Shown in pieces: positions 1 through 64,000 of a stretch of 64,000 bases of DNA. The notes under the pieces are model-generated. The model saw nothing but the letters and a program-made list of their open reading frames with translations, was not told the origin of the DNA and did not search any database. How positions within the stretch are numbered: the first letter of the stretch is position 1; every line of letters starts with the position of its first letter. The position numbers and the translations under genes were made by a program. Source of the DNA: Nitrosomonas mobilis (lineage in GTDB: Bacteria > Pseudomonadota > Gammaproteobacteria > Burkholderiales > Nitrosomonadaceae); contig NZ_FMWO01000045.1 of NCBI RefSeq assembly GCF_900103035.1, forward strand, positions 62,001 to 126,000, read 5' to 3'.

Positions 1-1000
1 GCCTTGAGAACCAGAAGATATGGCCACTCATATTTTCGAGTGGTTGTTGAGCAAAGCCATCAGCAGTGATTTGCACGACTGAAATTCTGTTTGACGGAGG
101 TATTGAATCTTCGAGTCGTTCACGTAGTGATGCTATGTCCTTCGCATCGGCAACTAATGTGATTTCTTCGTCGGTATGACCTGCATTATTCATAAAGGTT
201 GATAAACTGGCAAGTTGGTCAGAAAACCCCGCTAAAAACGCAATACTGTCTGTAGACTGCGGCAATTGACCCAGTGGGAACAGCACCGGAATCCCGGGGT
301 TGATGGAGCGGTTAATACCCTCCAGCTCAGCGGGCTTTATAATGCCACCCAAATAGCAAAAAACATCCTCGGGCAAATCCTTGGGTACGGTAAAGACCAA
401 TTGCACGATTCTGCCATGAATACCGCCGTTATCATTGAGTTCCCGAAAATACGCGTGCAGAATTTTCCGTATTAATGAAGTTACATCCAGTAACTGTCGA
501 TCGGCAGAGAGAATAACGCCAATACGCAGTGAATGATCGCTCACCCCTGGCGTGGCAGCATGATCAAGTGATTTAAGGTAACTGAATAGATTCTCGAAGT
601 CAGTATCGCTCAGATTGTAACGCGGCATCAGTGCATGCAGCGGCTTGCCCTCGCTATCTATTCCTGCCGACAAAGCACGTTTAAGGAGTGTTTTGTTATA
701 TGCCGTAAATTGCTTAGTAGGCCTGCGTACCGCTAACGACCGCCAGGTTATGGAAGGTACTGCCACACCGCCTTCAAATCCCCCTTTACCGCCGGGTTGG
801 TGGCACGACTGGCAAGGGAAGTTTTTCACATCCGCTTGAATACCACCGGCAATGGTGACCGTTGCTCCGTCAATGGCTACACCATTTTGATAGAAAGCCC
901 TTCCTTGCTGTAAATCGCCGCCGTATACAAGCAAGGACATTAGTAACGCAGGCAAAAATACCAGCAGGCTAGCTCGCTTTTTGCTGGTCGACATAATCAT
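1..1000 (-). CDS. Cytochrome c / periplasmic substrate-binding fusion protein (3' end outside window)
   Basis: The minus strand is open from an ATG at 1000 (alternative in-frame ATG at 994) to the window edge, 333 codons, so the C-terminus is missing. A signal-anchor-like hydrophobic stretch (residues 10-26) is followed by a class I cytochrome c domain with heme motif CQSCH at 63-67 and a plausible Met ligand in the segment LMPRY near 124. From about residue 158 the protein changes to a type 1 periplasmic-binding-protein fold, recognised from the strand pattern beginning RIGVILSADRQ. The start lies inside the SCO gene (32-nt overlap), which argues for cotranslation. It should be an exported electron-transfer or ligand-sensing protein; the ligand cannot be told. 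No typical ABC permease gene is visible beside it. Confidence 0.8.
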   Translation of the reverse strand, partial: MIMSTSKKRASLLVFLPALLMSLLVYGGDLQQGRAFYQNGVAIDGATVTIAGGIQADVKNFPCQSCHQPGGKGGFEGGVAVPSITWRSLAVRRPTKQFTAYNKTLLKRALSAGIDSEGKPLHALMPRYNLSDTDFENLFSYLKSLDHAATPGVSDHSLRIGVILSADRQLLDVTSLIRKILHAYFRELNDNGGIHGRIVQLVFTVPKDLPEDVFCYLGGIIKPAELEGINRSINPGIPVLFPLGQLPQSTDSIAFLAGFSDQLASLSTFMNNAGHTDEEITLVADAKDIASLRERLEDSIPPSNRISVVQITADGFAQQPLENMSGHIFWFSR

Positions 1001-1559
1001 GAATTCTATTGATTATTAAATCAGCGTTGGGAAACTGGTAGAAACTGGTCCAGTGATTATCGGTCGGATTGCCGACCAGGATAACGCTTGAATGCTCGGT
1101 TACATCGGCAGAGTACGCTCGAAGACCCAGCAATGCCTCGTTAACCGCGTTGCTGCTACCGGTTAACCACAGCCAGTTGTCTTCGTTAAAACCGTACTTC
1201 TCGGCAAAGTCACGCATTTTTTTCGGCGTGTCGAGTGCCGGATTCAAGGTCAGCGAAATCATGCGCACAGAATCTTTCAGCTCTTGAGAGTCTTCAATTT
1301 GCTTATACACCGCCCGCATGATACCGGTTGACACAGGGCACACCGTTTTGCAATCGGTGTACACAAAATTCATCACGACAATATGATTGCCCATGGCTTC
1401 GCTAACCAGCTTCATGCTACGCCGCTGAGTATCGACCATGACATGATCAAGCAGTTTGATCGAGGTGCTTTCGCCTAGCGCACCCCCCTCCGCTGCGACG
1501 CCTAAAGGTAATGAAACTGCCAGCCCAAGGCAGATTGCAAAAATAGCTTTCCGTTTCAT
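969..1559 (-). CDS. SCO1/SenC-family copper chaperone
   Basis: 196 aa with an N-terminal signal peptide (about residues 1-23) and a thioredoxin-like fold. The copper-binding motif Cys-x3-Cys is at C70/C74 (segment TDCKTVCP) and the third ligand, a conserved histidine, is H156 (segment TEHSSVI). SCO proteins load copper into cuproenzymes such as cytochrome oxidase CuA or act as thiol-disulfide reductases in the periplasm. Here the gene sits between a beta-propeller and a cytochrome-fusion gene in the same operon as a giant multicopper oxidase, so metallation of that oxidase is the likely job. That partner is inferred from context. The start overlaps the stop of the upstream gene by 4 nt. Confidence 0.88.
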   Translation of the reverse strand: MKRKAIFAICLGLAVSLPLGVAAEGGALGESTSIKLLDHVMVDTQRRSMKLVSEAMGNHIVVMNFVYTDCKTVCPVSTGIMRAVYKQIEDSQELKDSVRMISLTLNPALDTPKKMRDFAEKYGFNEDNWLWLTGSSNAVNEALLGLRAYSADVTEHSSVILVGNPTDNHWTSFYQFPNADLIINRIHDYVDQQKAS

Positions 1560-3385
1560 CGCGTCACCTCCAGGGTTTGCATCGTGTTCTGCTTGAGTCC
1601 GAATTTTAAGCTGTCAGACTGAATACCAAGCAGGTACTGTCCCTGCTCGGGAAAGGTAATCGGCGCCGATACCTCCATCTTGTGATTGGCGCGAGCGCTA
1701 ATACGCCGTTGCCAGTTCGAACCAGGTTTGAAAAATAACATCTGCACATCTGTGTTAGCGACGTAAGAATTCGTTATCAACCTGATTTTCACCTCAGCAG
1801 GTTCACCGGCTTTGTAGCTGGAGGGTGCTAACTTGATTGCGTCAACGGATGACTTGAATACCTCCGCGACCGCGGTACCTGAGCCTTCCACCTGCAACGG
1901 CATACAGGCGACGGTGAGTGGACTACTCAGGTAGAAAACCAGTTCGTAGTCACCCGGCCGCGGCACCATAGTGACGGTTTCGTACTGCCCGGGCCGTGTT
2001 TCCGCAAATGATTTGTCATGTATCAAAACCGCTAATGGCGCCGCAGTATAGACTTTGAACGCATTGGTCGGGGCCAGCATACCGTCTTCCATATAGAGGA
2101 ACAGGGTTTTATCGGCAGGGTTATTGACGATGACAGCGCCTCCTTCGGGTAGCGGCACGATCATGGGCAAGTCAGCACTCTGCTTTCCGGGTGGCGTCAC
2201 TCCAAACGAAACCTCAATCAATGCCGGGGGCTCGGAGTCACTGAGAGAATTCAGATTGATTAACGAGACGCGCGCCGAGGTGGTGTGGTGCAGATATGCG
2301 AATTGCTCGGAAAACACCAGTTGATCGAATTCGTGCTCAAACAGCAGGTAGTGAATGACCTGATTTATTGCGGTATCGATGATGATGAGCTGCTTTTGCG
2401 CTGTATCCAGTGCGATTAGCCAATGGCCGTCCGGCGTGATGTGAATTTTTTCAGGCACGCCTTGCAGTGCGACGGTAGTAATTTCAGTATCCCGGCCCGG
2501 GTACAACGTAGTGATGGTTTGCTGATCGTGGCTGCCAAAATATAATCTGTCCGCATGCGCTGAATATGCGATGTCCGATAACTGCCGTGGTACTTTGCGC
2601 CGCCAGAGAGTGACCAGAGAGACGGTGTCTACGGCGATTAATTCGCCGTCATCGGGAGAATACGCCCACAGTCTTTCCCTTTCAGAACTGAGTGCCAACA
2701 GTATCGCATTAGATTTGAGCGGGACTGTCTGTAGCAGTTGGCGTGTGTCGGTATCGACAATCATCAGCGCTTGTTGCCCTGCAATCCAAAGCAGGTTGTC
2801 ATTATCAATGGCTACTATTTTTTTAGGTGCGACAGGCAAGGCAATCGTTGCGAGTACGTTACCATTAAGCGCACTGACGATGCCTAGTTGACGAGACTTC
2901 GGCTGGCTTAGGAAAATCTCGCCGGTCGTCTGATTCAGGTGCCAGTCCGTCACCGGTGATTCGAGTTTCCGTAGCGCCAGAAGATTAGCGCTGGCGAGAT
3001 TAAGCCGTGGGTCCATCACACCTACCGAATTGTCTTCGTTTAACGTGATAAAACTATAGCTATTCAGATCGATATCGCGCGATGAATTCGGCCCCACCGT
3101 TAAATAATTTCTGACCGCATCCTTGCAGTCTGGCTGACCAGCCAGCCGCGGTCTTATCCACGCCCCCGGATGCAAGCCGGAGACAGCGCCATCATCGTAC
3201 TTGCCGGTAATATTGAAACTGATTTTTGCGGCTTCACCGGCCACGATTGGAGATTCCGTTGTTGTCAAGTTGTTGGTGGCGCGTGCGCTCATCTGAATGT
3301 CAAGATTGCTTTCCGCCGCCGCGTGTGTAGTGTTGCCGGCCATGCAAACCAGTAACACAATTGGGGGGATCGCTCTGCAAAACAC
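1556..3385 (-). CDS. Secreted YVTN-type beta-propeller protein
   Basis: About 609 aa if started at the GTG at 3385, which lies 2 nt after the stop of the oxidase gene, has a purine-rich stretch upstream and leaves a clean signal peptide (hydrophobic core then THAAAES). A longer ATG start at 3433 would overlap the oxidase gene and spoil the signal peptide. Residues about 30-110 form an Ig-like domain, followed by roughly 300 residues of beta-propeller blades of the YVTN/YncE kind (phrases such as VDTDTRQLLQTV and IIDTAINQVIHYL), and a C-terminal beta-sandwich. No catalytic motif is seen. It is probably a periplasmic or surface scaffold of the oxidase operon. Function is inferred from position only. 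Confidence 0.75.
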   Translation of the reverse strand: MFCRAIPPIVLLVCMAGNTTHAAAESNLDIQMSARATNNLTTTESPIVAGEAAKISFNITGKYDDGAVSGLHPGAWIRPRLAGQPDCKDAVRNYLTVGPNSSRDIDLNSYSFITLNEDNSVGVMDPRLNLASANLLALRKLESPVTDWHLNQTTGEIFLSQPKSRQLGIVSALNGNVLATIALPVAPKKIVAIDNDNLLWIAGQQALMIVDTDTRQLLQTVPLKSNAILLALSSERERLWAYSPDDGELIAVDTVSLVTLWRRKVPRQLSDIAYSAHADRLYFGSHDQQTITTLYPGRDTEITTVALQGVPEKIHITPDGHWLIALDTAQKQLIIIDTAINQVIHYLLFEHEFDQLVFSEQFAYLHHTTSARVSLINLNSLSDSEPPALIEVSFGVTPPGKQSADLPMIVPLPEGGAVIVNNPADKTLFLYMEDGMLAPTNAFKVYTAAPLAVLIHDKSFAETRPGQYETVTMVPRPGDYELVFYLSSPLTVACMPLQVEGSGTAVAEVFKSSVDAIKLAPSSYKAGEPAEVKIRLITNSYVANTDVQMLFFKPGSNWQRRISARANHKMEVSAPITFPEQGQYLLGIQSDSLKFGLKQNTMQTLEVTR

Positions 3386-3387
3386 AG

Positions 3388-6300
3388 TTAGTTCTCTTTC
3401 ACTTCGAAGATTCCCCAGGCACCGCTGGACCACATCTGGCTAGGGCCATCGCGATATTGCCACAAGCCCGAATGGGCCGAATCGATTCGGGCAGTGATGG
3501 CTTTACCGACGCTGATCAATGGTGCATGCGGTGAGCCAAATTCCGGTAGCATGTCAGGAAAGTCATGGCCGTAGACCAGAAAAGCCCGTTGCCGTGCGCG
3601 GCCGCTCGGCTGCAGTACTCGAAAGCGTACTTCTTCACCGGCATTAGCGACAAATCGTGGTGTCGCGACAGGCTTGTATGTTTCAAGGAAAAAATCGGTG
3701 GGAAAGAAGGCACCATTCAGTTCCGGCAAAGCCCATCGACCACTCGCACTGTCCAGCGCCGGGCTTTGACCCAGTCTGGCCCAGAACGGCTCGGTTGTGT
3801 AATTCAGCCCTTTCTCTCCCAGATCATAGGAGTCATCGCAAATCAGGCAATCGGGAATCGGGTGACTGTTATCCTTGCCGTCGCCCTGATAATGCAGGTT
3901 TAGCCCGTCACGATAGAAGACGACAAACTCACGAAACCGCTGCTTGTCAGCATAGCTGATATCGGCCCGTATGCCGCAGCCAATATGCAACGCCGTGCGT
4001 TCGCTGTCTTCGTCGCCTGCGACGTCGATACAGGTATAACTGGCGTTTTCTGGTTCGATAATCAACCCGCCGATCAGGCCATGTGTGGGATGATTAATGA
4101 CATCTCCCAGTGAGATGAGATTGCTTGCGCCTAATTCGCGAGGCTGCGCCTTCATGCATTTCTCGTTGGTGTTATCTTCGCAGGTCTTGAGGCTAACGGT
4201 GCCCGCATACCAGTGATAGTGGCTAGGAGCGCATACAGCGCGGTCGTCAGGGTCGCAGACCTGTAATGAAGGGGCCATAACAGCGCTGTTCCAACCCACG
4301 CTACTGCCATCATTTTGATCCACCGTATAGAACACTTTCTGTGCATGCATCGACACCTGGCTGGAAGGTTTCACATCGCCCGCTCCGGCGTTTTTTTGCT
4401 CGACGGTTTGATCCACATTGAGCGGTACAATCTTCGGCATCAATGCATCTCCGGGGGCATCCTGCATGTCTTCCGGTAGCATATTAAACAGCGCCACACG
4501 CACGCACTGGCCGGCATTTGCGCGCAGCACAAGGGGCTCCAGAGGATGATCGTTGTAATAGGACTTCAAGCTGTTCAGCTTCTGTGTTGCATAGTCTCGC
4601 GCACCGGCAGAATGCGCCACATAATCCTCGGCTTCACCATTACCTACCTGTTCTGGCGTGTAACGTTCCAGCACAACAAAGGCAAGGCTGTCTGGGTCAG
4701 AAATACGCTCACGGTATTTACTTTCGCGTCCCAGCCAGTCGCCGACATCCACTGCTGCTACGGAATAGTGAACGGTGGGCGCATCTTGCGGACAACTATA
4801 CTCGGTGTTTTTGTTGAATTCCTTAAAGCTTTCTCTATCAACGTTCAGTATCTCTGCGCCGCTACCATCGGCCCTGTGTTTCGCCAGCGGGCTTAAACAG
4901 GTCTTCAGACCGGCCTGGTTCAGGGGTCCGTCACATTCGAGTTTGTCGAACAGCGCCTGACACTTGGTCATATTGCGCGTATCAGCACATTCATCCAGGT
5001 TATAGGAAGAAACCGAGCGGATCAGGCCCCAGGCACCGTTCCAGATATCGTCGACCGACCCGAAGTTATACAGATAATCGGTAAACAGATCGCCGCGCAG
5101 TATGGTGTCGAGACCCAGCTGCATTTCAAAGTGTTCCGAGATGCCGACTTCCTGGGCACTGACCAACACGGTGTCTTTATCTTCCTTATCCTTGCCGATC
5201 TCGCGCGACCAGACCTGGCCATTGATATTGATGCTATGTTGTACTTCCTGCGCCCCCTGAATAAGCCGCAGCTGCGCTTTTTCCCCCTCATAGCCTGCAA
5301 ATACCGGCGTTGCCGGGTCACCATGCACACGCGAACTAAAGACATTGGCCATATCGCCCCTGGGTCCGTCACGTTGCTGCTTGACGCTGTCAGAGGCGCA
5401 TTTCCCTTTAGATTTATCGTCATCCAGACGCTTGCAGCCAATGCGCAGCGGGACCGGTTCGTGTTTGTAATTAACCAGATAGGGGTTGTGATGGTCCTTG
5501 GAAATAGCTTCGGGTAGCATGGGTGGATCCACGGGTCGTCCGTGTTTACCGTGCAGGACGGCATAGTGCTCGTTCAGATCGGGCAATACCGAATTAAGTG
5601 CTTTCAGCTCGGCGGTGATTTTCCCGGCAAATGCTGCATTGCCGGCGCTGTTGGCTGCTTGCGCTTGTTTTTGCAAATTATCCGCAGCAGATTGAAAATT
5701 CTCCGCGCCGGAATCCGGTCGCGAGCTGCCGTCGTACAGTAGTGCGAAATCGGCTATTGCCATGGCGAATTCACGATAATCCTCTTCGCCGCCCGCATCA
5801 CCCATATGAATGATCATGGCCTCCGACCCCACCGCCTGTTCCGGCATTTCCGTGCCGTCCCGGGTCAGGAATTTCGAATCGCGCGGTTCCACCAACAGGG
5901 CTGCGTAAAAGCCGTGTTGCTGTATCGACGAAGGCCCAAAATGGTCATGGGTGAAAACAGTACGTATCGTCCGGTCTTTGCAGGACGCAGAATTCCAGAT
6001 CGCCTTGCGCTTATCTGTTGCGTCAGGGTCATTATTGTCAATGGTTGCTAATTCGTCGAGGCAGGCCTGCTCGGTGGTCAGCAACGGGTCAGCATACCAG
6101 CGCTGAGTGGTCGTCTGGAAAACACCGTCTTGTTTGGCAAGGGTGACTGGCGCACCGTCGACATCCGTCGCGCTACCCTCCGGGTGATTGGCAGCGTCGA
6201 TAAGATGGTCGAGTTCTTCCTTGGCGAAGGTACCGTCTTCGTAGTTAAAGCCGTTGCCCGATCCATCGGAGGCGGTGACGTCGAATTTCACCAGATGAAT

Positions 6301-8799
6301 ATGTTGACCGATTGTATCGGTCGGCGTGCGCACCTGAAAATCATCCAGATCAAGCTCGGTCGGGGTGCGATTGGTATGCTTGAAATCGATGCAGTCACCA
6401 GAATTGGCGCGGAAGAAGAACGGCTCAGCTTTGTCTGTTTGCTTGTTTTCGAACGCGCTGACATCACTGTCCAGCACATTGATACGTGCCTGCGGATCGT
6501 GCCAGCCGGCTTTGTTCACGACCAGGTCGGTTTGAATGGCCGACACCTTATACTGACGCGTGTACTTTTTGCTAAACTCCCAGGCATCACCTGTGCAAGG
6601 ATCGGCAAAAGGCGCGCCAGCGACCGGAGGTTTATCATTGACAACATAGTCAGCGGCAACACCCTCCGGCGTTTTGCTGGCGTGACTACCTTGTGAATGA
6701 AACGTCATGGCGCTTTTTTCAAGCACGGTACCATCTTCCGGCAGCACCTTGATATCTGCCGTTTCAATGTGTGAAGTAAAATCTCCAGTGCGTAAGGCGT
6801 GCGCGACTAATTCATCCGGCGAGAGGCCGGCCGCTTCCGCAGCCGTTAAGCCAGACACGCCTCTTGTGCCACCGGTAACTACATGCCGGCCCAGTCCCGC
6901 TGCTTCGGCAACATCGTATGGCGCCTGAGGTGCGCGTTGCCCGCTCTTTCCGGCGATATAAAATGGATAGCCAGGCATCGCATTCTCGCCGGCGACGTCG
7001 GTGTAAGTCGGCGTTGGCGGCATGGCTTGCTTTGGCAACGGCACAATGGCTGGAATTGGTGTGCCAGACTCCGGATTGGAAATACCGCTGACCAAATCGG
7101 TACCTGTGCCCAGTTCCCCATCAGGCAATCGGCGGGTGCCGTCTTCCAGTACATCATGCACACGCCACAAAGCCCACATGCCCTGCGCGAAATGTGGGTA
7201 CAGATGGCAATGAAAAATCGAGTCGCCCGGCGTCTTGTTGCGGTTACCGCTGCCGCCGTAGTAAATCGGGTAGCTGAATCCCTGTTGCGGCGCAACCGTT
7301 TGCGAGTCCAGATAGGTACCGGTATCGGATTGCTGCGACAGCCACTGATGGGCGTGCAGGTGAAAAACATGCGTTTCCTTCGGACCGGCATGTAGATTAC
7401 GAAACTCTACCCGGTCATTCAGATAGGAATGGTGGACGTTGGACGGGTCGTCTGCAAAGTTTGCTAATAGTGCCGGGTCACCATTAGCCCATGATTCCAG
7501 AAAGAATTCTTCATACGCGCAGTTCACGCAGTTCTTTGCCGGACCAATTTTTTTTCGATTGGCAAGCAATAAAGTTCCCATGCCGCTGGCGCCGTAGTTG
7601 ATCGCAAACCCATCGCCAATACCGGACAGGGTAAACTCGGTTGCCAGCTCTTTGAACTGGTCTGCATAAAACGTTTTTAACTCATCATGAAATACGACGG
7701 TAAATTCCCTGAAGGCGGGATTGTCATGCCCTTCTGCAGAAGTTTTTTCAACGATAATCGCGTTTAGATCGCCGTGCACCAACTCATGGCGATTGTCAGC
7801 CAGCGGTTTTAACAGCGCCAATATGGGCGTATCATCAGCCGCCGTTGCCTGATAATTTAAATAGGCATCACCTTGGCTCTGCTCGCGGGCTTGCTGGAGA
7901 GCCATGTGATCAACCTGACTGCGGTACCACTCGCTACCTTCTGGTTCTATATTGAGCACGCCAAACAAACCATGTACCAGGCTGCCACCGTCGCCCTCAC
8001 CGCCCGCCGGTGCACCGTGACTAAAGAATAAATGAGTGGATCGTCTTTGCCGTTCATCCTCAGTCAGGTCAATTTGCCATGCGTAATCTATTGTCGCGCC
8101 GGGAGGAATGGGTTGCAGGCCAGTCACCAGAGGGTCATGGGCATCCCCGATTGGCGTGACACCTGAAATAGTGATCGAAGCGCAGCGGGTACGCGGCCAG
8201 TTGTCACTGCCTTTTTCACCCACCGACTTGTGATCCGACCCACAACCGGTTGTGGCGGCATCACCCTCAATGGCTGGTGGATGTACTTCAACCTCAGCTG
8301 CCAATGCCACGTTGTCTTCGACCTCGGTTTTACCGATGCTGGAATACGTTAACCCGAGTCCGGTGTCGGGTATTGGGGTATCCGGGCTGCTTGAGTCAGG
8401 CTGATTGGGCATAAGCATATTGTAAAACTTGACTTCCAGCCGATCGCCGGAATTTGCTCTGAGCACCAGTGGACGAGGGCGTTTGTCATTGCGTAAACGA
8501 ACGTGACCTGGTTTCGTCTCTGCCGACATAGGCATGCATTCTTCCTCGTCGCCAACCTGGGAACATTTGTCAGTATCTACCACGTCGCGTTTGAGAGCAT
8601 ACATCATGCCGTATGGGTTGTAGGAGCCAAAGCGGTTGTAGGTGATTGGCTGGTCCAAAGCAACTACCTCTGCAAAGAGAACGCGCCTCGCAGGCGGAGA
8701 AGTCGGCGCGTCGCTGTTTTTCTCAAGCAAATCGCAGGCAGGCAGAATGCAGGTAGAAAGTGCAAGCAGAATATAGTTAAAATAACTCTTGTTCATCAT
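3388..8799 (-). CDS. Giant multicopper oxidase lipoprotein, MofA-like
   Basis: 1803 aa. The N-terminus carries a lipobox (LPAC, Cys22), so it should be an outer-membrane-anchored lipoprotein. Several cupredoxin-type domains are visible. Copper motifs: SHG at 260-262 with VHG at 275-277; HVFHLHAHQW at 477-486; the type 1 copper motif HCHLYPHFAQGM with H530, C531, H532, H536 and M541; GQHIH at 831-835; HDH at 951-953 with QQHG at 960-963; SHYHWYAG at 1526-1533; and HPTHG near 1570. Only one complete HCH triad is present. The length greatly exceeds laccase or CopA (450-650 aa) and is in the range of the Leptothrix putative Mn(II) oxidase MofA. Possible substrates are Mn(II), Fe(II), Cu(I) or phenols; sequence alone does not decide. 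The ATG at 8799 follows a GGGGCG stretch. An SCO chaperone and a cytochrome follow in the operon. Confidence 0.88.
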   Translation of the reverse strand: MMNKSYFNYILLALSTCILPACDLLEKNSDAPTSPPARRVLFAEVVALDQPITYNRFGSYNPYGMMYALKRDVVDTDKCSQVGDEEECMPMSAETKPGHVRLRNDKRPRPLVLRANSGDRLEVKFYNMLMPNQPDSSSPDTPIPDTGLGLTYSSIGKTEVEDNVALAAEVEVHPPAIEGDAATTGCGSDHKSVGEKGSDNWPRTRCASITISGVTPIGDAHDPLVTGLQPIPPGATIDYAWQIDLTEDERQRRSTHLFFSHGAPAGGEGDGGSLVHGLFGVLNIEPEGSEWYRSQVDHMALQQAREQSQGDAYLNYQATAADDTPILALLKPLADNRHELVHGDLNAIIVEKTSAEGHDNPAFREFTVVFHDELKTFYADQFKELATEFTLSGIGDGFAINYGASGMGTLLLANRKKIGPAKNCVNCAYEEFFLESWANGDPALLANFADDPSNVHHSYLNDRVEFRNLHAGPKETHVFHLHAHQWLSQQSDTGTYLDSQTVAPQQGFSYPIYYGGSGNRNKTPGDSIFHCHLYPHFAQGMWALWRVHDVLEDGTRRLPDGELGTGTDLVSGISNPESGTPIPAIVPLPKQAMPPTPTYTDVAGENAMPGYPFYIAGKSGQRAPQAPYDVAEAAGLGRHVVTGGTRGVSGLTAAEAAGLSPDELVAHALRTGDFTSHIETADIKVLPEDGTVLEKSAMTFHSQGSHASKTPEGVAADYVVNDKPPVAGAPFADPCTGDAWEFSKKYTRQYKVSAIQTDLVVNKAGWHDPQARINVLDSDVSAFENKQTDKAEPFFFRANSGDCIDFKHTNRTPTELDLDDFQVRTPTDTIGQHIHLVKFDVTASDGSGNGFNYEDGTFAKEELDHLIDAANHPEGSATDVDGAPVTLAKQDGVFQTTTQRWYADPLLTTEQACLDELATIDNNDPDATDKRKAIWNSASCKDRTIRTVFTHDHFGPSSIQQHGFYAALLVEPRDSKFLTRDGTEMPEQAVGSEAMIIHMGDAGGEEDYREFAMAIADFALLYDGSSRPDSGAENFQSAADNLQKQAQAANSAGNAAFAGKITAELKALNSVLPDLNEHYAVLHGKHGRPVDPPMLPEAISKDHHNPYLVNYKHEPVPLRIGCKRLDDDKSKGKCASDSVKQQRDGPRGDMANVFSSRVHGDPATPVFAGYEGEKAQLRLIQGAQEVQHSININGQVWSREIGKDKEDKDTVLVSAQEVGISEHFEMQLGLDTILRGDLFTDYLYNFGSVDDIWNGAWGLIRSVSSYNLDECADTRNMTKCQALFDKLECDGPLNQAGLKTCLSPLAKHRADGSGAEILNVDRESFKEFNKNTEYSCPQDAPTVHYSVAAVDVGDWLGRESKYRERISDPDSLAFVVLERYTPEQVGNGEAEDYVAHSAGARDYATQKLNSLKSYYNDHPLEPLVLRANAGQCVRVALFNMLPEDMQDAPGDALMPKIVPLNVDQTVEQKNAGAGDVKPSSQVSMHAQKVFYTVDQNDGSSVGWNSAVMAPSLQVCDPDDRAVCAPSHYHWYAGTVSLKTCEDNTNEKCMKAQPRELGASNLISLGDVINHPTHGLIGGLIIEPENASYTCIDVAGDEDSERTALHIGCGIRADISYADKQRFREFVVFYRDGLNLHYQGDGKDNSHPIPDCLICDDSYDLGEKGLNYTTEPFWARLGQSPALDSASGRWALPELNGAFFPTDFFLETYKPVATPRFVANAGEEVRFRVLQPSGRARQRAFLVYGHDFPDMLPEFGSPHAPLISVGKAITARIDSAHSGLWQYRDGPSQMWSSGAWGIFEVKEN

Positions 8800-8847
8800 T
8801 CGCCCCGTTACGTTATCAAGTATTCTCGATTTTTCGGTCTGCTAAAC

Positions 8848-9486
8848 TCAGCTATTAACCTCAACGCTATCCAGCAGTAGCATTGACGGTCGGCAATGGC
8901 TATTGGTCTGCGCGAATGCACCCGTCGACACAATCCAGTAAAGCGTACCCGAGAAGTTTTGTTGCGGTTGCCAACAGGAAACTTGCCAGCAAATGTTCTG
9001 CCGTGAGCTATCGGGAATGTTTTTTGATTGACCGAGAACCGTGGTGTAGGTTGGTGTCGCGTTGGCGAAGTCCCCAGCGCTACCTGGGTCATCCTGATCA
9101 TAAGCCACAAATAATGCGAAGCTATTGAAGCAAATCGATGTGTGTGACTCTAGCGGCAGAAACGCCCAGATAAACCGCAGCTCGCTGTTGGCCGACAGAT
9201 TGACGTCTCTGCACTCCAGAATCGAACCATCGATTCCAATGGTGCTTAACACTGAAAAGAAACTGGTGTCGCACGGGTCAGGAAAACCGTTGCCAGTAGG
9301 TCTGCCGGTCACCGGGTCGAATGCAGGGTCATCGAGTACGACAATATTTCCACCCTGTAGCGGCTTAAAAGTGGTGGCAGGAACACCCCCGTCATAATCG
9401 ATGCCAGCCAGACACTGGCCGCGCCCATGCAAGATGTAGCCATCAAAGGCATTTTGAAAGAAACGATTGTTCGCTAGTAAAGGCAT
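8848..9486 (-). CDS. Hypothetical protein leading the multicopper oxidase operon
   Basis: 212 aa if started at the ATG at 9486, which has a textbook AAGGAGG seven bases upstream; an upstream in-frame ATG at 9582 would start inside the promoter. I do not recognise the family. There is no signal peptide or membrane segment. The protein contains seven cysteines, several in the second half (segment CWQVSCWQPQ), a Gly/Asp/Pro-rich N-terminal third and a likely beta-rich remainder. Its gene is first in the operon, 48 nt before the giant oxidase, so it is probably coexpressed with it. It could be a cytoplasmic maturation factor or a protein exported by an unknown route. Confidence 0.7.
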   Translation of the reverse strand: MPLLANNRFFQNAFDGYILHGRGQCLAGIDYDGGVPATTFKPLQGGNIVVLDDPAFDPVTGRPTGNGFPDPCDTSFFSVLSTIGIDGSILECRDVNLSANSELRFIWAFLPLESHTSICFNSFALFVAYDQDDPGSAGDFANATPTYTTVLGQSKNIPDSSRQNICWQVSCWQPQQNFSGTLYWIVSTGAFAQTNSHCRPSMLLLDSVEVNS

Positions 9487-9553
9487 TGCAATTACCTCCT
9501 TGAACATAAGCATTGGGCATAGGAGAAATGCACCACTTATCCCACGAGCATTA

Positions 9554-9582
9554 AATGTACAGAGATCTAGCTCAACTGTCAA
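9554..9582 (-). promoter_or_regulatory. Sigma70-like promoter of the multicopper oxidase operon
   Basis: On the minus strand a consensus -35 box TTGACA (9582-9577) is followed after exactly 17 bases by TACATT (9559-9554). Transcription would begin near 9547, giving an approximately 60-nt leader before the ATG at 9486. It is the only strong promoter-like site seen upstream of the five-gene run. Confidence 0.6.
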
Positions 9583-9691
9583 AAGCGGTGGTAAGCGACC
9601 GAAAAATGACTGTATTCAGGTTAAGTTAGCACAAAACGTCAAAGATATTGCAGCGTTTTGGCGCTTCCGGCGCAAGACACCCAGGGGTAAA

Positions 9692-10224
9692 GGTTCTGTC
9701 GCATTTAGCAAGATCATCGATACATTCGATATAACGTGCTGACCATTAAGGAGATGGTGCTGCTACATGCCTATTGTAAAAAGATGCGGTTTCCGATTGA
9801 GGTAATTCTGGTTTGTATCCGTTGGTACGCAGCGTATCCGTTAAGTTGCCGACACCTGGAAGAAATGATGGAGAAGCGTGGTGCCAATCAAGCAGCTATT
9901 GATTAGATCATCAAGAATAATGACACTTCTATTGTCGTCAGGCAGGTCAAATACCTCAACAATATCGCGGTACAAGACCACTTGGGTAGTGAAGCGAATA
10001 ACAAAACTAATGCTCGGATTCAAATCTTTTCAATCAGCTAAAAATACCCTGTCTGGCATAACCCATGCACATGACTTGCAAAGGTCAGTCGATGATGGAA
10101 GGAGCTGACAAGATGTCTTTTGTTAAACGATTTTATGCTCTGGTTAGATAATCGCGTCAAGACCAACTGTACGCTTGATAAGACCAACCAGATATCAGCT
10201 TTCTTTCGTTAATGCGACAGAACT
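9692..10224 (+). mobile_element. Degenerate IS6-family insertion sequence
   Basis: The ends are defined by an inverted repeat: 13 bases, GTTCTGTCGCATT, at 9693-9705 match the reverse complement at 10211-10223, a sequence much like IS6-family termini. The element is 533 bp, against roughly 800 bp for intact members, so part of the middle has been lost. No flanking target duplication is visible. It separates the oxidase operon from the IS5 relic. Confidence 0.7.
9754..10151 (+). pseudogene. IS6-family transposase remnant
   Basis: The first part, from the ATG at 9754, encodes a typical IS6 transposase N-terminus (segments VILVCIRWYAAYPLS and HLEEMMEKRG). It then hits a stop at 9903. The C-terminal signature VKYLNNIAVQDH is readable from about 9935, and the next conserved piece, MLGFKSFQSAKNTL, continues in another frame. 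The final FYALVR ends at the stop at 10151. The catalytic DDE core between the two halves is missing. It cannot make a working enzyme. Confidence 0.75.
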
Positions 10225-10775
10225 CAATAATTCTGTTGCAGCTGAAGTCTTTTTTGCGGATGCGTGTCACGACGCGCTTGATGATATAGATAAGGCTGAG
10301 CAAGCCTATTTGTACTTTCGCTCTTGCACAGCCGATGGTGCGAATAGAGATTGCACTTATTTCATCTGTCATCGAGCCAAATACATGCTCAACCCGCGCG
10401 CGCCTGCGATCTCTCCTTGCTGCTTTGCTTCTGTGCTGCTGTGAGCGGATAATTACGCGCACCCTTTTCATGAATGTGGCTTTTGTGCCCGATTGCAATC
10501 AGGTTTTCTTTCTGCGTATGGCTGCGATAGACCGAGTCCGCGTAAACATCCGCTCCATCCATTGCAGGGGATTGCAACACGTCTACCGGAATCCGGCTGT
10601 CATGGACTTGTGCTGAAGTTATCTCCCCTGCGGCGATCAACTTGGTCTCCCGATTAACATTAGCATGATTCTTGTAACCATGGAACTGCTCGGTGCTCTT
10701 CTTCGACATGGTCCTGGCATCAGGCACGACTCCCGCCAAATCAAGGACCTGTCCCTTTTCTGTGCTAACGCGTAT
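10157..10775 (-). pseudogene. Frameshifted IS5-family transposase fragment
   Basis: The minus strand encodes the middle and C-terminal part of an IS5-type DDE transposase in two overlapping frames. One frame (to about 10389) has FHGYKNHANVNRETKLI and the AEITSAQVHDS-like region; the second (from about 10498 down to 10157) has RRARVEHVFGSM, the region of the catalytic glutamate, then an IIKR-type ending. The N-terminal third is absent and the fragment stops just short of rnk. The frame change near 10440 could in principle be programmed, but the missing N-terminus makes this a relic. Its 3' end runs into the IS6 terminal repeat. Confidence 0.7.
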
Positions 10776-10795
10776 TCATACGCTAATGCTGCTTT

Positions 10796-11209
10796 CTAGC
10801 GGTGGAATTCACCTGATCTTTCTGGCTGATATGTAATCTCGTGAATTTGAACACGCAGAACACCACCTCCTGGTTTCGGCCACTCAATTTCATCTCCTTG
10901 TGAAAGGCCAAGCAATGCGCTTCCAATGGGTGCCAAAATTGATAATGTTTTACCACTCAAATCACTGTCCTTCGGATAGACAAGTGTCAACTCGAACTCC
11001 TCACTCGAAGATTCAACCTTGAATCGAACGGTTGAATTCATGGTGACAGTTGTAGCTGGAACATCCTTTGGTTCTACTACTCTAGCCCTTGCCAACTCGG
11101 ATTCCAACTCAACCTTGCCTATAAACCCATTGTTTGGTAACGAGTCTAAGAGTCTTTCTAGTCTTTCGGAATCTACCGTTGAGATCACTATTTCTGGCCT
11201 TGTTTTCAT
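10796..11209 (-). CDS. rnk: Nucleoside diphosphate kinase regulator
   Basis: 137 aa from the ATG at 11209, chosen because a GAGG sits six bases upstream and because it gives the usual Rnk length (about 136 aa). The C-terminal half is a GreA/GreB-type FKBP-like domain (segments TVTMNSTVRFKV, LTLVYPKDSD, LSILAPIGSALLGL, DEIEWPKPGGG), while the N-terminal coiled coil is short, as in Rnk and unlike GreA. Rnk binds RNA polymerase near the secondary channel and affects nucleoside diphosphate kinase levels. The gene stands alone between IS relics and a gene-free stretch. Confidence 0.88.
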   Translation of the reverse strand: MKTRPEIVISTVDSERLERLLDSLPNNGFIGKVELESELARARVVEPKDVPATTVTMNSTVRFKVESSSEEFELTLVYPKDSDLSGKTLSILAPIGSALLGLSQGDEIEWPKPGGGVLRVQIHEITYQPERSGEFHR

Positions 11210-11633
11210 TTCCATCCTCGTTTTCATTCCTATCCTCTGTAGCATTCTCACAATGCTACTCTAAATGTATGCGGCCCAACGCCGCGCCCACCAAAAAATT
11301 GGAGCGAAGCATAAATTTATCCGAGTGTAGCGCATTGTTAACGCTTATTCTCATGTTTAGTTATGGGATGCTCGCCCAAGTCTTGGGGAGGCTCTTCTAG
11401 CCTAGTATTTTAACGATGTCAAGCCAAATGATGTAATCATAATCAACGATCTGCCTGCGCTCGTGAAACCGCTGCGGGATGCCGATTCAATCAAAAAAGA
11501 TAATCGTGGCCCTATCAGCCGCATCGAACATTGAGAGATCTTTACAAAACCCCAATAGTTGAAAAATTAATAATTTACAATCAATTGGATAAAGCTTATG
11601 ACGAGAATTTTTGCAATAGTCTTATTGAATTAA
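11210..11633. other. Gene-free stretch between rnk and the alcohol dehydrogenase
   Basis: No convincing gene, RNA gene or strong terminator is seen in these 424 bases. The open frames here are short and without recognisable protein features. Given the IS relics just to the left, this may be eroded accessory DNA. Confidence 0.5.
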
Positions 11634-12641
11634 TTACCGATCCAGGACAATTCGATATCGCGTCTTACCAGAACGAAGGTGCTCCATTGCATCGTTGACT
11701 TTATCCATTGGAAAATGCTCAGTCACAGGCGCTACATCATGACGCGCAGCAAATTCAAGCATTTTACGAATGGTTGCGGGACTGCCGACCGGTGATGAAC
11801 TCACTGACAACTGGCTAAACATCATTGGGATAAGGTTTAAATCCAGAGGCGTTGTGACTGCGCCCAACAGGTGTAATCGACCCCGCGGTTTGAGCAAACC
11901 AATATAGCTATTCCAGTCAAGCGTGACGTTGACGGTCGAAAGCAACAAATCAAAGCGACTGGTGACATCCTTGATGGCGCACGGCGCACGGGAATTAATC
12001 ACCTCGTGCGCTCCAAAGTCCAGAGCTGCTTGTTCTTTCCCCTCCCCAGACGTAAAGGCAGTGACATGGCAGCCCCAAGCCCGTGCGAACTTTAAAGCCA
12101 GGTGTCCTAAGCCACCAATCCCGATGACACCAATGCTGTCTGTGGGCGAGATGCCAAACTGCATCAAGGGATCAAACACCGCCATTCCGCCGCAGAACAA
12201 TGGACCCGCCGTCTTGGCGTTAAGGTCGTCAGGCAATTTGACAACACTTGCGCCATGAGCGCGAACAGTATCAGCAAACCCACCATGACGACCCGCAATC
12301 GTGGGCTGCGCATCTGAACACAAATTGTGATGCCCACCGAAGCACTGATCGCAAGTCATACAATATCCCGCGTGCCAACCCAAACCGACTCGCTCTCCGA
12401 CCGAGAGATGCGACACCTGATTGCCAACGGCTTTGACTTTGCCAATCACTTCATGACCGGGAACCAGTGGAAATTGCGTCATTCCCCAAGCATTCTCTAG
12501 CATACTGAGATCGCTATGACAGATGCCGCAAGACTCCACGGCGATATCGACTTCTTGCGGACCAATCGCCCCCAACTGATATTCAAATGGTTTTAAAACA
12601 CCATTGGCTTTACTCGCTGCATACGCATGAACTGTACTCAT
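11634..12641 (-). CDS. Zinc-dependent NAD(P)-linked alcohol dehydrogenase
   Basis: 335 aa, medium-chain dehydrogenase family. The catalytic zinc site is seen in CGICHSDL (about residues 38-45) and GHEVIG (about 63-68). The structural zinc cluster is in the segment [15 protein letters not shown] (about 93-107). The Rossmann motif [13 protein letters not shown] follows at about 175-187. It oxidises alcohols or reduces aldehydes in the cytoplasm; the YahK/CAD-like subgroup is usually NADP-dependent with broad aldehyde substrates. The ATG at 12641 has AGGAG upstream. It appears monocistronic. Confidence 0.87.
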
Positions 12642-12991
12642 TTTCAGCTTCTCCTATTCCTGTTTTAACGCGGGGCTATTTTGCGTCAGCCTTACCAGCC
12701 GGTTTATGTTTGGACGTATTCAGCAATATATCGTAATTCTCTAAAAAGTGAAGTGCCCGCTCGCAACAAAGGTTTGATAGAAAGAAAACGGACTACTATC
12801 GGGTTAACCACCTTACGCCACTGGCCATCGAATGACGATCAGGATATTCGTCTGGAATACAGCATTAAGCGACGTCTGAACAATGTAAATGGAGCGAACG
12901 GCCCAATATCGCCCACTCTGCAAAAACAAAAAGGGTAAGTAATGCAATCGACTACTCGCTATATGCCAGCCATATGGGTAAATCGACTGAA
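12642..12991. other. Gene-free stretch upstream of the alcohol dehydrogenase
   Basis: These 350 bases contain an 85-codon open frame (12681-12938, plus) that matches nothing I know and has no good ribosome binding site. I see no tRNA, repeat or clear promoter. It may be a remnant of a lost gene. Confidence 0.4.
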
Positions 12992-14212
12992 TTAAAAGAA
13001 TTTAGACAATCTTAAGGTAACAAAATTATCCTGCCTGAAGAAAGACACTGGATTCTTAGGAGCTTCTTCAAAAAATGCCTGCCCGATAAATTCGATTTTC
13101 AAGTCCTCACCGAAACGACGCTCAGCTTCAACACGCAAGGTTGCTGGCCCATCCTCAATATCAGTTACAAAACCGGCGAGAACAGATGAAGCCTGAACGT
13201 CATTAAAGGCGAGGCGCGTACCCAGAAAAATATCCTTGTCATAAATTGTAGGAAAAATTTGATTGTCTCGAATGTCATTAAAGCTCAGCTTATCCCGGCC
13301 GTCATACAGTCCTTCCACAATGAGACCAAGATCAACATCACTTTCGGCAACCTGGAAGAAGGTGTACTCCAATCCGGCTACCACCGCAGCAAAAGTATCA
13401 CCCTGACCTTCACGGACGATACCTTCAAACTTCCAAAGCCAGGCATCGTGAGTCAATTGAAGATCAATGCCAGCCTGGGTAATTAAGGTGTAATGGGGTG
13501 TAAAACTCTGGCTGTCAGCCGATAAAACAAGAGAAGGTTCGCGATTGATGCCGCGAAAGACATGTAACCCCAGATCAAAATCACCAAAAAAATGGGAATA
13601 ACGCAAGGCGACATCGGGGTGCCACTGTTCAGCACTATTACCATAAACAGCATCTCCTGTTTTAACAGGAAGCGGCGTTCTAAGCCGTCCATCGCGTCCC
13701 GGAAAGGTTCGTTCACGAAATCCTGTCATTAAAAAGACATCAAATCGACCGAAATCAGACTGATGGCCCACCTGCACCATGGGTTGGCCAAGAAAATCTT
13801 CTTCATCGATGTCTTCAACAGCATCAATCTGATTGATGATATTAACCAGATGACGGGATTCTGTCACCCCCCAGAATATACGCGTGGCGCCTACCAAAAA
13901 CTCCCATTTACCCGCAATTTTTCGCCAATTTGCCTCCCGGATATCAAAATGAGTACGTTTATCATCTGCGGCATCTACGCGAATGAAGGGCGTAAATTTT
14001 AACAATGAATCGCGGTCTGCATTACGCCAGCGAAATTCTGGTTCGAGAAAGCTTGAGAACTGCACACCTTCGACCTGACCAGGCCATAATGATGCTTCAG
14101 GAAACCCACGCAGCTCTAAAGCAGCTTGACCGCTAAAGTCGAACGATTGTGCCGAAACCACAGACAACTTGAAAAGAAACAAAGCAGCAAGTGCCTTGAT
14201 TAAAATAAGCAT
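12992..14212 (-). CDS. Outer-membrane beta-barrel protein (DUF1302-like)
   Basis: 406 aa from the ATG at 14212, preceded by GAAAGG; a longer TTG start (14233) is less likely. A signal peptide ends at VVSAQ. The rest is an alternating amphipathic beta pattern with a C-terminal aromatic residue (ending RLSKFF), the mark of a BamA-inserted barrel. It follows, in transcription order, an RND pump gene and a LolA-like gene, with a gap of about 180 bases. Together they suggest an export route from inner to outer membrane; the barrel would be the outer-membrane end. The substrate is unknown. Porin or fatty-acid/sterol uptake roles are alternatives. Confidence 0.72.
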   Translation of the reverse strand: MLILIKALAALFLFKLSVVSAQSFDFSGQAALELRGFPEASLWPGQVEGVQFSSFLEPEFRWRNADRDSLLKFTPFIRVDAADDKRTHFDIREANWRKIAGKWEFLVGATRIFWGVTESRHLVNIINQIDAVEDIDEEDFLGQPMVQVGHQSDFGRFDVFLMTGFRERTFPGRDGRLRTPLPVKTGDAVYGNSAEQWHPDVALRYSHFFGDFDLGLHVFRGINREPSLVLSADSQSFTPHYTLITQAGIDLQLTHDAWLWKFEGIVREGQGDTFAAVVAGLEYTFFQVAESDVDLGLIVEGLYDGRDKLSFNDIRDNQIFPTIYDKDIFLGTRLAFNDVQASSVLAGFVTDIEDGPATLRVEAERRFGEDLKIEFIGQAFFEEAPKNPVSFFRQDNFVTLRLSKFF

Positions 14213-14396
14213 TGATACAATAACCTTTCGCAATTTTTCATGACACTTGCCAATCTAACGTTCTCTAACGCTGGCGCGACAGCGCACCCCTGACGAAATC
14301 TCCGTCGCCGAGGCCTACATTAAATTCATATGCCTTGAAAAAAAGGTCCGTGCTTTTACCCGTTTGATGATTTTCCATGCGCCACACATGTGCCCG

Positions 14397-15089
14397 TCAG
14401 TATTTGTCATCATAAAGTTGATAATCTTCAAACAGCTGGGTTTTCAGCAGGCTGCCTTTGCGATCGTAATATTCAATCTTGCGCGCTTGATAATCAGTCT
14501 GATCAACCCATCCAATTTGCCGTGTATAACCAGAATCTTTATAAAGTGGACGCCGCTCGACAACATCACAGGTCAGCTCTCCACACGCTTCTTCACGCAA
14601 CCAGGTATATTCATATTTCTCAAGCTCCTGACCGGTAATATCTTCAAAAGCAAATTCTGAACCGACAAATGGGCCCGATTTGTTTTTTGATGAAATACGC
14701 TTCACGCGTTTTAGCGCTGGCAGATAAAGCCACTGATCGTCCGGGTCCAATATTTTCGCGTAAGAAAGTAACGCCGTACTTTCAATATCTGCGGGCGAGA
14801 AAAAAACAATCAGATTTTTATCTCCGACGGACTCATCCGGAAGTTCTAGAGTTGACTGCTCAAGCACACGTCGAGATTCTGCACCTGAGGCATTTTTCAG
14901 CACCATTTCAAGCTCTACACGGCTGTTATTAAAGCCTCGATCTGAGCGGTCGGAGCGCGCAGCAATATCAAATCCTTTTTGATCGAGATCTTCTGCAACA
15001 ACGGGTAGCGCAAAGCTTACCAACATGAAAGCGCCCGTTAAAATCCTATGGTTAAGGTTAAATTGTTTGTGTTTTTTCAGTATTAGCAT
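14397..15089 (-). CDS. Outer-membrane lipoprotein-sorting (LolA-like) periplasmic protein
   Basis: 230 aa. The signal peptide ends near VVAED. The mature part has the LolA/LolB-like fold of the TP_0789-type family: SRRVLEQSTLELPDE, LIVFFSPADI, YLPALKRVKRIS and FAFEDITGQE are its hallmark segments. Members bind lipids or hydrophobic molecules and are typically coded beside MMPL/RND pumps, as here. The start overlaps the pump gene's end by 32 nt and has AAGGAG six bases upstream. It probably carries the pump's substrate through the periplasm; the cargo is unknown. Confidence 0.82.
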   Translation of the reverse strand: MLILKKHKQFNLNHRILTGAFMLVSFALPVVAEDLDQKGFDIAARSDRSDRGFNNSRVELEMVLKNASGAESRRVLEQSTLELPDESVGDKNLIVFFSPADIESTALLSYAKILDPDDQWLYLPALKRVKRISSKNKSGPFVGSEFAFEDITGQELEKYEYTWLREEACGELTCDVVERRPLYKDSGYTRQIGWVDQTDYQARKIEYYDRKGSLLKTQLFEDYQLYDDKY

Positions 15090-17442
15090 ATGAAGCTCCT
15101 TTTGTTTTAGATTGGGCGCGTAACATTAAAAGCGCTGGTAACAACAACAGATCTACAACCAAGGCGATAAGAATGGCGAGTGCTGTCAGCGTTCCCATAT
15201 CACCCGTAATCTTGAATGATGAAAACATGAGCACACTAAAGCCAAACGCCAGAATCAGCGCATTCGCCACAACGGCAGCCCCGACGGTATCAAAGGTGTA
15301 GCGAATCGCGTCCTCAATGGAGAGTACCAATTCTTCACGAGCACGCTGGTATTTCGTCAGGATATGGACCGTGTTGTCGACGATAATACCGAGAGAAGTG
15401 GCGGATACTGTCGCTGCAGCCATGCCCACTTCTCCCACTAACAATGCCCATACGCCGAAGGTCATAATGAGTGGTGCAATATTTGGAATCAAACTGAGAA
15501 GTCCAAAACTGAAGCTCCTCAACGCGATCATCATGACAATGGAAATCAAAATAACGGCGACGATGTTGCCGCCAATCATGTCTTGTATATTGCGCTCAGA
15601 GATAAAGGAAAACAGATAGGTTGCGCCAGTGCCATATACTTCATTCCCCGGTGAACGGGAATCCCACCAGGCATCGATATCTTTTAGGAATTGCCGCGTC
15701 TCTCCTGTCGTAATTTCATCCAGCGTAACTGAAACCCGGGTTGATGATTTGTCAATGTCTATGCGGTCATTTAAGTCCAATCCATATGGTAATGACAACT
15801 CATAGAGCAGCAGATATTGTGCAGCCAGCTCGCGTTCGCCGGGAATATGATAATAGGCCGGGTCATCGGCATTCATATTTTTACTCAGCCGCTTGATGAT
15901 GTCCGTATATGAATAAACATGGCGTACTTTTGCATATTCCCGTAGCCAGATCGCAAAGTCATCCAGGTCTTGCAGATATTTAGGCTCACTAATGGCACCA
16001 GGTGCCCCAGCAGGTACTGAGTATTCCAGAATATAAAGCCCTGTCAGATGATTGATAGCAAACTTCGCATCACCACGAAATTCCACCCTATCATCAAAGT
16101 ATTCAACCCATTGATCATTCAGATTAATTGTTGGTATGGCACAAGCTAGCCCGATAAAAATAAGACCCACAAAAACCAGTGTAGCGCGTGCGCGTGCAAT
16201 AACGAACTCGGCAAGTTTGTTAATTGCCTCCTGCAGCGGACCTCGGGATTTATCTGAGTAGGTTTGCACACTGAAAGGTAGAATCGCTAACAATGCTGGC
16301 AAAAATGTAAGCGAATAAAACCAGGCGGCTGTAATCCCGAAGGCTGCAATATTTCCCAGAGCATTGAATGGTGGCGCATCGGAAAAATTAAGCGCTAAAA
16401 AACCGATAACCGTCGTTAAACTGGTAATTGAAACAGCCAGGAAATTAACGCGCATACTTTCCTTGATGGCCGCAATTTTGTCATCGCCTACACGCATGCG
16501 TTGTGCCATCGTGATCAATATATGAATAGAGTCCACAATCGCGAGTGTTAGGATCACAACCGGCGCGCTGCCCGAGAATGGCGAAATGGTGATGCCTGCC
16601 CAGCCCGCAAAACCCATCGCAGCAATTGTTGCAAATGTAATAACAAGTACAGTCGAAATGACACCAGAAAAGTTCCGTATGATTAACCATGTGATAAGGA
16701 CCAGCACCAAAAACATCGGCCCATAGAGCGTTTCTGCATCATTGATTGTAGCCTCAAAAAAAGCAGCATTGAGCGCCGATATTCCCGTGAGGGCGATCTT
16801 CAGGTCGGGATATTCCTGTTCGAATTCGGATACAAGTGCGCGTGCAAAATGAATGGCTTCTGGCAGCTCACTCTCACTGAGCCCCGGGTATTGCAACGTT
16901 ACATTGATACCTGATGCGCCACGATCAAGTGCGACAAGACTACCGGCAAGTAAGGGCTCTTTAAGCGCGATGTCAACCCGCTTGGCTATTTCTGCCTGCG
17001 AAAGATTGGCTGCATCTTCAATCAAGTCTTCTACAATTAAATCGTCATCTATTGCATAGGTATGTTGAAAATTCGTGATTGAATCGACCCGTATCGCGAA
17101 TGGAACCATCCAAGCGCGTGCGGTTAATGCTTCAATGGCTTGGGCAACAAACGGTTGATCAATCGTGCCTGACTTCGGTTTAACGACAAAAAGAAAATTG
17201 TCGTTTTTTGTATATGTCTCCTCAAACTTCTCAAATGTAAGCAAATCAGGATTTTTATCGCTAAAAAAGACTCGATAATTATGTGAAGCCTGAATTTGCA
17301 TCAATCCAGCAGCGAGAACAAAAAAGACAGTAATTGCGAAAAAAATTGTCTTCAGACGATTTTTAATGACGAATTCCGCCCATTGAAGTGCAAAACGATC
17401 AGTTTTGTTTAATTGTTTGGTTTCGTTTCTAATGACAGTCAC
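15058..17442 (-). CDS. RND-superfamily (MMPL-type) exporter
   Basis: 794 aa from a GTG at 17442, chosen because GGAGG sits five bases upstream; an ATG at 17454 overlaps that ribosome binding site. The protein has the twofold RND layout: one transmembrane helix, a periplasmic loop, five helices, then the same again. Tell-tale segments are TLAIVDSIHILITMAQRMR in the first half and TSLGIIVDNTVHILTKYQ in the second, carrying the proton-relay acidic residues. It is shorter than AcrB (about 1050 aa) and of the size of MMPL/HpnN-like lipid exporters. Followed by the LolA-like and barrel genes, it likely powers export of a lipid or hydrophobic compound. Confidence 0.85.
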   Translation of the reverse strand: MTVIRNETKQLNKTDRFALQWAEFVIKNRLKTIFFAITVFFVLAAGLMQIQASHNYRVFFSDKNPDLLTFEKFEETYTKNDNFLFVVKPKSGTIDQPFVAQAIEALTARAWMVPFAIRVDSITNFQHTYAIDDDLIVEDLIEDAANLSQAEIAKRVDIALKEPLLAGSLVALDRGASGINVTLQYPGLSESELPEAIHFARALVSEFEQEYPDLKIALTGISALNAAFFEATINDAETLYGPMFLVLVLITWLIIRNFSGVISTVLVITFATIAAMGFAGWAGITISPFSGSAPVVILTLAIVDSIHILITMAQRMRVGDDKIAAIKESMRVNFLAVSITSLTTVIGFLALNFSDAPPFNALGNIAAFGITAAWFYSLTFLPALLAILPFSVQTYSDKSRGPLQEAINKLAEFVIARARATLVFVGLIFIGLACAIPTINLNDQWVEYFDDRVEFRGDAKFAINHLTGLYILEYSVPAGAPGAISEPKYLQDLDDFAIWLREYAKVRHVYSYTDIIKRLSKNMNADDPAYYHIPGERELAAQYLLLYELSLPYGLDLNDRIDIDKSSTRVSVTLDEITTGETRQFLKDIDAWWDSRSPGNEVYGTGATYLFSFISERNIQDMIGGNIVAVILISIVMMIALRSFSFGLLSLIPNIAPLIMTFGVWALLVGEVGMAAATVSATSLGIIVDNTVHILTKYQRAREELVLSIEDAIRYTFDTVGAAVVANALILAFGFSVLMFSSFKITGDMGTLTALAILIALVVDLLLLPALLMLRAQSKTKGASYANTEKTQTI

Positions 17443-17601
17443 TGCAACCTCCATTTAAGATCATATGATCTTTTATCGTCAAAAAATTTTTAAAATTTGT
17501 GGCAAGTACAAGTACTAAATATTTGTAATGGATGCCAATTGATTCAAATACTGGATCTATCTATATCAACACGTATTTAAACAAACAAGGCTCAATTCGC
17601 G

Positions 17602-17754
17602 TTAAGTAACGACGGCACGAGCTCCGAAAGTCAGAGAGAGTAATGACGAGAGTGATGCTTCGGTGAGAGTTGACGGGTCAAGGGTGCGGAACCAGCCGAA
17701 ATAGGAACCGAGATACTTGGCGGCATTAGTTGCAGGTTCACTATTTAATGCGAA
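17602..17754 (-). pseudogene. Transposase-like C-terminal remnant
   Basis: A 50-codon minus-strand frame ends in a stop at 17602. Its peptide (AAKYLGSYFGWFRTLD then TEASLSSLLSL) looks like the tail of a transposase or similar protein. I cannot place the family. It has no start and lies directly beside the IS256 fragment. Confidence 0.35.
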
Positions 17755-17810
17755 TTAAGCTTTACACAGTATCACACGATTAAGGCTGACCGATCTTAAT
17801 TGTGAAAATT

Positions 17811-18189
17811 TTATGGGGGTGTAAATAGTCATTCAGCAGGAAACTGTTTATTTACTTCTGGAGTAAAGATGACCACACACAAATCCCTGCCGACCGACTT
17901 AATTGGTAGTTTGTTGGCCGATTACAAAAAGCCAGAAGATTTAATCGGTGAGAATGGTCTTCTCAAGCAACTCACCAAAGCGCTGGTTGAACGTGCCCTA
18001 CAAGCAGAGATAGCCGAGCATCTTGGTCACGATAAGCACGAAACTGTAACCCATCCCCCTGGCAATGGCAAAAATGGCAAAAATTATAAGCATCAAACCC
18101 CCTGGGCGGGGCTCTATCAAGCAATAAAAAGAATTCATCATCCATGCGGCGGCAAAAATCGGCCTTGTTGTAGCCATTACATTCATTGA
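17811..18189 (+). mobile_element. Truncated IS256-family element with transposase N-terminus
   Basis: A frame from the ATG at 17869 (GGAG upstream) encodes the N-terminal part of an IS256-type transposase: LLADYKKPEDLIGENGLLKQL, ALVERALQAEIAEHLGHDK and a Gly/Asn-rich turn. Homology stops at about residue 70 (near 18085); the rest, to the stop at 18187-18189, is unrelated. The DDE catalytic domain is gone. The GGGGGTGTAAATAG stretch at about 17813-17826 resembles an IS256 left terminal repeat. Confidence 0.7.
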
Positions 18190-18201
18190 GTGAACGAATC
18201 A

Positions 18202-18419
18202 TCAAGCTAAGAATAAAACCAGCCGTGATAATTGACCGACTTTAAGCCCGGCATGATACCGGTCGGGCTTTGGATCAGTATAATCGTCAATCCATGTTCC
18301 GTAATCACGATGAAGTTCATCGAGACTTAATACCAATGCGGACCGAGGGCTAACGCATCCCCGATAAATGCACCCATCATCGCGCCGCAAGCTCGATCCT
18401 GAATGCTTCCATTAAACAT
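18202..18419 (-). pseudogene. ADP-ribosylglycohydrolase fragment, frameshifted and truncated
   Basis: From the ATG at 18419 the minus strand encodes CGAMMGAFIGDALALGPHWYY, the metal-binding start of an ADP-ribosylglycohydrolase/crystallin-J1 protein. A one-base shift near 18335 then moves the reading to another frame that continues LDELHRDYGTWIDDYTDPK and YHAGLKVGQLS. Similarity ends at about 18226 and the frame stops at 18202. Only about 65 of the usual roughly 300 residues remain, so the gene is dead. The break abuts the IS256 fragment, suggesting that insertion and deletion removed the rest. Confidence 0.68.
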
Positions 18420-18660
18420 AAGCGTGTCCTGTGTATAAAAAGGGCTTAGCTGTTCTCCAAACCTATGCTAAAGCATGCTGATGCGGTCAACCGTAAAAAC
18501 AAAGCTGCAATTGGTCATGCTGATGCCAGGTTCGTCTGGCTGATTCAGATTATCGGCAGAGCAATATACCTTGATCAGCTTTTTGCAGTACAGTTCTTGC
18601 TCCCACAGAGTGAATTTCAGGGGCGACTATTTTAATTACAGCAAACTTAAAGGGTTCGCT
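18420..18660. other. Unassigned stretch upstream of cysG
   Basis: An open frame from about 18475 continues into the region just before cysG without recognisable motifs and ends shortly before the cysG start. It is probably more of the eroded material between the IS256 fragment and cysG; the cysG promoter should lie here but no clear boxes stand out. Confidence 0.3.
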
Positions 18661-20043
18661 ATGGACTTTTTACCAATTTTCATGAACGTCAAAGACCGCC
18701 TCTGTCTGATAATAGGCGGTGGCGAGGTTGCACAGCGCAAGGCATCCGTGCTGCTGGATGCTGGCGCAATGGTTAAGGCGGTAGCGCCGGAGTTTCTTGA
18801 GGAATTTTCGGGTTTAGCAGGTATTGAGTACGTAGTGCAGCGATTTCAACCAAACCACCTGGACGGAGCAATTCTAGTCATCGCCGCAACGGATGATCAT
18901 GTAGTCAACCATGAAGTTTCAAAACTGGCACGCGCGCGGAACATTCCGGTGAATGTAGTTGACAATCCGGACTTATGTACCTTCATCATGCCGTCGATTC
19001 TGGATCGCTCGCCGTTAATGGTGGCATTTTCCAGCGGTGGTGCTTCGCCTGTACTTGCCCGAATGCTGCGTGGCAAGCTGGAAACCATGATTCCACAGGG
19101 ATATAGCCGCTTGACTGCATTTTGTGCACGATTACGTAACACGGTCAGAACAGGCATTACTGAGCCGGCTATACGGCGCATTTTCTGGGAAAACGTGCTG
19201 GAGGGTACTATTGCCGAGAAAGTACTCGCAGGCGACGAGGCAGATGCGGAAGCCATGCTGCTCGATCAGTTAAAAAAAGGTAACAAGCCTCCAAGTGGTG
19301 AAGTGTACCTGGTAGGTGCAGGGCCAGGTGATCCTGATTTGCTGACATTCCGTGCCTTGCGTCTGATGCAGAAGGCGGACATCGTGCTCTTTGATAATCT
19401 GGTATCCAAACCTATTGTTGAAATGACACGGCGCGATGCGACACGTATCTATGTTGGCAAACAGCGCAATAATCATACCTTGCCACAGGAAGAAATCAAT
19501 GTATTACTGGTACGGCTGGCACAGGAAGGCAAACGCGTACTTCGTCTCAAGGGGGGTGATCCGTTCATCTTTGGACGCGGTGGAGAGGAAATTGAAACGC
19601 TTGCCGCACATGGCATTCCTTTTCAAATTGTACCCGGCATCACCGCCGCATCCGGTGTCGCCAGTTACGCAGGCATTCCACTGACGCACCGCGATTACGC
19701 ACAATCATGCACCTTCGTCACTGGACACCTGAAAAATGGCACGACGAATCTCGATTGGGAAAGACTCGCACGCCCTAATCAGACGATCGTGTTCTATATG
19801 GGTCTACATGGTCTTGAAACGATCTGCGCCCAGCTTGTTTCACATGGCCTGCCGGCAGGCACGCCGGCTGCGCTAGTGCAGCAGGGGACAACTCAAGATC
19901 AGCGTATCTATACCGGGACATTGGCAACGTTGCCCGAAATCGTGCAAACTGAAAAACCCAGACCACCGACCTTGATCATTGTGGGCGGAGTAGTTACCCT
20001 CCGGGAAAAATTAAACTGGTTTCATCCAGAGAAATCTGAATAA
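18661..20043 (+). CDS. cysG: Siroheme synthase (precorrin-2 dehydrogenase/ferrochelatase + uroporphyrinogen III methyltransferase)
   Basis: 460 aa from the ATG at 18661, matching E. coli CysG length (457); a start 30 codons earlier adds a non-conserved leader. The N-terminal domain has the NAD site IIGGGEVAQRKA (about residues 15-26) and SSGGASPVLARMLR with the key serine near 128. The C-terminal methyltransferase has VYLVGAGPGDPDLLT, LKGGDPFIFGRGGEE and GITAASGVASYAGIPLTHR. It makes siroheme from uroporphyrinogen III in the cytoplasm for sulfite or nitrite reductase. The gene stands alone. Confidence 0.95.
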   Translation: MDFLPIFMNVKDRLCLIIGGGEVAQRKASVLLDAGAMVKAVAPEFLEEFSGLAGIEYVVQRFQPNHLDGAILVIAATDDHVVNHEVSKLARARNIPVNVVDNPDLCTFIMPSILDRSPLMVAFSSGGASPVLARMLRGKLETMIPQGYSRLTAFCARLRNTVRTGITEPAIRRIFWENVLEGTIAEKVLAGDEADAEAMLLDQLKKGNKPPSGEVYLVGAGPGDPDLLTFRALRLMQKADIVLFDNLVSKPIVEMTRRDATRIYVGKQRNNHTLPQEEINVLLVRLAQEGKRVLRLKGGDPFIFGRGGEEIETLAAHGIPFQIVPGITAASGVASYAGIPLTHRDYAQSCTFVTGHLKNGTTNLDWERLARPNQTIVFYMGLHGLETICAQLVSHGLPAGTPAALVQQGTTQDQRIYTGTLATLPEIVQTEKPRPPTLIIVGGVVTLREKLNWFHPEKSE

Positions 20044-20193
20044 TGCCTACTGACTATGGCGCAGATTAACCTGGCGCATCAACTCGTATATATTTAATAT
20101 TGATTGTCGCCGGCTGAAGCAAGATTTAAATTTGACTATTTTCATGATTACGCTGGTTCTTCTGTGAAGTTGACCTAAATTTTATTTAGTTGC

Positions 20194-20376
20194 TTATATT
20201 CTGTACCCCAGGCTTGAGTTTGCCCAATCCACTTTCATGGTAGTCGACGGAAATTCAATTTTACGTAAAGCCCCCCCAATTTCTTCGGCCAAACGTCGAA
20301 ATTCAGCCACATCCATCTCCCGAGGCACAATAAACACCTGGTTTGCTCCTGATCTATAATGAACCAATACTTTCAT
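20194..20376 (-). CDS. Small hypothetical protein
   Basis: 60 aa with a mixed alpha/beta look (MKVLVHYRSGANQVFIVP then EFRRLAEEIGGALRKIEF). No family recognised. The start lacks a good ribosome binding site, but the composition and lack of overlap with other genes favour a real small gene lying between cysG and ettA on the opposite strand. Confidence 0.5.
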   Translation of the reverse strand: MKVLVHYRSGANQVFIVPREMDVAEFRRLAEEIGGALRKIEFPSTTMKVDWANSSLGYRI

Positions 20377-20570
20377 GGCGCTAATCTCAACTAATTATTT
20401 TGAAACGGAAACACACTTTTGATCCTGTCAGATTTATTCACTTTGCCTGGCGTTCATTTCACATTAGTTGCCAAGCAATGTAAAATTACATGCGCGGTTA
20501 CTATCCAACGACCATTCCCGGCATTCTAGAACGTCCCAAATAATTCAAACATCGGAGTAAACAAGTATTT

Positions 20571-22241
20571 ATGGCTCAATACGTTCTCATCATGAATCGT
20601 GTCAGTAAAACTGTCCCGCCCAAACACACCATTCTCAAGGATATTTCCCTGAGTTTCTTGCCAGGTGCAAAAATCGGCTTGCTCGGGCTGAATGGTTCAG
20701 GTAAATCCACCTTGCTGAGAATCATGGCTGGTGTGGATAAGGAGTTTGATGGGGAATGCACGCCGATGCCTGGACTTAAAATAGGATACTTACCACAAGA
20801 ACCACAACTTGATCCTGGGCTAACGGTACGTGAGGCAGTTCAAGCTGGGCTTGGCGAGGCATTCAATGCCCAACAGCAACTCGATGCTATCTATGCTGCT
20901 TATGCTGAACCAGATGCGGATTTTGATGCGCTGGCCGCCGAACAATCGCGGCTGGAAGCTATTCTGATCGCGCAGGAAGGGGGAGACAACCTGGAGCAGC
21001 AAATGGAAATTGCTGCGGATGCATTACGCCTGCCGCCATGGGATGCATTGATCCAAAATCTCTCGGGTGGCGAGAAACGTCGGGTTGCACTGTGCAGACT
21101 GCTGCTCTCCAGACCAGACATGCTCTTGCTGGATGAGCCCACCAATCACCTTGATGCGGAATCGGTCGAGTGGTTGGAGCAATTTCTGGCGCGCTTTCCT
21201 GGAACGGTGGTTGCTGTCACGCATGACCGCTATTTTCTCGATAATGCCGCTGAGTGGATCCTTGAACTGGATCGTGGTCATGGAATTCCCTGGAAAGGTA
21301 ACTACTCGAGCTGGCTTGAGCAAAAACAGAACCGCCTGAAACAAGAAGAAAGTACGGAATCTGCCCACCAGAAATCACTAAAAAAAGAGCTGGAATGGAT
21401 CAGGCAAAATCCCAAAGGAAGGCAATCCAAATCCAAGGCGCGGCTGGCACGTTTTGAAGAACTCAACTCGCAGGATTATCAGAAACGCAACGAAACACAG
21501 GAAATCTTTATTCCGGTGGCTGACAGATTGGGGAATGAAGTAATCGAGTTTATCGATGTCTCCAAGGGATTTGGTGATCAGTTGTTAATCGACAATCTGA
21601 ATTTCAAGATACCACCAGGCGCTGTTGTTGGCATCATCGGACCTAATGGTGCTGGTAAATCGACGCTTTTTCGCATGATTATCGGCAAGGATCAGCCGGA
21701 TAGTGGGGAAATCAAGATTGGTGATACCGTCAAGTTTGCTTATGTGGATCAATCCCGAGATGCATTAGCTGCTAACCAGACTGCATTCCAAATGATTTCA
21801 GATGGTCTTGACATATTAACGGTCGGCAAATATGAAATTCCTGCACGAGCTTATTTAGGCAGATTTAACTTCAAGGGACCAGATCAGCAGAAACTGGTTG
21901 GTACGCTCTCCGGTGGCGAACGAGGCAGACTGCATCTAGCCAAAACACTGATATCCGGTGGAAATGTGCTGCTGCTAGACGAGCCTTCCAATGACCTGGA
22001 TATCGAAACACTGCGCGCGCTTGAAAATGCACTACTGGAATTTGCTGGTTGCGTACTGGTCATCTCCCATGATCGCTGGTTCCTCGATCGTATTGCAACG
22101 CATATCCTCGCTTTTGAAGGTAATTCACAAGTCACATTTTTTGCTGGAAACTATCATGAATATGAGATCGACAAGCGCACACGCCTTGGTGAAGAAGGGG
22201 CGAAACCCAAACGTATCCGCTACAAACCGATTACCCGATAA
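20571..22241 (+). CDS. ettA: Energy-dependent translational throttle protein (ABC-F)
   Basis: 556 aa, two ABC ATPase domains in one chain and no membrane segments. Walker A sites are GLNGSGKST and GPNGAGKST; signatures are LSGGEKRRVAL and LSGGERGRLHL; Walker B regions are LLLLDEPTNHLD and VLLLDEPSNDLD. Between them lies the charged linker (PtIM) and the R-rich segment GRQSKSKARLARFEEL. EttA binds the ribosomal E site and gates entry into elongation according to the ATP/ADP ratio. Length and linker fit EttA rather than Uup. Confidence 0.93.
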   Translation: MAQYVLIMNRVSKTVPPKHTILKDISLSFLPGAKIGLLGLNGSGKSTLLRIMAGVDKEFDGECTPMPGLKIGYLPQEPQLDPGLTVREAVQAGLGEAFNAQQQLDAIYAAYAEPDADFDALAAEQSRLEAILIAQEGGDNLEQQMEIAADALRLPPWDALIQNLSGGEKRRVALCRLLLSRPDMLLLDEPTNHLDAESVEWLEQFLARFPGTVVAVTHDRYFLDNAAEWILELDRGHGIPWKGNYSSWLEQKQNRLKQEESTESAHQKSLKKELEWIRQNPKGRQSKSKARLARFEELNSQDYQKRNETQEIFIPVADRLGNEVIEFIDVSKGFGDQLLIDNLNFKIPPGAVVGIIGPNGAGKSTLFRMIIGKDQPDSGEIKIGDTVKFAYVDQSRDALAANQTAFQMISDGLDILTVGKYEIPARAYLGRFNFKGPDQQKLVGTLSGGERGRLHLAKTLISGGNVLLLDEPSNDLDIETLRALENALLEFAGCVLVISHDRWFLDRIATHILAFEGNSQVTFFAGNYHEYEIDKRTRLGEEGAKPKRIRYKPITR

Positions 22242-22286
22242 AAATGTAACTCCAGCAAATTGGTGACAATGGAGTAATGAAGAGTT

Positions 22287-22766
22287 TCAATGATGATGTC
22301 CGTCTGGCCCATGCACATGGCCATGCATCATTTCCTCCGTGGTTGCGGAACGGATATCGACTACGGTACATTCAAACTGCAATGCCATACCAGCGTACGG
22401 ATGATTGCCATCTACAACAACGATATCTTCAGTTACGTCTGTCACAGTGTAGATCATCATATCATCCGATTCTTCTTCGCCACCTTCAAATTGCATACCG
22501 ACTGTCACACCCTCGGGAAAAGCAGATTTGGGCTCGATTCGCATCAGTTCAGCGTCATATCCCCCAAAAGCATCTTCAGGCTCCATCAAAATAGAAAGGC
22601 TGTGCCCAACTTCCTTTTCGTGGAGCGCTTCTTCAACTGCCGGGAATATCCCGTCATAACCACCGTGCAGGTAGCTGATGGGCGTCTCCGCTTCCTCCAC
22701 AATCTGACCTTCCCGATTAAGCATTCTGTAATTGAGGGATACAACGGTATTTTTTTCTATTCTCAT
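22287..22766 (-). CDS. slyD: FKBP-type peptidyl-prolyl isomerase, SlyD-like
   Basis: 159 aa. The N-terminal FKBP half-domain (NTVVSLNYRMLN, ETPISYLHGGY) is interrupted by the insert-in-flap chaperone domain (EDAFGGYDAELMRIEPKSAFPE), then VDGNHPYAGMALQFECTV closes the FKBP fold. The C-terminus ends in a short His/Gly-rich tail (HGHVHGPDGHHH), shorter than the nickel-binding tail of E. coli SlyD but still a possible metal site. GGAG lies before the ATG. It is convergent with ettA. Confidence 0.9.
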   Translation of the reverse strand: MRIEKNTVVSLNYRMLNREGQIVEEAETPISYLHGGYDGIFPAVEEALHEKEVGHSLSILMEPEDAFGGYDAELMRIEPKSAFPEGVTVGMQFEGGEEESDDMMIYTVTDVTEDIVVVDGNHPYAGMALQFECTVVDIRSATTEEMMHGHVHGPDGHHH

Positions 22767-22844
22767 GTTATCTCCATTTGTTGATCATGATGGTTAAGCC
22801 ACAAAATTTTTTTGTTTAAGGTACGTTTGGTTTTCAGATCACTT

Positions 22845-23414
22845 CTAAAATTTGGCGCAAGGTGCAAAACTGCGACGGTGTATGCCACAAATACCGTATC
22901 GGTGGATTGCGGCTAGATGCATCTTGGTAGGATAGCCTTTATGGTGATTAAAACCATACATCGGATAGCATGCGTGCAAGCGTAGCATTTCCGCATCCCG
23001 TGTCGTTTTAGCCAGAATGGATGCAGCAGAAATTTCCGCTACCCTCTCGTCACCTTTAATGATGGCTTGTACTTCATAACTCAATTGAGGCGTATGCATA
23101 CCATCAATCAGTATCAGTGCATTTTTAGGTGGGGAAATCTTTTCGATGGCCCTTTTCATCGCGAGTAAACTGGCTTGCAAAATATTCAGCTGATCAATCT
23201 CTGTCACTGAAGCACTGGCAACTGACCAGGCAATAGCGTGAAGTTTAATTTCCTTGACTAAAGTTTCACGTTTTTGTTCAGTCAGTTTTTTTGAATCGGC
23301 CAACCCTGCTATCACATGTTTGGGATTCAGTGCTACGCAGGCTGCATACACTGCACCAGCCAATGGCCCCCTACCCGCCTCGTCCACACCATAAATTATT
23401 TTTTCTGAATACAT
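22845..23414 (-). CDS. rnhB: Ribonuclease HII
   Basis: 189 aa. The acidic active site is visible in [13 protein letters not shown] (Asp and Glu near 10-11), ALILIDGM and the [18 protein letters not shown] region. It removes misincorporated ribonucleotides and RNA primers from DNA. Its place behind fabZ is the standard proteobacterial order, but lpxA and lpxB, usually in between, are missing. The start follows GAGG. Confidence 0.95.
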
Positions 23415-23601
23415 GAGGGCGCCTCTAAAAATTCAGAGTTCTAAATAAGATCAGGCGCAAATACAAAATATTGACGCAACATACGATTGATATACAAGTA
23501 AAATTTTTTACAGACAACAACGCATTGTGACGAAATACGGGTTCTTAGATGCGCCCATGACTGCTAATGCAGCCAGTACAACATCCATTCAGGACGTAGC
23601 C

Positions 23602-24045
23602 TTAAATTGCGCGCGCCGTACACATCAACTGTGCCTCGGTCACGATCTGACCATCAACTTCAGCGACAGCAGCATACTTCCATATGCCTCTGATCTGCCG
23701 GCTGATCACTACTTTTAGAACCAGCTGATCTCCCGCTATCACTGGTTTTTTAAAACGCACCGCATCAATTCCAACAAAATAGTAAACCTTATTTGAATCA
23801 AGACTGGTGCCTTCACTGCGTATGGTCAATATTGCTGCTGCCTGCGCCAATGCCTCTACGATCAACACACCTGGCATGACCGGATAGTGAGGAAAATGTC
23901 CGCTAAAATAAGGTTCATTGATCGATACATTCTTGTATGCGTGGATATGCTTTCCTTTTTCGAGCTCAACCACTCTGTCCACCAGGATAAAAGGGTAACG
24001 GTGTGGCAAATACTTGAGAATTTCATGGATATCCATAGCGGTCAT
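23602..24045 (-). CDS. fabZ: 3-hydroxyacyl-[acyl-carrier-protein] dehydratase
   Basis: 147 aa hot-dog fold enzyme. The catalytic segment is [22 protein letters not shown]: split here, the histidine lies in SGHFPHYP and the glutamate in LIVEALAQ. It dehydrates beta-hydroxyacyl-ACP in fatty acid synthesis and is balanced against LpxC for the shared acyl pool. It lies 22 nt after skp with no lpxD between. A gap of 187 bases without a minus-strand gene precedes rnhB. Confidence 0.95.
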
Positions 24046-24067
24046 TTCATGCTTCCTTTCGTAGCTG

Positions 24068-24646
24068 TTATTTTGTTTTCAGATTCTTGGGTTTCTTTTC
24101 TTGCCCATCTAATATAGACATTATCTGATCGGTAATATCGATGCGCGCACTACGGTACACTGAGTCCTGCAATTGAAGAATCAGATCATAACCTTGCTCT
24201 GAGGCTAGTTTGTTGATGGTCTGATTAATCAGATCCAGGATTCGGCCATATTCCTCATTCTGGCGCAGACTCAAATCTTCCCGCATTTGTTGCTGTTCAC
24301 GCTGATGTTGCCGACTGATACTTGCAAGCTCACGCTCTTTGGCACGTCTATCGGATGAATCAGCTGTTTGGGTACTCAACTGCTTTTCCAGCTGTTGCTG
24401 AAGTTTTTTAATCTGAGAAGAAAGTTCCTTGACCTTGCTATCGCGTAACTTGAATTCCTGCTCAATTCTTTTTTGAGCCTTGATGGCAAGGATAGACTCT
24501 CTTAGAATTTTTTCAGTATTGACGATGCCGATCTTGATCTCCGTGGCACAAACATCCGCAGTTTGTGGCAAAAGTAGTGATGCCATAGCCAGTATCAGCA
24601 TGCTAACGAACTTTCTCGACAACCACCCGTTCAATACAAACTTCAT
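24068..24646 (-). CDS. skp: Periplasmic chaperone Skp/OmpH
   Basis: 192 aa. A signal peptide (cut after about residue 34) precedes [15 protein letters not shown], the usual OmpH start, then a long charged, glutamine-rich coiled coil (about residues 60-140) forming the tentacles. The tail ([21 protein letters not shown]) closes the trimer body. It holds unfolded outer-membrane proteins for BamA, whose gene is immediately upstream (27 nt). A short Lys-rich tail follows the domain. Confidence 0.92.
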
Positions 24647-24673
24647 CTACACCCCACGCTTATTTATCGCTAA

Positions 24674-26953
24674 TTAGAAAGTTTGTCCTAGTTGGAATTG
24701 AAAGCGTTGTACTTTGTCACCAGGCTGATCATTGAAAGGCTGTGCAACACTGAATTTCAGGGGGCCCATCGGTGAAATCCAGGTAACGGCCAAGCCAGCA
24801 GCATAACGAAAATCGTTGGAACCAAGCCCGGAGAAAGAGTTGACAATCGTACCGCCGTCTAGAAATGCACTCAAGCGGACCTTTTTATCTTCCAGCATAA
24901 ATGGAACAGGAAATAATACTTCGATATTTCCCACAATCCGTTTGCTGCCACCAAGAACCCTATTATCATTATCACGTGGCCCCAATGTATTGATATTAAA
25001 GCCGCGTACGGAATTAAACCCGCCCGCAAAGAAATTTTTAAAGAAAGGCAATGGCTTGCCAGAATAACCATCCCCGACACCCACTTCACCATTGAGCATC
25101 AACGTAAAATGCTTCGTCAGCGGATAAAACCAGCGCTGCTCCAAACTGACTTTATAGTAGCGGAGATCAGCGATCGGCGCACTGAATTCACCAAATACAC
25201 GTTGCGTCAGGCCGGAAGTTGTCCAGATCGCGCTATCCCGTCGGTCACGCGCCCAACTTAACGTCAATGGAAAACTGGTAGAATTTTTACCAAACCGTTC
25301 GACAAAATCTACAAACCGTTGTGGGCTATCATCGCGCAGTTTTATTTTAGTCTGCTCAAATCCCAGTCCCAATGAAATGGAATCATTTTCTGCGACGGGG
25401 ATCCCGAAACGAATACTGGCGCCAGTAGTATCGGTATTAAATACCCCGACGCTATTGAGAGAACGGGTATTGATTGCTCTTCTAAAGGCTTCCAGCCCCA
25501 GGCTGACACCATTAATGGTGTAATAAGGATTGGTGAATGACGCGGAGAGGATTTTATTAACGCTGCCGGTATTCACCTGCAAACTAAGAAAATTGCCGGT
25601 ACCAAAAATATTATTTTGTGCGATCGACCCGTTCAGAATAATCCCTTCCCTGTCAGAATAACCAGCACCAAACATGATTGCTCCGGTTGGTTTCTCAACA
25701 ACACTCACATTGATATCCAGCTGATCAGGCACGTCTGCCACGGGCGGTGTCTCGACATTCACGCTGGTAAAGAAATCAAGCCGGTCAATACGTCGCCGTG
25801 AGGTATTGATCTGGCTTGTAGAATGCCACCCTCCCTCCATCTGGCGAAACTCTCGCCGGATCACTTCATCCCGGGTACGTTCATTGCCACTAACATTGAT
25901 TCGTCTAACATAAACTCGTCGTCCCGGATCAATGAAAAAAGTAAATACGGTCTGATGCGTCTCTTTATCCAGTTCTGGCGCGGCGTTGACATTGGCAAAT
26001 GCATAGCCATCATCTCCCAACCTGTCACTGATTAATTTAATGGACTCGGTCAGTTTTTCGCGCACAAACACGCCACCGACCTCGAGCTTGATCAATTTGC
26101 GCAACTCTTCCTCTGGCACGATCAATTCACCGGCAAGCTTGATATCCGAAACCGTATACTGCGGTCCCTCCGTCACATTAATGGTGATATAGATATCTTT
26201 CATATCTGGCGTAATAGAGACTTGGGTGGAATCGATATTAAACTCAAGATAGCCACGATCAAGATAATACGAACGCAATGCCTCGATATCTGCCGATAAT
26301 TTTTGTTTGGAATACTGGTCTTGCTTATTAAACCAAGTCAATAGATTGGGGGTTTGTAAACTGAAAAGCTTCAATATTTTTTTTTCACTAAAAGTATGAT
26401 TGCCAATAATATTGATTTGCTTGATTCGGGCAGTTCTACCTTCCTTGATGTCGAAATTGATGCCAATACGATTACGTTCCAACGGAGTGGTGGTGGTAGT
26501 GATTTTTACGGCATACTTGCCACGACTGATGTATTGACGCTTTAACTCCTGCTCCGCTTTCTCCAGCAAGGAGCGATTGAAAATACGCGATTCGGATAAT
26601 CCTGCCTGCTTCAAGCCATCTTTCAGCTTGTCCTTGTCAAACTCCTTAGCACCATTAATTGTAATTTGCGCAATTGCTGGTCGTTCCTCCACTTGTACAA
26701 TCAATAGCGACCCTTCCGCCTTAAGCTTGACATCCCTGAAGAATCCGGTGGCATATAATGCTTTGATCGCCGCACTCACTTTGGCCTTGTCGAGTACATC
26801 TCCCACCTTGACCGGCAGGTAACTGAACACGGTACCGGCTTCAGTACGCTGTATGCCCTCCACGCGAATATCCTGAATGACAAACGTATCTTCTGCTATG
26901 CATACACTGGAACAGCATAACGCCATCACCAACAGACAATTCCGGAACCCCAT
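24674..26953 (-). CDS. bamA: Outer-membrane protein assembly factor BamA
   Basis: 759 aa. A signal peptide of about 20 residues is followed by five POTRA domains (roughly residues 22-420; the first is marked FVIQDIRVEGIQRTEAGT) and a 16-strand barrel ending in FQFQLGQTF with the terminal Phe. The barrel contains the conserved substrate-gate region including VRGF (in NSVRGFNINTLGPRD). It inserts outer-membrane proteins as the core of the BAM complex. It lies 2 nt after rseP, so the two are probably translationally coupled. Confidence 0.96.
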   Translation of the reverse strand: MGFRNCLLVMALCCSSVCIAEDTFVIQDIRVEGIQRTEAGTVFSYLPVKVGDVLDKAKVSAAIKALYATGFFRDVKLKAEGSLLIVQVEERPAIAQITINGAKEFDKDKLKDGLKQAGLSESRIFNRSLLEKAEQELKRQYISRGKYAVKITTTTTPLERNRIGINFDIKEGRTARIKQINIIGNHTFSEKKILKLFSLQTPNLLTWFNKQDQYSKQKLSADIEALRSYYLDRGYLEFNIDSTQVSITPDMKDIYITINVTEGPQYTVSDIKLAGELIVPEEELRKLIKLEVGGVFVREKLTESIKLISDRLGDDGYAFANVNAAPELDKETHQTVFTFFIDPGRRVYVRRINVSGNERTRDEVIRREFRQMEGGWHSTSQINTSRRRIDRLDFFTSVNVETPPVADVPDQLDINVSVVEKPTGAIMFGAGYSDREGIILNGSIAQNNIFGTGNFLSLQVNTGSVNKILSASFTNPYYTINGVSLGLEAFRRAINTRSLNSVGVFNTDTTGASIRFGIPVAENDSISLGLGFEQTKIKLRDDSPQRFVDFVERFGKNSTSFPLTLSWARDRRDSAIWTTSGLTQRVFGEFSAPIADLRYYKVSLEQRWFYPLTKHFTLMLNGEVGVGDGYSGKPLPFFKNFFAGGFNSVRGFNINTLGPRDNDNRVLGGSKRIVGNIEVLFPVPFMLEDKKVRLSAFLDGGTIVNSFSGLGSNDFRYAAGLAVTWISPMGPLKFSVAQPFNDQPGDKVQRFQFQLGQTF

Positions 26954-26955
26954 AC

Positions 26956-28323
26956 CTATCCTGAAATCAAGCGCAGCAGATCATTATGCAATGCAAACAA
27001 CATCAACGTTACCAATAACCCCATACCGATCTGATGCCCAATCTCCATCACTCTTTCAGAAAGTGGTGCGCCGCGAATCATCTCAATAACGTAATACATC
27101 AAATGTCCTCCATCCAGCACGGGGATTGGCAGTAAATTTAATACCCCCAGGCTGACACTCACCAGCGCCAGAAAACCAAGGTAGGCCACTATTCCCATCT
27201 GAGCAGATTGGCCAGCATAGTCCGCAATGGTAATCGGGCCACTAACATTTTTTAAAGAAACGTCTCCCGTCATCATCTTGCCAAGCATCCGCAAGGTGAA
27301 GTAGGTCATATCCCACGTTTTGGCGATCGCTTTAACAAGCGCAGTAAAAGGTGAGTAGCTGATTGTGATCAGCAAATTTTCCAGCGCAGCATGTTCGATC
27401 TTCGGGGCAATCCCTGCCTTACCTATTTCGGATTGATCTTCACGTGCTTTCTCCGGCACCAATATCAATTTCATGACGGATTTGTCGCGCAGAACCTCTA
27501 TTTCAAGCTCACGCTCCGGACTGGCACGTATTTCACTTACGACCTCATCCCAGTACAAAATTTCCTTACCGTCAATCGCCAGGATTTCATCCTCTGCCTG
27601 CAACCCCGTTTTATCCGCAGCACTGCCGGCGATTACCTGGCCAATCACCGAAGTTAATACAGGTCTATACACACTCAAACCAATCTTACCAAGAAAATCT
27701 GCATTTAATTCATCAGGGTGAAGTGTACTGAGATCGAGCGTGCGTTTGTGTATGACTCCATTTTCAGCCATGACTTCCAGCCTGACAGTTGCATCTCGAT
27801 CGACAGCACGATCCAGTAGGACAAGGCGAACATCCTGCCAGGTTGCAACGGGTTGGTTATCAATTTTGGTAATAGTTTCACCAACATGCAACCCAGCTGT
27901 AGCCGCCAGTGTCATAGGTTGGATATCGCCCAATACCGGTTTCATTCCGGTCACCCCAACTACAAAAAGCGCCCAATAAAGCAGAATTGCCAACAGAAAA
28001 TTTGCTAACGGACCTGCTGCAACAATGGCAAAACGTTTTAAAACTGGCTGACGATTAAATGCGCGCGTCAGTTCATGCCTTGGAACTGATCCTTCACGTT
28101 CATCCAGCATTTTTACATAACCACCCAAAGGAATGGCTGCTACAACCCATTCCGTTTGATCCTGCCCCCATTTCCTTTTATACACAGGACGACCGAAGCC
28201 AATGGAAAAGCGTAATACCTTGACACCACTCCAGCGCGCCACCAGATAATGACCAAACTCGTGAAAGGTAATCAACAAACTCAACGCAATCACAAAGGCC
28301 AGCAGAGTAGATAATAGTGTCAT
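26956..28323 (-). CDS. rseP: Site-2 zinc metalloprotease RseP
   Basis: 455 aa inner-membrane protease. The active site HEFGHY lies near residues 21-26 in the first helix; two periplasmic PDZ domains follow (about 110-300); the second zinc-ligand motif is NLLPIPVLDGGHLMYY near 395-410. RseP cuts RseA to release sigma E and clears signal peptides. Standard order with dxr, cdsA and uppS upstream and bamA downstream. Confidence 0.95.
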   Translation of the reverse strand: MTLLSTLLAFVIALSLLITFHEFGHYLVARWSGVKVLRFSIGFGRPVYKRKWGQDQTEWVVAAIPLGGYVKMLDEREGSVPRHELTRAFNRQPVLKRFAIVAAGPLANFLLAILLYWALFVVGVTGMKPVLGDIQPMTLAATAGLHVGETITKIDNQPVATWQDVRLVLLDRAVDRDATVRLEVMAENGVIHKRTLDLSTLHPDELNADFLGKIGLSVYRPVLTSVIGQVIAGSAADKTGLQAEDEILAIDGKEILYWDEVVSEIRASPERELEIEVLRDKSVMKLILVPEKAREDQSEIGKAGIAPKIEHAALENLLITISYSPFTALVKAIAKTWDMTYFTLRMLGKMMTGDVSLKNVSGPITIADYAGQSAQMGIVAYLGFLALVSVSLGVLNLLPIPVLDGGHLMYYVIEMIRGAPLSERVMEIGHQIGMGLLVTLMLFALHNDLLRLISG

Positions 28324-28448
28324 ATTAGGGTAGATTTGGTTCGCAGGCTGGATTCGTAATAATTAAATGGGTGGGGCGGAGTGTTCTGCTATTGACTGTT
28401 TTTCGTACGAACCTGCAAGATACAAACTTGCTATACAAAGCAACGTAA

Positions 28449-29669
28449 CTAAACAGCTGCAACTGAATACAAGCTGTTTAATCCATAACTACGCGCCAGC
28501 CATTCCATGGCCGACTCACGCGCGAAAGTATCTGCTGCCAGGACTTCATCCAAGGTCGTAATTTCCTGCCATGGTGATGATTGCATAACCTGTTCAATCA
28601 TCGCCGGAATGGCCAGAAATGGCACTCTACCATTCAGAAAAGATTCAACTGCGACTTCATTAACTGCATTCATAATAGTTGGCATGTTGCCTTTCCTTGC
28701 CAATGCCTCGTAAGCTAGTCTCAAACATGGAAAGCGTTCAAAATCCGGAGTTTCAAATTCAAGACGTGCAATATCAAATAAATCCAGCGATGGCACACCA
28801 CTTTCCATTCTTTCTGGATAACAAAGCGCGTGCGCAATCGGCGTTCGCATATCCGGATTACCCAGTTGCGCGAGTACAGAACCATCGACATACTCAACCA
28901 TTGAGTGGATAACACTCTGGGGATGCACCACCACCTGGATTTGATCGGGATGGGCGTTGAACAACCAATGCGCTTCAATTACCTCCAACCCTTTATTCAT
29001 CATGGTAGCGGAATCAACCGATATTTTCCGCCCCATTATCCAGTTGGGGTGGGCGCATGCCTGCTTAGGTGTCACACTAGCCAACTCCGCCAACTCTACC
29101 TGACGAAAAGGCCCGCCTGAAGCCGTGAGTAAAATACGGCGAATACCGGACAAAGCCAGATCTGCATTAAACTCATGCGGTAACGACTGGAATATGGCAT
29201 TGTGTTCACTGTCAATCGGCAACAAGCTCGCATGATGCTTTTGTACGATATCCATGAAGATACCGCCAGCCATCACTAATGTTTCCTTATTAGCTAATAA
29301 AATTTGCTTACCCGCACGTGCGGCAGCAAGCGTCGGGCGGATACCGGCCGCTCCAACGATCGCAGCCATCACCGTATCAACTTCTGGCAACGAGGCAACA
29401 TGTTCCAGCGATTCGATGCCTGCCAGCACAACAGTATCAAGCCCTGCCGCACGAATTTTATTATCCAGATCATCCGCGCTACGCGGGTTGAGCATGACTG
29501 CGTAACGGGGCTGGAATTGCAAACATTGTGTAAACAGTTTTTCGCTGTTCTGATTGGCGGTCAGAGCTAAAACTAAGAATCTATCTGCATGTCGTGCCGC
29601 CACATCCAGAGTGCTTTCCCCAATACTGCCAGTTGAGCCGAGTATAGTCAGATGACGTTTCGTAGTCAT
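28449..29669 (-). CDS. dxr: 1-deoxy-D-xylulose 5-phosphate reductoisomerase
   Basis: 406 aa. The NADPH site [13 protein letters not shown] starts at about residue 11; [12 protein letters not shown] and the metal-binding [13 protein letters not shown] region are near 125-160; NHWI-type substrate residues appear as [23 protein letters not shown]. It makes 2-C-methyl-erythritol 4-phosphate, the committed step of the MEP isoprenoid pathway that feeds UppS and the squalene-synthase-like enzyme in this window. Start and cdsA stop overlap by 4 nt. Confidence 0.96.
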
Positions 29670-30493
29670 ATTACTTTCGAATAAAATAAAATTACGGCCA
29701 AGACGGCGAGAGGCAATGTCGAAGTCAACGCATCAATCCGATCCAGTATACCACCGTGACCAGGCAATATTTTCCCGCTATCCTTGACACCTGCCTGTCG
29801 CTTTAACAACGATTCAAACAGATCGCCAATGATACCCAGCACAGTCAGCATCAGTAAAAAAGGCAGCAGCCACAGGATTAATTTGTCGTCACTATTCATC
29901 CAGAATGACCAGATGACCGCATAGATGAGCACACCACCCAAAGCAGCGAATACACCTTCCCAGGTTTTCCTGGGACTGATCTGCGGCGCAAGTTTATGCT
30001 TGCCAAAGGCGCGACCGGCAAAATAAGCAACGCTATCTGCCACCCAGATTACACCCATGAAACCCAGCAGCAATAAAGGTTCAATTGCACGCAACTGATA
30101 TAAAGCCAGGCAAGTGGGTAGCAATATTACCCAGCCCAATATCATAAATATCCAGCTGGTTTTAAACACGCGTCCTATTTTTAGCATGATGGGAGCAAAC
30201 AACAGCCAGAACACAATTGAAGCGCCGTATAGCCAGATAAACGATGTGCTTACTGTATCGACAATAACTGCTTCGCCAAGTAGGAACAAAAGCTCCCCTC
30301 CCAATAAAGTAGTCGCAATTAGGTAGAAAATGGTCTGATTTACCGAGAAGCCACCAAGTCGACACCATTCCCGGGCGGCAGTTACTGTTAGACCAAGGAG
30401 CAGCATCGACCAAAAAATAGGCGGCAAATAAAATAATGCAACCAGAAAGGTAGTCAATAAAACTAATGCAGTGAGAATTCGGGTGCCGGGCAT
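29666..30493 (-). CDS. cdsA: Phosphatidate cytidylyltransferase
   Basis: 275 aa integral membrane protein with about seven or eight helices. The family signature is clear near the C-terminus: [21 protein letters not shown], with the K-D pair and the HGG end. It makes CDP-diacylglycerol for phospholipid synthesis. It is coupled to dxr by a 4-nt overlap and lies 35 nt after uppS. Confidence 0.94.
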
Positions 30494-30528
30494 AGGATAG
30501 GCTGTTACAGGCAGATAGAATAGGGGTA

Positions 30529-31341
30529 TTAGTTAGAACGGTCTCTGTTCGTCTTGTAAATTGCCTGTTGTGGCACAGCGGCAGCAAGCTGCTCGCTGGT
30601 TCGACCGAAACGGCGTTCTCGCTGCTGATAAGAAACGATTGCTCTATTCAGTGAAGCAGCATCAAAATCCGGCCACAAAGTTTCAGTGAAATATAGCTCC
30701 GTATACGCTAATTGCCATAATAAAAAATTACTGATACGGCATTCTCCACCAGTACGGATAAACAGATCAGGTTCGGGCGCATCCGCTAGCGCCAGATGTC
30801 TGGACAAATCTGCTTCGGTAAAGTTGGTCTGCAAATGGGGCGCTTGGATCATCATCTTGCGTACCGCCTGCATGATATCCCAGCGCCCACCATAGTTAGC
30901 TGCCACAGTAAAAAACAGGCGGCTATTACTCGCCGTCAGTATTTCTCCTTGGCGGATGCAGTCAACAATGCGGCTATCCAGTTTGCTAATATCTCCTATT
31001 ACTCTGAAGCGAATACCATTTTCATGCAGCTTGCTCACTTCTCGCTCAAGTGCTATGAGAAAAAGTTGCATCAGGAGTTTTATTTCATCCTCCGGTCTGC
31101 GCCAGTTCTCACTGCTAAAAGCAAAAATAGTCAGATATTTTATTTCACGCTCAATACAGGCTTTAATAATCGCGCGTACAGATTCTAATCCCTGCTTGTG
31201 CCCGGCAGCACGAGGAAGGTGCCGCTGTTTTGCCCAGCGACCATTTCCATCCATGATAATGGCAACGTGTCTTGGGACATCGCCGATCTCAGGAAGCTGA
31301 ACAGTCGAACTGACTAACTCATCCGGCATGTATTTGCTCAA
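30529..31341 (-). CDS. uppS: Undecaprenyl diphosphate synthase
   Basis: 270 aa, slightly long at both ends relative to the 250-aa norm. The catalytic start is [16 protein letters not shown] with the essential Asp; the second motif is [20 protein letters not shown] with the C-terminal arginines and Asn-Phe-Leu-Leu-Trp run. It builds the C55 lipid carrier for peptidoglycan. It overlaps frr by 4 nt. Confidence 0.95.
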
Positions 31342-31895
31342 ACCGCCATGAGTTCAGATTCTTTAAGTTGCAGTAACTTATCAACTTCAGCAATATAATG
31401 ATTGGTCAGTTTTTGAATTTCCTCCTGACCACGCCGGTCATCATCCTCGGCAATCAATTTATCTTTAAGTAATTCTTTTAGCTGTGCATTACTGTCTCTA
31501 CGTATGTTTCTCATGGCGATACGCGCATTCTCCGCCTCGGCTTTGACAATCTTAGTCAGATCACGACGCCTTTCCTCAGTAAGTGCTGGCATTGGCACCC
31601 GCACCATCTCACCAACAGTTGAAGGATTCAACCCCAAATCAGAATCCCGTATGGCCTTTTCTATCGCTGCCATCAGTTTTTTTTCCCAAGGCACCACACC
31701 AATCGTGCGAGCGTCAGCCAAAATCACATTGGCCAATTGTTTGATCGGAGTTGGCGCACCATAGTAATCCACTACAATATGATCAAGTAATCCCGTATGA
31801 GGGCGGCCACTTCTGACTTTACTGAAATCAAGCTTGAGTGCTTCCAGGCTTTTCTGCATTTTTTGTTCTGCGGAATGTTTTATCTCGACGATCAT
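31338..31895 (-). CDS. frr: Ribosome recycling factor
   Basis: 185 aa, the standard length. The three-helix bundle motifs are seen: [38 protein letters not shown] and the arginine-rich [18 protein letters not shown]. With EF-G it splits post-termination ribosomes. A gap of 97 bases separates it from pyrH, and it overlaps uppS. Confidence 0.97.
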
Positions 31896-31992
31896 TGCTT
31901 ATCAGGAAGTTTATTTAAAAATATCTGCTTAATGCCACGAACCGTTATATATTTTTATGTAGATCAATTTTTACATATCTTTTAACAAAAAA

Positions 31993-32700
31993 TCAAACAG
32001 TTACGAGCGTACCTTCATTCTCACCCATGACAATCCGTTTTAATGCACCAGTCTTAAATATGCTGAATACATTAATGGAAAGATTTTGACCCCGGCACAA
32101 TGTTAATGCAGTTGCATCCATTACCTGTAGGTTCTGGCTAATTGCATCATCAAAACTCAGCTGCTGGTATCGCTTTGCATCGGAATGAATAATGGGATCA
32201 CTGGTGTAGATACCATCAACCTTGGTTGCTTTGAGCACGATATTCGCATTCATCTCCATGCCACGCAACGCAGCAGCAGTATCTGTTGTAAAAAACGGAT
32301 TCCCAGTGCCAGCAGCAAACACGACTACCTTACCCTCTTCTAAATAGCGTAGCGCTTTGCCTCGAATATAGGGCTCAACAACCTGATCAATCCGCAACGC
32401 GGACTGTACTCGCGAAACCAAACCCCCATGCTTCATTGCGTCATGTAATGCCAGTGCATTCATGGTGGTAGCTAGCATGCCCATATAATCAGCAGTTACA
32501 CGATCCATTCCATCGCCAGCCGATTTCATCCCACGAAAAATATTTCCGCCACCGACCACAATTGCTACCTCTACGCCCATTTGCAGGACACTGGCAATCT
32601 CTATCACTATTCGTTCAACAATAGTCCGATCAATACCATATTGCGCCTCACCCATCAGCGCTTCTCCGGACAGCTTCAACAGAATACGTTTATAGATCAA
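31993..32700 (-). CDS. pyrH: UMP kinase
   Basis: 235 aa amino-acid-kinase fold. Motifs: [13 protein letters not shown] at the start, [10 protein letters not shown] and [15 protein letters not shown] in the middle, [13 protein letters not shown] with DATALTLC near the end. It phosphorylates UMP in the cytoplasm and is hexameric with GTP/UTP control in the family. It lies 22 nt after tsf. Confidence 0.96.
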
Positions 32701-32722
32701 TGCAACACCGCCAGATTTTGCT

Positions 32723-33607
32723 TTACTTTGTCTGATTCACTTGCGCCATCACCTCAGTGGCAAAATCCTCGGATTTCTTTTCAATGCCTTCACCAACCAC
32801 AAACAAGGAAAAACGCATTACTTTGGCTGATTTTGCTGCTAATAGTGCTTCCACTGTTTGATCTGGGTTTTTAACAAATGGCTGACCCAACAAAGTTACT
32901 TCAGCCAAGTATTTAATGATCCGGCCATCGACCATTTTCTCTACGATGTTGGCTGGCTTGCCGCTTTCAGCTGCTTGTGCTTCAAATATCTGGCGTTCAC
33001 GCGCCAGCAATTCCGCGGGCACCTGGTCACTGGACACACAAACTGGTTTGCTTGCCGCGATATGCATGGCAATATCCTTGCCAAGTACCTCATCACCCCC
33101 GGTGAAATCCAGCATGACTCCGATTCTACTGCCATGCAGATACATGGCCAGTCTACTCTCAGTTTCATAACTGACCACACGCCGCACACTGATATTCTCA
33201 CCCAGCTTCATCACCAATGCTTGCCGCCGTGCTTCTACAGTATTATCATCAGCAAGCGTTAATGCGGACAATGCAGCCGCATCGACAATATGCTGTTCTG
33301 CGGCCAGCTGCGCCAGTTGCCTGGCAAACTCGATAAAATCTTCGTTTTTGGCAACAAAATCAGTTTCGCAATTGATCTCTACCATGGCTCCCTGCTTACC
33401 ATCGGCAGAAATAAATCCGCTGATCACTCCCTCTGCCGCAATACGCCCAGCAGTTTTACTTGCCTTAGCGCCACTGCGTATCCGCAGAAGATCTTCTGCG
33501 GCCTTCAAATCACCATCGGTCTCGGTCAATGCTTTTTTGCACTCCATCATCCCCAAGCCCGTGCGTTCACGCAATTCTTTGACTACACTCGCGGTAATTC
33601 CCGCCAT
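32723..33607 (-). CDS. tsf: Translation elongation factor Ts
   Basis: 294 aa. The N-terminal UBA-like domain ends with the universal [15 protein letters not shown]; the core has [27 protein letters not shown] (the TDFV motif that pushes into EF-Tu) and GMLDF-type repeats. It exchanges GDP on EF-Tu. Order rpsB-tsf-pyrH is conserved; the gap to rpsB is 112 bases, room for a partial terminator or processing site. Confidence 0.97.
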
Positions 33608-33719
33608 ATTTACTCCAGATACAAGATGTTTAGTTTATTAAGATAAAAGTAGTTACTTTGTTGACCAATTCTCCTCGAGAAAAGGCTAGATAACGCATGA
33701 ACCAATGCTAGCCCCTGAG

Positions 33720-34487
33720 TCAGCCTTCAGCGGCAGACTGATCAGTCTCAGGTGCTGATGCCAGCAATTCCTCATCCGATTTTTGAAGATCAATGATTTC
33801 CTGAATGGATTGGTTGCGGCCTTCCAGAATAGCATCAGCCATCGCACGCGCATACAGTCGGATCGCTTGACTGGAATCATCATTTCCAGGAATCACATAT
33901 TTAGCACCCGCTGGATTATGATTGGTATCAACCACACCAATTACGGGGATCCCCAGCTTCTCAGCCTCGATAATTGCCCCTTTCTGATAGCCGACATCTA
34001 TCACAAACATAGCGTCTGGCAGCCCTCTCAAATCTTTTATTCCACCCAGGCTACTGTTTAGCTTTTCTATCTCTCGCTGAAAGTTCAACGCCTCTTTCTT
34101 GATCAGCTTAGCCATGGTTCCGTCCTGCTCCATCTTCTCCATCTCGTGCAACCGTTTAATCGATTGCTGGATAGTTTTAAAGTTGGTCAGCATTCCACCT
34201 AACCAGCGCTGGGCAACGTAGGGTGCCCCACAACGCATAGCTTCTTCCTTCACAATATCCCTTGCCTGACGCTTTGTACCCACAAACAAAATGGTGCCTT
34301 TGTTTGCAGCAGTTTTACGCGCAAAATTTAACGCATCATTGAACATGGTCAGCGTTTTTTCAAGATTGATAATATGGATTTTGTTGCGCTGACCATAAAT
34401 AAATGGTGCCATTTTAGGATTCCAGAAACGAGTCTGATGTCCAAAATGTACCCCTGCCTCAAGCATTTGCCGCATTGTAACTGCCAT
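33720..34487 (-). CDS. rpsB: 30S ribosomal protein S2
   Basis: 255 aa. The start [22 protein letters not shown] is split by nothing and matches the family; [17 protein letters not shown] and [28 protein letters not shown] are also typical. It binds the 30S subunit late in assembly, needing S1 next to it. It heads the housekeeping run on the minus strand and has its own promoter and a 170-base leader. Confidence 0.97.
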
Positions 34488-34662
34488 GAAATTTCCTTAG
34501 GGTTAACCGCCACCTGCCGACACGCTTCCTTGATGTACAAGGCACCCTTTCCAGCAGACGCGAGTGATATAAAATTAAATGTTATTTAAAAACAGCTGCA
34601 TGAAACAGCCATGCCGCTATATCCATTAGGCGAAAATCAAACTGTAATCCGCTTCGTGCCGG
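34488..34662 (-). promoter_or_regulatory. Leader of rpsB
   Basis: About 170 bases lie between the predicted start of transcription (near 34656) and the S2 start codon. In proteobacteria this leader often carries an S2-binding autoregulatory structure. Short inverted segments around the GCAGC/GCTGC repeats at about 34600 are visible, followed on the RNA by a run of U, but I cannot fold it reliably. Confidence 0.4.
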
Positions 34663-34690
34663 ATTATAACACGCAACCACTTCGACTCAA
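34663..34690 (-). promoter_or_regulatory. Sigma70-like promoter of rpsB
   Basis: Minus strand: TTGAGT (34690-34685), 16 bases, then a perfect TATAAT (34668-34663). It lies between the fnr stop and rpsB and should drive the rpsB-tsf run. Confidence 0.65.
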
Positions 34691-34732
34691 TGCCAGACGA
34701 TTTATGGTGAATGGCGGGCCGGGCAGTTAATC

Positions 34733-35470
34733 TCAATCGCCAATCTTGCGATACAACTCAGCGATTTTCTCCAGTTTCACGCGCTTATTGCTGATCGAGA
34801 TCAGACCTTCTTCTTGCAATTTCGAAAAAGATCGGCTGACTGTCTCCAGTTTAAGCCCTAGATAGCTGCCAATTTCATGCCGGGTCATTTTGAGATTGAA
34901 TTCCGTCGATGAATAACCACGCCGACTCAGGCGAGTCGACAAATTTAGCAGAAATGTGGCCAAACGCTCCTCAGCTTTCATACTGCCTAACAGCATCATG
35001 ACATCATGATCGTGAACGATTTCACGACTCATGATTTTATGAAATTGATTCATCAGCGGTGGAATGGCTCGCCCGATTTCCTCAAGCTTAGCAAAAGGCA
35101 CTTCACAAACCTCGCTATCTTCCAACGCCATTGTGTCACAGCTATATTTCTCAAGACTGATCGCACCCAATCCCAGCAACTCGCCAGTCATATAAAAGCC
35201 CGTCACTTGCGTACGTCCATCAGTTTTCAATATGCTGGCTTTAAAAAAACCATTTTTTACGGCATACAACGACTTGAAGTCAGCACCTGCATGAAACAGA
35301 TATTCGCCACGTCGCACTCTGAATTTATGCTTGATCAGCGTGCTCAAATGCTGTACTTCAGCATCATCGAGTCCAACCGGCAGGCAGACATCACGCAAAC
35401 TGCATGTAGTACAGCTTGGTTTTTGCTGCGCCGCAACCACAGAATGCTCTGCCACAAGTTTATTTAACAA
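34733..35470 (-). CDS. fnr: FNR-type oxygen-responsive regulator
   Basis: 245 aa Crp/Fnr protein. The four iron-sulfur cluster cysteines are at C20, C23, C29 and C122, the same numbers as in E. coli FNR. A cyclic-nucleotide-like barrel (about 45-150) and a dimer helix lead to a winged HTH with ETVSRSFSKLQEEG, whose E-x2-S-R reads the FNR box TTGAT-N4-ATCAA. Under low oxygen it should hold a 4Fe-4S cluster and activate or repress respiration genes. A small cytochrome c lies just upstream, and nnrS lies 4 kb away. Confidence 0.92.
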   Translation of the reverse strand: MLNKLVAEHSVVAAQQKPSCTTCSLRDVCLPVGLDDAEVQHLSTLIKHKFRVRRGEYLFHAGADFKSLYAVKNGFFKASILKTDGRTQVTGFYMTGELLGLGAISLEKYSCDTMALEDSEVCEVPFAKLEEIGRAIPPLMNQFHKIMSREIVHDHDVMMLLGSMKAEERLATFLLNLSTRLSRRGYSSTEFNLKMTRHEIGSYLGLKLETVSRSFSKLQEEGLISISNKRVKLEKIAELYRKIGD

Positions 35471-35536
35471 GGCATCCGCCTAATTCTGATCAAAAGTTTC
35501 AGACAAAAATCACAAATTAATCGTCAAGCTGAGTTG

Positions 35537-35872
35537 CTATTCAGCTTTTTCCGGCAACGTGCCTGCATTTTCCAGCAGATAATCAGCCAGCATTTGCACA
35601 GAATCCCCCATCAGGTTCGGGAAAGCCGGCATACCAAATCCCTTGCCATTTCTGACTCTCTCTATAATCGCTTCCGAATTAGCCATTTCGGGACGCAGTA
35701 TCATTACCTTTCCATTAACGGGAGAATGGCAGTTGGCACAAGCCTCTTTAAAGATACTTTCGCCGGTTGCCCCAGCAGAAGGCATATAGTCACTATTCTT
35801 TGCACAGCCACTTAATAATACGATTAACGCATAGCCTGTTAAAGTCAAGGACAAAGCAGTCATTTTTTTCAT
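35537..35872 (-). CDS. Small c-type cytochrome lipoprotein
   Basis: 111 aa. A lipobox (LLSGC, Cys23) predicts membrane anchoring; a single heme site CANCH is at 45-49 and a likely Met ligand is in FGMPAFPNLM near 84. It is a class I monoheme cytochrome facing the periplasm. It lies 66 bases upstream of fnr in the same direction, and may be read into fnr. The electron partner is not evident. Confidence 0.85.
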   Translation of the reverse strand: MKKMTALSLTLTGYALIVLLSGCAKNSDYMPSAGATGESIFKEACANCHSPVNGKVMILRPEMANSEAIIERVRNGKGFGMPAFPNLMGDSVQMLADYLLENAGTLPEKAE

Positions 35873-36081
35873 TTTATATTTTCTCCAGATGGTCAGCTTT
35901 TTCCGTCAAGTCAAGTACGCTGTTAGCTAAAAAGCATCCCGCATTTTATCTCTAACGAACTAGAAATTTTAGCATACAAGCTACTCCGAAAAAGAGCCTG
36001 TCAAGGTAACAGTAGAATTCGCAAGTCGTGTCACCTGTTTTAATCGGACAAAGGCATCGGCATGCAACTAAACGCGGTAAA
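35873..36081. other. Gap between the TonB receptor and the cytochrome
   Basis: No gene seen. The stretch should hold the cytochrome promoter; a TTGACA is present on the minus strand near 36004, but no -10 box stands at the right distance. Confidence 0.3.
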
Positions 36082-38103
36082 TCAAAAATTGATACGCAGA
36101 CCGACCATCGCCGAACGAGCAGGTAACGGTGCACGGTTCTTAAGGAAGGATGTATGGCGGCGGGCTTCTTCATTCAATAGATTCGTTCCTCGCACAAATA
36201 AGCTGTAATTTCCGGCTCTCCAATCGATCGCATACTCCATTTGAATATTCAGCATCGTATAAGCGCCTGTTTCCGTTTCTAGTGATGAAACCCGGCTTTG
36301 CTTATTTACGCGCATCACATCGATCATGCCGCGCCAAGGTCCCCGTCCATAATTGAGCGCGCCACCAAAACGCAGAGGCGTCATCCTCGGGATAGGTTCA
36401 CCACCAGCAAGTCTGCCGTGCGTATAATCCGTCCACAATCTGAGATCAAGCTTGCCACGACGATCATTCAGCAGCTGCGCCGTGGTTTCAAATTCGAACC
36501 CCAGAAATCTGGCCTTTTTCTGGCGATGTGTCAACAGCAATAAACCATCGGCAGCAGGACTACCTTCCGAATCAACTCGATCTGCTACACCATCATCTGC
36601 CAAATCCACCTCCTGGAGAAAAACGAAATCGTCTATCAGATTGGCAAACAGGTTCAATGTCCATTCAAAGCGACCATCACGTTTACGCATAAATACATCC
36701 AGACTATTGGATTTTTCTTTATTTAGGGAAGCATTACCTATTTCAAAAGAATTGGTCGCCAGGTGCGGCCCATTGGAAAAGAGCTCTTCAAGCGCTGGCG
36801 CGCGTTGTGCATGCGAGAGATTGCCGCCCAGTGAATATCCATCGAAAAATGTCCAGGTGGTCCCACCGGAAAGACTGAATGCATTATGTGTGGCCGCTAA
36901 ATTGTCTTTTTGACGTCCGGCCAACTGATGCTCAAAACGTCCTCCCATCTCGAACTGCCACCGATCGAGTTTTAGTTTTTCCAACATAAAGCCGCTGACG
37001 GCTTCTGCCTGTGAATCCGGCACGAAGGCTTCTTCTCCTGAAGTGGAAAGCTTACGATTCTGATACTGCATCCCCAACACACCATCCCAGCCTGCCAATG
37101 GGTTGTGCAATAGCTCAGCTCGTCCTTCCCACTCCCGATTCAAAAGCAAGGTGCCAATTTCATCGCCTTCAAGTTCCTTATGAGCATGATCGTTATAACC
37201 CCAGCGCGTTTTGGCCACACGAAATCCTGGCAGTGGATTATTCAGTGCCCCCTTAATATCAAAGCGGGTCTGACGCTGCCTAATCCGGACATTCTCGTCG
37301 TCATCTCCGGGCACGCCATAATCATTTCTAAAACGGCTGATCGCCACACCCAATAACCCTTGCTCGCCAACATGAGACAGCCCACCCGAAAAGCTCTCTG
37401 TATCGATATCGCTATTCGTGAGTTTGCCTTTTTTAGCATCAGGCTCAGGATCAACGCTGGCAAAACCCGGTATGGAATAATCCTCAGTATGCCGCTTCAA
37501 GCCATCCAAATGAAAGGCAAATTTACCCGCTCCCGCATTTAAACGAAATGCACCGGTAAAATCATCCGCAACCGAATTGTAATGTCCATACAAATCGCCA
37601 TCGATTGCTTCCGGCACATGCTCAAGTATACGGCGATTCACGATATTGACTACCCCGCCACTGGCTCCCGAACCATACATCAAGACGGAAGGGCCACGAA
37701 AGATTTCGATCTGGTCGGCAAATAGCGGCTCCGCCACCACCGCGTGGTCCGGACTGATCGTGGAAACATCCATCGTGCCAATTCCATCTTCCAGCACTCG
37801 CACTCGCGCGCCCCCCAAACCCCGAATAATTGGACGCCCGGCTCCCGGCCCAAAATCACTACTGGAAACACCCAACTCCTGCGATACAGCCTCACCAATA
37901 TTGCGCATATCCCTGGTCAATAGTCTCTCTCGCTTTAAAATGGACGCCGGCTGCGCTATATTTGCCTCTCCTCTGCTAAGCGGGTCTGCCGTTATGGTTA
38001 AAGGTTGCAACGTTAAAACAGGCGTGATTTCTTCTGCCAGAACAGATGAACAGCCCCCCACAATAACAACCAGCCAACTAACCAAAATTCCGAATGGTTT
38101 CAT
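36082..38103 (-). CDS. TonB-dependent outer-membrane receptor, ZnuD-like
   Basis: 673 aa from the ATG at 38103, which leaves a usual signal peptide (ending SVLAEE); the longer start at 38166 would include the operator. A TonB box-like LTLQPLTITADP, a plug domain (GRPIIRGLGGARVRVLEDG, SPDHAVVAEPLFADQIEIFRGP, GASGGVVNIVNRRI) and a 22-strand barrel ending in VGLRINF are visible. The phrase D-x-S-T-x-S-P-D-H and the plug as a whole resemble the zinc receptor ZnuD of Neisseria. With a Zur-like palindrome just upstream, zinc (or zinc-chelate) uptake is the best guess. Heme or other siderophore uptake is less likely. Confidence 0.82.
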   Translation of the reverse strand: MKPFGILVSWLVVIVGGCSSVLAEEITPVLTLQPLTITADPLSRGEANIAQPASILKRERLLTRDMRNIGEAVSQELGVSSSDFGPGAGRPIIRGLGGARVRVLEDGIGTMDVSTISPDHAVVAEPLFADQIEIFRGPSVLMYGSGASGGVVNIVNRRILEHVPEAIDGDLYGHYNSVADDFTGAFRLNAGAGKFAFHLDGLKRHTEDYSIPGFASVDPEPDAKKGKLTNSDIDTESFSGGLSHVGEQGLLGVAISRFRNDYGVPGDDDENVRIRQRQTRFDIKGALNNPLPGFRVAKTRWGYNDHAHKELEGDEIGTLLLNREWEGRAELLHNPLAGWDGVLGMQYQNRKLSTSGEEAFVPDSQAEAVSGFMLEKLKLDRWQFEMGGRFEHQLAGRQKDNLAATHNAFSLSGGTTWTFFDGYSLGGNLSHAQRAPALEELFSNGPHLATNSFEIGNASLNKEKSNSLDVFMRKRDGRFEWTLNLFANLIDDFVFLQEVDLADDGVADRVDSEGSPAADGLLLLTHRQKKARFLGFEFETTAQLLNDRRGKLDLRLWTDYTHGRLAGGEPIPRMTPLRFGGALNYGRGPWRGMIDVMRVNKQSRVSSLETETGAYTMLNIQMEYAIDWRAGNYSLFVRGTNLLNEEARRHTSFLKNRAPLPARSAMVGLRINF

Positions 38104-38129
38104 TTTTTGCAAACAAATAATTAAAATAT

Positions 38130-38147
38130 GATATGTTGTAACATATC
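38130..38147 (-). promoter_or_regulatory. Zur-like operator before the TonB receptor
   Basis: A perfect inverted repeat of eight bases with a two-base centre: GATATGTT, GT, AACATATC. It lies 26 bases upstream of the receptor start codon, where a repressor would block transcription. The pattern matches the TGTTATA/TATAACA-type half-sites known for Zur in proteobacteria. The Zur gene itself is not in this window. Confidence 0.55.
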
Positions 38148-38234
38148 TATTACAGGTTGACAACAACTGTCTGTTTCGTCAATCACCAAGATTTTAAAAT
38201 GTTAATTATTGAGATTGAGACTGGCAATATCCAT

Positions 38235-39482
38235 TTACCCCGGCTTACCATCCACCCTGGCTCGCCAGAAAATCGGAGCATACTTGCCTGCCCATAACAT
38301 GAAACACACTAGCCACACGCCTCCCGCCACTAAGTGGAGCCAGGGCACTCCGGCAAAAATTGTCGGCAGTATCTCGGGTAAAATTCTAAAAAGAACTGCC
38401 ACCTGAAACCCAAGAAACAACAGCCAAGTATAACCATCCAGCTCAAGCGGCCGGCCTGAGTGGCCAAGAGTTACACGGGACGCCATTCCCAGCACCATAC
38501 TGGCAAAATAACCTATCGTCAGCACATGCAAGGGCGCCAACCCAAGCCAGTGACGCTGACCCTCCTCGATCGACCATAGCAAAAAACTCTGCAGCGAAAA
38601 CAGAAGCATGGCCAAACCCAACCAGGCAAAGGCGATATGCAATACTGCCAGCAAACGCACTGAAAAACTTCGAGCAAACCCCCAAACATAACTAAAATAG
38701 AGCGTGCAGGCCGCCAGCAACAAATCACTTACCCAAGCGTATTGCTCAAAATTTATAAAATATAGCAACCCATGTAGAACCGAGCATGCAAGCATTACCC
38801 ATAGTAAGTAGTACGGGCGAATGACTACATAGTTTTGCAGCACTCTGCTTGCAAAAAATGGAATCATGCGGTGCGAAACGGCTATCAGGATGGGCAATAA
38901 AAAGAACCAGATTCCCGCCTGACGTGAAAAATTCAGAAACGTAACTGATTCTGTCAACAACCAGAAAGTATAAGCAGCCAAACCCAGCCAACCACCGACG
39001 AATGCACTCGCACAAACCCATGCATGGCGTTTATCTCCACCTGGGGCAGTCAGCAGCACTTTAAGCAAAGCAAAAATAGCCACCCACCAACCCAGCAACA
39101 GCAGCAATAGCCCCAGGAAAATAAAAGGAGTTCCATAAATCAGCCCAATGTAGAACACCAGAGTACCCAATGCCATCACGACAGAAACCGTCATGTACAG
39201 GAACGGCTTGATTTTTTCACCATTCACCCAGCTGGGAAAAGTAGTAAATAAGAATCCAACGATGAAAAAAGGAAAAAAAGTATAAATCATTAAAAAAGCG
39301 TGTATCCAGATTGGTGCAATCTGCCCATGTAAGCCAGGAAACCCAGCAATCAACCCAGATCGGCCGAGCAGATCCGCATTCCACCACAAAAAAGTCAACA
39401 CGCCCTGGATGGCGCCAATCAGAAATGGCCCGCGATGTGGTGCCGCAGATAGCTGCCCCCAGGCTGCTGTTAAAGGATTCAT
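38235..39482 (-). CDS. nnrS: NnrS-family membrane protein
   Basis: 415 aa from the ATG at 39482, where the usual NnrS start (LTAAWGQLSAAPHRGPFLIG) follows; a longer start adds 13 unconserved residues. About twelve transmembrane helices. Family hallmarks: FLWWNADLLGR, the HAFLMIYTFFPFFIVGFLFT helix, RMIPFFASRVL and LHVLTIGYFASMVLGMASRVTLGHSGR with conserved histidines that bind heme and copper. NnrS proteins protect against nitric oxide stress, apt for an ammonia oxidiser that makes NO. FNR/NnrR-type control is likely, but no FNR box was found. Confidence 0.9.
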   Translation of the reverse strand: MNPLTAAWGQLSAAPHRGPFLIGAIQGVLTFLWWNADLLGRSGLIAGFPGLHGQIAPIWIHAFLMIYTFFPFFIVGFLFTTFPSWVNGEKIKPFLYMTVSVVMALGTLVFYIGLIYGTPFIFLGLLLLLLGWWVAIFALLKVLLTAPGGDKRHAWVCASAFVGGWLGLAAYTFWLLTESVTFLNFSRQAGIWFFLLPILIAVSHRMIPFFASRVLQNYVVIRPYYLLWVMLACSVLHGLLYFINFEQYAWVSDLLLAACTLYFSYVWGFARSFSVRLLAVLHIAFAWLGLAMLLFSLQSFLLWSIEEGQRHWLGLAPLHVLTIGYFASMVLGMASRVTLGHSGRPLELDGYTWLLFLGFQVAVLFRILPEILPTIFAGVPWLHLVAGGVWLVCFMLWAGKYAPIFWRARVDGKPG

Positions 39483-39586
39483 AAGATTCTGGTTTATCCT
39501 GTTAATTATAGTTACAAGCAAAAGCAGCAGATCCGGCCAGGTCCGCCTAGCAATTCAGGTAATTTTTAATCGAGGCCGTTATTTGC

Positions 39587-39592
39587 TATGAT
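39587..39592 (+). promoter_or_regulatory. Extended -10 element before the PHP phosphatase
   Basis: TATGAT with TGC directly in front gives an extended -10 box; the -35 (TTTTAA, 39564-39569) is weak. Transcription would begin around 39599, so the message has almost no leader ahead of an ATG at 39599. Confidence 0.4.
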
Positions 39593-39598
39593 AGAGCG

Positions 39599-39622
39599 AT
39601 GTCTAATTCTATCGCTTTTTGA
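39599..39622 (+). CDS. Seven-residue leader ORF coupled to the PHP gene
   Basis: ATG TCT AAT TCT ATC GCT TTT TGA: the TGA overlaps the PHP start (TGATG). No ribosome binding site precedes either start. The sequence AGCGAT...ATCGCT followed by TTTTT could fold as a small hairpin across it. Coupled translation or an attenuator is possible; it may also be chance. Confidence 0.25.
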   Translation: MSNSIAF

Positions 39623-40479
39623 TGCTGAACATCGATTTACACTGTCATTCGACCGCTTCTGACGGTGTATTGTCCCCGACAGAACTATTAGCACATGCCG
39701 CATCGCTTGGGGTAAGTGTACTTGCCCTAACCGACCATGATGCTGTTAGTGGGCTTGGCGAGGCAAGAGAAGCCGCCAATCAGCTGGGCATCACACTCAT
39801 AAACGGCATTGAGATTTCCGTCACTTGGCGAAACCGTACGCTGCATATCCTTGGTCTGAATATTAATCCGGATTATCAGCCGTTGCTTGAAGGGGTACGC
39901 GATATCTGTGAACGCCGCGTCGAACGTGCCCGTAATATTGCCACCGAACTCAGTAAGCATGGTATTGCAGGCAGCTATGAAGGCGCCTGTTCTTATGCTG
40001 GCGAAGGCAGACTGATTGGACGGACGCACTTTGCTCGTTTTTTGGCAGCGCGTGGATATGCGAAAGATGTCAAAACGGTATTCAAAAAATTTCTAATTAA
40101 AGGAAAACCTGGTTATACACATCATGAATGGGTTTCTCTGTTGCAAGCAATTGACTGGATTTGCAGCAGTGGTGGCCGGGCGGTCATTGCGCATCCCGCC
40201 CGCTATCAGCTGGGAAAAAATCTGCTTGACCAACTACTGGATGAATTCAAGGCACTGGGCGGCGTTGGTATAGAAGTCGTTTCCTCCAGCCACACACCTG
40301 AACAGGTAAAACAGTTTGCGCAGCTTGCTATTAAAAAAGATTTATTTGCTTCTTGTGGCTCCGATTACCATGGACCAAACGAGAGCTACTTTAATCTGGG
40401 GCAATTACCCAGAATACCCGCAGAATGCACTCCGATATGGCATGACTGGGCGTTACCAGCAGGTCAAATCCAACTCTGA
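39622..40479 (+). CDS. PHP-domain 3',5'-nucleoside bisphosphate phosphatase (TrpH/YciV family)
   Basis: 285 aa. Metal-binding motifs: DLHCHSTASDG near the start, ALTDHDAVSGL, GRTHFARFL, VIAHPARY and SCGSDYHGPNE. The family (RnmA/YciV) removes phosphates from 3',5'-bisphosphonucleosides and degrades short RNAs in E. coli. The ATG at 39622 has no Shine-Dalgarno and overlaps the stop of a tiny leader. It is followed by yciO as in many proteobacteria. Confidence 0.85.
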   Translation: MLNIDLHCHSTASDGVLSPTELLAHAASLGVSVLALTDHDAVSGLGEAREAANQLGITLINGIEISVTWRNRTLHILGLNINPDYQPLLEGVRDICERRVERARNIATELSKHGIAGSYEGACSYAGEGRLIGRTHFARFLAARGYAKDVKTVFKKFLIKGKPGYTHHEWVSLLQAIDWICSSGGRAVIAHPARYQLGKNLLDQLLDEFKALGGVGIEVVSSSHTPEQVKQFAQLAIKKDLFASCGSDYHGPNESYFNLGQLPRIPAECTPIWHDWALPAGQIQL

Positions 40480-40511
40480 CGTACAACTAAAATAACTGAC
40501 ACAGGTTTTCC

Positions 40512-41144
40512 ATGGCACAGTTTTTTTCGATCCACTCACAGACACCCCACCTCCGGCTAATCCGCCAGGCGGTCGATATCATCCGTCAAGGCGGGATCAT
40601 CGTTTACCCAACCGATTCCTGTTACGCGCTTGGCTGTCAGCTTGGCAACAAGGACGCTATGGAGCGTATACGCTCCATTCGCAATGTTGATGAAAAACAC
40701 CATTTCACACTGGTATGTCGCGATCTATCGGAAATCGCCACCTTTGCCAAAGTTGACAACACCCAGTATCGTCTCCTTAAATCTACCACCCCTGGGAGCT
40801 ACACATTCATTCTCAACGCCAGCCGTGAGGTTCCCAGGCGATTACAGCATCCTAAACGACATACAATTGGTTTGCGTATTCCCGAACATCCCGTTGCTCA
40901 TGCGCTGCTGACCGAGCTTGACGAACCGATATTGAGTTCGACCTTGATTCTTCCGGATGATGAATTACCGCTGAATGATGCACCAGAAATAAGGCAGCGT
41001 CTCGAACACCAGGTTGAACTCATTCTCGATGCCGGCTCATGTGGAACGGAAATGACGACTGTCGTCGATCTGACTGGCAATACCCCCGAAATTATCAGAG
41101 CCGGTAAAGGGCCCTTGACACCCTTTGGAAGTATCCATGGATAG
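40512..41144 (+). CDS. yciO: Sua5/YciO/YrdC-family protein
   Basis: 210 aa. The RNA/nucleotide-binding fold is seen in GGIIVYPTDSCYALGCQLG, KHHFTLVCRDLSEIA and PGSYTFILNASREVPRR. It belongs to the YciO branch; whether it makes threonylcarbamoyladenylate for tRNA, as YrdC/Sua5 do, is unsure. The end overlaps the M50 protease start by 8 nt. Confidence 0.88.
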   Translation: MAQFFSIHSQTPHLRLIRQAVDIIRQGGIIVYPTDSCYALGCQLGNKDAMERIRSIRNVDEKHHFTLVCRDLSEIATFAKVDNTQYRLLKSTTPGSYTFILNASREVPRRLQHPKRHTIGLRIPEHPVAHALLTELDEPILSSTLILPDDELPLNDAPEIRQRLEHQVELILDAGSCGTEMTTVVDLTGNTPEIIRAGKGPLTPFGSIHG

Positions 41145-41802
41145 TATTATTCAGGGTATCGCCATCTACGCGCTGCCAGTCATTTTTGCTATCACCTTTC
41201 ACGAGGCCGCACATGGCTATGTCGCCAAACGCTTTGGTGACTTGACTGCTCAAAGAGCTGGACGAGTCAGTCTCAACCCAGTCAAGCACATTGACCCGGT
41301 AGGCACGATCGCTGTCCCGCTGATCATGTTCATCACCAGCAAACTGATGCTGGGTGGCGGCATACTATTTGGCTGGGCCAAACCGGTACCGGTTAATTTC
41401 AATCAACTACGCCACCCTAAACGCGATATGTTATGGGTGGCTGCTGCCGGCCCAGGCGCCAATTTGTTGATGGCTTTTTTCTGGGCGCTGATTATCAAAC
41501 TGGGAATGTTACTTCCCGAAAGCGCTTTTATCAGGCCTATGGTTTTGATGGGAATTGCGGGAATCGAGATTAATGTGATACTGATGATACTGAACTTGCT
41601 ACCGCTGCCACCGCTGGACGGCGGTCGTATTGCTGTTAGTCTATTGCCAGAGAAGCTTGCCTGGAAATTTGCCCAGATTGAGCCCTATGGGATGATAATC
41701 CTGCTGACCTTGCTGATCACCGGTACACTGGGAGCAATCTTATGGCCATTGATCGCGCTCACAAAACAGGCCATTGTTATTTTTTTTGGTTTGTATATAT
41801 AA
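41137..41802 (+). CDS. Site-2 protease family (M50) membrane protein
   Basis: 221 aa from the ATG at 41137 inside the yciO end. The active site HEAAHGY is near residue 24, and the second ligand motif NLLPLPPLDGGRI is near 155. About six helices, no PDZ domain, which separates it from RseP. Such short intramembrane proteases lie next to yciO, trpS and scpA in many betaproteobacteria. Substrate unknown. Confidence 0.88.
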   Translation: MDSIIQGIAIYALPVIFAITFHEAAHGYVAKRFGDLTAQRAGRVSLNPVKHIDPVGTIAVPLIMFITSKLMLGGGILFGWAKPVPVNFNQLRHPKRDMLWVAAAGPGANLLMAFFWALIIKLGMLLPESAFIRPMVLMGIAGIEINVILMILNLLPLPPLDGGRIAVSLLPEKLAWKFAQIEPYGMIILLTLLITGTLGAILWPLIALTKQAIVIFFGLYI

Positions 41803-41887
41803 ATGTTTGTCACATTACATCTTGGGGTAACTATCTACATTAGCAGGCTATTCATTCATATATTTTCCAGATTAACGGTCAGAAAAA

Positions 41888-43090
41888 ATGTTTGCTAATC
41901 GCGTACTTTCAGGGATGCGTCCGACAGGAAACTTGCATCTGGGGCACTATCATGGAGTGTTAAAGAACTGGCTAACACTTCAGCAACAATACGAGTGCCT
42001 TTTTTTTGTTGCAGACTGGCATGCGCTGACGACCCACTACGACTCACCCGAGATCATCGAACAGAATGCCTGGAACATGATAATCGACTGGCTCGCTGCT
42101 GGCGTCGATCCTTCGAAAGTAACTCTCTTCATTCAATCCAAGGTTCCTCAGCACGCAGAATTATATCTGTTGCTATCTATGATTACACCGCTTGGCTGGC
42201 TGGAACGGGTCCCAACCTACAAGGATCAACAGGAAAAACTGACTGATAAGGATCTGGGCACATATGGCTTTCTCGGCTATCCGCTTCTGCAGAGTGCCGA
42301 TATTCTGATTTACCGTGCTAATCTTGTTCCGGTTGGCGAAGACCAAGCCCCACACCTGGAGTTCACACGCGAAATATGTCGCCGCTTTAATCATATTTTT
42401 GGCAAGGAACCCGGTTTTGAGGAGAAGGCGGCGCAGGCCATCAAAAAACTTGGTTCCAAAATATCAAAACTCTATCGTGAACTGCGTGCCCGCTACCAGG
42501 AACATGGTGACGAAAATGCGCTTGCCGAGGCCAAGTCCCTGCTGGGAGAACAGCAAAATCTGAATGCAGGTGATCGTGAACGCCTGTTTGGCTACCTTGA
42601 AGGCAGCAGCCGGCTGATTCTGCCAGAACCACAAACTTTATTGACACAAACCGCAAAAATGCCGGGACTGGATGGGCAAAAGATGTCGAAGTCTTACGGG
42701 AACACCATCGGTTTACGCGAAGAACCGGACAGTGTTACCAGAAAAATCCGTACCATGCCAACCGACCCTGCGAGAGTCCGTCGCAGTGATCCCGGCAATC
42801 CGCAGAAATGCCCCGTCTGGCAATTCCACATACTTTATTCTTCCACTGAAATACGCGACTGGGTTCAACAGGGTTGTACCACTGCCGGTATCGGCTGTCT
42901 TGAATGCAAACAGCCCATCATCGACTCTGTTTTGGCAGAGCAGGCGCCCATTCGTGAGCGTGCCAGAATGTACGAGGAAGATCCTGCACTCATGCGCAAC
43001 ATTGTCGCAGATGGATGCGAAAATGCCTACAAACTTGCCGAAGAAACCATGCGCGATGTCAGGGAAGCGCTGGGATTGAATTACCTGTAA
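41888..43090 (+). CDS. trpS: Tryptophanyl-tRNA synthetase
   Basis: 400 aa. The class I motifs are TGNLHLGHYHG (HIGH) near residue 12 and KMSKSYGN near 260. It is longer than the 334-aa E. coli enzyme because of an insertion around residues 175-245 (charged, with AKSLLGEQQNLNAGD), which is known in the betaproteobacterial type. It charges tRNA-Trp. It lies ahead of scpAB. Confidence 0.95.
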   Translation: MFANRVLSGMRPTGNLHLGHYHGVLKNWLTLQQQYECLFFVADWHALTTHYDSPEIIEQNAWNMIIDWLAAGVDPSKVTLFIQSKVPQHAELYLLLSMITPLGWLERVPTYKDQQEKLTDKDLGTYGFLGYPLLQSADILIYRANLVPVGEDQAPHLEFTREICRRFNHIFGKEPGFEEKAAQAIKKLGSKISKLYRELRARYQEHGDENALAEAKSLLGEQQNLNAGDRERLFGYLEGSSRLILPEPQTLLTQTAKMPGLDGQKMSKSYGNTIGLREEPDSVTRKIRTMPTDPARVRRSDPGNPQKCPVWQFHILYSSTEIRDWVQQGCTTAGIGCLECKQPIIDSVLAEQAPIRERARMYEEDPALMRNIVADGCENAYKLAEETMRDVREALGLNYL

Positions 43091-43131
43091 CCGCCATTGC
43101 CAGCCGGTTATTACTATACTAGACTGATCCC

Positions 43132-43932
43132 TTGAATCAAGTCATTACAATCGATTACATTGCAAAAGTCGACGGAAAGCCGCTAGAGGCAGTTCCTCAC
43201 GATCTGTACATTCCGCCGGAAGCCTTGGCAATTTATCTCGACAATTTTGAAGGTCCGCTAGACCTCTTGCTCTACCTGATCCGTAAGCATAATTTTAGTA
43301 TACTGGATATACCGATGGTTGAGCTTACTCGTCAATACATCGCCTATATCGACACCATGCACACTGACCAATTTGAACTTGCGGCAGAATACCTGTTGAT
43401 GACAGCATTGCTTATTGACATCAAATCACGTTCATTATTGCCGCAACCTACGATCGTCCAAGATGAAGAAACCGATCCGCGCGCGGAACTGGTACGCCGG
43501 CTATTGGAATATGAACGCATCAAACTTGCAGCGATACGTCTTGAATCCCTGCCCACCCTAGGCAGGGATTTCGTACCTGCACTGGTATGGGTTGAATCAC
43601 AGAGTGCGGTCAAACTACCAGTTGTAACGATTGATGATCTGCATTTTGCCTGGATTGGGCTACTGGACAGAGCCAGAGTCAATCGCCATCATGCCATCCA
43701 ATATGAAGCGATATCCGTGCGCGCATGTATGAGCGAGATCATGCGGCGGCTGCGAACAAACCACAACATCTCATTTTCCGAATTATTCGAACAAATAATC
43801 AGTCCTGGCAAACTTGTAGCCACCTTTCTAGCTTTGCTGGAACTGGCACGGGAAGCACTGATTACTATTTCGCAAACAGAACGCTTTGGAACAATTTATG
43901 TCCGCTCCGCCCAGTCTGACGCAATCAACTGA
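43132..43932 (+). CDS. scpA: Segregation and condensation protein A
   Basis: 266 aa, starting at a TTG without a clear Shine-Dalgarno. The kleisin N-terminus is plain: YLDNFEGPLDLLLYLIRKHNFSILDIPM, then the TRQYIAYI helix. The C-terminal winged helix begins about FLALLELAREALI. It bridges the SMC heads. It overlaps scpB by 35 nt. Confidence 0.93.
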   Translation: MNQVITIDYIAKVDGKPLEAVPHDLYIPPEALAIYLDNFEGPLDLLLYLIRKHNFSILDIPMVELTRQYIAYIDTMHTDQFELAAEYLLMTALLIDIKSRSLLPQPTIVQDEETDPRAELVRRLLEYERIKLAAIRLESLPTLGRDFVPALVWVESQSAVKLPVVTIDDLHFAWIGLLDRARVNRHHAIQYEAISVRACMSEIMRRLRTNHNISFSELFEQIISPGKLVATFLALLELAREALITISQTERFGTIYVRSAQSDAIN

Positions 43933-44518
43933 AGCAATCAAGATACTCGAAACAGCTTTACTGACCAGCTCGACCCCTTTATCTCTGGATCAGTTACGAA
44001 AATTGTTTGACAATAAAACCACTCATCGGGATCTGTCCGGACTGCTGAGATTGTTAGCTGAGACATGGCAGGATAGAGGATTAATATTAGTGGAAATTGC
44101 AAGTGGCTGGCGATTTCAGAGCAAACCTGAAATGCAGGTCTTTCTTGAAAAACTTAATCCGCAGAGTCCACCACGCTATTCGCGCGCCGTCATGGAAACC
44201 CTTGCTATCATCGCTTACCGGCAACCAGTAACGCGCGGGGATATTGAGGCAATTCGTGGTGTTGCGGTTTCAACCACAATTATCAAAACATTGGAATCCA
44301 GACGCTGGATAGAATCGGTTGGTCAGCGAGAAGTCCCTGGCAGACCATTACTATATGCGACAACTGAATATTTTCTCGATGACTTTAATTTACAAGATCT
44401 TGAGCAGTTGCCTCCACTGGAGAATATGGAGCAATTTGAAAATAATACAGTGATGCAATTAATCGACGCACAGAACATAACAAACCATATCTGTGGCCAT
44501 ATCAACAATCAACCATAA
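43898..44518 (+). CDS. scpB: Segregation and condensation protein B
   Basis: 206 aa from the ATG at 43898 in the end of scpA; a TTG 4 codons earlier is less likely. Two winged helices: [19 protein letters not shown] and [26 protein letters not shown], the latter the signature of ScpB. It binds ScpA as a dimer in the SMC condensin. Confidence 0.93.
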
Positions 44519-44547
44519 ATCATTACCAACAAGGGGAGATATTTACC

Positions 44548-45804
44548 ATGTATCAAAAGATCAAAATTCCCACTTCGGGCAGCAAAATTCAGCTCAACCA
44601 GGATTTAACGCTACTTGTACCAGATAACCCGATTATTCCATTTATAGAAGGTGATGGCATCGGCATCGATATTACACCAGTCATGATCAAGGTCGTCGAT
44701 GCCGCAATCAGACAGGCATATGGCGGCAAGCGCGTCATTTCCTGGATGGAAATTTATGCTGGCGAGAAAGCAACTCACTTGTATGATCAGGAGACCTGGT
44801 TGCCCGATGAGACTTTGACCGCAGCAAAGGAATTTGTGGTTTCAATCAAGGGGCCATTAACTACACCGGTCAGCGGCGGGATTCGCTCAATTAACGTGGC
44901 ATTACGGCAGCTATTGGACCTTTATATTTGCCTGCGGCCGATTCGCTATTTTCAGGGAGTTCCCAGTCCAGTTAAACACCCGGAAAAAGTCAATATGACC
45001 ATTTTCCGTGAGAACTCGGAAGATATTTATGCTGGCATCGAGTGGGAAGCGCAAACAAAAGAAGCAGGGCAAGTCATCGACTTCCTGATAAGGGACATGG
45101 GGGTCAGGAAGATTCGTTTTCCGGAAACCTCAGCTATTGGAGTAAAACCGGTATCACAAGAGGGTAGTCAGAGACTCATCAGAAAAGCCATTCAATACGC
45201 AATTGATCAGCATCGCGACTCAGTAACGCTGGTTCACAAAGGCAACATTATGAAATTCACCGAAGGTGGCTTCAAGACTTGGGGTTATTCCATTGCTCAG
45301 AAAGAGTTTGGCGCACAGCTACTGGATGGCGGCCCTTGGATGAAACTTAAGCACGGCAACCACGAGATCGTTATCAAGGATGCCATTGCAGATGCTTTTC
45401 TGCAACAAATTCTGTTACGTCCAGAAGAATATGACGTGATTGCCACACTGAATCTGAATGGAGATTATATTTCAGACGCGCTAGCTGCACAGGTAGGTGG
45501 TATTGGTATTGCGCCAGGTGCCAATTTAAGTGACAGTATTGCTATTTTTGAAGCTACGCATGGGACTGCACCAAAATATGCAGGAAAAGACATGGTAAAC
45601 CCGGGATCGATTATTCTGTCTGCTGAAATGATGCTGCGACATCTTGGCTGGTATGAAGCAGCAGATAATATTATACAATCGATGGAAAAAACCATTTCAG
45701 ACAAAATTATGACTTACGATCTAGCCAGGCTAACGCCCAATGCTAAGCAGGTCTCCTGTTCACAATTTGGTGAAGCGATGATACAAAGGATGGGGACGCT
45801 TTAA
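44548..45804 (+). CDS. icd: NADP-dependent isocitrate dehydrogenase
   Basis: 418 aa, the E. coli-type length. The isocitrate and phosphorylation loop is [12 protein letters not shown] (Ser near 114), the metal site is in [18 protein letters not shown], and NADP-type residues occur in [19 protein letters not shown]. It converts isocitrate to 2-oxoglutarate in the TCA cycle, which in a chemolithotroph supplies 2-oxoglutarate and NADPH for synthesis. GGGGAG lies before the ATG. Confidence 0.96.
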
Positions 45805-45883
45805 CTTACCGATTATAGCCAGTTATGGCTACGATTAGACCTATAAATCTTAGTGAAGGGAATTTGTAGTTTGCTTCTGCATC

Positions 45884-45917
45884 CCTCCACTTAACCATGA
45901 TCATGGTTAAGTGGAGG
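45884..45917. terminator. Perfect 34-bp palindrome between icd and cspA
   Basis: The 34 bases are their own reverse complement, centred between 45900 and 45901 (centre CATGATCATG, arms ending CCTCC/GGAGG). It lies where the convergent icd and cspA transcripts end, so both would form a strong hairpin, but no U-run follows on either strand. Confidence 0.55.
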
Positions 45918-45948
45918 CTCAACCAAACTGAAACCAGTTACTTTAGTT

Positions 45949-46152
45949 TCAAGGAGCTTGAATATTAGATGCTTGTTTACCTTTTGGCCCTTGAGTCACT
46001 TCAAAGCTTACTTTCTGCCCTTCTTTAAGCGTCTTGAAACCAGTCATGTTGATTGCGGAGAAGTGAGCAAACAAATCTTCACTGCCATCATCTGGCGTTA
46101 TAAAACCAAAACCCTTAGAATCATTAAACCATTTTACTGTTCCTGTTGCCAT
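45949..46152 (-). CDS. cspA: Cold-shock domain protein
   Basis: 67 aa OB-fold. RNP1 (KGFGFI) and RNP2 (LFAHFSAI) are present and the length is standard. It binds single-stranded RNA/DNA and melts RNA structures. AGGAAG precedes the ATG. A candidate promoter (AGTCAA/GTGTTA on the plus strand at 46287-46292 and 46265-46270) would give a leader of over 100 bases, usual for this family. Which Csp paralogue it is cannot be told. Confidence 0.93.
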
Positions 46153-46858
46153 TTCTACTTCCTATTAAAAACTGGGCCGGATACCCTGATACTATTTGAA
46201 TTTCAAGACCGCAAACGGGTGTAACCAGAACTGCAGAATACTTGAAGCACAAACGCCAAACGCAGTGTTACGCAAAATAACGCTCAAGTCAAGCCCAAGT
46301 CCTCATTAACTTGAATATTTTTTTGCATTCAGTCGAAAATTATATTTTTGCAAATAAATACCTGCTACCTGCTCAAGCAACACCAAACTATTGCCGTAAT
46401 CATCGAAATGATTTCATAACTGAAGTTTCACGATTTCAATTTTGTGGTAATATTAATATTGTACAATATCTAATTGAAATATAGTATGTTTTTACATTAT
46501 ATGAATACACACACCCAGCAGTAGTTTTATGGGAGCTTGCTATAAAATGAGCAAGTCTTATCAAAATTCACCTCGACTTATAACCGCAGCGAAGCTTGGT
46601 AATCATAAAATGGTGAAACTTCAGTTTTATAATATACAGACATTATTTCTTATGGAATCATTGATCGAGTTCAGCAATCTAAGTATTTATATCTATATTA
46701 ACAGCAGAGAAAAACTAAAATACTACTCGAACATAAAATTTGCAGGCAATAATAATATCAGTGTGCAATATTAATGTCGCACAAAGCTCAGTCGATATTG
46801 TTCCAGAAGTCCTAGGAATTGGCTTGGCTGAAAACGCACGCAGATTATTTCTTATAGA
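46153..46858. other. AT-rich gap between cspA and clpS
   Basis: About 700 bases without a convincing gene. An 81-codon frame (46529-46774, plus) is AT-rich and unlike a protein. A 14-base palindrome ATATTGTACAATAT lies at 46456-46469. The motif ATTATTTCTTAT is found both near 46642 and near 46846, just before clpS. It should hold the cspA leader and promoter and the clpS promoter. Confidence 0.45.
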
Positions 46859-47191
46859 ATGGAAAATAAGAAAGTTATGGCTATACGTAATGGAAAACCC
46901 GATGGTGGAGTACTCGAAAAAGGCAAAGCAAAGCTGTCTCCCCCTCCTTTATATAAGGTGATATTGATAAATGACGATTTCACCCCCATGGATTTTGTAG
47001 TTGCCATACTCAAAAATTTTTTCTCGATGAGCGAAGAAAGAGCAACACAGGTAATGCTTAAAATTCACCATGAAGGTTCGAGTGTCTGCGGTGTTTATCC
47101 TAATGATATTGCGGCAACCAAGGTACAGCAAATAAATGAATTTTCGCGGCAGCATCAGCATCCGCTAATGTGTGTGATGGATAAGGAGTGA
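46859..47191 (+). CDS. clpS: ATP-dependent Clp protease adaptor ClpS
   Basis: 110 aa (or 104 aa from an ATG at 46877). The core [17 protein letters not shown] and [15 protein letters not shown] hold the residues that bind N-degron side chains. It passes N-end-rule substrates to ClpAP. The gene lies 1 nt before clpA. Confidence 0.95.
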
Positions 47192-47192
47192 T

Positions 47193-49451
47193 ATGATTGC
47201 GCAAGAACTGGAAGTTAGTTTGCATATGGCCTTTGTCGAGTCCAGGCAAAAGCGTCACGAATTCATCACTGTTGAACACTTACTACTGGCTTTACTCGAT
47301 AATCCCAGTGCCGCAGAAGTTTTGACAGGTTGTGCCGTTGATATTGAGACACTGCGCACATTACTCCAGGAGCATATTTTCCGCCATACTCCTGTAGTCG
47401 AAGGTTCCGATGAGGTTGACACACAACCCACTTTAGGATTTCAGCGAGTTATTCAGCGGGCTATTCTGCATGTTCAGTCATCTGGCAAAAAAGAAGTCAC
47501 TGGTGCAAATGTACTGGTCGCGATTTTTGGGGAGAAGGATTCACACGCCGCTTATTTCCTACAGCAAAAAGGCGTAACACGACTGGATGTCGTCAATTTT
47601 CTCTCTCACGGCATTCATAATGCTGCAGCAAACAGCACCCATGAAAAAAATGACGATGGTATCGATAATGAACCACCTCATTCCAGTAACATACTTGAAA
47701 ATTACACAGTCAACTTAAACAATCTGGCGATTGCTAATCGGATTGATCCACTGATTGGACGAGAAAAAGAGGTTGAAAGGGTAATTCAAACCTTGTGTCG
47801 CAGACGTAAAAATAATCCATTACTCGTAGGAGAAGCAGGCGTCGGAAAAACTGCTATCGCGGAAGGGTTGGCCAGAAGAATTACAGAAGGTCGAGTACCT
47901 GCAGTATTGCAGCATCATCAAGTATACGCACTCGATATGGGCGCACTGCTGGCAGGAACCAAATATCGTGGAGATTTTGAGCAACGATTGAAGGCCGTTC
48001 TTAAACAACTCACCGATAACCCTAAGGCTATTTTATTCGTTGACGAGATTCATACGCTCATCGGTGCCGGCTCAGCATCGGGTGGCACGCTTGATGCCTC
48101 CAATCTACTTAAACCGGCATTAAGCTCAGGCGCCTTGAAATGCATTGGTGCCACAACTTATAATGAATACCGCGGCATCTTTGAAAAAGATCATGCCTTA
48201 TCCCGACGTTTCCAGAAAATTGATATTTCCGAACCCGAAATCAATGAAACTGTCGCAATTCTGCGTGGATTAAAATCCCGCTACGAAAAACACCATAATG
48301 TTAAATACACCGAAGCTGCTTTAGTCGCAGCTGTCGAACTATCCTCACGTTTCATTAATGATCGGCATCTACCGGATAAAGCAATTGATGTTATTGATGA
48401 AGCTGGTGCAGCACAGCGAGTTTTGCCGAAATCTAAACAGCGTAAAGTCATCGGCAAACACGAAATAGAACTTGTTATTGCAAAGCTGGCGAGGATCCCT
48501 CCTCAAAGTGTTTCCAATGATGATCGCAACAAACTAAAAACACTTGATCGTGATCTGAAATCTATCGTTTTTGGCCAGGATAAAGCAATTGATGCGCTTG
48601 CCGCTGCCATCAAAATGACACGTAGCGGCCTGGGGAACACACACAAACCGATTGGCTCCTTTCTTTTTTCCGGACCAACCGGCGTCGGTAAAACTGAGGT
48701 AGCTCGACAACTGGCTTATATCCTTGGCATTCCCTTGCACCGTTTTGATATGTCTGAGTACATGGAGCGCCACGCAGTCTCGCGCTTAATTGGGGCTCCG
48801 CCTGGGTATGTCGGTTTTGATCAAGGCGGTTTGCTCACTGACAAAATCATCAAGCAACCCCATGCGGTGCTGCTGCTGGACGAAATTGAGAAAGCCCATC
48901 CTGATATATTCAATATCCTGCTCCAGGTAATGGATTACGGAGCACTCACCGATAATAGTGGGCATAAAGCAGATTTTCGTAACGTGATCATCATTATGAC
49001 CACCAATGCTGGCGCAGATGTGCTAACTAAAACCTCTATCGGGTTTGCCAAGGATGTTAAAGCCGGTAATGAGCTTGCTGAAATCAAGCGGCTGTTCACC
49101 CCCGAATTTCGTAACCGCCTCGACGATATCATTTCCTTTATGCCGTTGAATGAGACCATTATTCTGCGAGTAGTTGATAAATTCCTCATCGAGCTGGAAA
49201 CCCAATTACAGGAGAAGAAAGTGGATGCCACTTTCACCGAAAATTTGCGCAATTACTTGGCAATTCATGGATTTGATCCGCTCATGGGTGCCCGTCCAAT
49301 GGCTCGCCTCATCCAAGACATTATCCGCCGCGCACTCGCAGACGAATTGTTGTTTGGTCGTCTGTCCAATGGCGGAAAAGTTACGGTTGATATCGATGAA
49401 ATACAAGGCAAGGCAGTGCTTAATTTTTCAGAAATAGAGAAAATTACTTGA
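47193..49451 (+). CDS. clpA: ATP-dependent Clp protease ATP-binding subunit ClpA
   Basis: 752 aa. The N-domain (two Clp repeats, residues 1-140), AAA1 with Walker A GEAGVGKTAIAEGLA near 215, and AAA2 with GPTGVGKTEVARQLA near 490 are in order. There is no long middle coiled coil, so it is ClpA and not ClpB, and IGF/L-type tripeptide for ClpP contact lies near 610. It unfolds proteins for ClpP, whose gene is not in the window. Confidence 0.96.
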   Translation: MIAQELEVSLHMAFVESRQKRHEFITVEHLLLALLDNPSAAEVLTGCAVDIETLRTLLQEHIFRHTPVVEGSDEVDTQPTLGFQRVIQRAILHVQSSGKKEVTGANVLVAIFGEKDSHAAYFLQQKGVTRLDVVNFLSHGIHNAAANSTHEKNDDGIDNEPPHSSNILENYTVNLNNLAIANRIDPLIGREKEVERVIQTLCRRRKNNPLLVGEAGVGKTAIAEGLARRITEGRVPAVLQHHQVYALDMGALLAGTKYRGDFEQRLKAVLKQLTDNPKAILFVDEIHTLIGAGSASGGTLDASNLLKPALSSGALKCIGATTYNEYRGIFEKDHALSRRFQKIDISEPEINETVAILRGLKSRYEKHHNVKYTEAALVAAVELSSRFINDRHLPDKAIDVIDEAGAAQRVLPKSKQRKVIGKHEIELVIAKLARIPPQSVSNDDRNKLKTLDRDLKSIVFGQDKAIDALAAAIKMTRSGLGNTHKPIGSFLFSGPTGVGKTEVARQLAYILGIPLHRFDMSEYMERHAVSRLIGAPPGYVGFDQGGLLTDKIIKQPHAVLLLDEIEKAHPDIFNILLQVMDYGALTDNSGHKADFRNVIIIMTTNAGADVLTKTSIGFAKDVKAGNELAEIKRLFTPEFRNRLDDIISFMPLNETIILRVVDKFLIELETQLQEKKVDATFTENLRNYLAIHGFDPLMGARPMARLIQDIIRRALADELLFGRLSNGGKVTVDIDEIQGKAVLNFSEIEKIT

Positions 49452-49518
49452 TCGCGATGTACTCAGTACCTGCAATACTCAAAACAACTAGAGGCTCTTG
49501 GCCAGCACTACGAATATA

Positions 49519-49548
49519 TGTAAATGGCAGTTCGCCATTTACAATTTT
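49519..49548 (+). terminator. Intrinsic terminator after clpA
   Basis: A ten-base stem TGTAAATGGC / GCCATTTACA with a five-base loop (AGTTC), followed by ATTTT. It lies in the gap between clpA and pyrE. Confidence 0.6.
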
Positions 49549-49570
49549 CGTTCACTAACTATCCTTTCTC

Positions 49571-50248
49571 ATGCCTACTTTCCGACAGGAATTTATCGAA
49601 TTTGCCATTCGCAATCGTGCACTTTGTTTCGGAAAATTCAAAACAAAAGCTGGCCGACTATCACCCTATTTCTTTAATGCAGGGTTGTTCAATAATGGCC
49701 ACACACTGCAACTGCTTGGCCGGTACTATGCACGCGCGATCCTTGAAAGTACGATTTCGTTTGATGCGCTATTCGGGCCGGCTTACAAGGGAATTCCCCT
49801 GGTTAGCACCATTGCGATTGCCCTAGCTCAATCGGGGCATAACCATTCATTCAGTTTTAACCGCAAAGAAACCAAGGATCACGGCGAAGGTGGCAGTATC
49901 GTAGGCGCACCTCTGGCTGGTCGCATCCTGATTGTGGATGACGTAATCTCTGCCGGGATCTCGGTCAAGCAGTCCATCGATATAATCAAAGCCGCCGGTG
50001 CGACCCCTTGCGGTATTGCGATTGCGCTCGATCGTATGGAACGCGGTGATAGCCCATTATCCGCAATTCAAGAAATCGAGCGCAATTTTGGTGTTCCTGT
50101 TATCAGCTTGAGTAACCTGAATGACATTACCGCTTATCTAAGCACCCAGCCTGATCTTGCGCCACACCTTACTGATATTGAGGCCTACCGAACACGCTAC
50201 GGCATCAACCAATCCGATAAAGTATTTGCTGCCAATCCTGACAAATAA
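49571..50248 (+). CDS. pyrE: Orotate phosphoribosyltransferase
   Basis: 225 aa. The PRPP-binding site is clear: GRILIVDDVISAGISVKQSI (split: ILIVDDVISAG near 120-130); substrate loop FSFNRKETKDHGEGG; start KTKAGRLSPYFFNAGLF. It makes OMP in pyrimidine synthesis. Confidence 0.96.
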   Translation: MPTFRQEFIEFAIRNRALCFGKFKTKAGRLSPYFFNAGLFNNGHTLQLLGRYYARAILESTISFDALFGPAYKGIPLVSTIAIALAQSGHNHSFSFNRKETKDHGEGGSIVGAPLAGRILIVDDVISAGISVKQSIDIIKAAGATPCGIAIALDRMERGDSPLSAIQEIERNFGVPVISLSNLNDITAYLSTQPDLAPHLTDIEAYRTRYGINQSDKVFAANPDK

Positions 50249-50269
50249 ACGAGCTGCATCAACTGTCAA

Positions 50270-51421
50270 ATGACAGAAATGCCACGGTGGGATATTTTTT
50301 GCAGGGTTATCGATAACTACGGTGACATCGGCGTATGCTGGCGTTTATCGTGCCAGCTTGCTGCGGAACACGGCATTTCAATACGTCTTTGGGTAGATGA
50401 GATCGCCAGTCTGCATCGTATCTGTCCAGCTATTAATGTCAGCCTGACAATCCAGCACTGGCGGGGAGTGGAAGTACGGCATTGGATTGAACCGTTTCCT
50501 GCCATCGCACCAGCCGAAGTTGTTATTGAAACATTCGGCTGCACGTTACCAGCAAATTATGTCGCAGCAATGTCGCAGCATGTATCTTCCACACAAACGA
50601 ACAGTTCACTTGTCTGGATCAACCTGGAATATCTGTCCGCCGAGTCATGGGTCGAAGGCTACCACTGCTTACCTTCGCCTCATCCATACTTACCATTAAT
50701 CAAATATTTCTTCTTCCCCGGCTTCACAGCAGCCACTGGCGGCTTGATACGTGGACATAATCTGCTCCAACAGCAAACTGTATGGCAGCAGAGTTTTGCG
50801 GACTTCTGGCACAAGATCGGATTACCCTCCCCTGATCCAGCAGAAACCACAATTTCATTATTCTGCTATGACAACCATCGAGTAGACGGTCTACTCGACG
50901 CGTGGGCTGCTTTCCCCAGTCCTGTACGCTGTTTATTGCCCGAAAGTAAAGTTTTACCAAACGTTACTCGTTGGTCAGCACGAGAAAGACTCATTCCAGG
51001 CGATTCCGTACAACGCGGAAATCTATCTCTTCACATTCTTCCCTTCCTCTCACAAGAGGATTATGATCGCCTACTTGGGGCGTGTGATTGCAATTTTGTT
51101 CGCGGCGAGGACTCTTTTGTGCGTGCGCAATGGGCGGCCAAGCCCCTCATTTGGCAAATCTATCCACAACGGGATAACGCTCATCTGGTTAAACTGAACG
51201 CTTTCCTTGACCGCTATTGTCAGAATTTAACGGCAAATGTTGCGACTAACCTGCGTGCTTTTCATCTTGGTTGGAACCACGACGGAGATCTTGACTGGGC
51301 AGCATTTTGGAAAAATCAACTCATATTACAAACTCATGCTATAACTTGGGCGCAACAGATAACACTATTCGGTGACCTTGCATCCAATCTGGTGCAGTTT
51401 AGCAAAAAATTTGCACTTTAA
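50270..51421 (+). CDS. earP: EF-P arginine rhamnosyltransferase
   Basis: 383 aa GT-B-type enzyme. It opens with WDIFCRVIDNYGDIGVCWRL, with the Asp of the active site in IDNYGD, and the dTDP-rhamnose site is seen in NFVRGEDSFVRAQWAAKPLIW. It puts rhamnose on Arg32 of EF-P. The efp gene lies 148 bases further with Arg32 in place, which supports both calls. Confidence 0.95.
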   Translation: MTEMPRWDIFCRVIDNYGDIGVCWRLSCQLAAEHGISIRLWVDEIASLHRICPAINVSLTIQHWRGVEVRHWIEPFPAIAPAEVVIETFGCTLPANYVAAMSQHVSSTQTNSSLVWINLEYLSAESWVEGYHCLPSPHPYLPLIKYFFFPGFTAATGGLIRGHNLLQQQTVWQQSFADFWHKIGLPSPDPAETTISLFCYDNHRVDGLLDAWAAFPSPVRCLLPESKVLPNVTRWSARERLIPGDSVQRGNLSLHILPFLSQEDYDRLLGACDCNFVRGEDSFVRAQWAAKPLIWQIYPQRDNAHLVKLNAFLDRYCQNLTANVATNLRAFHLGWNHDGDLDWAAFWKNQLILQTHAITWAQQITLFGDLASNLVQFSKKFAL

Positions 51422-51569
51422 TAAGCATTAACCAGCTTCCCTGAGCATTCAAACCAAAAGCCTATCCAGCAAAAACCACGGTTTTGTGACGTGGTTAGTG
51501 GATTTGCAATAGCATTCCAAGTAAAATGCGATTCATTCACACTAACAGCAAAAGATCAGGTATCTCAAA

Positions 51570-52130
51570 ATGAAAACAGCTCAGGAACTCCGTACAGGTA
51601 ACGTATTTATGCTCGGCAAAGACCCCATGGTCGTCTTAAAAACCGAATTCAGCAAGTCCGGGCGCAACGCTTCTGTTGTAAAAATGAAATTCAAAAATCT
51701 GTTGACCGACTCTCCCAGCGAAGCCGTGTATAAGGCGGATGACAAATTTGATGTCGTCGTACTGGAAAAGAAAGAAGTCAGCTACTCCTACTTTGCCGAT
51801 CCCATGTACGTATTTATGGACAATGAATACAATCAGTATGAAATCGAGGCAGAAACGATGGGCGAAGAGGCACTCAATTTCCTGGAAAATGGCATGATCT
51901 GCGAAATGGTCTTTTATAGTGAAAAACCCATCTCTGTGGAATTGCCCAGTGCGGTCATACGCGAAATAACCTACACGGAACCTGCCGTCAAGGGCGACAC
52001 CTCCGGCAAGGTTATGAAACCTGCTAAAATTGCCAGTGGTTTTGAATTACCAGTACCATTATTCTGCGAAATCGGCGATAAAATCGAAATTGATACCCGT
52101 ACACTCGAATATCGTAGTCGCGCCAAATAA
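51570..52130 (+). CDS. efp: Translation elongation factor P
   Basis: 186 aa, three beta domains. The tip loop is KSGRNAS with Arg at 32, the residue modified by EarP; Lys-type EF-P would carry Lys34 modified by EpmA. The C-terminal [18 protein letters not shown] is standard. It rescues ribosomes stalled at polyproline. Confidence 0.97.
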
Positions 52131-52177
52131 TCCCCTCATTTCAGCAGTACTTCCACTCATATTATCAACGGAAGCAC

Positions 52178-52793
52178 TTATCGCAACCTCTCGATCAACC
52201 GGACCGCCTGCAAACTGCGCTCGGTGACTCCGGCAAAATCAAGCAAATCCGCCATTTTGAATATATCGGTGGTTTTGCTGGGAAGCGTGGGCGTCCAGTA
52301 ACGATCCTGCTTCAAGCAGGACTTTCCATCACCTTATCCAAGCAGACAATCAGCACTTCCGCGACGATGCGCCCGCCCAGCGGTCCCAGACGCTCGCCAT
52401 TCTCCTTAGCATCAGTCTCTCGCAGGATATAAAACCACAGTGGTTTGCAAAGGTGCAATTTCATATTTCTCTTTAAGATTCAGCAGGTCAGTTGCATCGA
52501 GCACGAGTGTTCCCATCACTTTGACGACATCCTGATTAGAAGACAGGCTGAAAATCAGACTGCGCAGCAGATTACGTTGTGCCAAAGCACTGACATCTCC
52601 AAGCGGAAAATCTGGCAACATGAACAATACCGCCGAGAGTTTAACTTCGATTTTTTGTTTGGGCGCGCCTGACCATCACCGAAATCGAGAAACATCTGCC
52701 AATCGATGAAACGAACTGACGCGCGCGTTTACCGCCACGCAGATCATTCGGATCAGAACTATCTGCCAGATTGACATTGAAAATCAATTCCTG
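52178..52793 (-). pseudogene. Decayed animal-type heme peroxidase C-terminus
   Basis: Three pieces in different frames line up with the C-terminal third of bacterial animal-heme-peroxidase-family proteins: LADSSDPNDLRGGKRA then FIDWQMFLDFGDG; LPDFPLGDVSALAQRNLLRS; and LWFYILRETDAKENGERLGP with GGRIVAEVL and MADLLDFAGV before the stop at 52178. Frameshifts fall near 52720, 52660 and 52445. The active-site part is missing. It follows the IS1595 relic directly. Confidence 0.65.
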
Positions 52794-52794
52794 A

Positions 52795-53117
52795 TTAGTT
52801 ACCTGTCTCAGAAATTCTCAATATACCGATCGAAAGAGGTTCTGTCGTTGCGGCGGTGCGCAGCAATCGCGGCACCATGGCAGCCAAATCAAAACGACGA
52901 TTGAAGAATATTGGTAGTCGCAATCCAGGCATTCCCATAGCTTGCGGCCGTTATGGGTACAGGAATATCGCTCTCCATCGCAGCGCAGGCATCTCCAGCC
53001 ATGCGGCCACCTCGCAGCAAACAATGCTGCTTCACATTGTGTTTCCGTGCCACATTGACGCAGAAATTCATGCAGTGACACCTGCCTGAAACTGAATTTT
53101 TTCATTGCCATTGCCAT
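52795..53117 (-). pseudogene. IS1595-family transposase relic with core deleted
   Basis: The N-terminus is clear: VSLHEFLRQCGTETQCEAAL, FAARWPHGWRCLRC and the zinc ribbon up to CLDCDYQY. Directly after, in another frame, comes the family's C-terminus (FNRRFDLAAMVPRLLRTAA), ending at the stop at 52795. The whole DDE core is gone. The joint falls at two YQ/QY-like segments, as if short homologous sequences recombined. Confidence 0.7.
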
Positions 53118-53333
53118 TCTCCTTTGATCTTGTTACGTTTCTTGGCAATTTGTAGATTTTACAAAACTTCTGAAAGAAGTAACTAATCAGGTAATAAATT
53201 GATCTGGGAGGATTTTCCCCGCCCAGTATCGTACGTCTATGGCCAGCCATAATCATTGATTGATAACTATTCCTATTTGGCGTATGCTTCCGCTTAAGCA
53301 CTTTGCTTCGTATTTTATGGGGATGACACTGAC
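53118..53333. other. Upstream region of the iron transporter
   Basis: Just over 200 bases between the IS1595 relic and the iron ABC genes. A weakly Fur-like stretch (TTGATTGATAACTATT) occurs near 53255-53270, too poor to call. An imperfect hairpin (CTGGG...CCCAG) lies at about 53204-53226. Confidence 0.3.
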
Positions 53334-54356
53334 ATGTTCAATTCACGTTCTTACAGACACCCTGCTTTCCAGACTATCTGTGCATTATTTTGCATCATGC
53401 TGTTTGCTGGATCCTCACATGCTGCCGAAGTGGTAGTTTACTCAGCCAGAATCGAGCAACTCATCAAACCGTTATTCGATGACTTCACCAGCAAAACCGG
53501 AATAACCGTCAAATTCACGACCGACAAGGAAGGAGCGCTGCTGGCGCGTCTCCTGGCAGAAGGCAAAAGAACGCCGGCGGACATGCTCATTACAACCGAT
53601 GCGGGCAATTTGTGGGAAGCAGCTCGCAAGGGACTGCTGCAGCCGGTTGATTCACCAATTCTCACTGCCAATATTCCAGAACATCTTAAAGACCCCGACA
53701 GCCGGTGGTTTGGACTGACCGTGCGCGCACGGACGATTGTGTATAATACTCAAAAGGTTAAACCGGCAGACTTAACCTCCTATGCCGCACTTGCTGATCC
53801 ACAATGGCACGGACGTTTATGTCTGCGTACCTCCAACAAGGTTTATAACCAGTCACTGGTAGCAATGATGATTGCTGAACATGGTGAAGCGGAGACTGAG
53901 CGTATCGTCAAAGGCTGGGTCGCTAATCTAGCAACCGACCCGCTGCCAGATGACACGCGTGCGATGGAATTTGTCGCTGCAGGACGATGTGATGTCACGC
54001 TGGTCAACACCTATTATTTTGGTCGCCTGATGAACGAAAAACCTGATTTGCCGCTGGCCATCTTCTGGCCAGATCAGGATAGCACCGGTGTGCATGTCAA
54101 CATCTCGGGCGCAGGCATTACCCGCTACAGCAAAAACAAATCTGACGCATTGAAACTGCTCGAATACCTCTCTTCCGTACCCGCACAACAATTGTTTGCT
54201 GAGCTCAATATGGAATTCCCTGCCAATCCGCAAGCACAGGTAGGAGAGTTTATCCGCAGCTGGGGAACGTTCAAGGCAAATCCGATGAATGTTGCACAGG
54301 CAGGTGCGCTGCAAGCCAAAGCAATTAAGTTAATTGATCGCGCAGGTTATCGCTAG
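53334..54356 (+). CDS. Iron(III) ABC transporter substrate-binding protein
   Basis: 340 aa. Signal peptide ends SHAAE. It begins VVVYSARIEQLIKPLFDDF and has the FbpA/FutA layout with SNKVYNQSLVAMMI, LVNTYYFGRLM (the paired tyrosines that bind ferric iron) and NISGAGITRYSKNK. It collects Fe3+ in the periplasm for the two following genes. Start is 18 nt after a run GGGGATGA. Confidence 0.92.
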   Translation: MFNSRSYRHPAFQTICALFCIMLFAGSSHAAEVVVYSARIEQLIKPLFDDFTSKTGITVKFTTDKEGALLARLLAEGKRTPADMLITTDAGNLWEAARKGLLQPVDSPILTANIPEHLKDPDSRWFGLTVRARTIVYNTQKVKPADLTSYAALADPQWHGRLCLRTSNKVYNQSLVAMMIAEHGEAETERIVKGWVANLATDPLPDDTRAMEFVAAGRCDVTLVNTYYFGRLMNEKPDLPLAIFWPDQDSTGVHVNISGAGITRYSKNKSDALKLLEYLSSVPAQQLFAELNMEFPANPQAQVGEFIRSWGTFKANPMNVAQAGALQAKAIKLIDRAGYR

Positions 54357-54358
54357 GA

Positions 54359-56032
54359 TTGGGAAAAAGTATTCCCCCTCGCGCCGGTAAACAGCCAGTC
54401 GCTGGCGTATCCAGGTCAGGCCCATTCAGCGAGCGTTTATTCTGGAAAATTATTCCATTTGCGATTGCCGCACTGGTCATGGTTCCAGTCTGTGTGGTAG
54501 TTGCTTCCATCTTCTCAACAGAAGATGAAATCTGGCAACATCTGATTGCCACGTCACTGCCTCGCCTATTAACCAACACGTTATGGCTCGCGTTAGGCGT
54601 CATGATTGGGACTTCTTTGCTTGGTGTCAGCCTGGCATGGTTTACGGCTGTTTACACATTTCCTGGAAGCCGTTTTTTTTCCTGGGCATTATTCTTGCCG
54701 TTAGCCATTCCTGCGTATGTCACTGCATTTGTTGCGCTCGGGATATTCGACTTTGCGGGACCGTTGCAAACCTCCCTGCGCAAGCTGTTTGATGCCGACC
54801 TGTTCTGGCTCCCAGACATACGTAGTGGACCAGGCGTGGCAATTGTCATGACACTGGCTTTTTATCCTTATGTCTTTCTTCTGGCGCGTAACGCATTTCT
54901 GACTCAAGGCAAACGCTTGCTGGAAGTTGCCCAATCACTCGGGTTGAATCACCGTCAGGGTTTTTTCAAAGTTGCCTTACCTATGGCACGCCCTTGGATT
55001 GCCGCCGGCGTCATGCTGGCGTTGATGGAAACACTCGCAGATTTCGGAACCGTAGCGATTTTCAACTACGATACCTTTACGACCGCCATTTACAAAACCT
55101 GGTTCAGTCTATTTTCGCTAACTGCCGCATCGCAGCTTGCTTCCCTACTAATTTTGATTGTATTCATGATCATTATGATCGAACAATATTTCCGTTCGCG
55201 CATGCGCTTTGCCGAAAATAAACGCAGTGTACGCATCGAGCGAATTCAGTTGGTGGGATGGCAAGCCATAGCAGTAACAGTTTTTGCCAGCACAGTATTA
55301 TTTTTTGCTTTTATTCTGCCAGTAATGCAATTAACCGTCTGGGCTGCAGACTCCTTTTCTGATAGCCTGAATCAGCGCTACCTGGAATTTGTCTGGCATT
55401 CCTTATCACTGGCAACCATTGCAGCCATCATCACTACACTGATCGCAATTTTACTGATTTACGCTGTACGTCTACATACAGGTTTCTGGGTTCGTTTAGC
55501 AGTACGACTGGCTACCATTGGTTATGCGCTACCTGGCGCCGTGCTTGCAGTTGGTGTCTTTATCCCGCTAGCATGGCTGGACAATCTGCTCAGTGACTCG
55601 CTCCTGGCCATATTCAACATAGAGACTGGATTGTTAATTCAAGGAACATTAGCTGTGATGCTGATCGCTTATATGACCCGCTTCCTGGCAGTCAGTCATT
55701 TTCCTCTGGAAAGTGCACAGACACGAATAACTAAAAGCATAGATGAGGCAGCAATTGGTTTTGGCGTCAGCGGCTGGAAAATGTTGCGCACCATACATTT
55801 CCCAATGCTCAAGGGCAGTTTGTTTACCGCTTTGGTACTGGTTTTTGTGGATGTCATGAAAGAAATGCCTATTACCCTGATGACGCGCCCTTTTGACTGG
55901 GATACGCTTGCTGTCAGAATTTTTTCGCTAACCTCCGAGGGAGAGTGGCAGCTGGCCGCCCTACCCGCCTTAACCCTGATTCTCGCGGGATTAGCACCCA
56001 TCATCCTGCTCATGCGCCAGACAGAAAAATAA
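54359..56032 (+). CDS. Iron(III) ABC transporter permease
   Basis: 557 aa, a fused double permease as in FbpB, with about twelve helices. The EAA loops are LLEVAQSLGLNHRQGFFKVALPMARP and SIDEAAIGFGVSGWKMLRTIHFPML. Starts at a TTG 2 nt after the binding-protein stop; no ATG is near. It moves ferric iron through the inner membrane. Confidence 0.92.
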   Translation: MGKSIPPRAGKQPVAGVSRSGPFSERLFWKIIPFAIAALVMVPVCVVVASIFSTEDEIWQHLIATSLPRLLTNTLWLALGVMIGTSLLGVSLAWFTAVYTFPGSRFFSWALFLPLAIPAYVTAFVALGIFDFAGPLQTSLRKLFDADLFWLPDIRSGPGVAIVMTLAFYPYVFLLARNAFLTQGKRLLEVAQSLGLNHRQGFFKVALPMARPWIAAGVMLALMETLADFGTVAIFNYDTFTTAIYKTWFSLFSLTAASQLASLLILIVFMIIMIEQYFRSRMRFAENKRSVRIERIQLVGWQAIAVTVFASTVLFFAFILPVMQLTVWAADSFSDSLNQRYLEFVWHSLSLATIAAIITTLIAILLIYAVRLHTGFWVRLAVRLATIGYALPGAVLAVGVFIPLAWLDNLLSDSLLAIFNIETGLLIQGTLAVMLIAYMTRFLAVSHFPLESAQTRITKSIDEAAIGFGVSGWKMLRTIHFPMLKGSLFTALVLVFVDVMKEMPITLMTRPFDWDTLAVRIFSLTSEGEWQLAALPALTLILAGLAPIILLMRQTEK

Positions 56033-56036
56033 CATC

Positions 56037-57140
56037 ATGGATAAACTCCTACAACTGGACAAAGTCAGTTTTGCCTATACCAAACAGACCATCATCAATG
56101 AGCTGTCGTTTACCTTGCAACGAGGGGAAATTGGCTGCCTGCTGGGGCCGAGCGGTTGTGGCAAAACTTCTGTACTGCGTTGCATTGCAGGATTCGAATC
56201 CATTACCAATGGGGAAATCCTGATCAATGACACATGTGTCAGCCGCGGCAATTACAGCCTGCCACCCGAGCAAAGACGAATTGGTATGGTATTTCAGGAT
56301 TATGCATTATTCCCGCACCTGAATGTGTCAGCTAACATTGGTTTTGGTCTGCATCGCAGCAATAAGACTGAAAAAAAGCAGCGGGTCGATGAATTCCTGA
56401 AGATTACCCGATTGGTGGAGGTTGCCGCTCAATACCCACACGAGCTTTCAGGTGGCCAGCAACAACGGGTCGCTTTGGCGCGCGCACTGGCGCCCCGCCC
56501 TGATCTTTTGCTGCTCGATGAACCCTTTTCCAATCTCGATGTTGGACTACGTGAACGCTTAAGCCAGGAAATACGCTCACTGCTCAAAGAACTTGGTATT
56601 ACCGCCATTCTGGTCACTCACGATCAGGCCGAAGCCTTTGCCGTTGCCGACAAAATCGGCGTGATGCATGCAGGTAAGATGATGCAGTGGGACAGTGCCT
56701 ACGACCTGTATCATCGCCCTGCCAACCGCTTCGTTGCCGGCTTTATTGGGCAAGGCGTGTTGTTACCTGGTAGGATTCATTCATCCGGCAAGGTTGAAAT
56801 TACTGCTGGCATACTTACAGAAAATATCTGGCTCTCCTGTCAGCCAGATTGCAATATTCATCAAACGGATGGCCTGGTAGACGTTCTGATACGACCGGAT
56901 GATATCGTGCACGATGATCACAGTAAGCTGCGCGCTGTCGTCCTAAATAAAGCTTTTCGTGGCGCAGACATACTGTATACCTTACAGCTCGCTAAGGGTG
57001 CCACAGTGTTATCACTGATTCCAAGTCATCATAATCACGCCATTGGTGAAGAAATCGGTATCCGACTGGAAGCAGATCACGTAGTGGTATTCGAGCAATC
57101 TTCGGTGGAAAACTATTCCTGCACCAGTGAACCACCTTAA
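56037..57140 (+). CDS. Iron(III) ABC transporter ATP-binding protein
   Basis: 367 aa. Walker A GPSGCGKTSVLR near 37, signature LSGGQQQRVALARAL near 135, Walker B LLLLDEPFSNLD, then a C-terminal TOBE-type domain (VLIRPDDIV). It powers the importer (FbpC-type). Its stop shares the four bases TTAA with the stop of the convergent mltB. Confidence 0.93.
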   Translation: MDKLLQLDKVSFAYTKQTIINELSFTLQRGEIGCLLGPSGCGKTSVLRCIAGFESITNGEILINDTCVSRGNYSLPPEQRRIGMVFQDYALFPHLNVSANIGFGLHRSNKTEKKQRVDEFLKITRLVEVAAQYPHELSGGQQQRVALARALAPRPDLLLLDEPFSNLDVGLRERLSQEIRSLLKELGITAILVTHDQAEAFAVADKIGVMHAGKMMQWDSAYDLYHRPANRFVAGFIGQGVLLPGRIHSSGKVEITAGILTENIWLSCQPDCNIHQTDGLVDVLIRPDDIVHDDHSKLRAVVLNKAFRGADILYTLQLAKGATVLSLIPSHHNHAIGEEIGIRLEADHVVVFEQSSVENYSCTSEPP

Positions 57141-58252
57141 CTATTTTTAGCTATGCGGATGGCTTCTGCCAACGCATAAACAGACATGGCATAGAAGGTA
57201 CTGCGGTTATAGCGCGTAATTACATAGAAATTATTCAACCCCAACCAGAATTCCTCCCGCCCCTCGTTACCCAGCACAATAAGCGCAGCTAGGCTCTCAT
57301 CATCTGCAGAGTCGGCAGAGACGATCCCCGCTTGTCGCAGTTTATTAATGGAGTGTAGCGGCTCTATCCCTGGCTCTATCGATTTCAAGAAATCTTCACT
57401 TGTCTTTTGGGCGGGCAATACAATCGGCCCATTTTCCTGCCAACCAAATATTTTGAGATAATTACCCACACTGCCGATTGCGTCGTTTACGTTACCGGAC
57501 AAATTTATTTTTCCATCACCGTCAAAATCGATTGCATAACGCCGGTAACTACCCGGCATAAACTGTGGAATACCGATCGCACCGGCATAGGAGCCTTTGG
57601 TGCTCATCACATCGAAGCCCTGTTCTCTTGACAGCAAAAAATATTGCGCCAATTCTTCACGAAAATAATCTGCTCGACGTGGAAATTGAAAAGCCAGAGT
57701 CGTCAGCGTGTCGATCACACGATAATTGCCGGTAGATGTACCATAATTGGTTTCAATTCCAATGATCGCAACGATAATCTCCTCAGGAACACCATAAATC
57801 TGGCTGGCCTTTGCCAATGCCTGCACATGCCTGCGCCAGAAATTCACTCCACCCGAGATGCGCTGCTGATTTACAAAACGCTCACGATATTTGTTCCAGG
57901 AAATTGGCGAAGAAGGTGCAGATATCAGCTTGAGTGCATCCGGCAGAATGTTAACCTGCCCAAAGGCAGCTTCCAACTCGCGCCGGTCAAATGCGTAACG
58001 TTCGACCATACCTTCTATAAAATCCCTGACCTGCGGTTGTATGGCAGAAGCAGCCCATGCCGGATTAACTGTCAGCATACCTAAAGCCAGGATAGCAGCA
58101 AATCGAACTAGCTTATTGATTAACAAATGCAAATAAGAATATAAACAATCAGAAAAGTTCAATGTGCTAGCATATATGAAACCTACAGTCAGATTAATGC
58201 TGCTAGAATGTGCTTTTTTATCATATTCGACACAAAGATCGTGCTTTTTCAT
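57137..58252 (-). CDS. mltB: Lytic murein transglycosylase B
   Basis: Up to 371 aa. Catalytic glutamate in IIGIETNYGTSTGNYRV; GAIGIPQFMPGSYRRYAIDFDGDG and GSVGNYLKIFGW are family hallmarks. The first 40 residues look unlike an export signal; the real start may be a TTG near 58132 or 58126, giving a usual signal peptide ending NPAWAA, but neither has a good ribosome binding site. It cuts peptidoglycan with 1,6-anhydro ends. Confidence 0.88.
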   Translation of the reverse strand: MKKHDLCVEYDKKAHSSSINLTVGFIYASTLNFSDCLYSYLHLLINKLVRFAAILALGMLTVNPAWAASAIQPQVRDFIEGMVERYAFDRRELEAAFGQVNILPDALKLISAPSSPISWNKYRERFVNQQRISGGVNFWRRHVQALAKASQIYGVPEEIIVAIIGIETNYGTSTGNYRVIDTLTTLAFQFPRRADYFREELAQYFLLSREQGFDVMSTKGSYAGAIGIPQFMPGSYRRYAIDFDGDGKINLSGNVNDAIGSVGNYLKIFGWQENGPIVLPAQKTSEDFLKSIEPGIEPLHSINKLRQAGIVSADSADDESLAALIVLGNEGREEFWLGLNNFYVITRYNRSTFYAMSVYALAEAIRIAKNS

Positions 58253-58629
58253 CGTAGCGTAACCAATTTAGTGTTTCCGTTAAAAAAATTGAAGAATAAC
58301 ATTGACAGACTAATTAATTGGCCTTATCTTGCCAGAAGCGTTCCGATTTACACTCACCATTCGATGTTATTGAGTTTCGCTTGTGATAATTTCTGGCCTC
58401 CAGTTTCCAAGCCGCTGGATCTAGAACTGCTTTCCTGCAACATAGCATTTATATAACATACATGATTGTTATCTGCGAGCAGTCAGCTTTTTATCCGCAG
58501 ATATTGAGCTAATGTACCTTAAAGCAACCAACCTGCTAATCGGTCAAACTAAATGTGGCATGACTTGCCATAGCTTGTGCTAAGCAATACTACTTTTTAT
58601 AACAACCTGTTAATTTACAAGAGGGCTTT
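58253..58629 (+). promoter_or_regulatory. Promoter-bearing leader region of trxA
   Basis: TTGACA (58301-58306), 17 bases, TATCTT (58324-58329) make a strong sigma70-like promoter, 300 bases before trxA. Its start would fall about 58336, just at GCCAGAAGCG, which can pair with CGCTT (58378-58382) and TTCTGGC (58391-58397). A second, weaker candidate (TTGCCA, 17 bases, TACTAC) lies near trxA at about 58567-58595. No protein gene is evident. Confidence 0.5.
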
Positions 58630-58956
58630 ATGAGTCAACATGTTCATCACATTACAGACGCAACTTTTGAAAAAGAAGTACTGGAATCTTCAACCCCCGT
58701 TCTAGTTGACTACTGGGCTGAATGGTGTGGCCCTTGCAAAATGATTGCGCCTATCCTTGATGAGATAGCCAGTGAATATGCCGATCAGCTCAAGGTAACC
58801 AAGCTCAATATTGATGAAAATCAGGCAACACCTCCAAAATATGGCATTCGTGGTATCCCAACCTTGATGTTATTCAAAAATGGCAATGTCGAAGCCACCA
58901 AAGTAGGCGCCTTATCAAAATCCCAATTAACAGCGTTTATCGATAGTAACCTGTAA
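58630..58956 (+). CDS. trxA: Thioredoxin
   Basis: 108 aa with active site WCGPCK near 32-37, cis-Pro segment [14 protein letters not shown], and standard length. It reduces protein disulfides in the cytoplasm. AGAGGG precedes the ATG. Order trxA-rho is common in proteobacteria. Confidence 0.97.
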
Positions 58957-59096
58957 CAATCTTCTGGCTCAAGATGGCTCCATTCACGCCGTTAGCTTAC
59001 TACTATCCTTTACTTTCTTAATTGATCAAGTTGCAGTAGCCCCCCCTCTATTTTCTCGTACTTGCATCCTTTTCCTGTTTTTCGAGAGCACCTCCT

Positions 59097-60356
59097 ATGC
59101 GTCTAGCTGATTTAAAAAATATTCATGTATCTGAATTGGTCAAAATGGCTGTTACTAAAGAAATTGAAGGTGCCAGTCGTATGCGTAAACAGGATCTGGT
59201 TTTTGCATTACTCAAAAATCAGGCACGCAAAGGTGAAAGTATTTTTGGTCATGGCACACTGGAAGTTCTACAGGATGGTTTTGGGTTTTTACGCTCACCA
59301 GACACTTCTTATCTGGCCGGACCCGATGACATTTATATTTCACCGAGCCAGATCAGACGGTTTAATCTGCATACCGGCGACTCCATCCATGGTGAAATTC
59401 GCCCTCCTAAAGACGGGGAACGCTATTTTGCACTGGTCAAGATCGAAAATGTCAATGGTGAACCGCCAGAAAATTCCAAGCATAAAATTCTGTTTGAAAA
59501 CTTGACCCCGCTTTTTCCGACAGAGCGACTTATCCTTGAGCGTGATATTCATGCCGAAGAAAATATCACCGGTCGGATAATCGACTTAATCGCACCAATT
59601 GGCAAGGGACAGCGTGGATTGCTGGTTGCCAGCCCCAAATCCGGCAAAACTGTCATGCTGCAGCATATCGCACACGCCATTGCAGCCAATCATCCTGAAG
59701 TCATCCTGATGGTACTGCTGATTGACGAACGCCCGGAAGAAGTAACGGAAATGACCCGCTCTGTCAAAGGCGAAGTCATCTCCTCCACCTTTGACGAGTC
59801 AGCCAGCCGCCATGTACAGGTCGCCGATATGGTTACGGAAAGAGCAAAGCGGCTGGTTGAGCACAAAAAGGATGTCGTTATTTTGCTGGATTCCATAACG
59901 AGGCTTGCTCGTGCTTACAACACGGTCGTACCCGCCTCAGGCAAAGTGCTGACCGGTGGTGTAGACGCCAACGCCCTGCAACGCCCCAAACGCTTTTTTG
60001 GCGCTGCTCGCAACATTGAAGAAGGTGGGTCACTGACGATCATTGCGACTGCGCTGGTGGATACCGGTTCGCGTATGGATGATGTCATTTACGAAGAATT
60101 CAAGGGGACCGGTAACATGGAAATCCACCTTGACCGACGTATGGCAGAAAAACGTATCTACCCGGCGATCAACGTCAATCGCTCTGGAACGCGCCGTGAG
60201 GAATTGCTCATTCCACAAGACGTCTTACAAAAAACGTGGGTACTACGCAAATTACTCTACCCAATGGACGAACTGGATGCCATGTCTTTCCTGCTCGATA
60301 AAGTCAGAGCAACCAAGAATAATGCCGAATTTTTTGATTCCATGCGCCGGGTATAG
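59097..60356 (+). CDS. rho: Transcription termination factor Rho
   Basis: 419 aa. The N-terminal RNA-binding domain has [18 protein letters not shown]; Walker A is [13 protein letters not shown] near 180; Q- and R-loops include [12 protein letters not shown] and [11 protein letters not shown]. It unwinds RNA to end transcripts. Standard length. Confidence 0.97.
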
Positions 60357-60382
60357 TATCAACACCAAATATAGATTTGATT

Positions 60383-60408
60383 GGAGAGTGTCTGTCCGAA
60401 CACTCTTC
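60383..60408 (+). terminator. Hairpin after rho
   Basis: GGAGAGTGT and ACACTCTTC form a nine-base stem (one G-T pair) around an eight-base loop, 26 bases after the rho stop. The T-run is short, so it is a weak intrinsic terminator at best. Confidence 0.45.
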
Positions 60409-60502
60409 TCATCCAGTAGAACAACGGTTTACCATAAAAACACAGATAATGCTCATGAGGTACTTCAATACTTCATGACCTGATAATCGCGGGTGAAGCT
60501 GA

Positions 60503-61549
60503 TCAGATTGTGATCTTCCTGGTGTCGGTATTGGGTAACTTGCGGGCAGCCAGCATAAAAATACGATGCAATGCCCAATTCTGGCTGGCAAATAGACTTG
60601 TGAGGATAATGGTTGCCCGGACGCTTCTGCGCGATATCTTGACTTGTGACCCAATCGTAAAATCGAGATTGGCGTTTAGTTTGTTCAGTGTCAATACCGC
60701 CATACCGATTGCCCACAGGCAGAAGCGGCGAATACCGGTTTCGTTTTCAGGCAACAGACAGGTATAAGTCAGAGCATCATTTAAGTGTCCGCGCGCGATA
60801 CCAATCAGTTTGCACAGTCCCGCCCGAAAACCAGGGTCGGAGTAGCCTTGCTCCAGGCTCCGCAAATCAAAATCGTACTCCCGAAAAATATCCTGTGGCA
60901 ACCAGCAGGCGCCACGTTTTCGGTCTTCCCAGATATCTTTCAGGATATTCGTCATTTGCAATCCCTGACCGAAGGATACCGAGAGTTTCATCAGCACGGA
61001 TCTGTATTTGTTGATCGTTGCTGAGTAGTCACAAAACAGCTCCGTCAGCATTTCACCGACGACACCAGCCACATGATAGCAATAGCGATCCATTTCTTCG
61101 AGAGTTGGCAATCCGGCAAGTGATGCGGTTTCCTGATAGAAAATCATGCCCCGACCCATGATGCTGACACAGCGCTCCAATGCCTGACGCTGAGCAGAAT
61201 TGAAACTATGGGTAATACGAATAACTGCGCCAGTATGCGTGATTAAATCACGTTCAGCCGGAATAGTCTGATTGGAGAGCAACGGCAACAACATTTCAGA
61301 GAACTGTGTTGCTGATATCTGGCCACTGACGACATCACTGAACATTTCCACCATATGACGTGTCTGTTCTGCGTCCAGCGCATTGTCATCCTCAACGGTA
61401 TCAATGATGCGGCAAAGCAGATAGGCATTGCCGATAACCTGCCGCAGTTCGGATGGCAACTGCGGAATCGTCAATGCAAAAGTACGTGAGACTCCCTGCA
61501 GAATATGATTCTGATATTGGAAATCATCCAGTGTGGCTGAAGTTGGCAT
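60503..61549 (-). CDS. Squalene/phytoene synthase family protein
   Basis: 348 aa from the ATG at 61549; an upstream in-frame start would run into lysA. The Mg-binding motifs are CRIIDTVEDD (D50, D54) and NILKDIWEDRKRG (D205, D209), with SRTFALTIPQLP at the start and GRGMIFYQ in the middle. This layout is that of squalene synthase (farnesyl diphosphate farnesyltransferase) rather than the HpnC/HpnD pair. It would feed hopanoid or other triterpene synthesis. Coded 23 nt after lysA. Confidence 0.86.
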   Translation of the reverse strand: MPTSATLDDFQYQNHILQGVSRTFALTIPQLPSELRQVIGNAYLLCRIIDTVEDDNALDAEQTRHMVEMFSDVVSGQISATQFSEMLLPLLSNQTIPAERDLITHTGAVIRITHSFNSAQRQALERCVSIMGRGMIFYQETASLAGLPTLEEMDRYCYHVAGVVGEMLTELFCDYSATINKYRSVLMKLSVSFGQGLQMTNILKDIWEDRKRGACWLPQDIFREYDFDLRSLEQGYSDPGFRAGLCKLIGIARGHLNDALTYTCLLPENETGIRRFCLWAIGMAVLTLNKLNANLDFTIGSQVKISRRSVRATIILTSLFASQNWALHRIFMLAARKLPNTDTRKITI

Positions 61550-61572
61550 GAAGTTGAAAAGGCAATAGCGCT

Positions 61573-62826
61573 TCAGACAATGATATTTTCCAGCGCGCAC
61601 AATTCGTCAATGGATTCCCGCGCCCGGATCAGTCTGACTGAGTCACCATCCACCAGCACTTCCGCAGCGCGCGGGCGAGAATTGTAATTGGAACTCATGC
61701 TCATGCCATAGGCGCCACTCGACATGACGGCCAGCAAATCATTGGAAGCTAATGCCAGCGCACGTTCATTTCCCAAAAAATCACCAGTTTCACATACTGG
61801 CCCAACAATTTGGTAAATTTGCGTTTCCCCTTCATGCTTCACTACGGGCTGGATGGCATGATAAGCCTGATACAAAGCTGGTCTTAGCAGGTCATTCATG
61901 GCAGCATCAACAATGGCAAAATTACGATGTGGCAAATGCTTCAGATATTGTACGCGGGTCAGCAGTATACCCGCATTGCCGACTACCGATCGCCCAGGCT
62001 CGATAATGAGGCGGGCGGAAGTGCTGGCCATTTCCGTACAAAGTGCCTTGACATAATCCTGCCTGGAAGGGGGAGATTCCACATCATAGCGTATGCCTAG
62101 ACCACCTCCGAGATCGATATGTTCGATAGTGATGTGAAGTGATTGCAGACGCGCCTGGAGATCCAGTATTCTCCGAGTTGCTTCGATAAATGGAGAAAGT
62201 TCGGTCAGCTGTGAGCCGATATGGCAATCTAGCCCCACAGGGCGGACACTCGGCAAGTCTCTTGCTAGTTGATAGATACGTTCAGCATCCGCTGCCGGGA
62301 CGCCGAACTTGTTCTCCTTCAGGCCGGTTGAGATGTACGGATGGGTATTGGCATCGACATCCGGGTTGATACGAATACTGACAGGCGCGACCTTGCCCAT
62401 CTCTCCGGCAACATCATTAAGCGCAAGCAACTCCATTTCCGATTCGATATTGAAACAGAGGACATTAACCTCCAAGGCATCTCGCATTTCTTCCCGGGTT
62501 TTACCGACACCAGAAAAGACAGTTTTCCGAGGATCGCCACCCGCCTTCAGAACCCGATGCAGTTCCCCCCCAGAGACAATATCAAAACCGCTGCCAAGCC
62601 GAGCGAGCAAATTGAGAATTGTAAGATTAGAATTAGCCTTAACTGCGTAGCAAATCAGATGCTCACGCCCGGAAAATGCCTGTTCAAATGCTTGGTAGGC
62701 GGCTGTAATGGCGGCATGTGAATAAACATAGCATGGCGTGCCAAATTGTTCTGCAATTGCAGCCAGTGAAACAGACTCAGCAAAAAGCCTGTCGTCATGA
62801 TAGTGAAATGCTGCCCAGTCACTCAT
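61573..62826 (-). CDS. lysA: Diaminopimelate decarboxylase
   Basis: 417 aa, fold III PLP enzyme. PLP lysine in LICYAVKANSNLTIL near 60, GSGFDIVSGGELHRVLKAG, and the second-subunit Cys/Tyr region VGPVCETGDFLG. It makes lysine from meso-diaminopimelate. Its ATG overlaps the stop of the LptM-like gene (ATGA). Confidence 0.96.
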   Translation of the reverse strand: MSDWAAFHYHDDRLFAESVSLAAIAEQFGTPCYVYSHAAITAAYQAFEQAFSGREHLICYAVKANSNLTILNLLARLGSGFDIVSGGELHRVLKAGGDPRKTVFSGVGKTREEMRDALEVNVLCFNIESEMELLALNDVAGEMGKVAPVSIRINPDVDANTHPYISTGLKENKFGVPAADAERIYQLARDLPSVRPVGLDCHIGSQLTELSPFIEATRRILDLQARLQSLHITIEHIDLGGGLGIRYDVESPPSRQDYVKALCTEMASTSARLIIEPGRSVVGNAGILLTRVQYLKHLPHRNFAIVDAAMNDLLRPALYQAYHAIQPVVKHEGETQIYQIVGPVCETGDFLGNERALALASNDLLAVMSSGAYGMSMSSNYNSRPRAAEVLVDGDSVRLIRARESIDELCALENIIV

Positions 62827-62939
62827 GGCGTCAGTTTTCCCTGCCTGGTAGCTTCTGGCGCGGGCAGATAAAGTGGTGCTTTATGGCCACAGGCAAACAA
62901 TGTTAAGAATATCAGCGCAATCAGAAAAAATCTATGCAT
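62823..62939 (-). CDS. lptM: Small LptM-like lipoprotein
   Basis: 38 codons: MHRFFLIALIFLTLFACG has a lipobox (LFAC, Cys17) and is followed by GHKAPLYLP, the LptM/YifL pattern G-x-K-x-P-L-Y. LptM mimics LPS at the LptD barrel and helps its maturation. It lies just before lysA, as yifL-type genes do, with an ATGA overlap. Confidence 0.8.
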   Translation of the reverse strand: MHRFFLIALIFLTLFACGHKAPLYLPAPEATRQGKLTP

Positions 62940-62987
62940 ACGCAATAATATAAAGTTTAGGTTCTTGTGAAAATTCCGAATGGTATG

Positions 62988-63608
62988 TCATTCTGGTAGT
63001 TCGAGTGGATGACCGGCCATTTTGGCCGACCACCGGATCAATTCAGCTGCCAGTTGATCACTGATAGCAATAAAGGCCTTAACAGCGCCGCTGGCGTCTG
63101 CGCTCGAGGTTGTTTGGGTCTCGGAAAAACGCTGTTGCGCTACCAGTAGACGAGTGTCTCGCTCGATCAGGCTGGCGCGCAGGCTGACGATCACATGACT
63201 GTGACTCACGGCATCAAACACCTGCATAAACTCTTCGAGCTCGATTTTCAATAGATAGGTTGCTGGCCTGACATTGTTATCTCTGCGATCAGACGGGTTC
63301 TGCCACGAAGCAATATGTTGTCTGATGCGTTCCGTCAATAAGCTTGCCGGGGGAGCAACCCAGCGATTGTTTGCGTAAACATGGGTTTGTGCCGGATGGT
63401 GATAGGCAAGACGATAACGCATCGCCTGCGTATCCAGCCATACCGGCGCAGTTATTCCGGTAACCTGTATCTGGACCAGAAAAGAGGCGGGTTGCAGAAA
63501 TTCAAGCCGGGAAACCGGACCAAAATCAAAAGTTGAAGCTGGAGCAGGTGCTTTGGGGCTGATGGTGCAACCGGTCAGCAGCAATAAAACCAGATATTTA
63601 AACATCAT
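62988..63608 (-). CDS. ABC-type transport auxiliary lipoprotein (PqiC-like)
   Basis: 206 aa. A lipobox (LLTGC, Cys14) is near the N-terminus. The body (YRLAYHHPAQTHVYANNRWV then a YLLKIELEEFMQVF strand) fits the family of lipoproteins encoded with MCE transporters. It probably docks the MCE complex at the outer membrane. It overlaps the MCE gene by 4 nt. Confidence 0.82.
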   Translation of the reverse strand: MMFKYLVLLLLTGCTISPKAPAPASTFDFGPVSRLEFLQPASFLVQIQVTGITAPVWLDTQAMRYRLAYHHPAQTHVYANNRWVAPPASLLTERIRQHIASWQNPSDRRDNNVRPATYLLKIELEEFMQVFDAVSHSHVIVSLRASLIERDTRLLVAQQRFSETQTTSSADASGAVKAFIAISDQLAAELIRWSAKMAGHPLELPE

Positions 63609-64000
63609 TTTTCTTGTTTCCGGGGTGGTGTAAACCCGGCTTCACCTGGACCAGGCATCGGTGTGGATTTGCCAAATAACAGGCTTTGTGGTTGTGTCGC
63701 GAATGAATCCATCAACTGATCGAGTGTTCGCGCGCTCTGCGAAATACTGTTACCCGCCTCTTGCAGACTGGTCAAAGTATCGGTCAATCCCAGTGAGTTT
63801 TGAGCGATATTATCCAGCGCACCACCTTGCTGGTTAAGCTTTTCCAGGGATTGACCCACTTCGCTAAGCACATACCGAGACTGTCTGAATGTGGTCGTCA
63901 TTTCATTGGTTAATTGCGGCAAACCTTTTGTGCCATCCATCAGCTGATTTGCCAGGTTGTGGTAACTCTGCAGGGTTTCTGCCAGATTACTTAATATGAC
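63605..64000 (-). CDS. MCE/MlaD-family protein, C-terminal part
   Basis: 132 codons are inside the window; the gene continues past 64000. The visible part is a helical, glutamine- and asparagine-rich tail (TLTSLQEAGNSISQSARTLDQL) ending in a proline-rich end with PPRKQEK, as in PqiB/MlaD-like proteins with a long C-terminal helix. With the lipoprotein it should form a lipid transport channel through the periplasm; the MCE domain and the ATPase and permease should lie further to the right. Confidence 0.7.
   Translation of the reverse strand, partial: VILSNLAETLQSYHNLANQLMDGTKGLPQLTNEMTTTFRQSRYVLSEVGQSLEKLNQQGGALDNIAQNSLGLTDTLTSLQEAGNSISQSARTLDQLMDSFATQPQSLLFGKSTPMPGPGEAGFTPPRKQEK

Follow-up and report, generated by a model that had tools for sequence, protein, structure and literature searches.

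What is a gene cluster that closely resembles a manganese-oxidation operon doing in the genome of an ammonia oxidiser? The question is raised by five open reading frames, here called genes A to E, which lie within the first 9.5 kb of the 64,000-nucleotide stretch that we analysed (the window; G000:C14:62001-126000, part of a 3.08-Mb assembly with a completeness of 99.85 and a contamination of 0.1), all on the minus strand and free of internal stops. Read in the direction of transcription, these are gene A (8848..9486; 212 aa), the giant gene B (3388..8799; 1803 aa), gene C (1556..3385), gene D (969..1559; 196 aa) and gene E (2..1000), the last of which is cut by the window edge and encodes 490 aa where it is whole in the contig (L002:11528-13000). 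The arrangement and spacings given in a preliminary description of this DNA were reproduced: 48 nt separate A from B and 2 nt separate B from C, whereas C and D overlap by 4 nt and D and E by 32 nt. The B/C value holds with a gene C start at the GTG at 3385; the first start proposed by the ORF caller, the GTG at 3433, would give a 46-nt overlap with gene B. This spacing suggests that genes A to E are transcribed as one unit. A strong ribosome-binding site, AGGAGG (9495..9500, minus strand), precedes gene A, and a sigma-70-like candidate promoter, TTGACA-17-TACATT (9554..9582, minus strand), lies about 68 nt before it, matching the consensus at 10 of 12 positions in a scan that overall ran at chance level (13 sites found, 11.0 expected). 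The terminator scan, taken overall, was also nearly at chance level.

The identity of the host follows from its genes for ammonia oxidation. Its genome contains two matches to the AMO family (amoA), and the open reading frames around one of them are presumably amoC and amoB. A comparison of the host amoC with eight genomes gave matches in seven: full-length copies from three genomes of the same genus and from two MAGs named Nitrosomonas share 90-92% identity with it, and the single long match from N. europaea ATCC 25978 shares 72%. The amo cluster and these identities together indicate an ammonia oxidiser of the Nitrosomonas group. A siroheme synthase gene that flanks the operon is more similar to its counterparts in five Nitrosomonas-group genomes (62-65% identity) than to those of Methylomonas (58%) and Nitrospira (48%), so the contig as a whole does not look foreign.

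Judged by its sequence, gene B is a multicopper oxidase of the MnxG/MofA family with intact copper motifs, in agreement with the preliminary description. MnxG is the sole NCBIfam family that it matches (E 1.4e-209), homology to MnxG and to MofA-like proteins runs over nearly its full length, and a search of the PDB returned Bacillus MnxG (9bxa) at E 3.6e-101 as against 7e-5 for a small laccase. A Cu-oxidase_2 match falls just under its Pfam cut-off, and no CopA, CueO or ferroxidase family was reported for the protein among the Pfam and NCBIfam profiles. An identity as CopA or a laccase, which the preliminary description had named as the grouping that would speak against metal oxidation, can thus be ruled out. 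So can the status of a strict MnxG equivalog, because the score of 698.7 bits is far from the whole-protein cut-off of at least 3100 bits that NCBI sets for that model (NF041487). Four copper motifs, all on the minus strand, lie at residues 477-482 (HVFHLH, 7354..7371), 530-541 (HCHxxxHxxxxM, 7177..7212), 833-835 (HIH, 6295..6303) and 951-953 (HDH, 5941..5949). We take HVFHLH to supply type 1/2/3 ligands and HCHxxxHxxxxM type 3/type 1 ligands, and on this assignment the type 1, 2 and 3 motifs are complete. All four patterns are kept in 94 of 96 family members, a set made up of open reading frames of more than 1100 aa that score more than 150 bits against the window's protein, plus ten Pseudomonas-type sequences; the two exceptions are a gene truncated at its 5' end and a sequence with a different letter at a non-ligand position. 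Bacillus MnxG (9bxa) is homologous to gene B and shares the same four motif regions, but it has Ala in place of the second type 1 histidine of HCHxxxHxxxxM, which gene B and its relatives retain. The Bacillus Mnx complex, as described in PMC5622069, consists of MnxE, MnxF and MnxG, and neither an MnxE nor an MnxF family was named in the Pfam and NCBIfam profile matches of the five proteins. The gene B product is probably a lipoprotein: a lipobox-like L-P-A-C follows the leader at residues 19-22, and a comparable site is found near the start in five of seven relatives inspected.

The partner genes add a copper chaperone, a propeller and a cytochrome. Gene D belongs to the SCO family (SCO1/SenC; PF02630, E 5e-17), as had been proposed, and carries the CxxxC copper site as CKTVC at residues 70-74 (1338..1352, minus strand), a pattern that in the form used matched 51 of 64 D-family open reading frames. 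For gene E, which had been described as a fusion of a cytochrome c with a binding protein, the cytochrome part is borne out by PF00034 (E 8e-6) and by a single haem site, CQSCH (800..814, minus strand), whose CXXCH pattern is kept in 49 of 50 family members; the binding half is seen by Pfam (Peripla_BP_6, 8e-15) in the homologue of genome G034 only, and not in the window's own protein. Sequence-profile matches of gene C are weak, and the claim of a secreted propeller draws its support from an AlphaFold2 model built on a 42-row alignment (pLDDT 88.8), for which a YVTN propeller is the top PDB match; from our own reading of the strand pattern, the model looks like a propeller placed between two beta domains. 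Gene A stands apart in having no leader by hydrophobicity (0.66, compared with 2.3-2.8 for genes B to E). Its product is modelled as a beta sandwich (pLDDT 82), with carbohydrate-binding (CBM) and MAM-like modules as the best fold matches; at E ~1e-4 and TM values mostly of 0.3-0.6, these only suggest a fold class.

Which known system does this cluster resemble most closely? The preliminary description had pointed to MofA of Leptothrix, and this view stands for the oxidase sequence and fails for gene content. We compared the oxidases of L. discophora CCM 2812, in place of MofA from strain SS-1, and "MofA-like" is our own label for them. The two oxidases of this strain are each ~46% identical to gene B over ~1040-1050 aa, whereas Pseudomonas MnxG is 28% identical; by sequence, gene B is accordingly nearer to the Leptothrix proteins, one of which scores 738.6 bits against the MnxG profile, where gene B reaches 698.7. 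Unlike in the window, the propeller-SCO-SCO-cytochrome genes (C-D-D-E) at the first Leptothrix locus are divergent from the oxidase gene, and the second locus has no propeller, SCO or cytochrome genes in the 16 kb read. In the mof operon as outlined in PMC8218464, mofB (mip/FKBP) and mofC stand beside the oxidase gene, an arrangement that is not seen at the window's operon; profile searches reported no FKBP/mofB family among the five proteins. Identity with the mof operon is ruled out by the missing FKBP family and by the differing arrangement in L. discophora.

By gene content, the closest known system is instead the mnxG operon of Pseudomonas putida. In strain GB-1, this operon comprises mnxG, a YVTN propeller, two SCO1/SenC genes, a fusion of an ABC-binding protein with cytochrome c, and SurA (PMC11409713, Table 4; also PMC8218464). 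The window shares with it the order oxidase-propeller-SCO-cytochrome/binding fusion, the copper motifs and a fusion protein with one haem. It differs in having one SCO gene, no SurA and the extra gene A in front; gene E is followed by a flavodoxin-like open reading frame on the other strand. It also differs in an oxidase that stays below the MnxG cut-off. The Pseudomonas operon is associated with a sigma-54 promoter and with control by MnxS/MnxR; in the window, the sigma-54 pattern TGGC-N7-TGCW occurs nine times, compared with 7.9 expected, and never just upstream of gene A. For comparison, MnxG lies above the NCBI cut-off in 79 of 249 Pseudomonas-type genomes (of a genus taken for Pseudomonas from its PrrF RNA), with scores of 3795-3937 bits for unsplit copies, and genes C, D and E lie downstream in nine of the ten such loci read, the exception being L140. 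Another relative is the large multicopper oxidase of N. europaea (NP_840402.1, 1886 aa, in the appendix of PMC3600357), which we found in strain ATCC 25978 as an open reading frame of 1887 aa (L042). It comes from the same organism group, has gene A in front and is 45% identical to gene B, but 8.9 kb downstream contain no C, D or E, and the oxidase sits on a separate branch of the tree.

Does the cluster hold together elsewhere? The preliminary description had treated unlinked genes in relatives as evidence against its reading, and the core genes turn out to be linked in many of them. Among 37 genomes of the same genus, the host's own included, eight (again counting the host) have a close relative of gene B, at E 1.1e-43 or better. 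Besides the window, B-C-D-E is found in G034, G006, G013 and G024, while G025 has B-C before its contig ends. Genes C, D and E are all missing from the sequence read after gene B in the two A-B genomes, G030 (8.9 kb) and G010 (13 kb). In a wider set, formed by the best 80 of at least 556 confirmed gene B relatives, 60 named loci extend at least 5.5 kb 3' of gene B; this stretch contains C in 51 loci, D in 41 loci, E in 38 and the full trio in 38, and nine have none, two of which (L084 and L105) carry the C-D-E set on the opposite side of the oxidase gene. Within the same best 80, gene A precedes B in 18 of the 71 loci that have at least 0.8 kb upstream, and seven show the exact set A-B-C-D-E (L047, L049, L052, L057, L060, L068 and L078), in Novosphingobium, Thiocapsa, Competibacteraceae, Sphingomonas and Aurantiacibacter. 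The same families with the same partners also occur in Myxococcota, Acidobacteriota, Sphingomonadaceae and Paracoccus. The open reading frames of these comparison loci are mechanical calls with unchecked starts, so their gap lengths mean little, and what recurs is the order oxidase-propeller-SCO-cytochrome, which does so more than by chance. Some copies follow it incompletely in the stretches read: N. europaea and the Nitrospira nearest to gene B have A-B without C-D-E, and Methylomonas has A-B-C only, which implies that C-D-E is not essential for the function of those oxidases.

Some further observations concern the distribution of such enzymes. Two genus-mates (L034 and L035, from G004 and G015) have oxidases of 1566-1574 aa of a more distant type, whose surroundings, read over 10.7 and 12.3 kb, contain none of genes A, C, D and E. 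Open frames of 917-954 aa with a multicopper oxidase match occur in 21 of 36 genus-mates; at E 0.001, the window's own genome gave no second multicopper oxidase match. A phylum-wide search for MnxG matched four of 398 genomes, the host included, none of them over the cut-off, and none of 14 control genomes; a plasmid search covered 25 records, with no Pseudomonas among them. The oxidase also occurs with a propeller in Methanoperedens (L096; C only) and in the anammox bacterium Jettenia (L107; C-D-E), organisms of anoxic settings, which is odd for an enzyme that uses O2.

How might the operon have come to reside in this genome? In a tree of the 96 oxidases, gene B groups with two Methylomonas MAGs (SH-aLRT 100) and then with four Nitrospira sequences (100); the L. 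discophora sequences share this half of the tree, on a long branch, and Pseudomonas MnxG lies in the other. One sequence that sits with Nitrospira comes from a record named uncultured Nitrosospira sp. isolate NOB2 (CAADGJ010000223.1; L073), which has no amoC match and is probably a mislabelled Nitrospira genome. A mixture-model tree of 40 rows, hand-picked from the 96, included ten Nitrosomonas-group oxidases and left out two copies, the truncated one of a Nitrosomonas MAG (L053, near N. europaea in the larger tree) and the split one of G010. On this tree, the ten require at least five host changes by parsimony; the order of G025 relative to adjacent Nitrospira rows is open, so acquisitions may number four. 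A single-clade origin of the ten is rejected by the AU test with a p value of 0.00036 that is optimistic, because the rows were hand-picked, copies were left out and the first tree had already been seen when the group was named. The oxidases of the Nitrosomonas group would then occupy at least four separate places in the family tree, with four to five acquisitions, and this distribution, like the foreign-looking G+C of most of the operon, may be a new observation. Trees of the partners took in only E proteins of 381-639 aa and C proteins of 561-759 aa; gene C is placed nearest to Methylomonas, within a starred set of three rows (97), and gene E found no supported place.

Base composition gives a mixed picture. 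The part of the operon inside the window has 52.4% G+C, the rest of the window 46.5%, with 44.8-47.8% across its stretches of 9486 bases. Within the operon, G+C falls from ~55% in gene B to a host-like 47-48% over gene E, and a 1-kb stretch ~1.5 kb beyond the 3' end reaches 53.8%; the base-composition argument for transfer is therefore not clean. A search for an empty site, made with two flanking genes in 14 genomes of the same genus, showed no insertion. The simplest reading of these data is that genes B and C were acquired by transfer, probably repeatedly within the genus. The strand of the operon also bears, about 0.7 kb upstream of it, the remains of a DDE transposase, broken into two overlapping fragments (PF13751, PF01609; window 10160-10739).

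How might the five proteins act together? We consider it fairly likely that this is a horizontally acquired operon of the mnx type, in which gene B would serve as an envelope oxidase of Mn(II). By analogy with the tested operon of P. putida, the oxidase, anchored in the envelope, would oxidise Mn(II) at its type 1 copper, pass the electrons to O2 at the trinuclear site and deposit an extracellular Mn(III)/Mn(IV) oxide. The SCO protein of gene D might load or reduce the copper sites, the propeller of gene C could be a scaffold or partner, and gene E, in which a ligand-binding domain is attached to a c-type cytochrome with one haem, may act as an electron partner or as a sensor of redox state or metal. 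Gene A would be an accessory protein specific to its clade. Without mnxG, GB-1 removes Mn about ten times more slowly, and its mnxG mcoA double mutant forms no oxide under the conditions tested there (PMC11930936). An operon-borne c-type cytochrome also fits a finding for P. putida MnB1 cited in PMC11409713, namely that cytochrome c maturation genes take part in Mn oxidation, and we would propose the conserved fusion as a candidate behind this role. The envelope metal-oxidising system of the preliminary description thus holds as far as sequence goes, with manganese or iron as its conjectural part. A core of a known kind appears here in an unexpected host.

Other activities are conceivable for such a protein. 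Multicopper oxidases are promiscuous, ceruloplasmin with its six domains is a ferroxidase, and copper and haem iron are in heavy demand in ammonia oxidisers. Gene B might hence work mainly as a ferroxidase or cuprous oxidase that protects a copper- and iron-rich envelope, any oxidation of Mn being a side activity, and precedent could be found in the six-domain oxidases with ferroxidase activity treated in PMC3600357. We regard this as unlikely, since Mn oxidation is the activity of the relative that has been tested and that shares the core gene order, and the profile searches reported none of the CopA, CueO or ferroxidase families for the protein. The grouping of gene B with proteins of methanotrophs and nitrifiers, several of the latter lacking C-D-E, could hint at a nitrogenous or organic substrate peculiar to these organisms and at no link to metals; such a substrate seems very improbable to us in view of the Myxococcota, Acidobacteriota, Sphingomonadaceae and Paracoccus, which have the same families and partners and are not known to share, as groups, a metabolism of nitrifiers or methanotrophs. 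Equally improbable is a decaying import that is no longer expressed. The foreign-looking G+C of most of the operon and the broken transposase nearby would suit such a relic, but the five reading frames are intact and keep their active-site motifs, and gene A retains a strong ribosome-binding site with a promoter-like site at a fitting place.

If manganese oxidation by this operon, which we favour, is real, then nitrifiers would deposit manganese oxides as well, a single cell would connect the cycles of nitrogen and manganese, and the finding would bear on filters that remove ammonium and manganese together (PMC12070406). Putative MnxG in Nitrosomonadaceae is reported in PMC11995701, and no member of these nitrifier families is known to oxidise Mn; in literature drawn mostly from outside the subscription journals, we found no account of the complete operon in a nitrifier, or of independent origins inside Nitrosomonas. 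A bolder proposal would be that Mn oxidation benefits the ammonia oxidisers of one genus, which for this reason acquired genes for Mn(II) oxidases on at least four separate occasions, with gene E of the present organism feeding electrons from the Mn(II)-oxidising complex into the pool of c-type cytochromes and yielding energy or redox protection from manganese; we hold this to be decidedly unlikely.

Further genes were noted in the surroundings of the operon. In the window at 12995-17454, an MMPL-type exporter adjoins a LolA-like protein, and the 413-aa open reading frame at 12995-14233 matched no Pfam family at E 0.001. Roughly 5 kb beyond the 3' end of the operon, on the other strand, lies a gene for an alginate-export porin (PF13372; L002:5170-6660).
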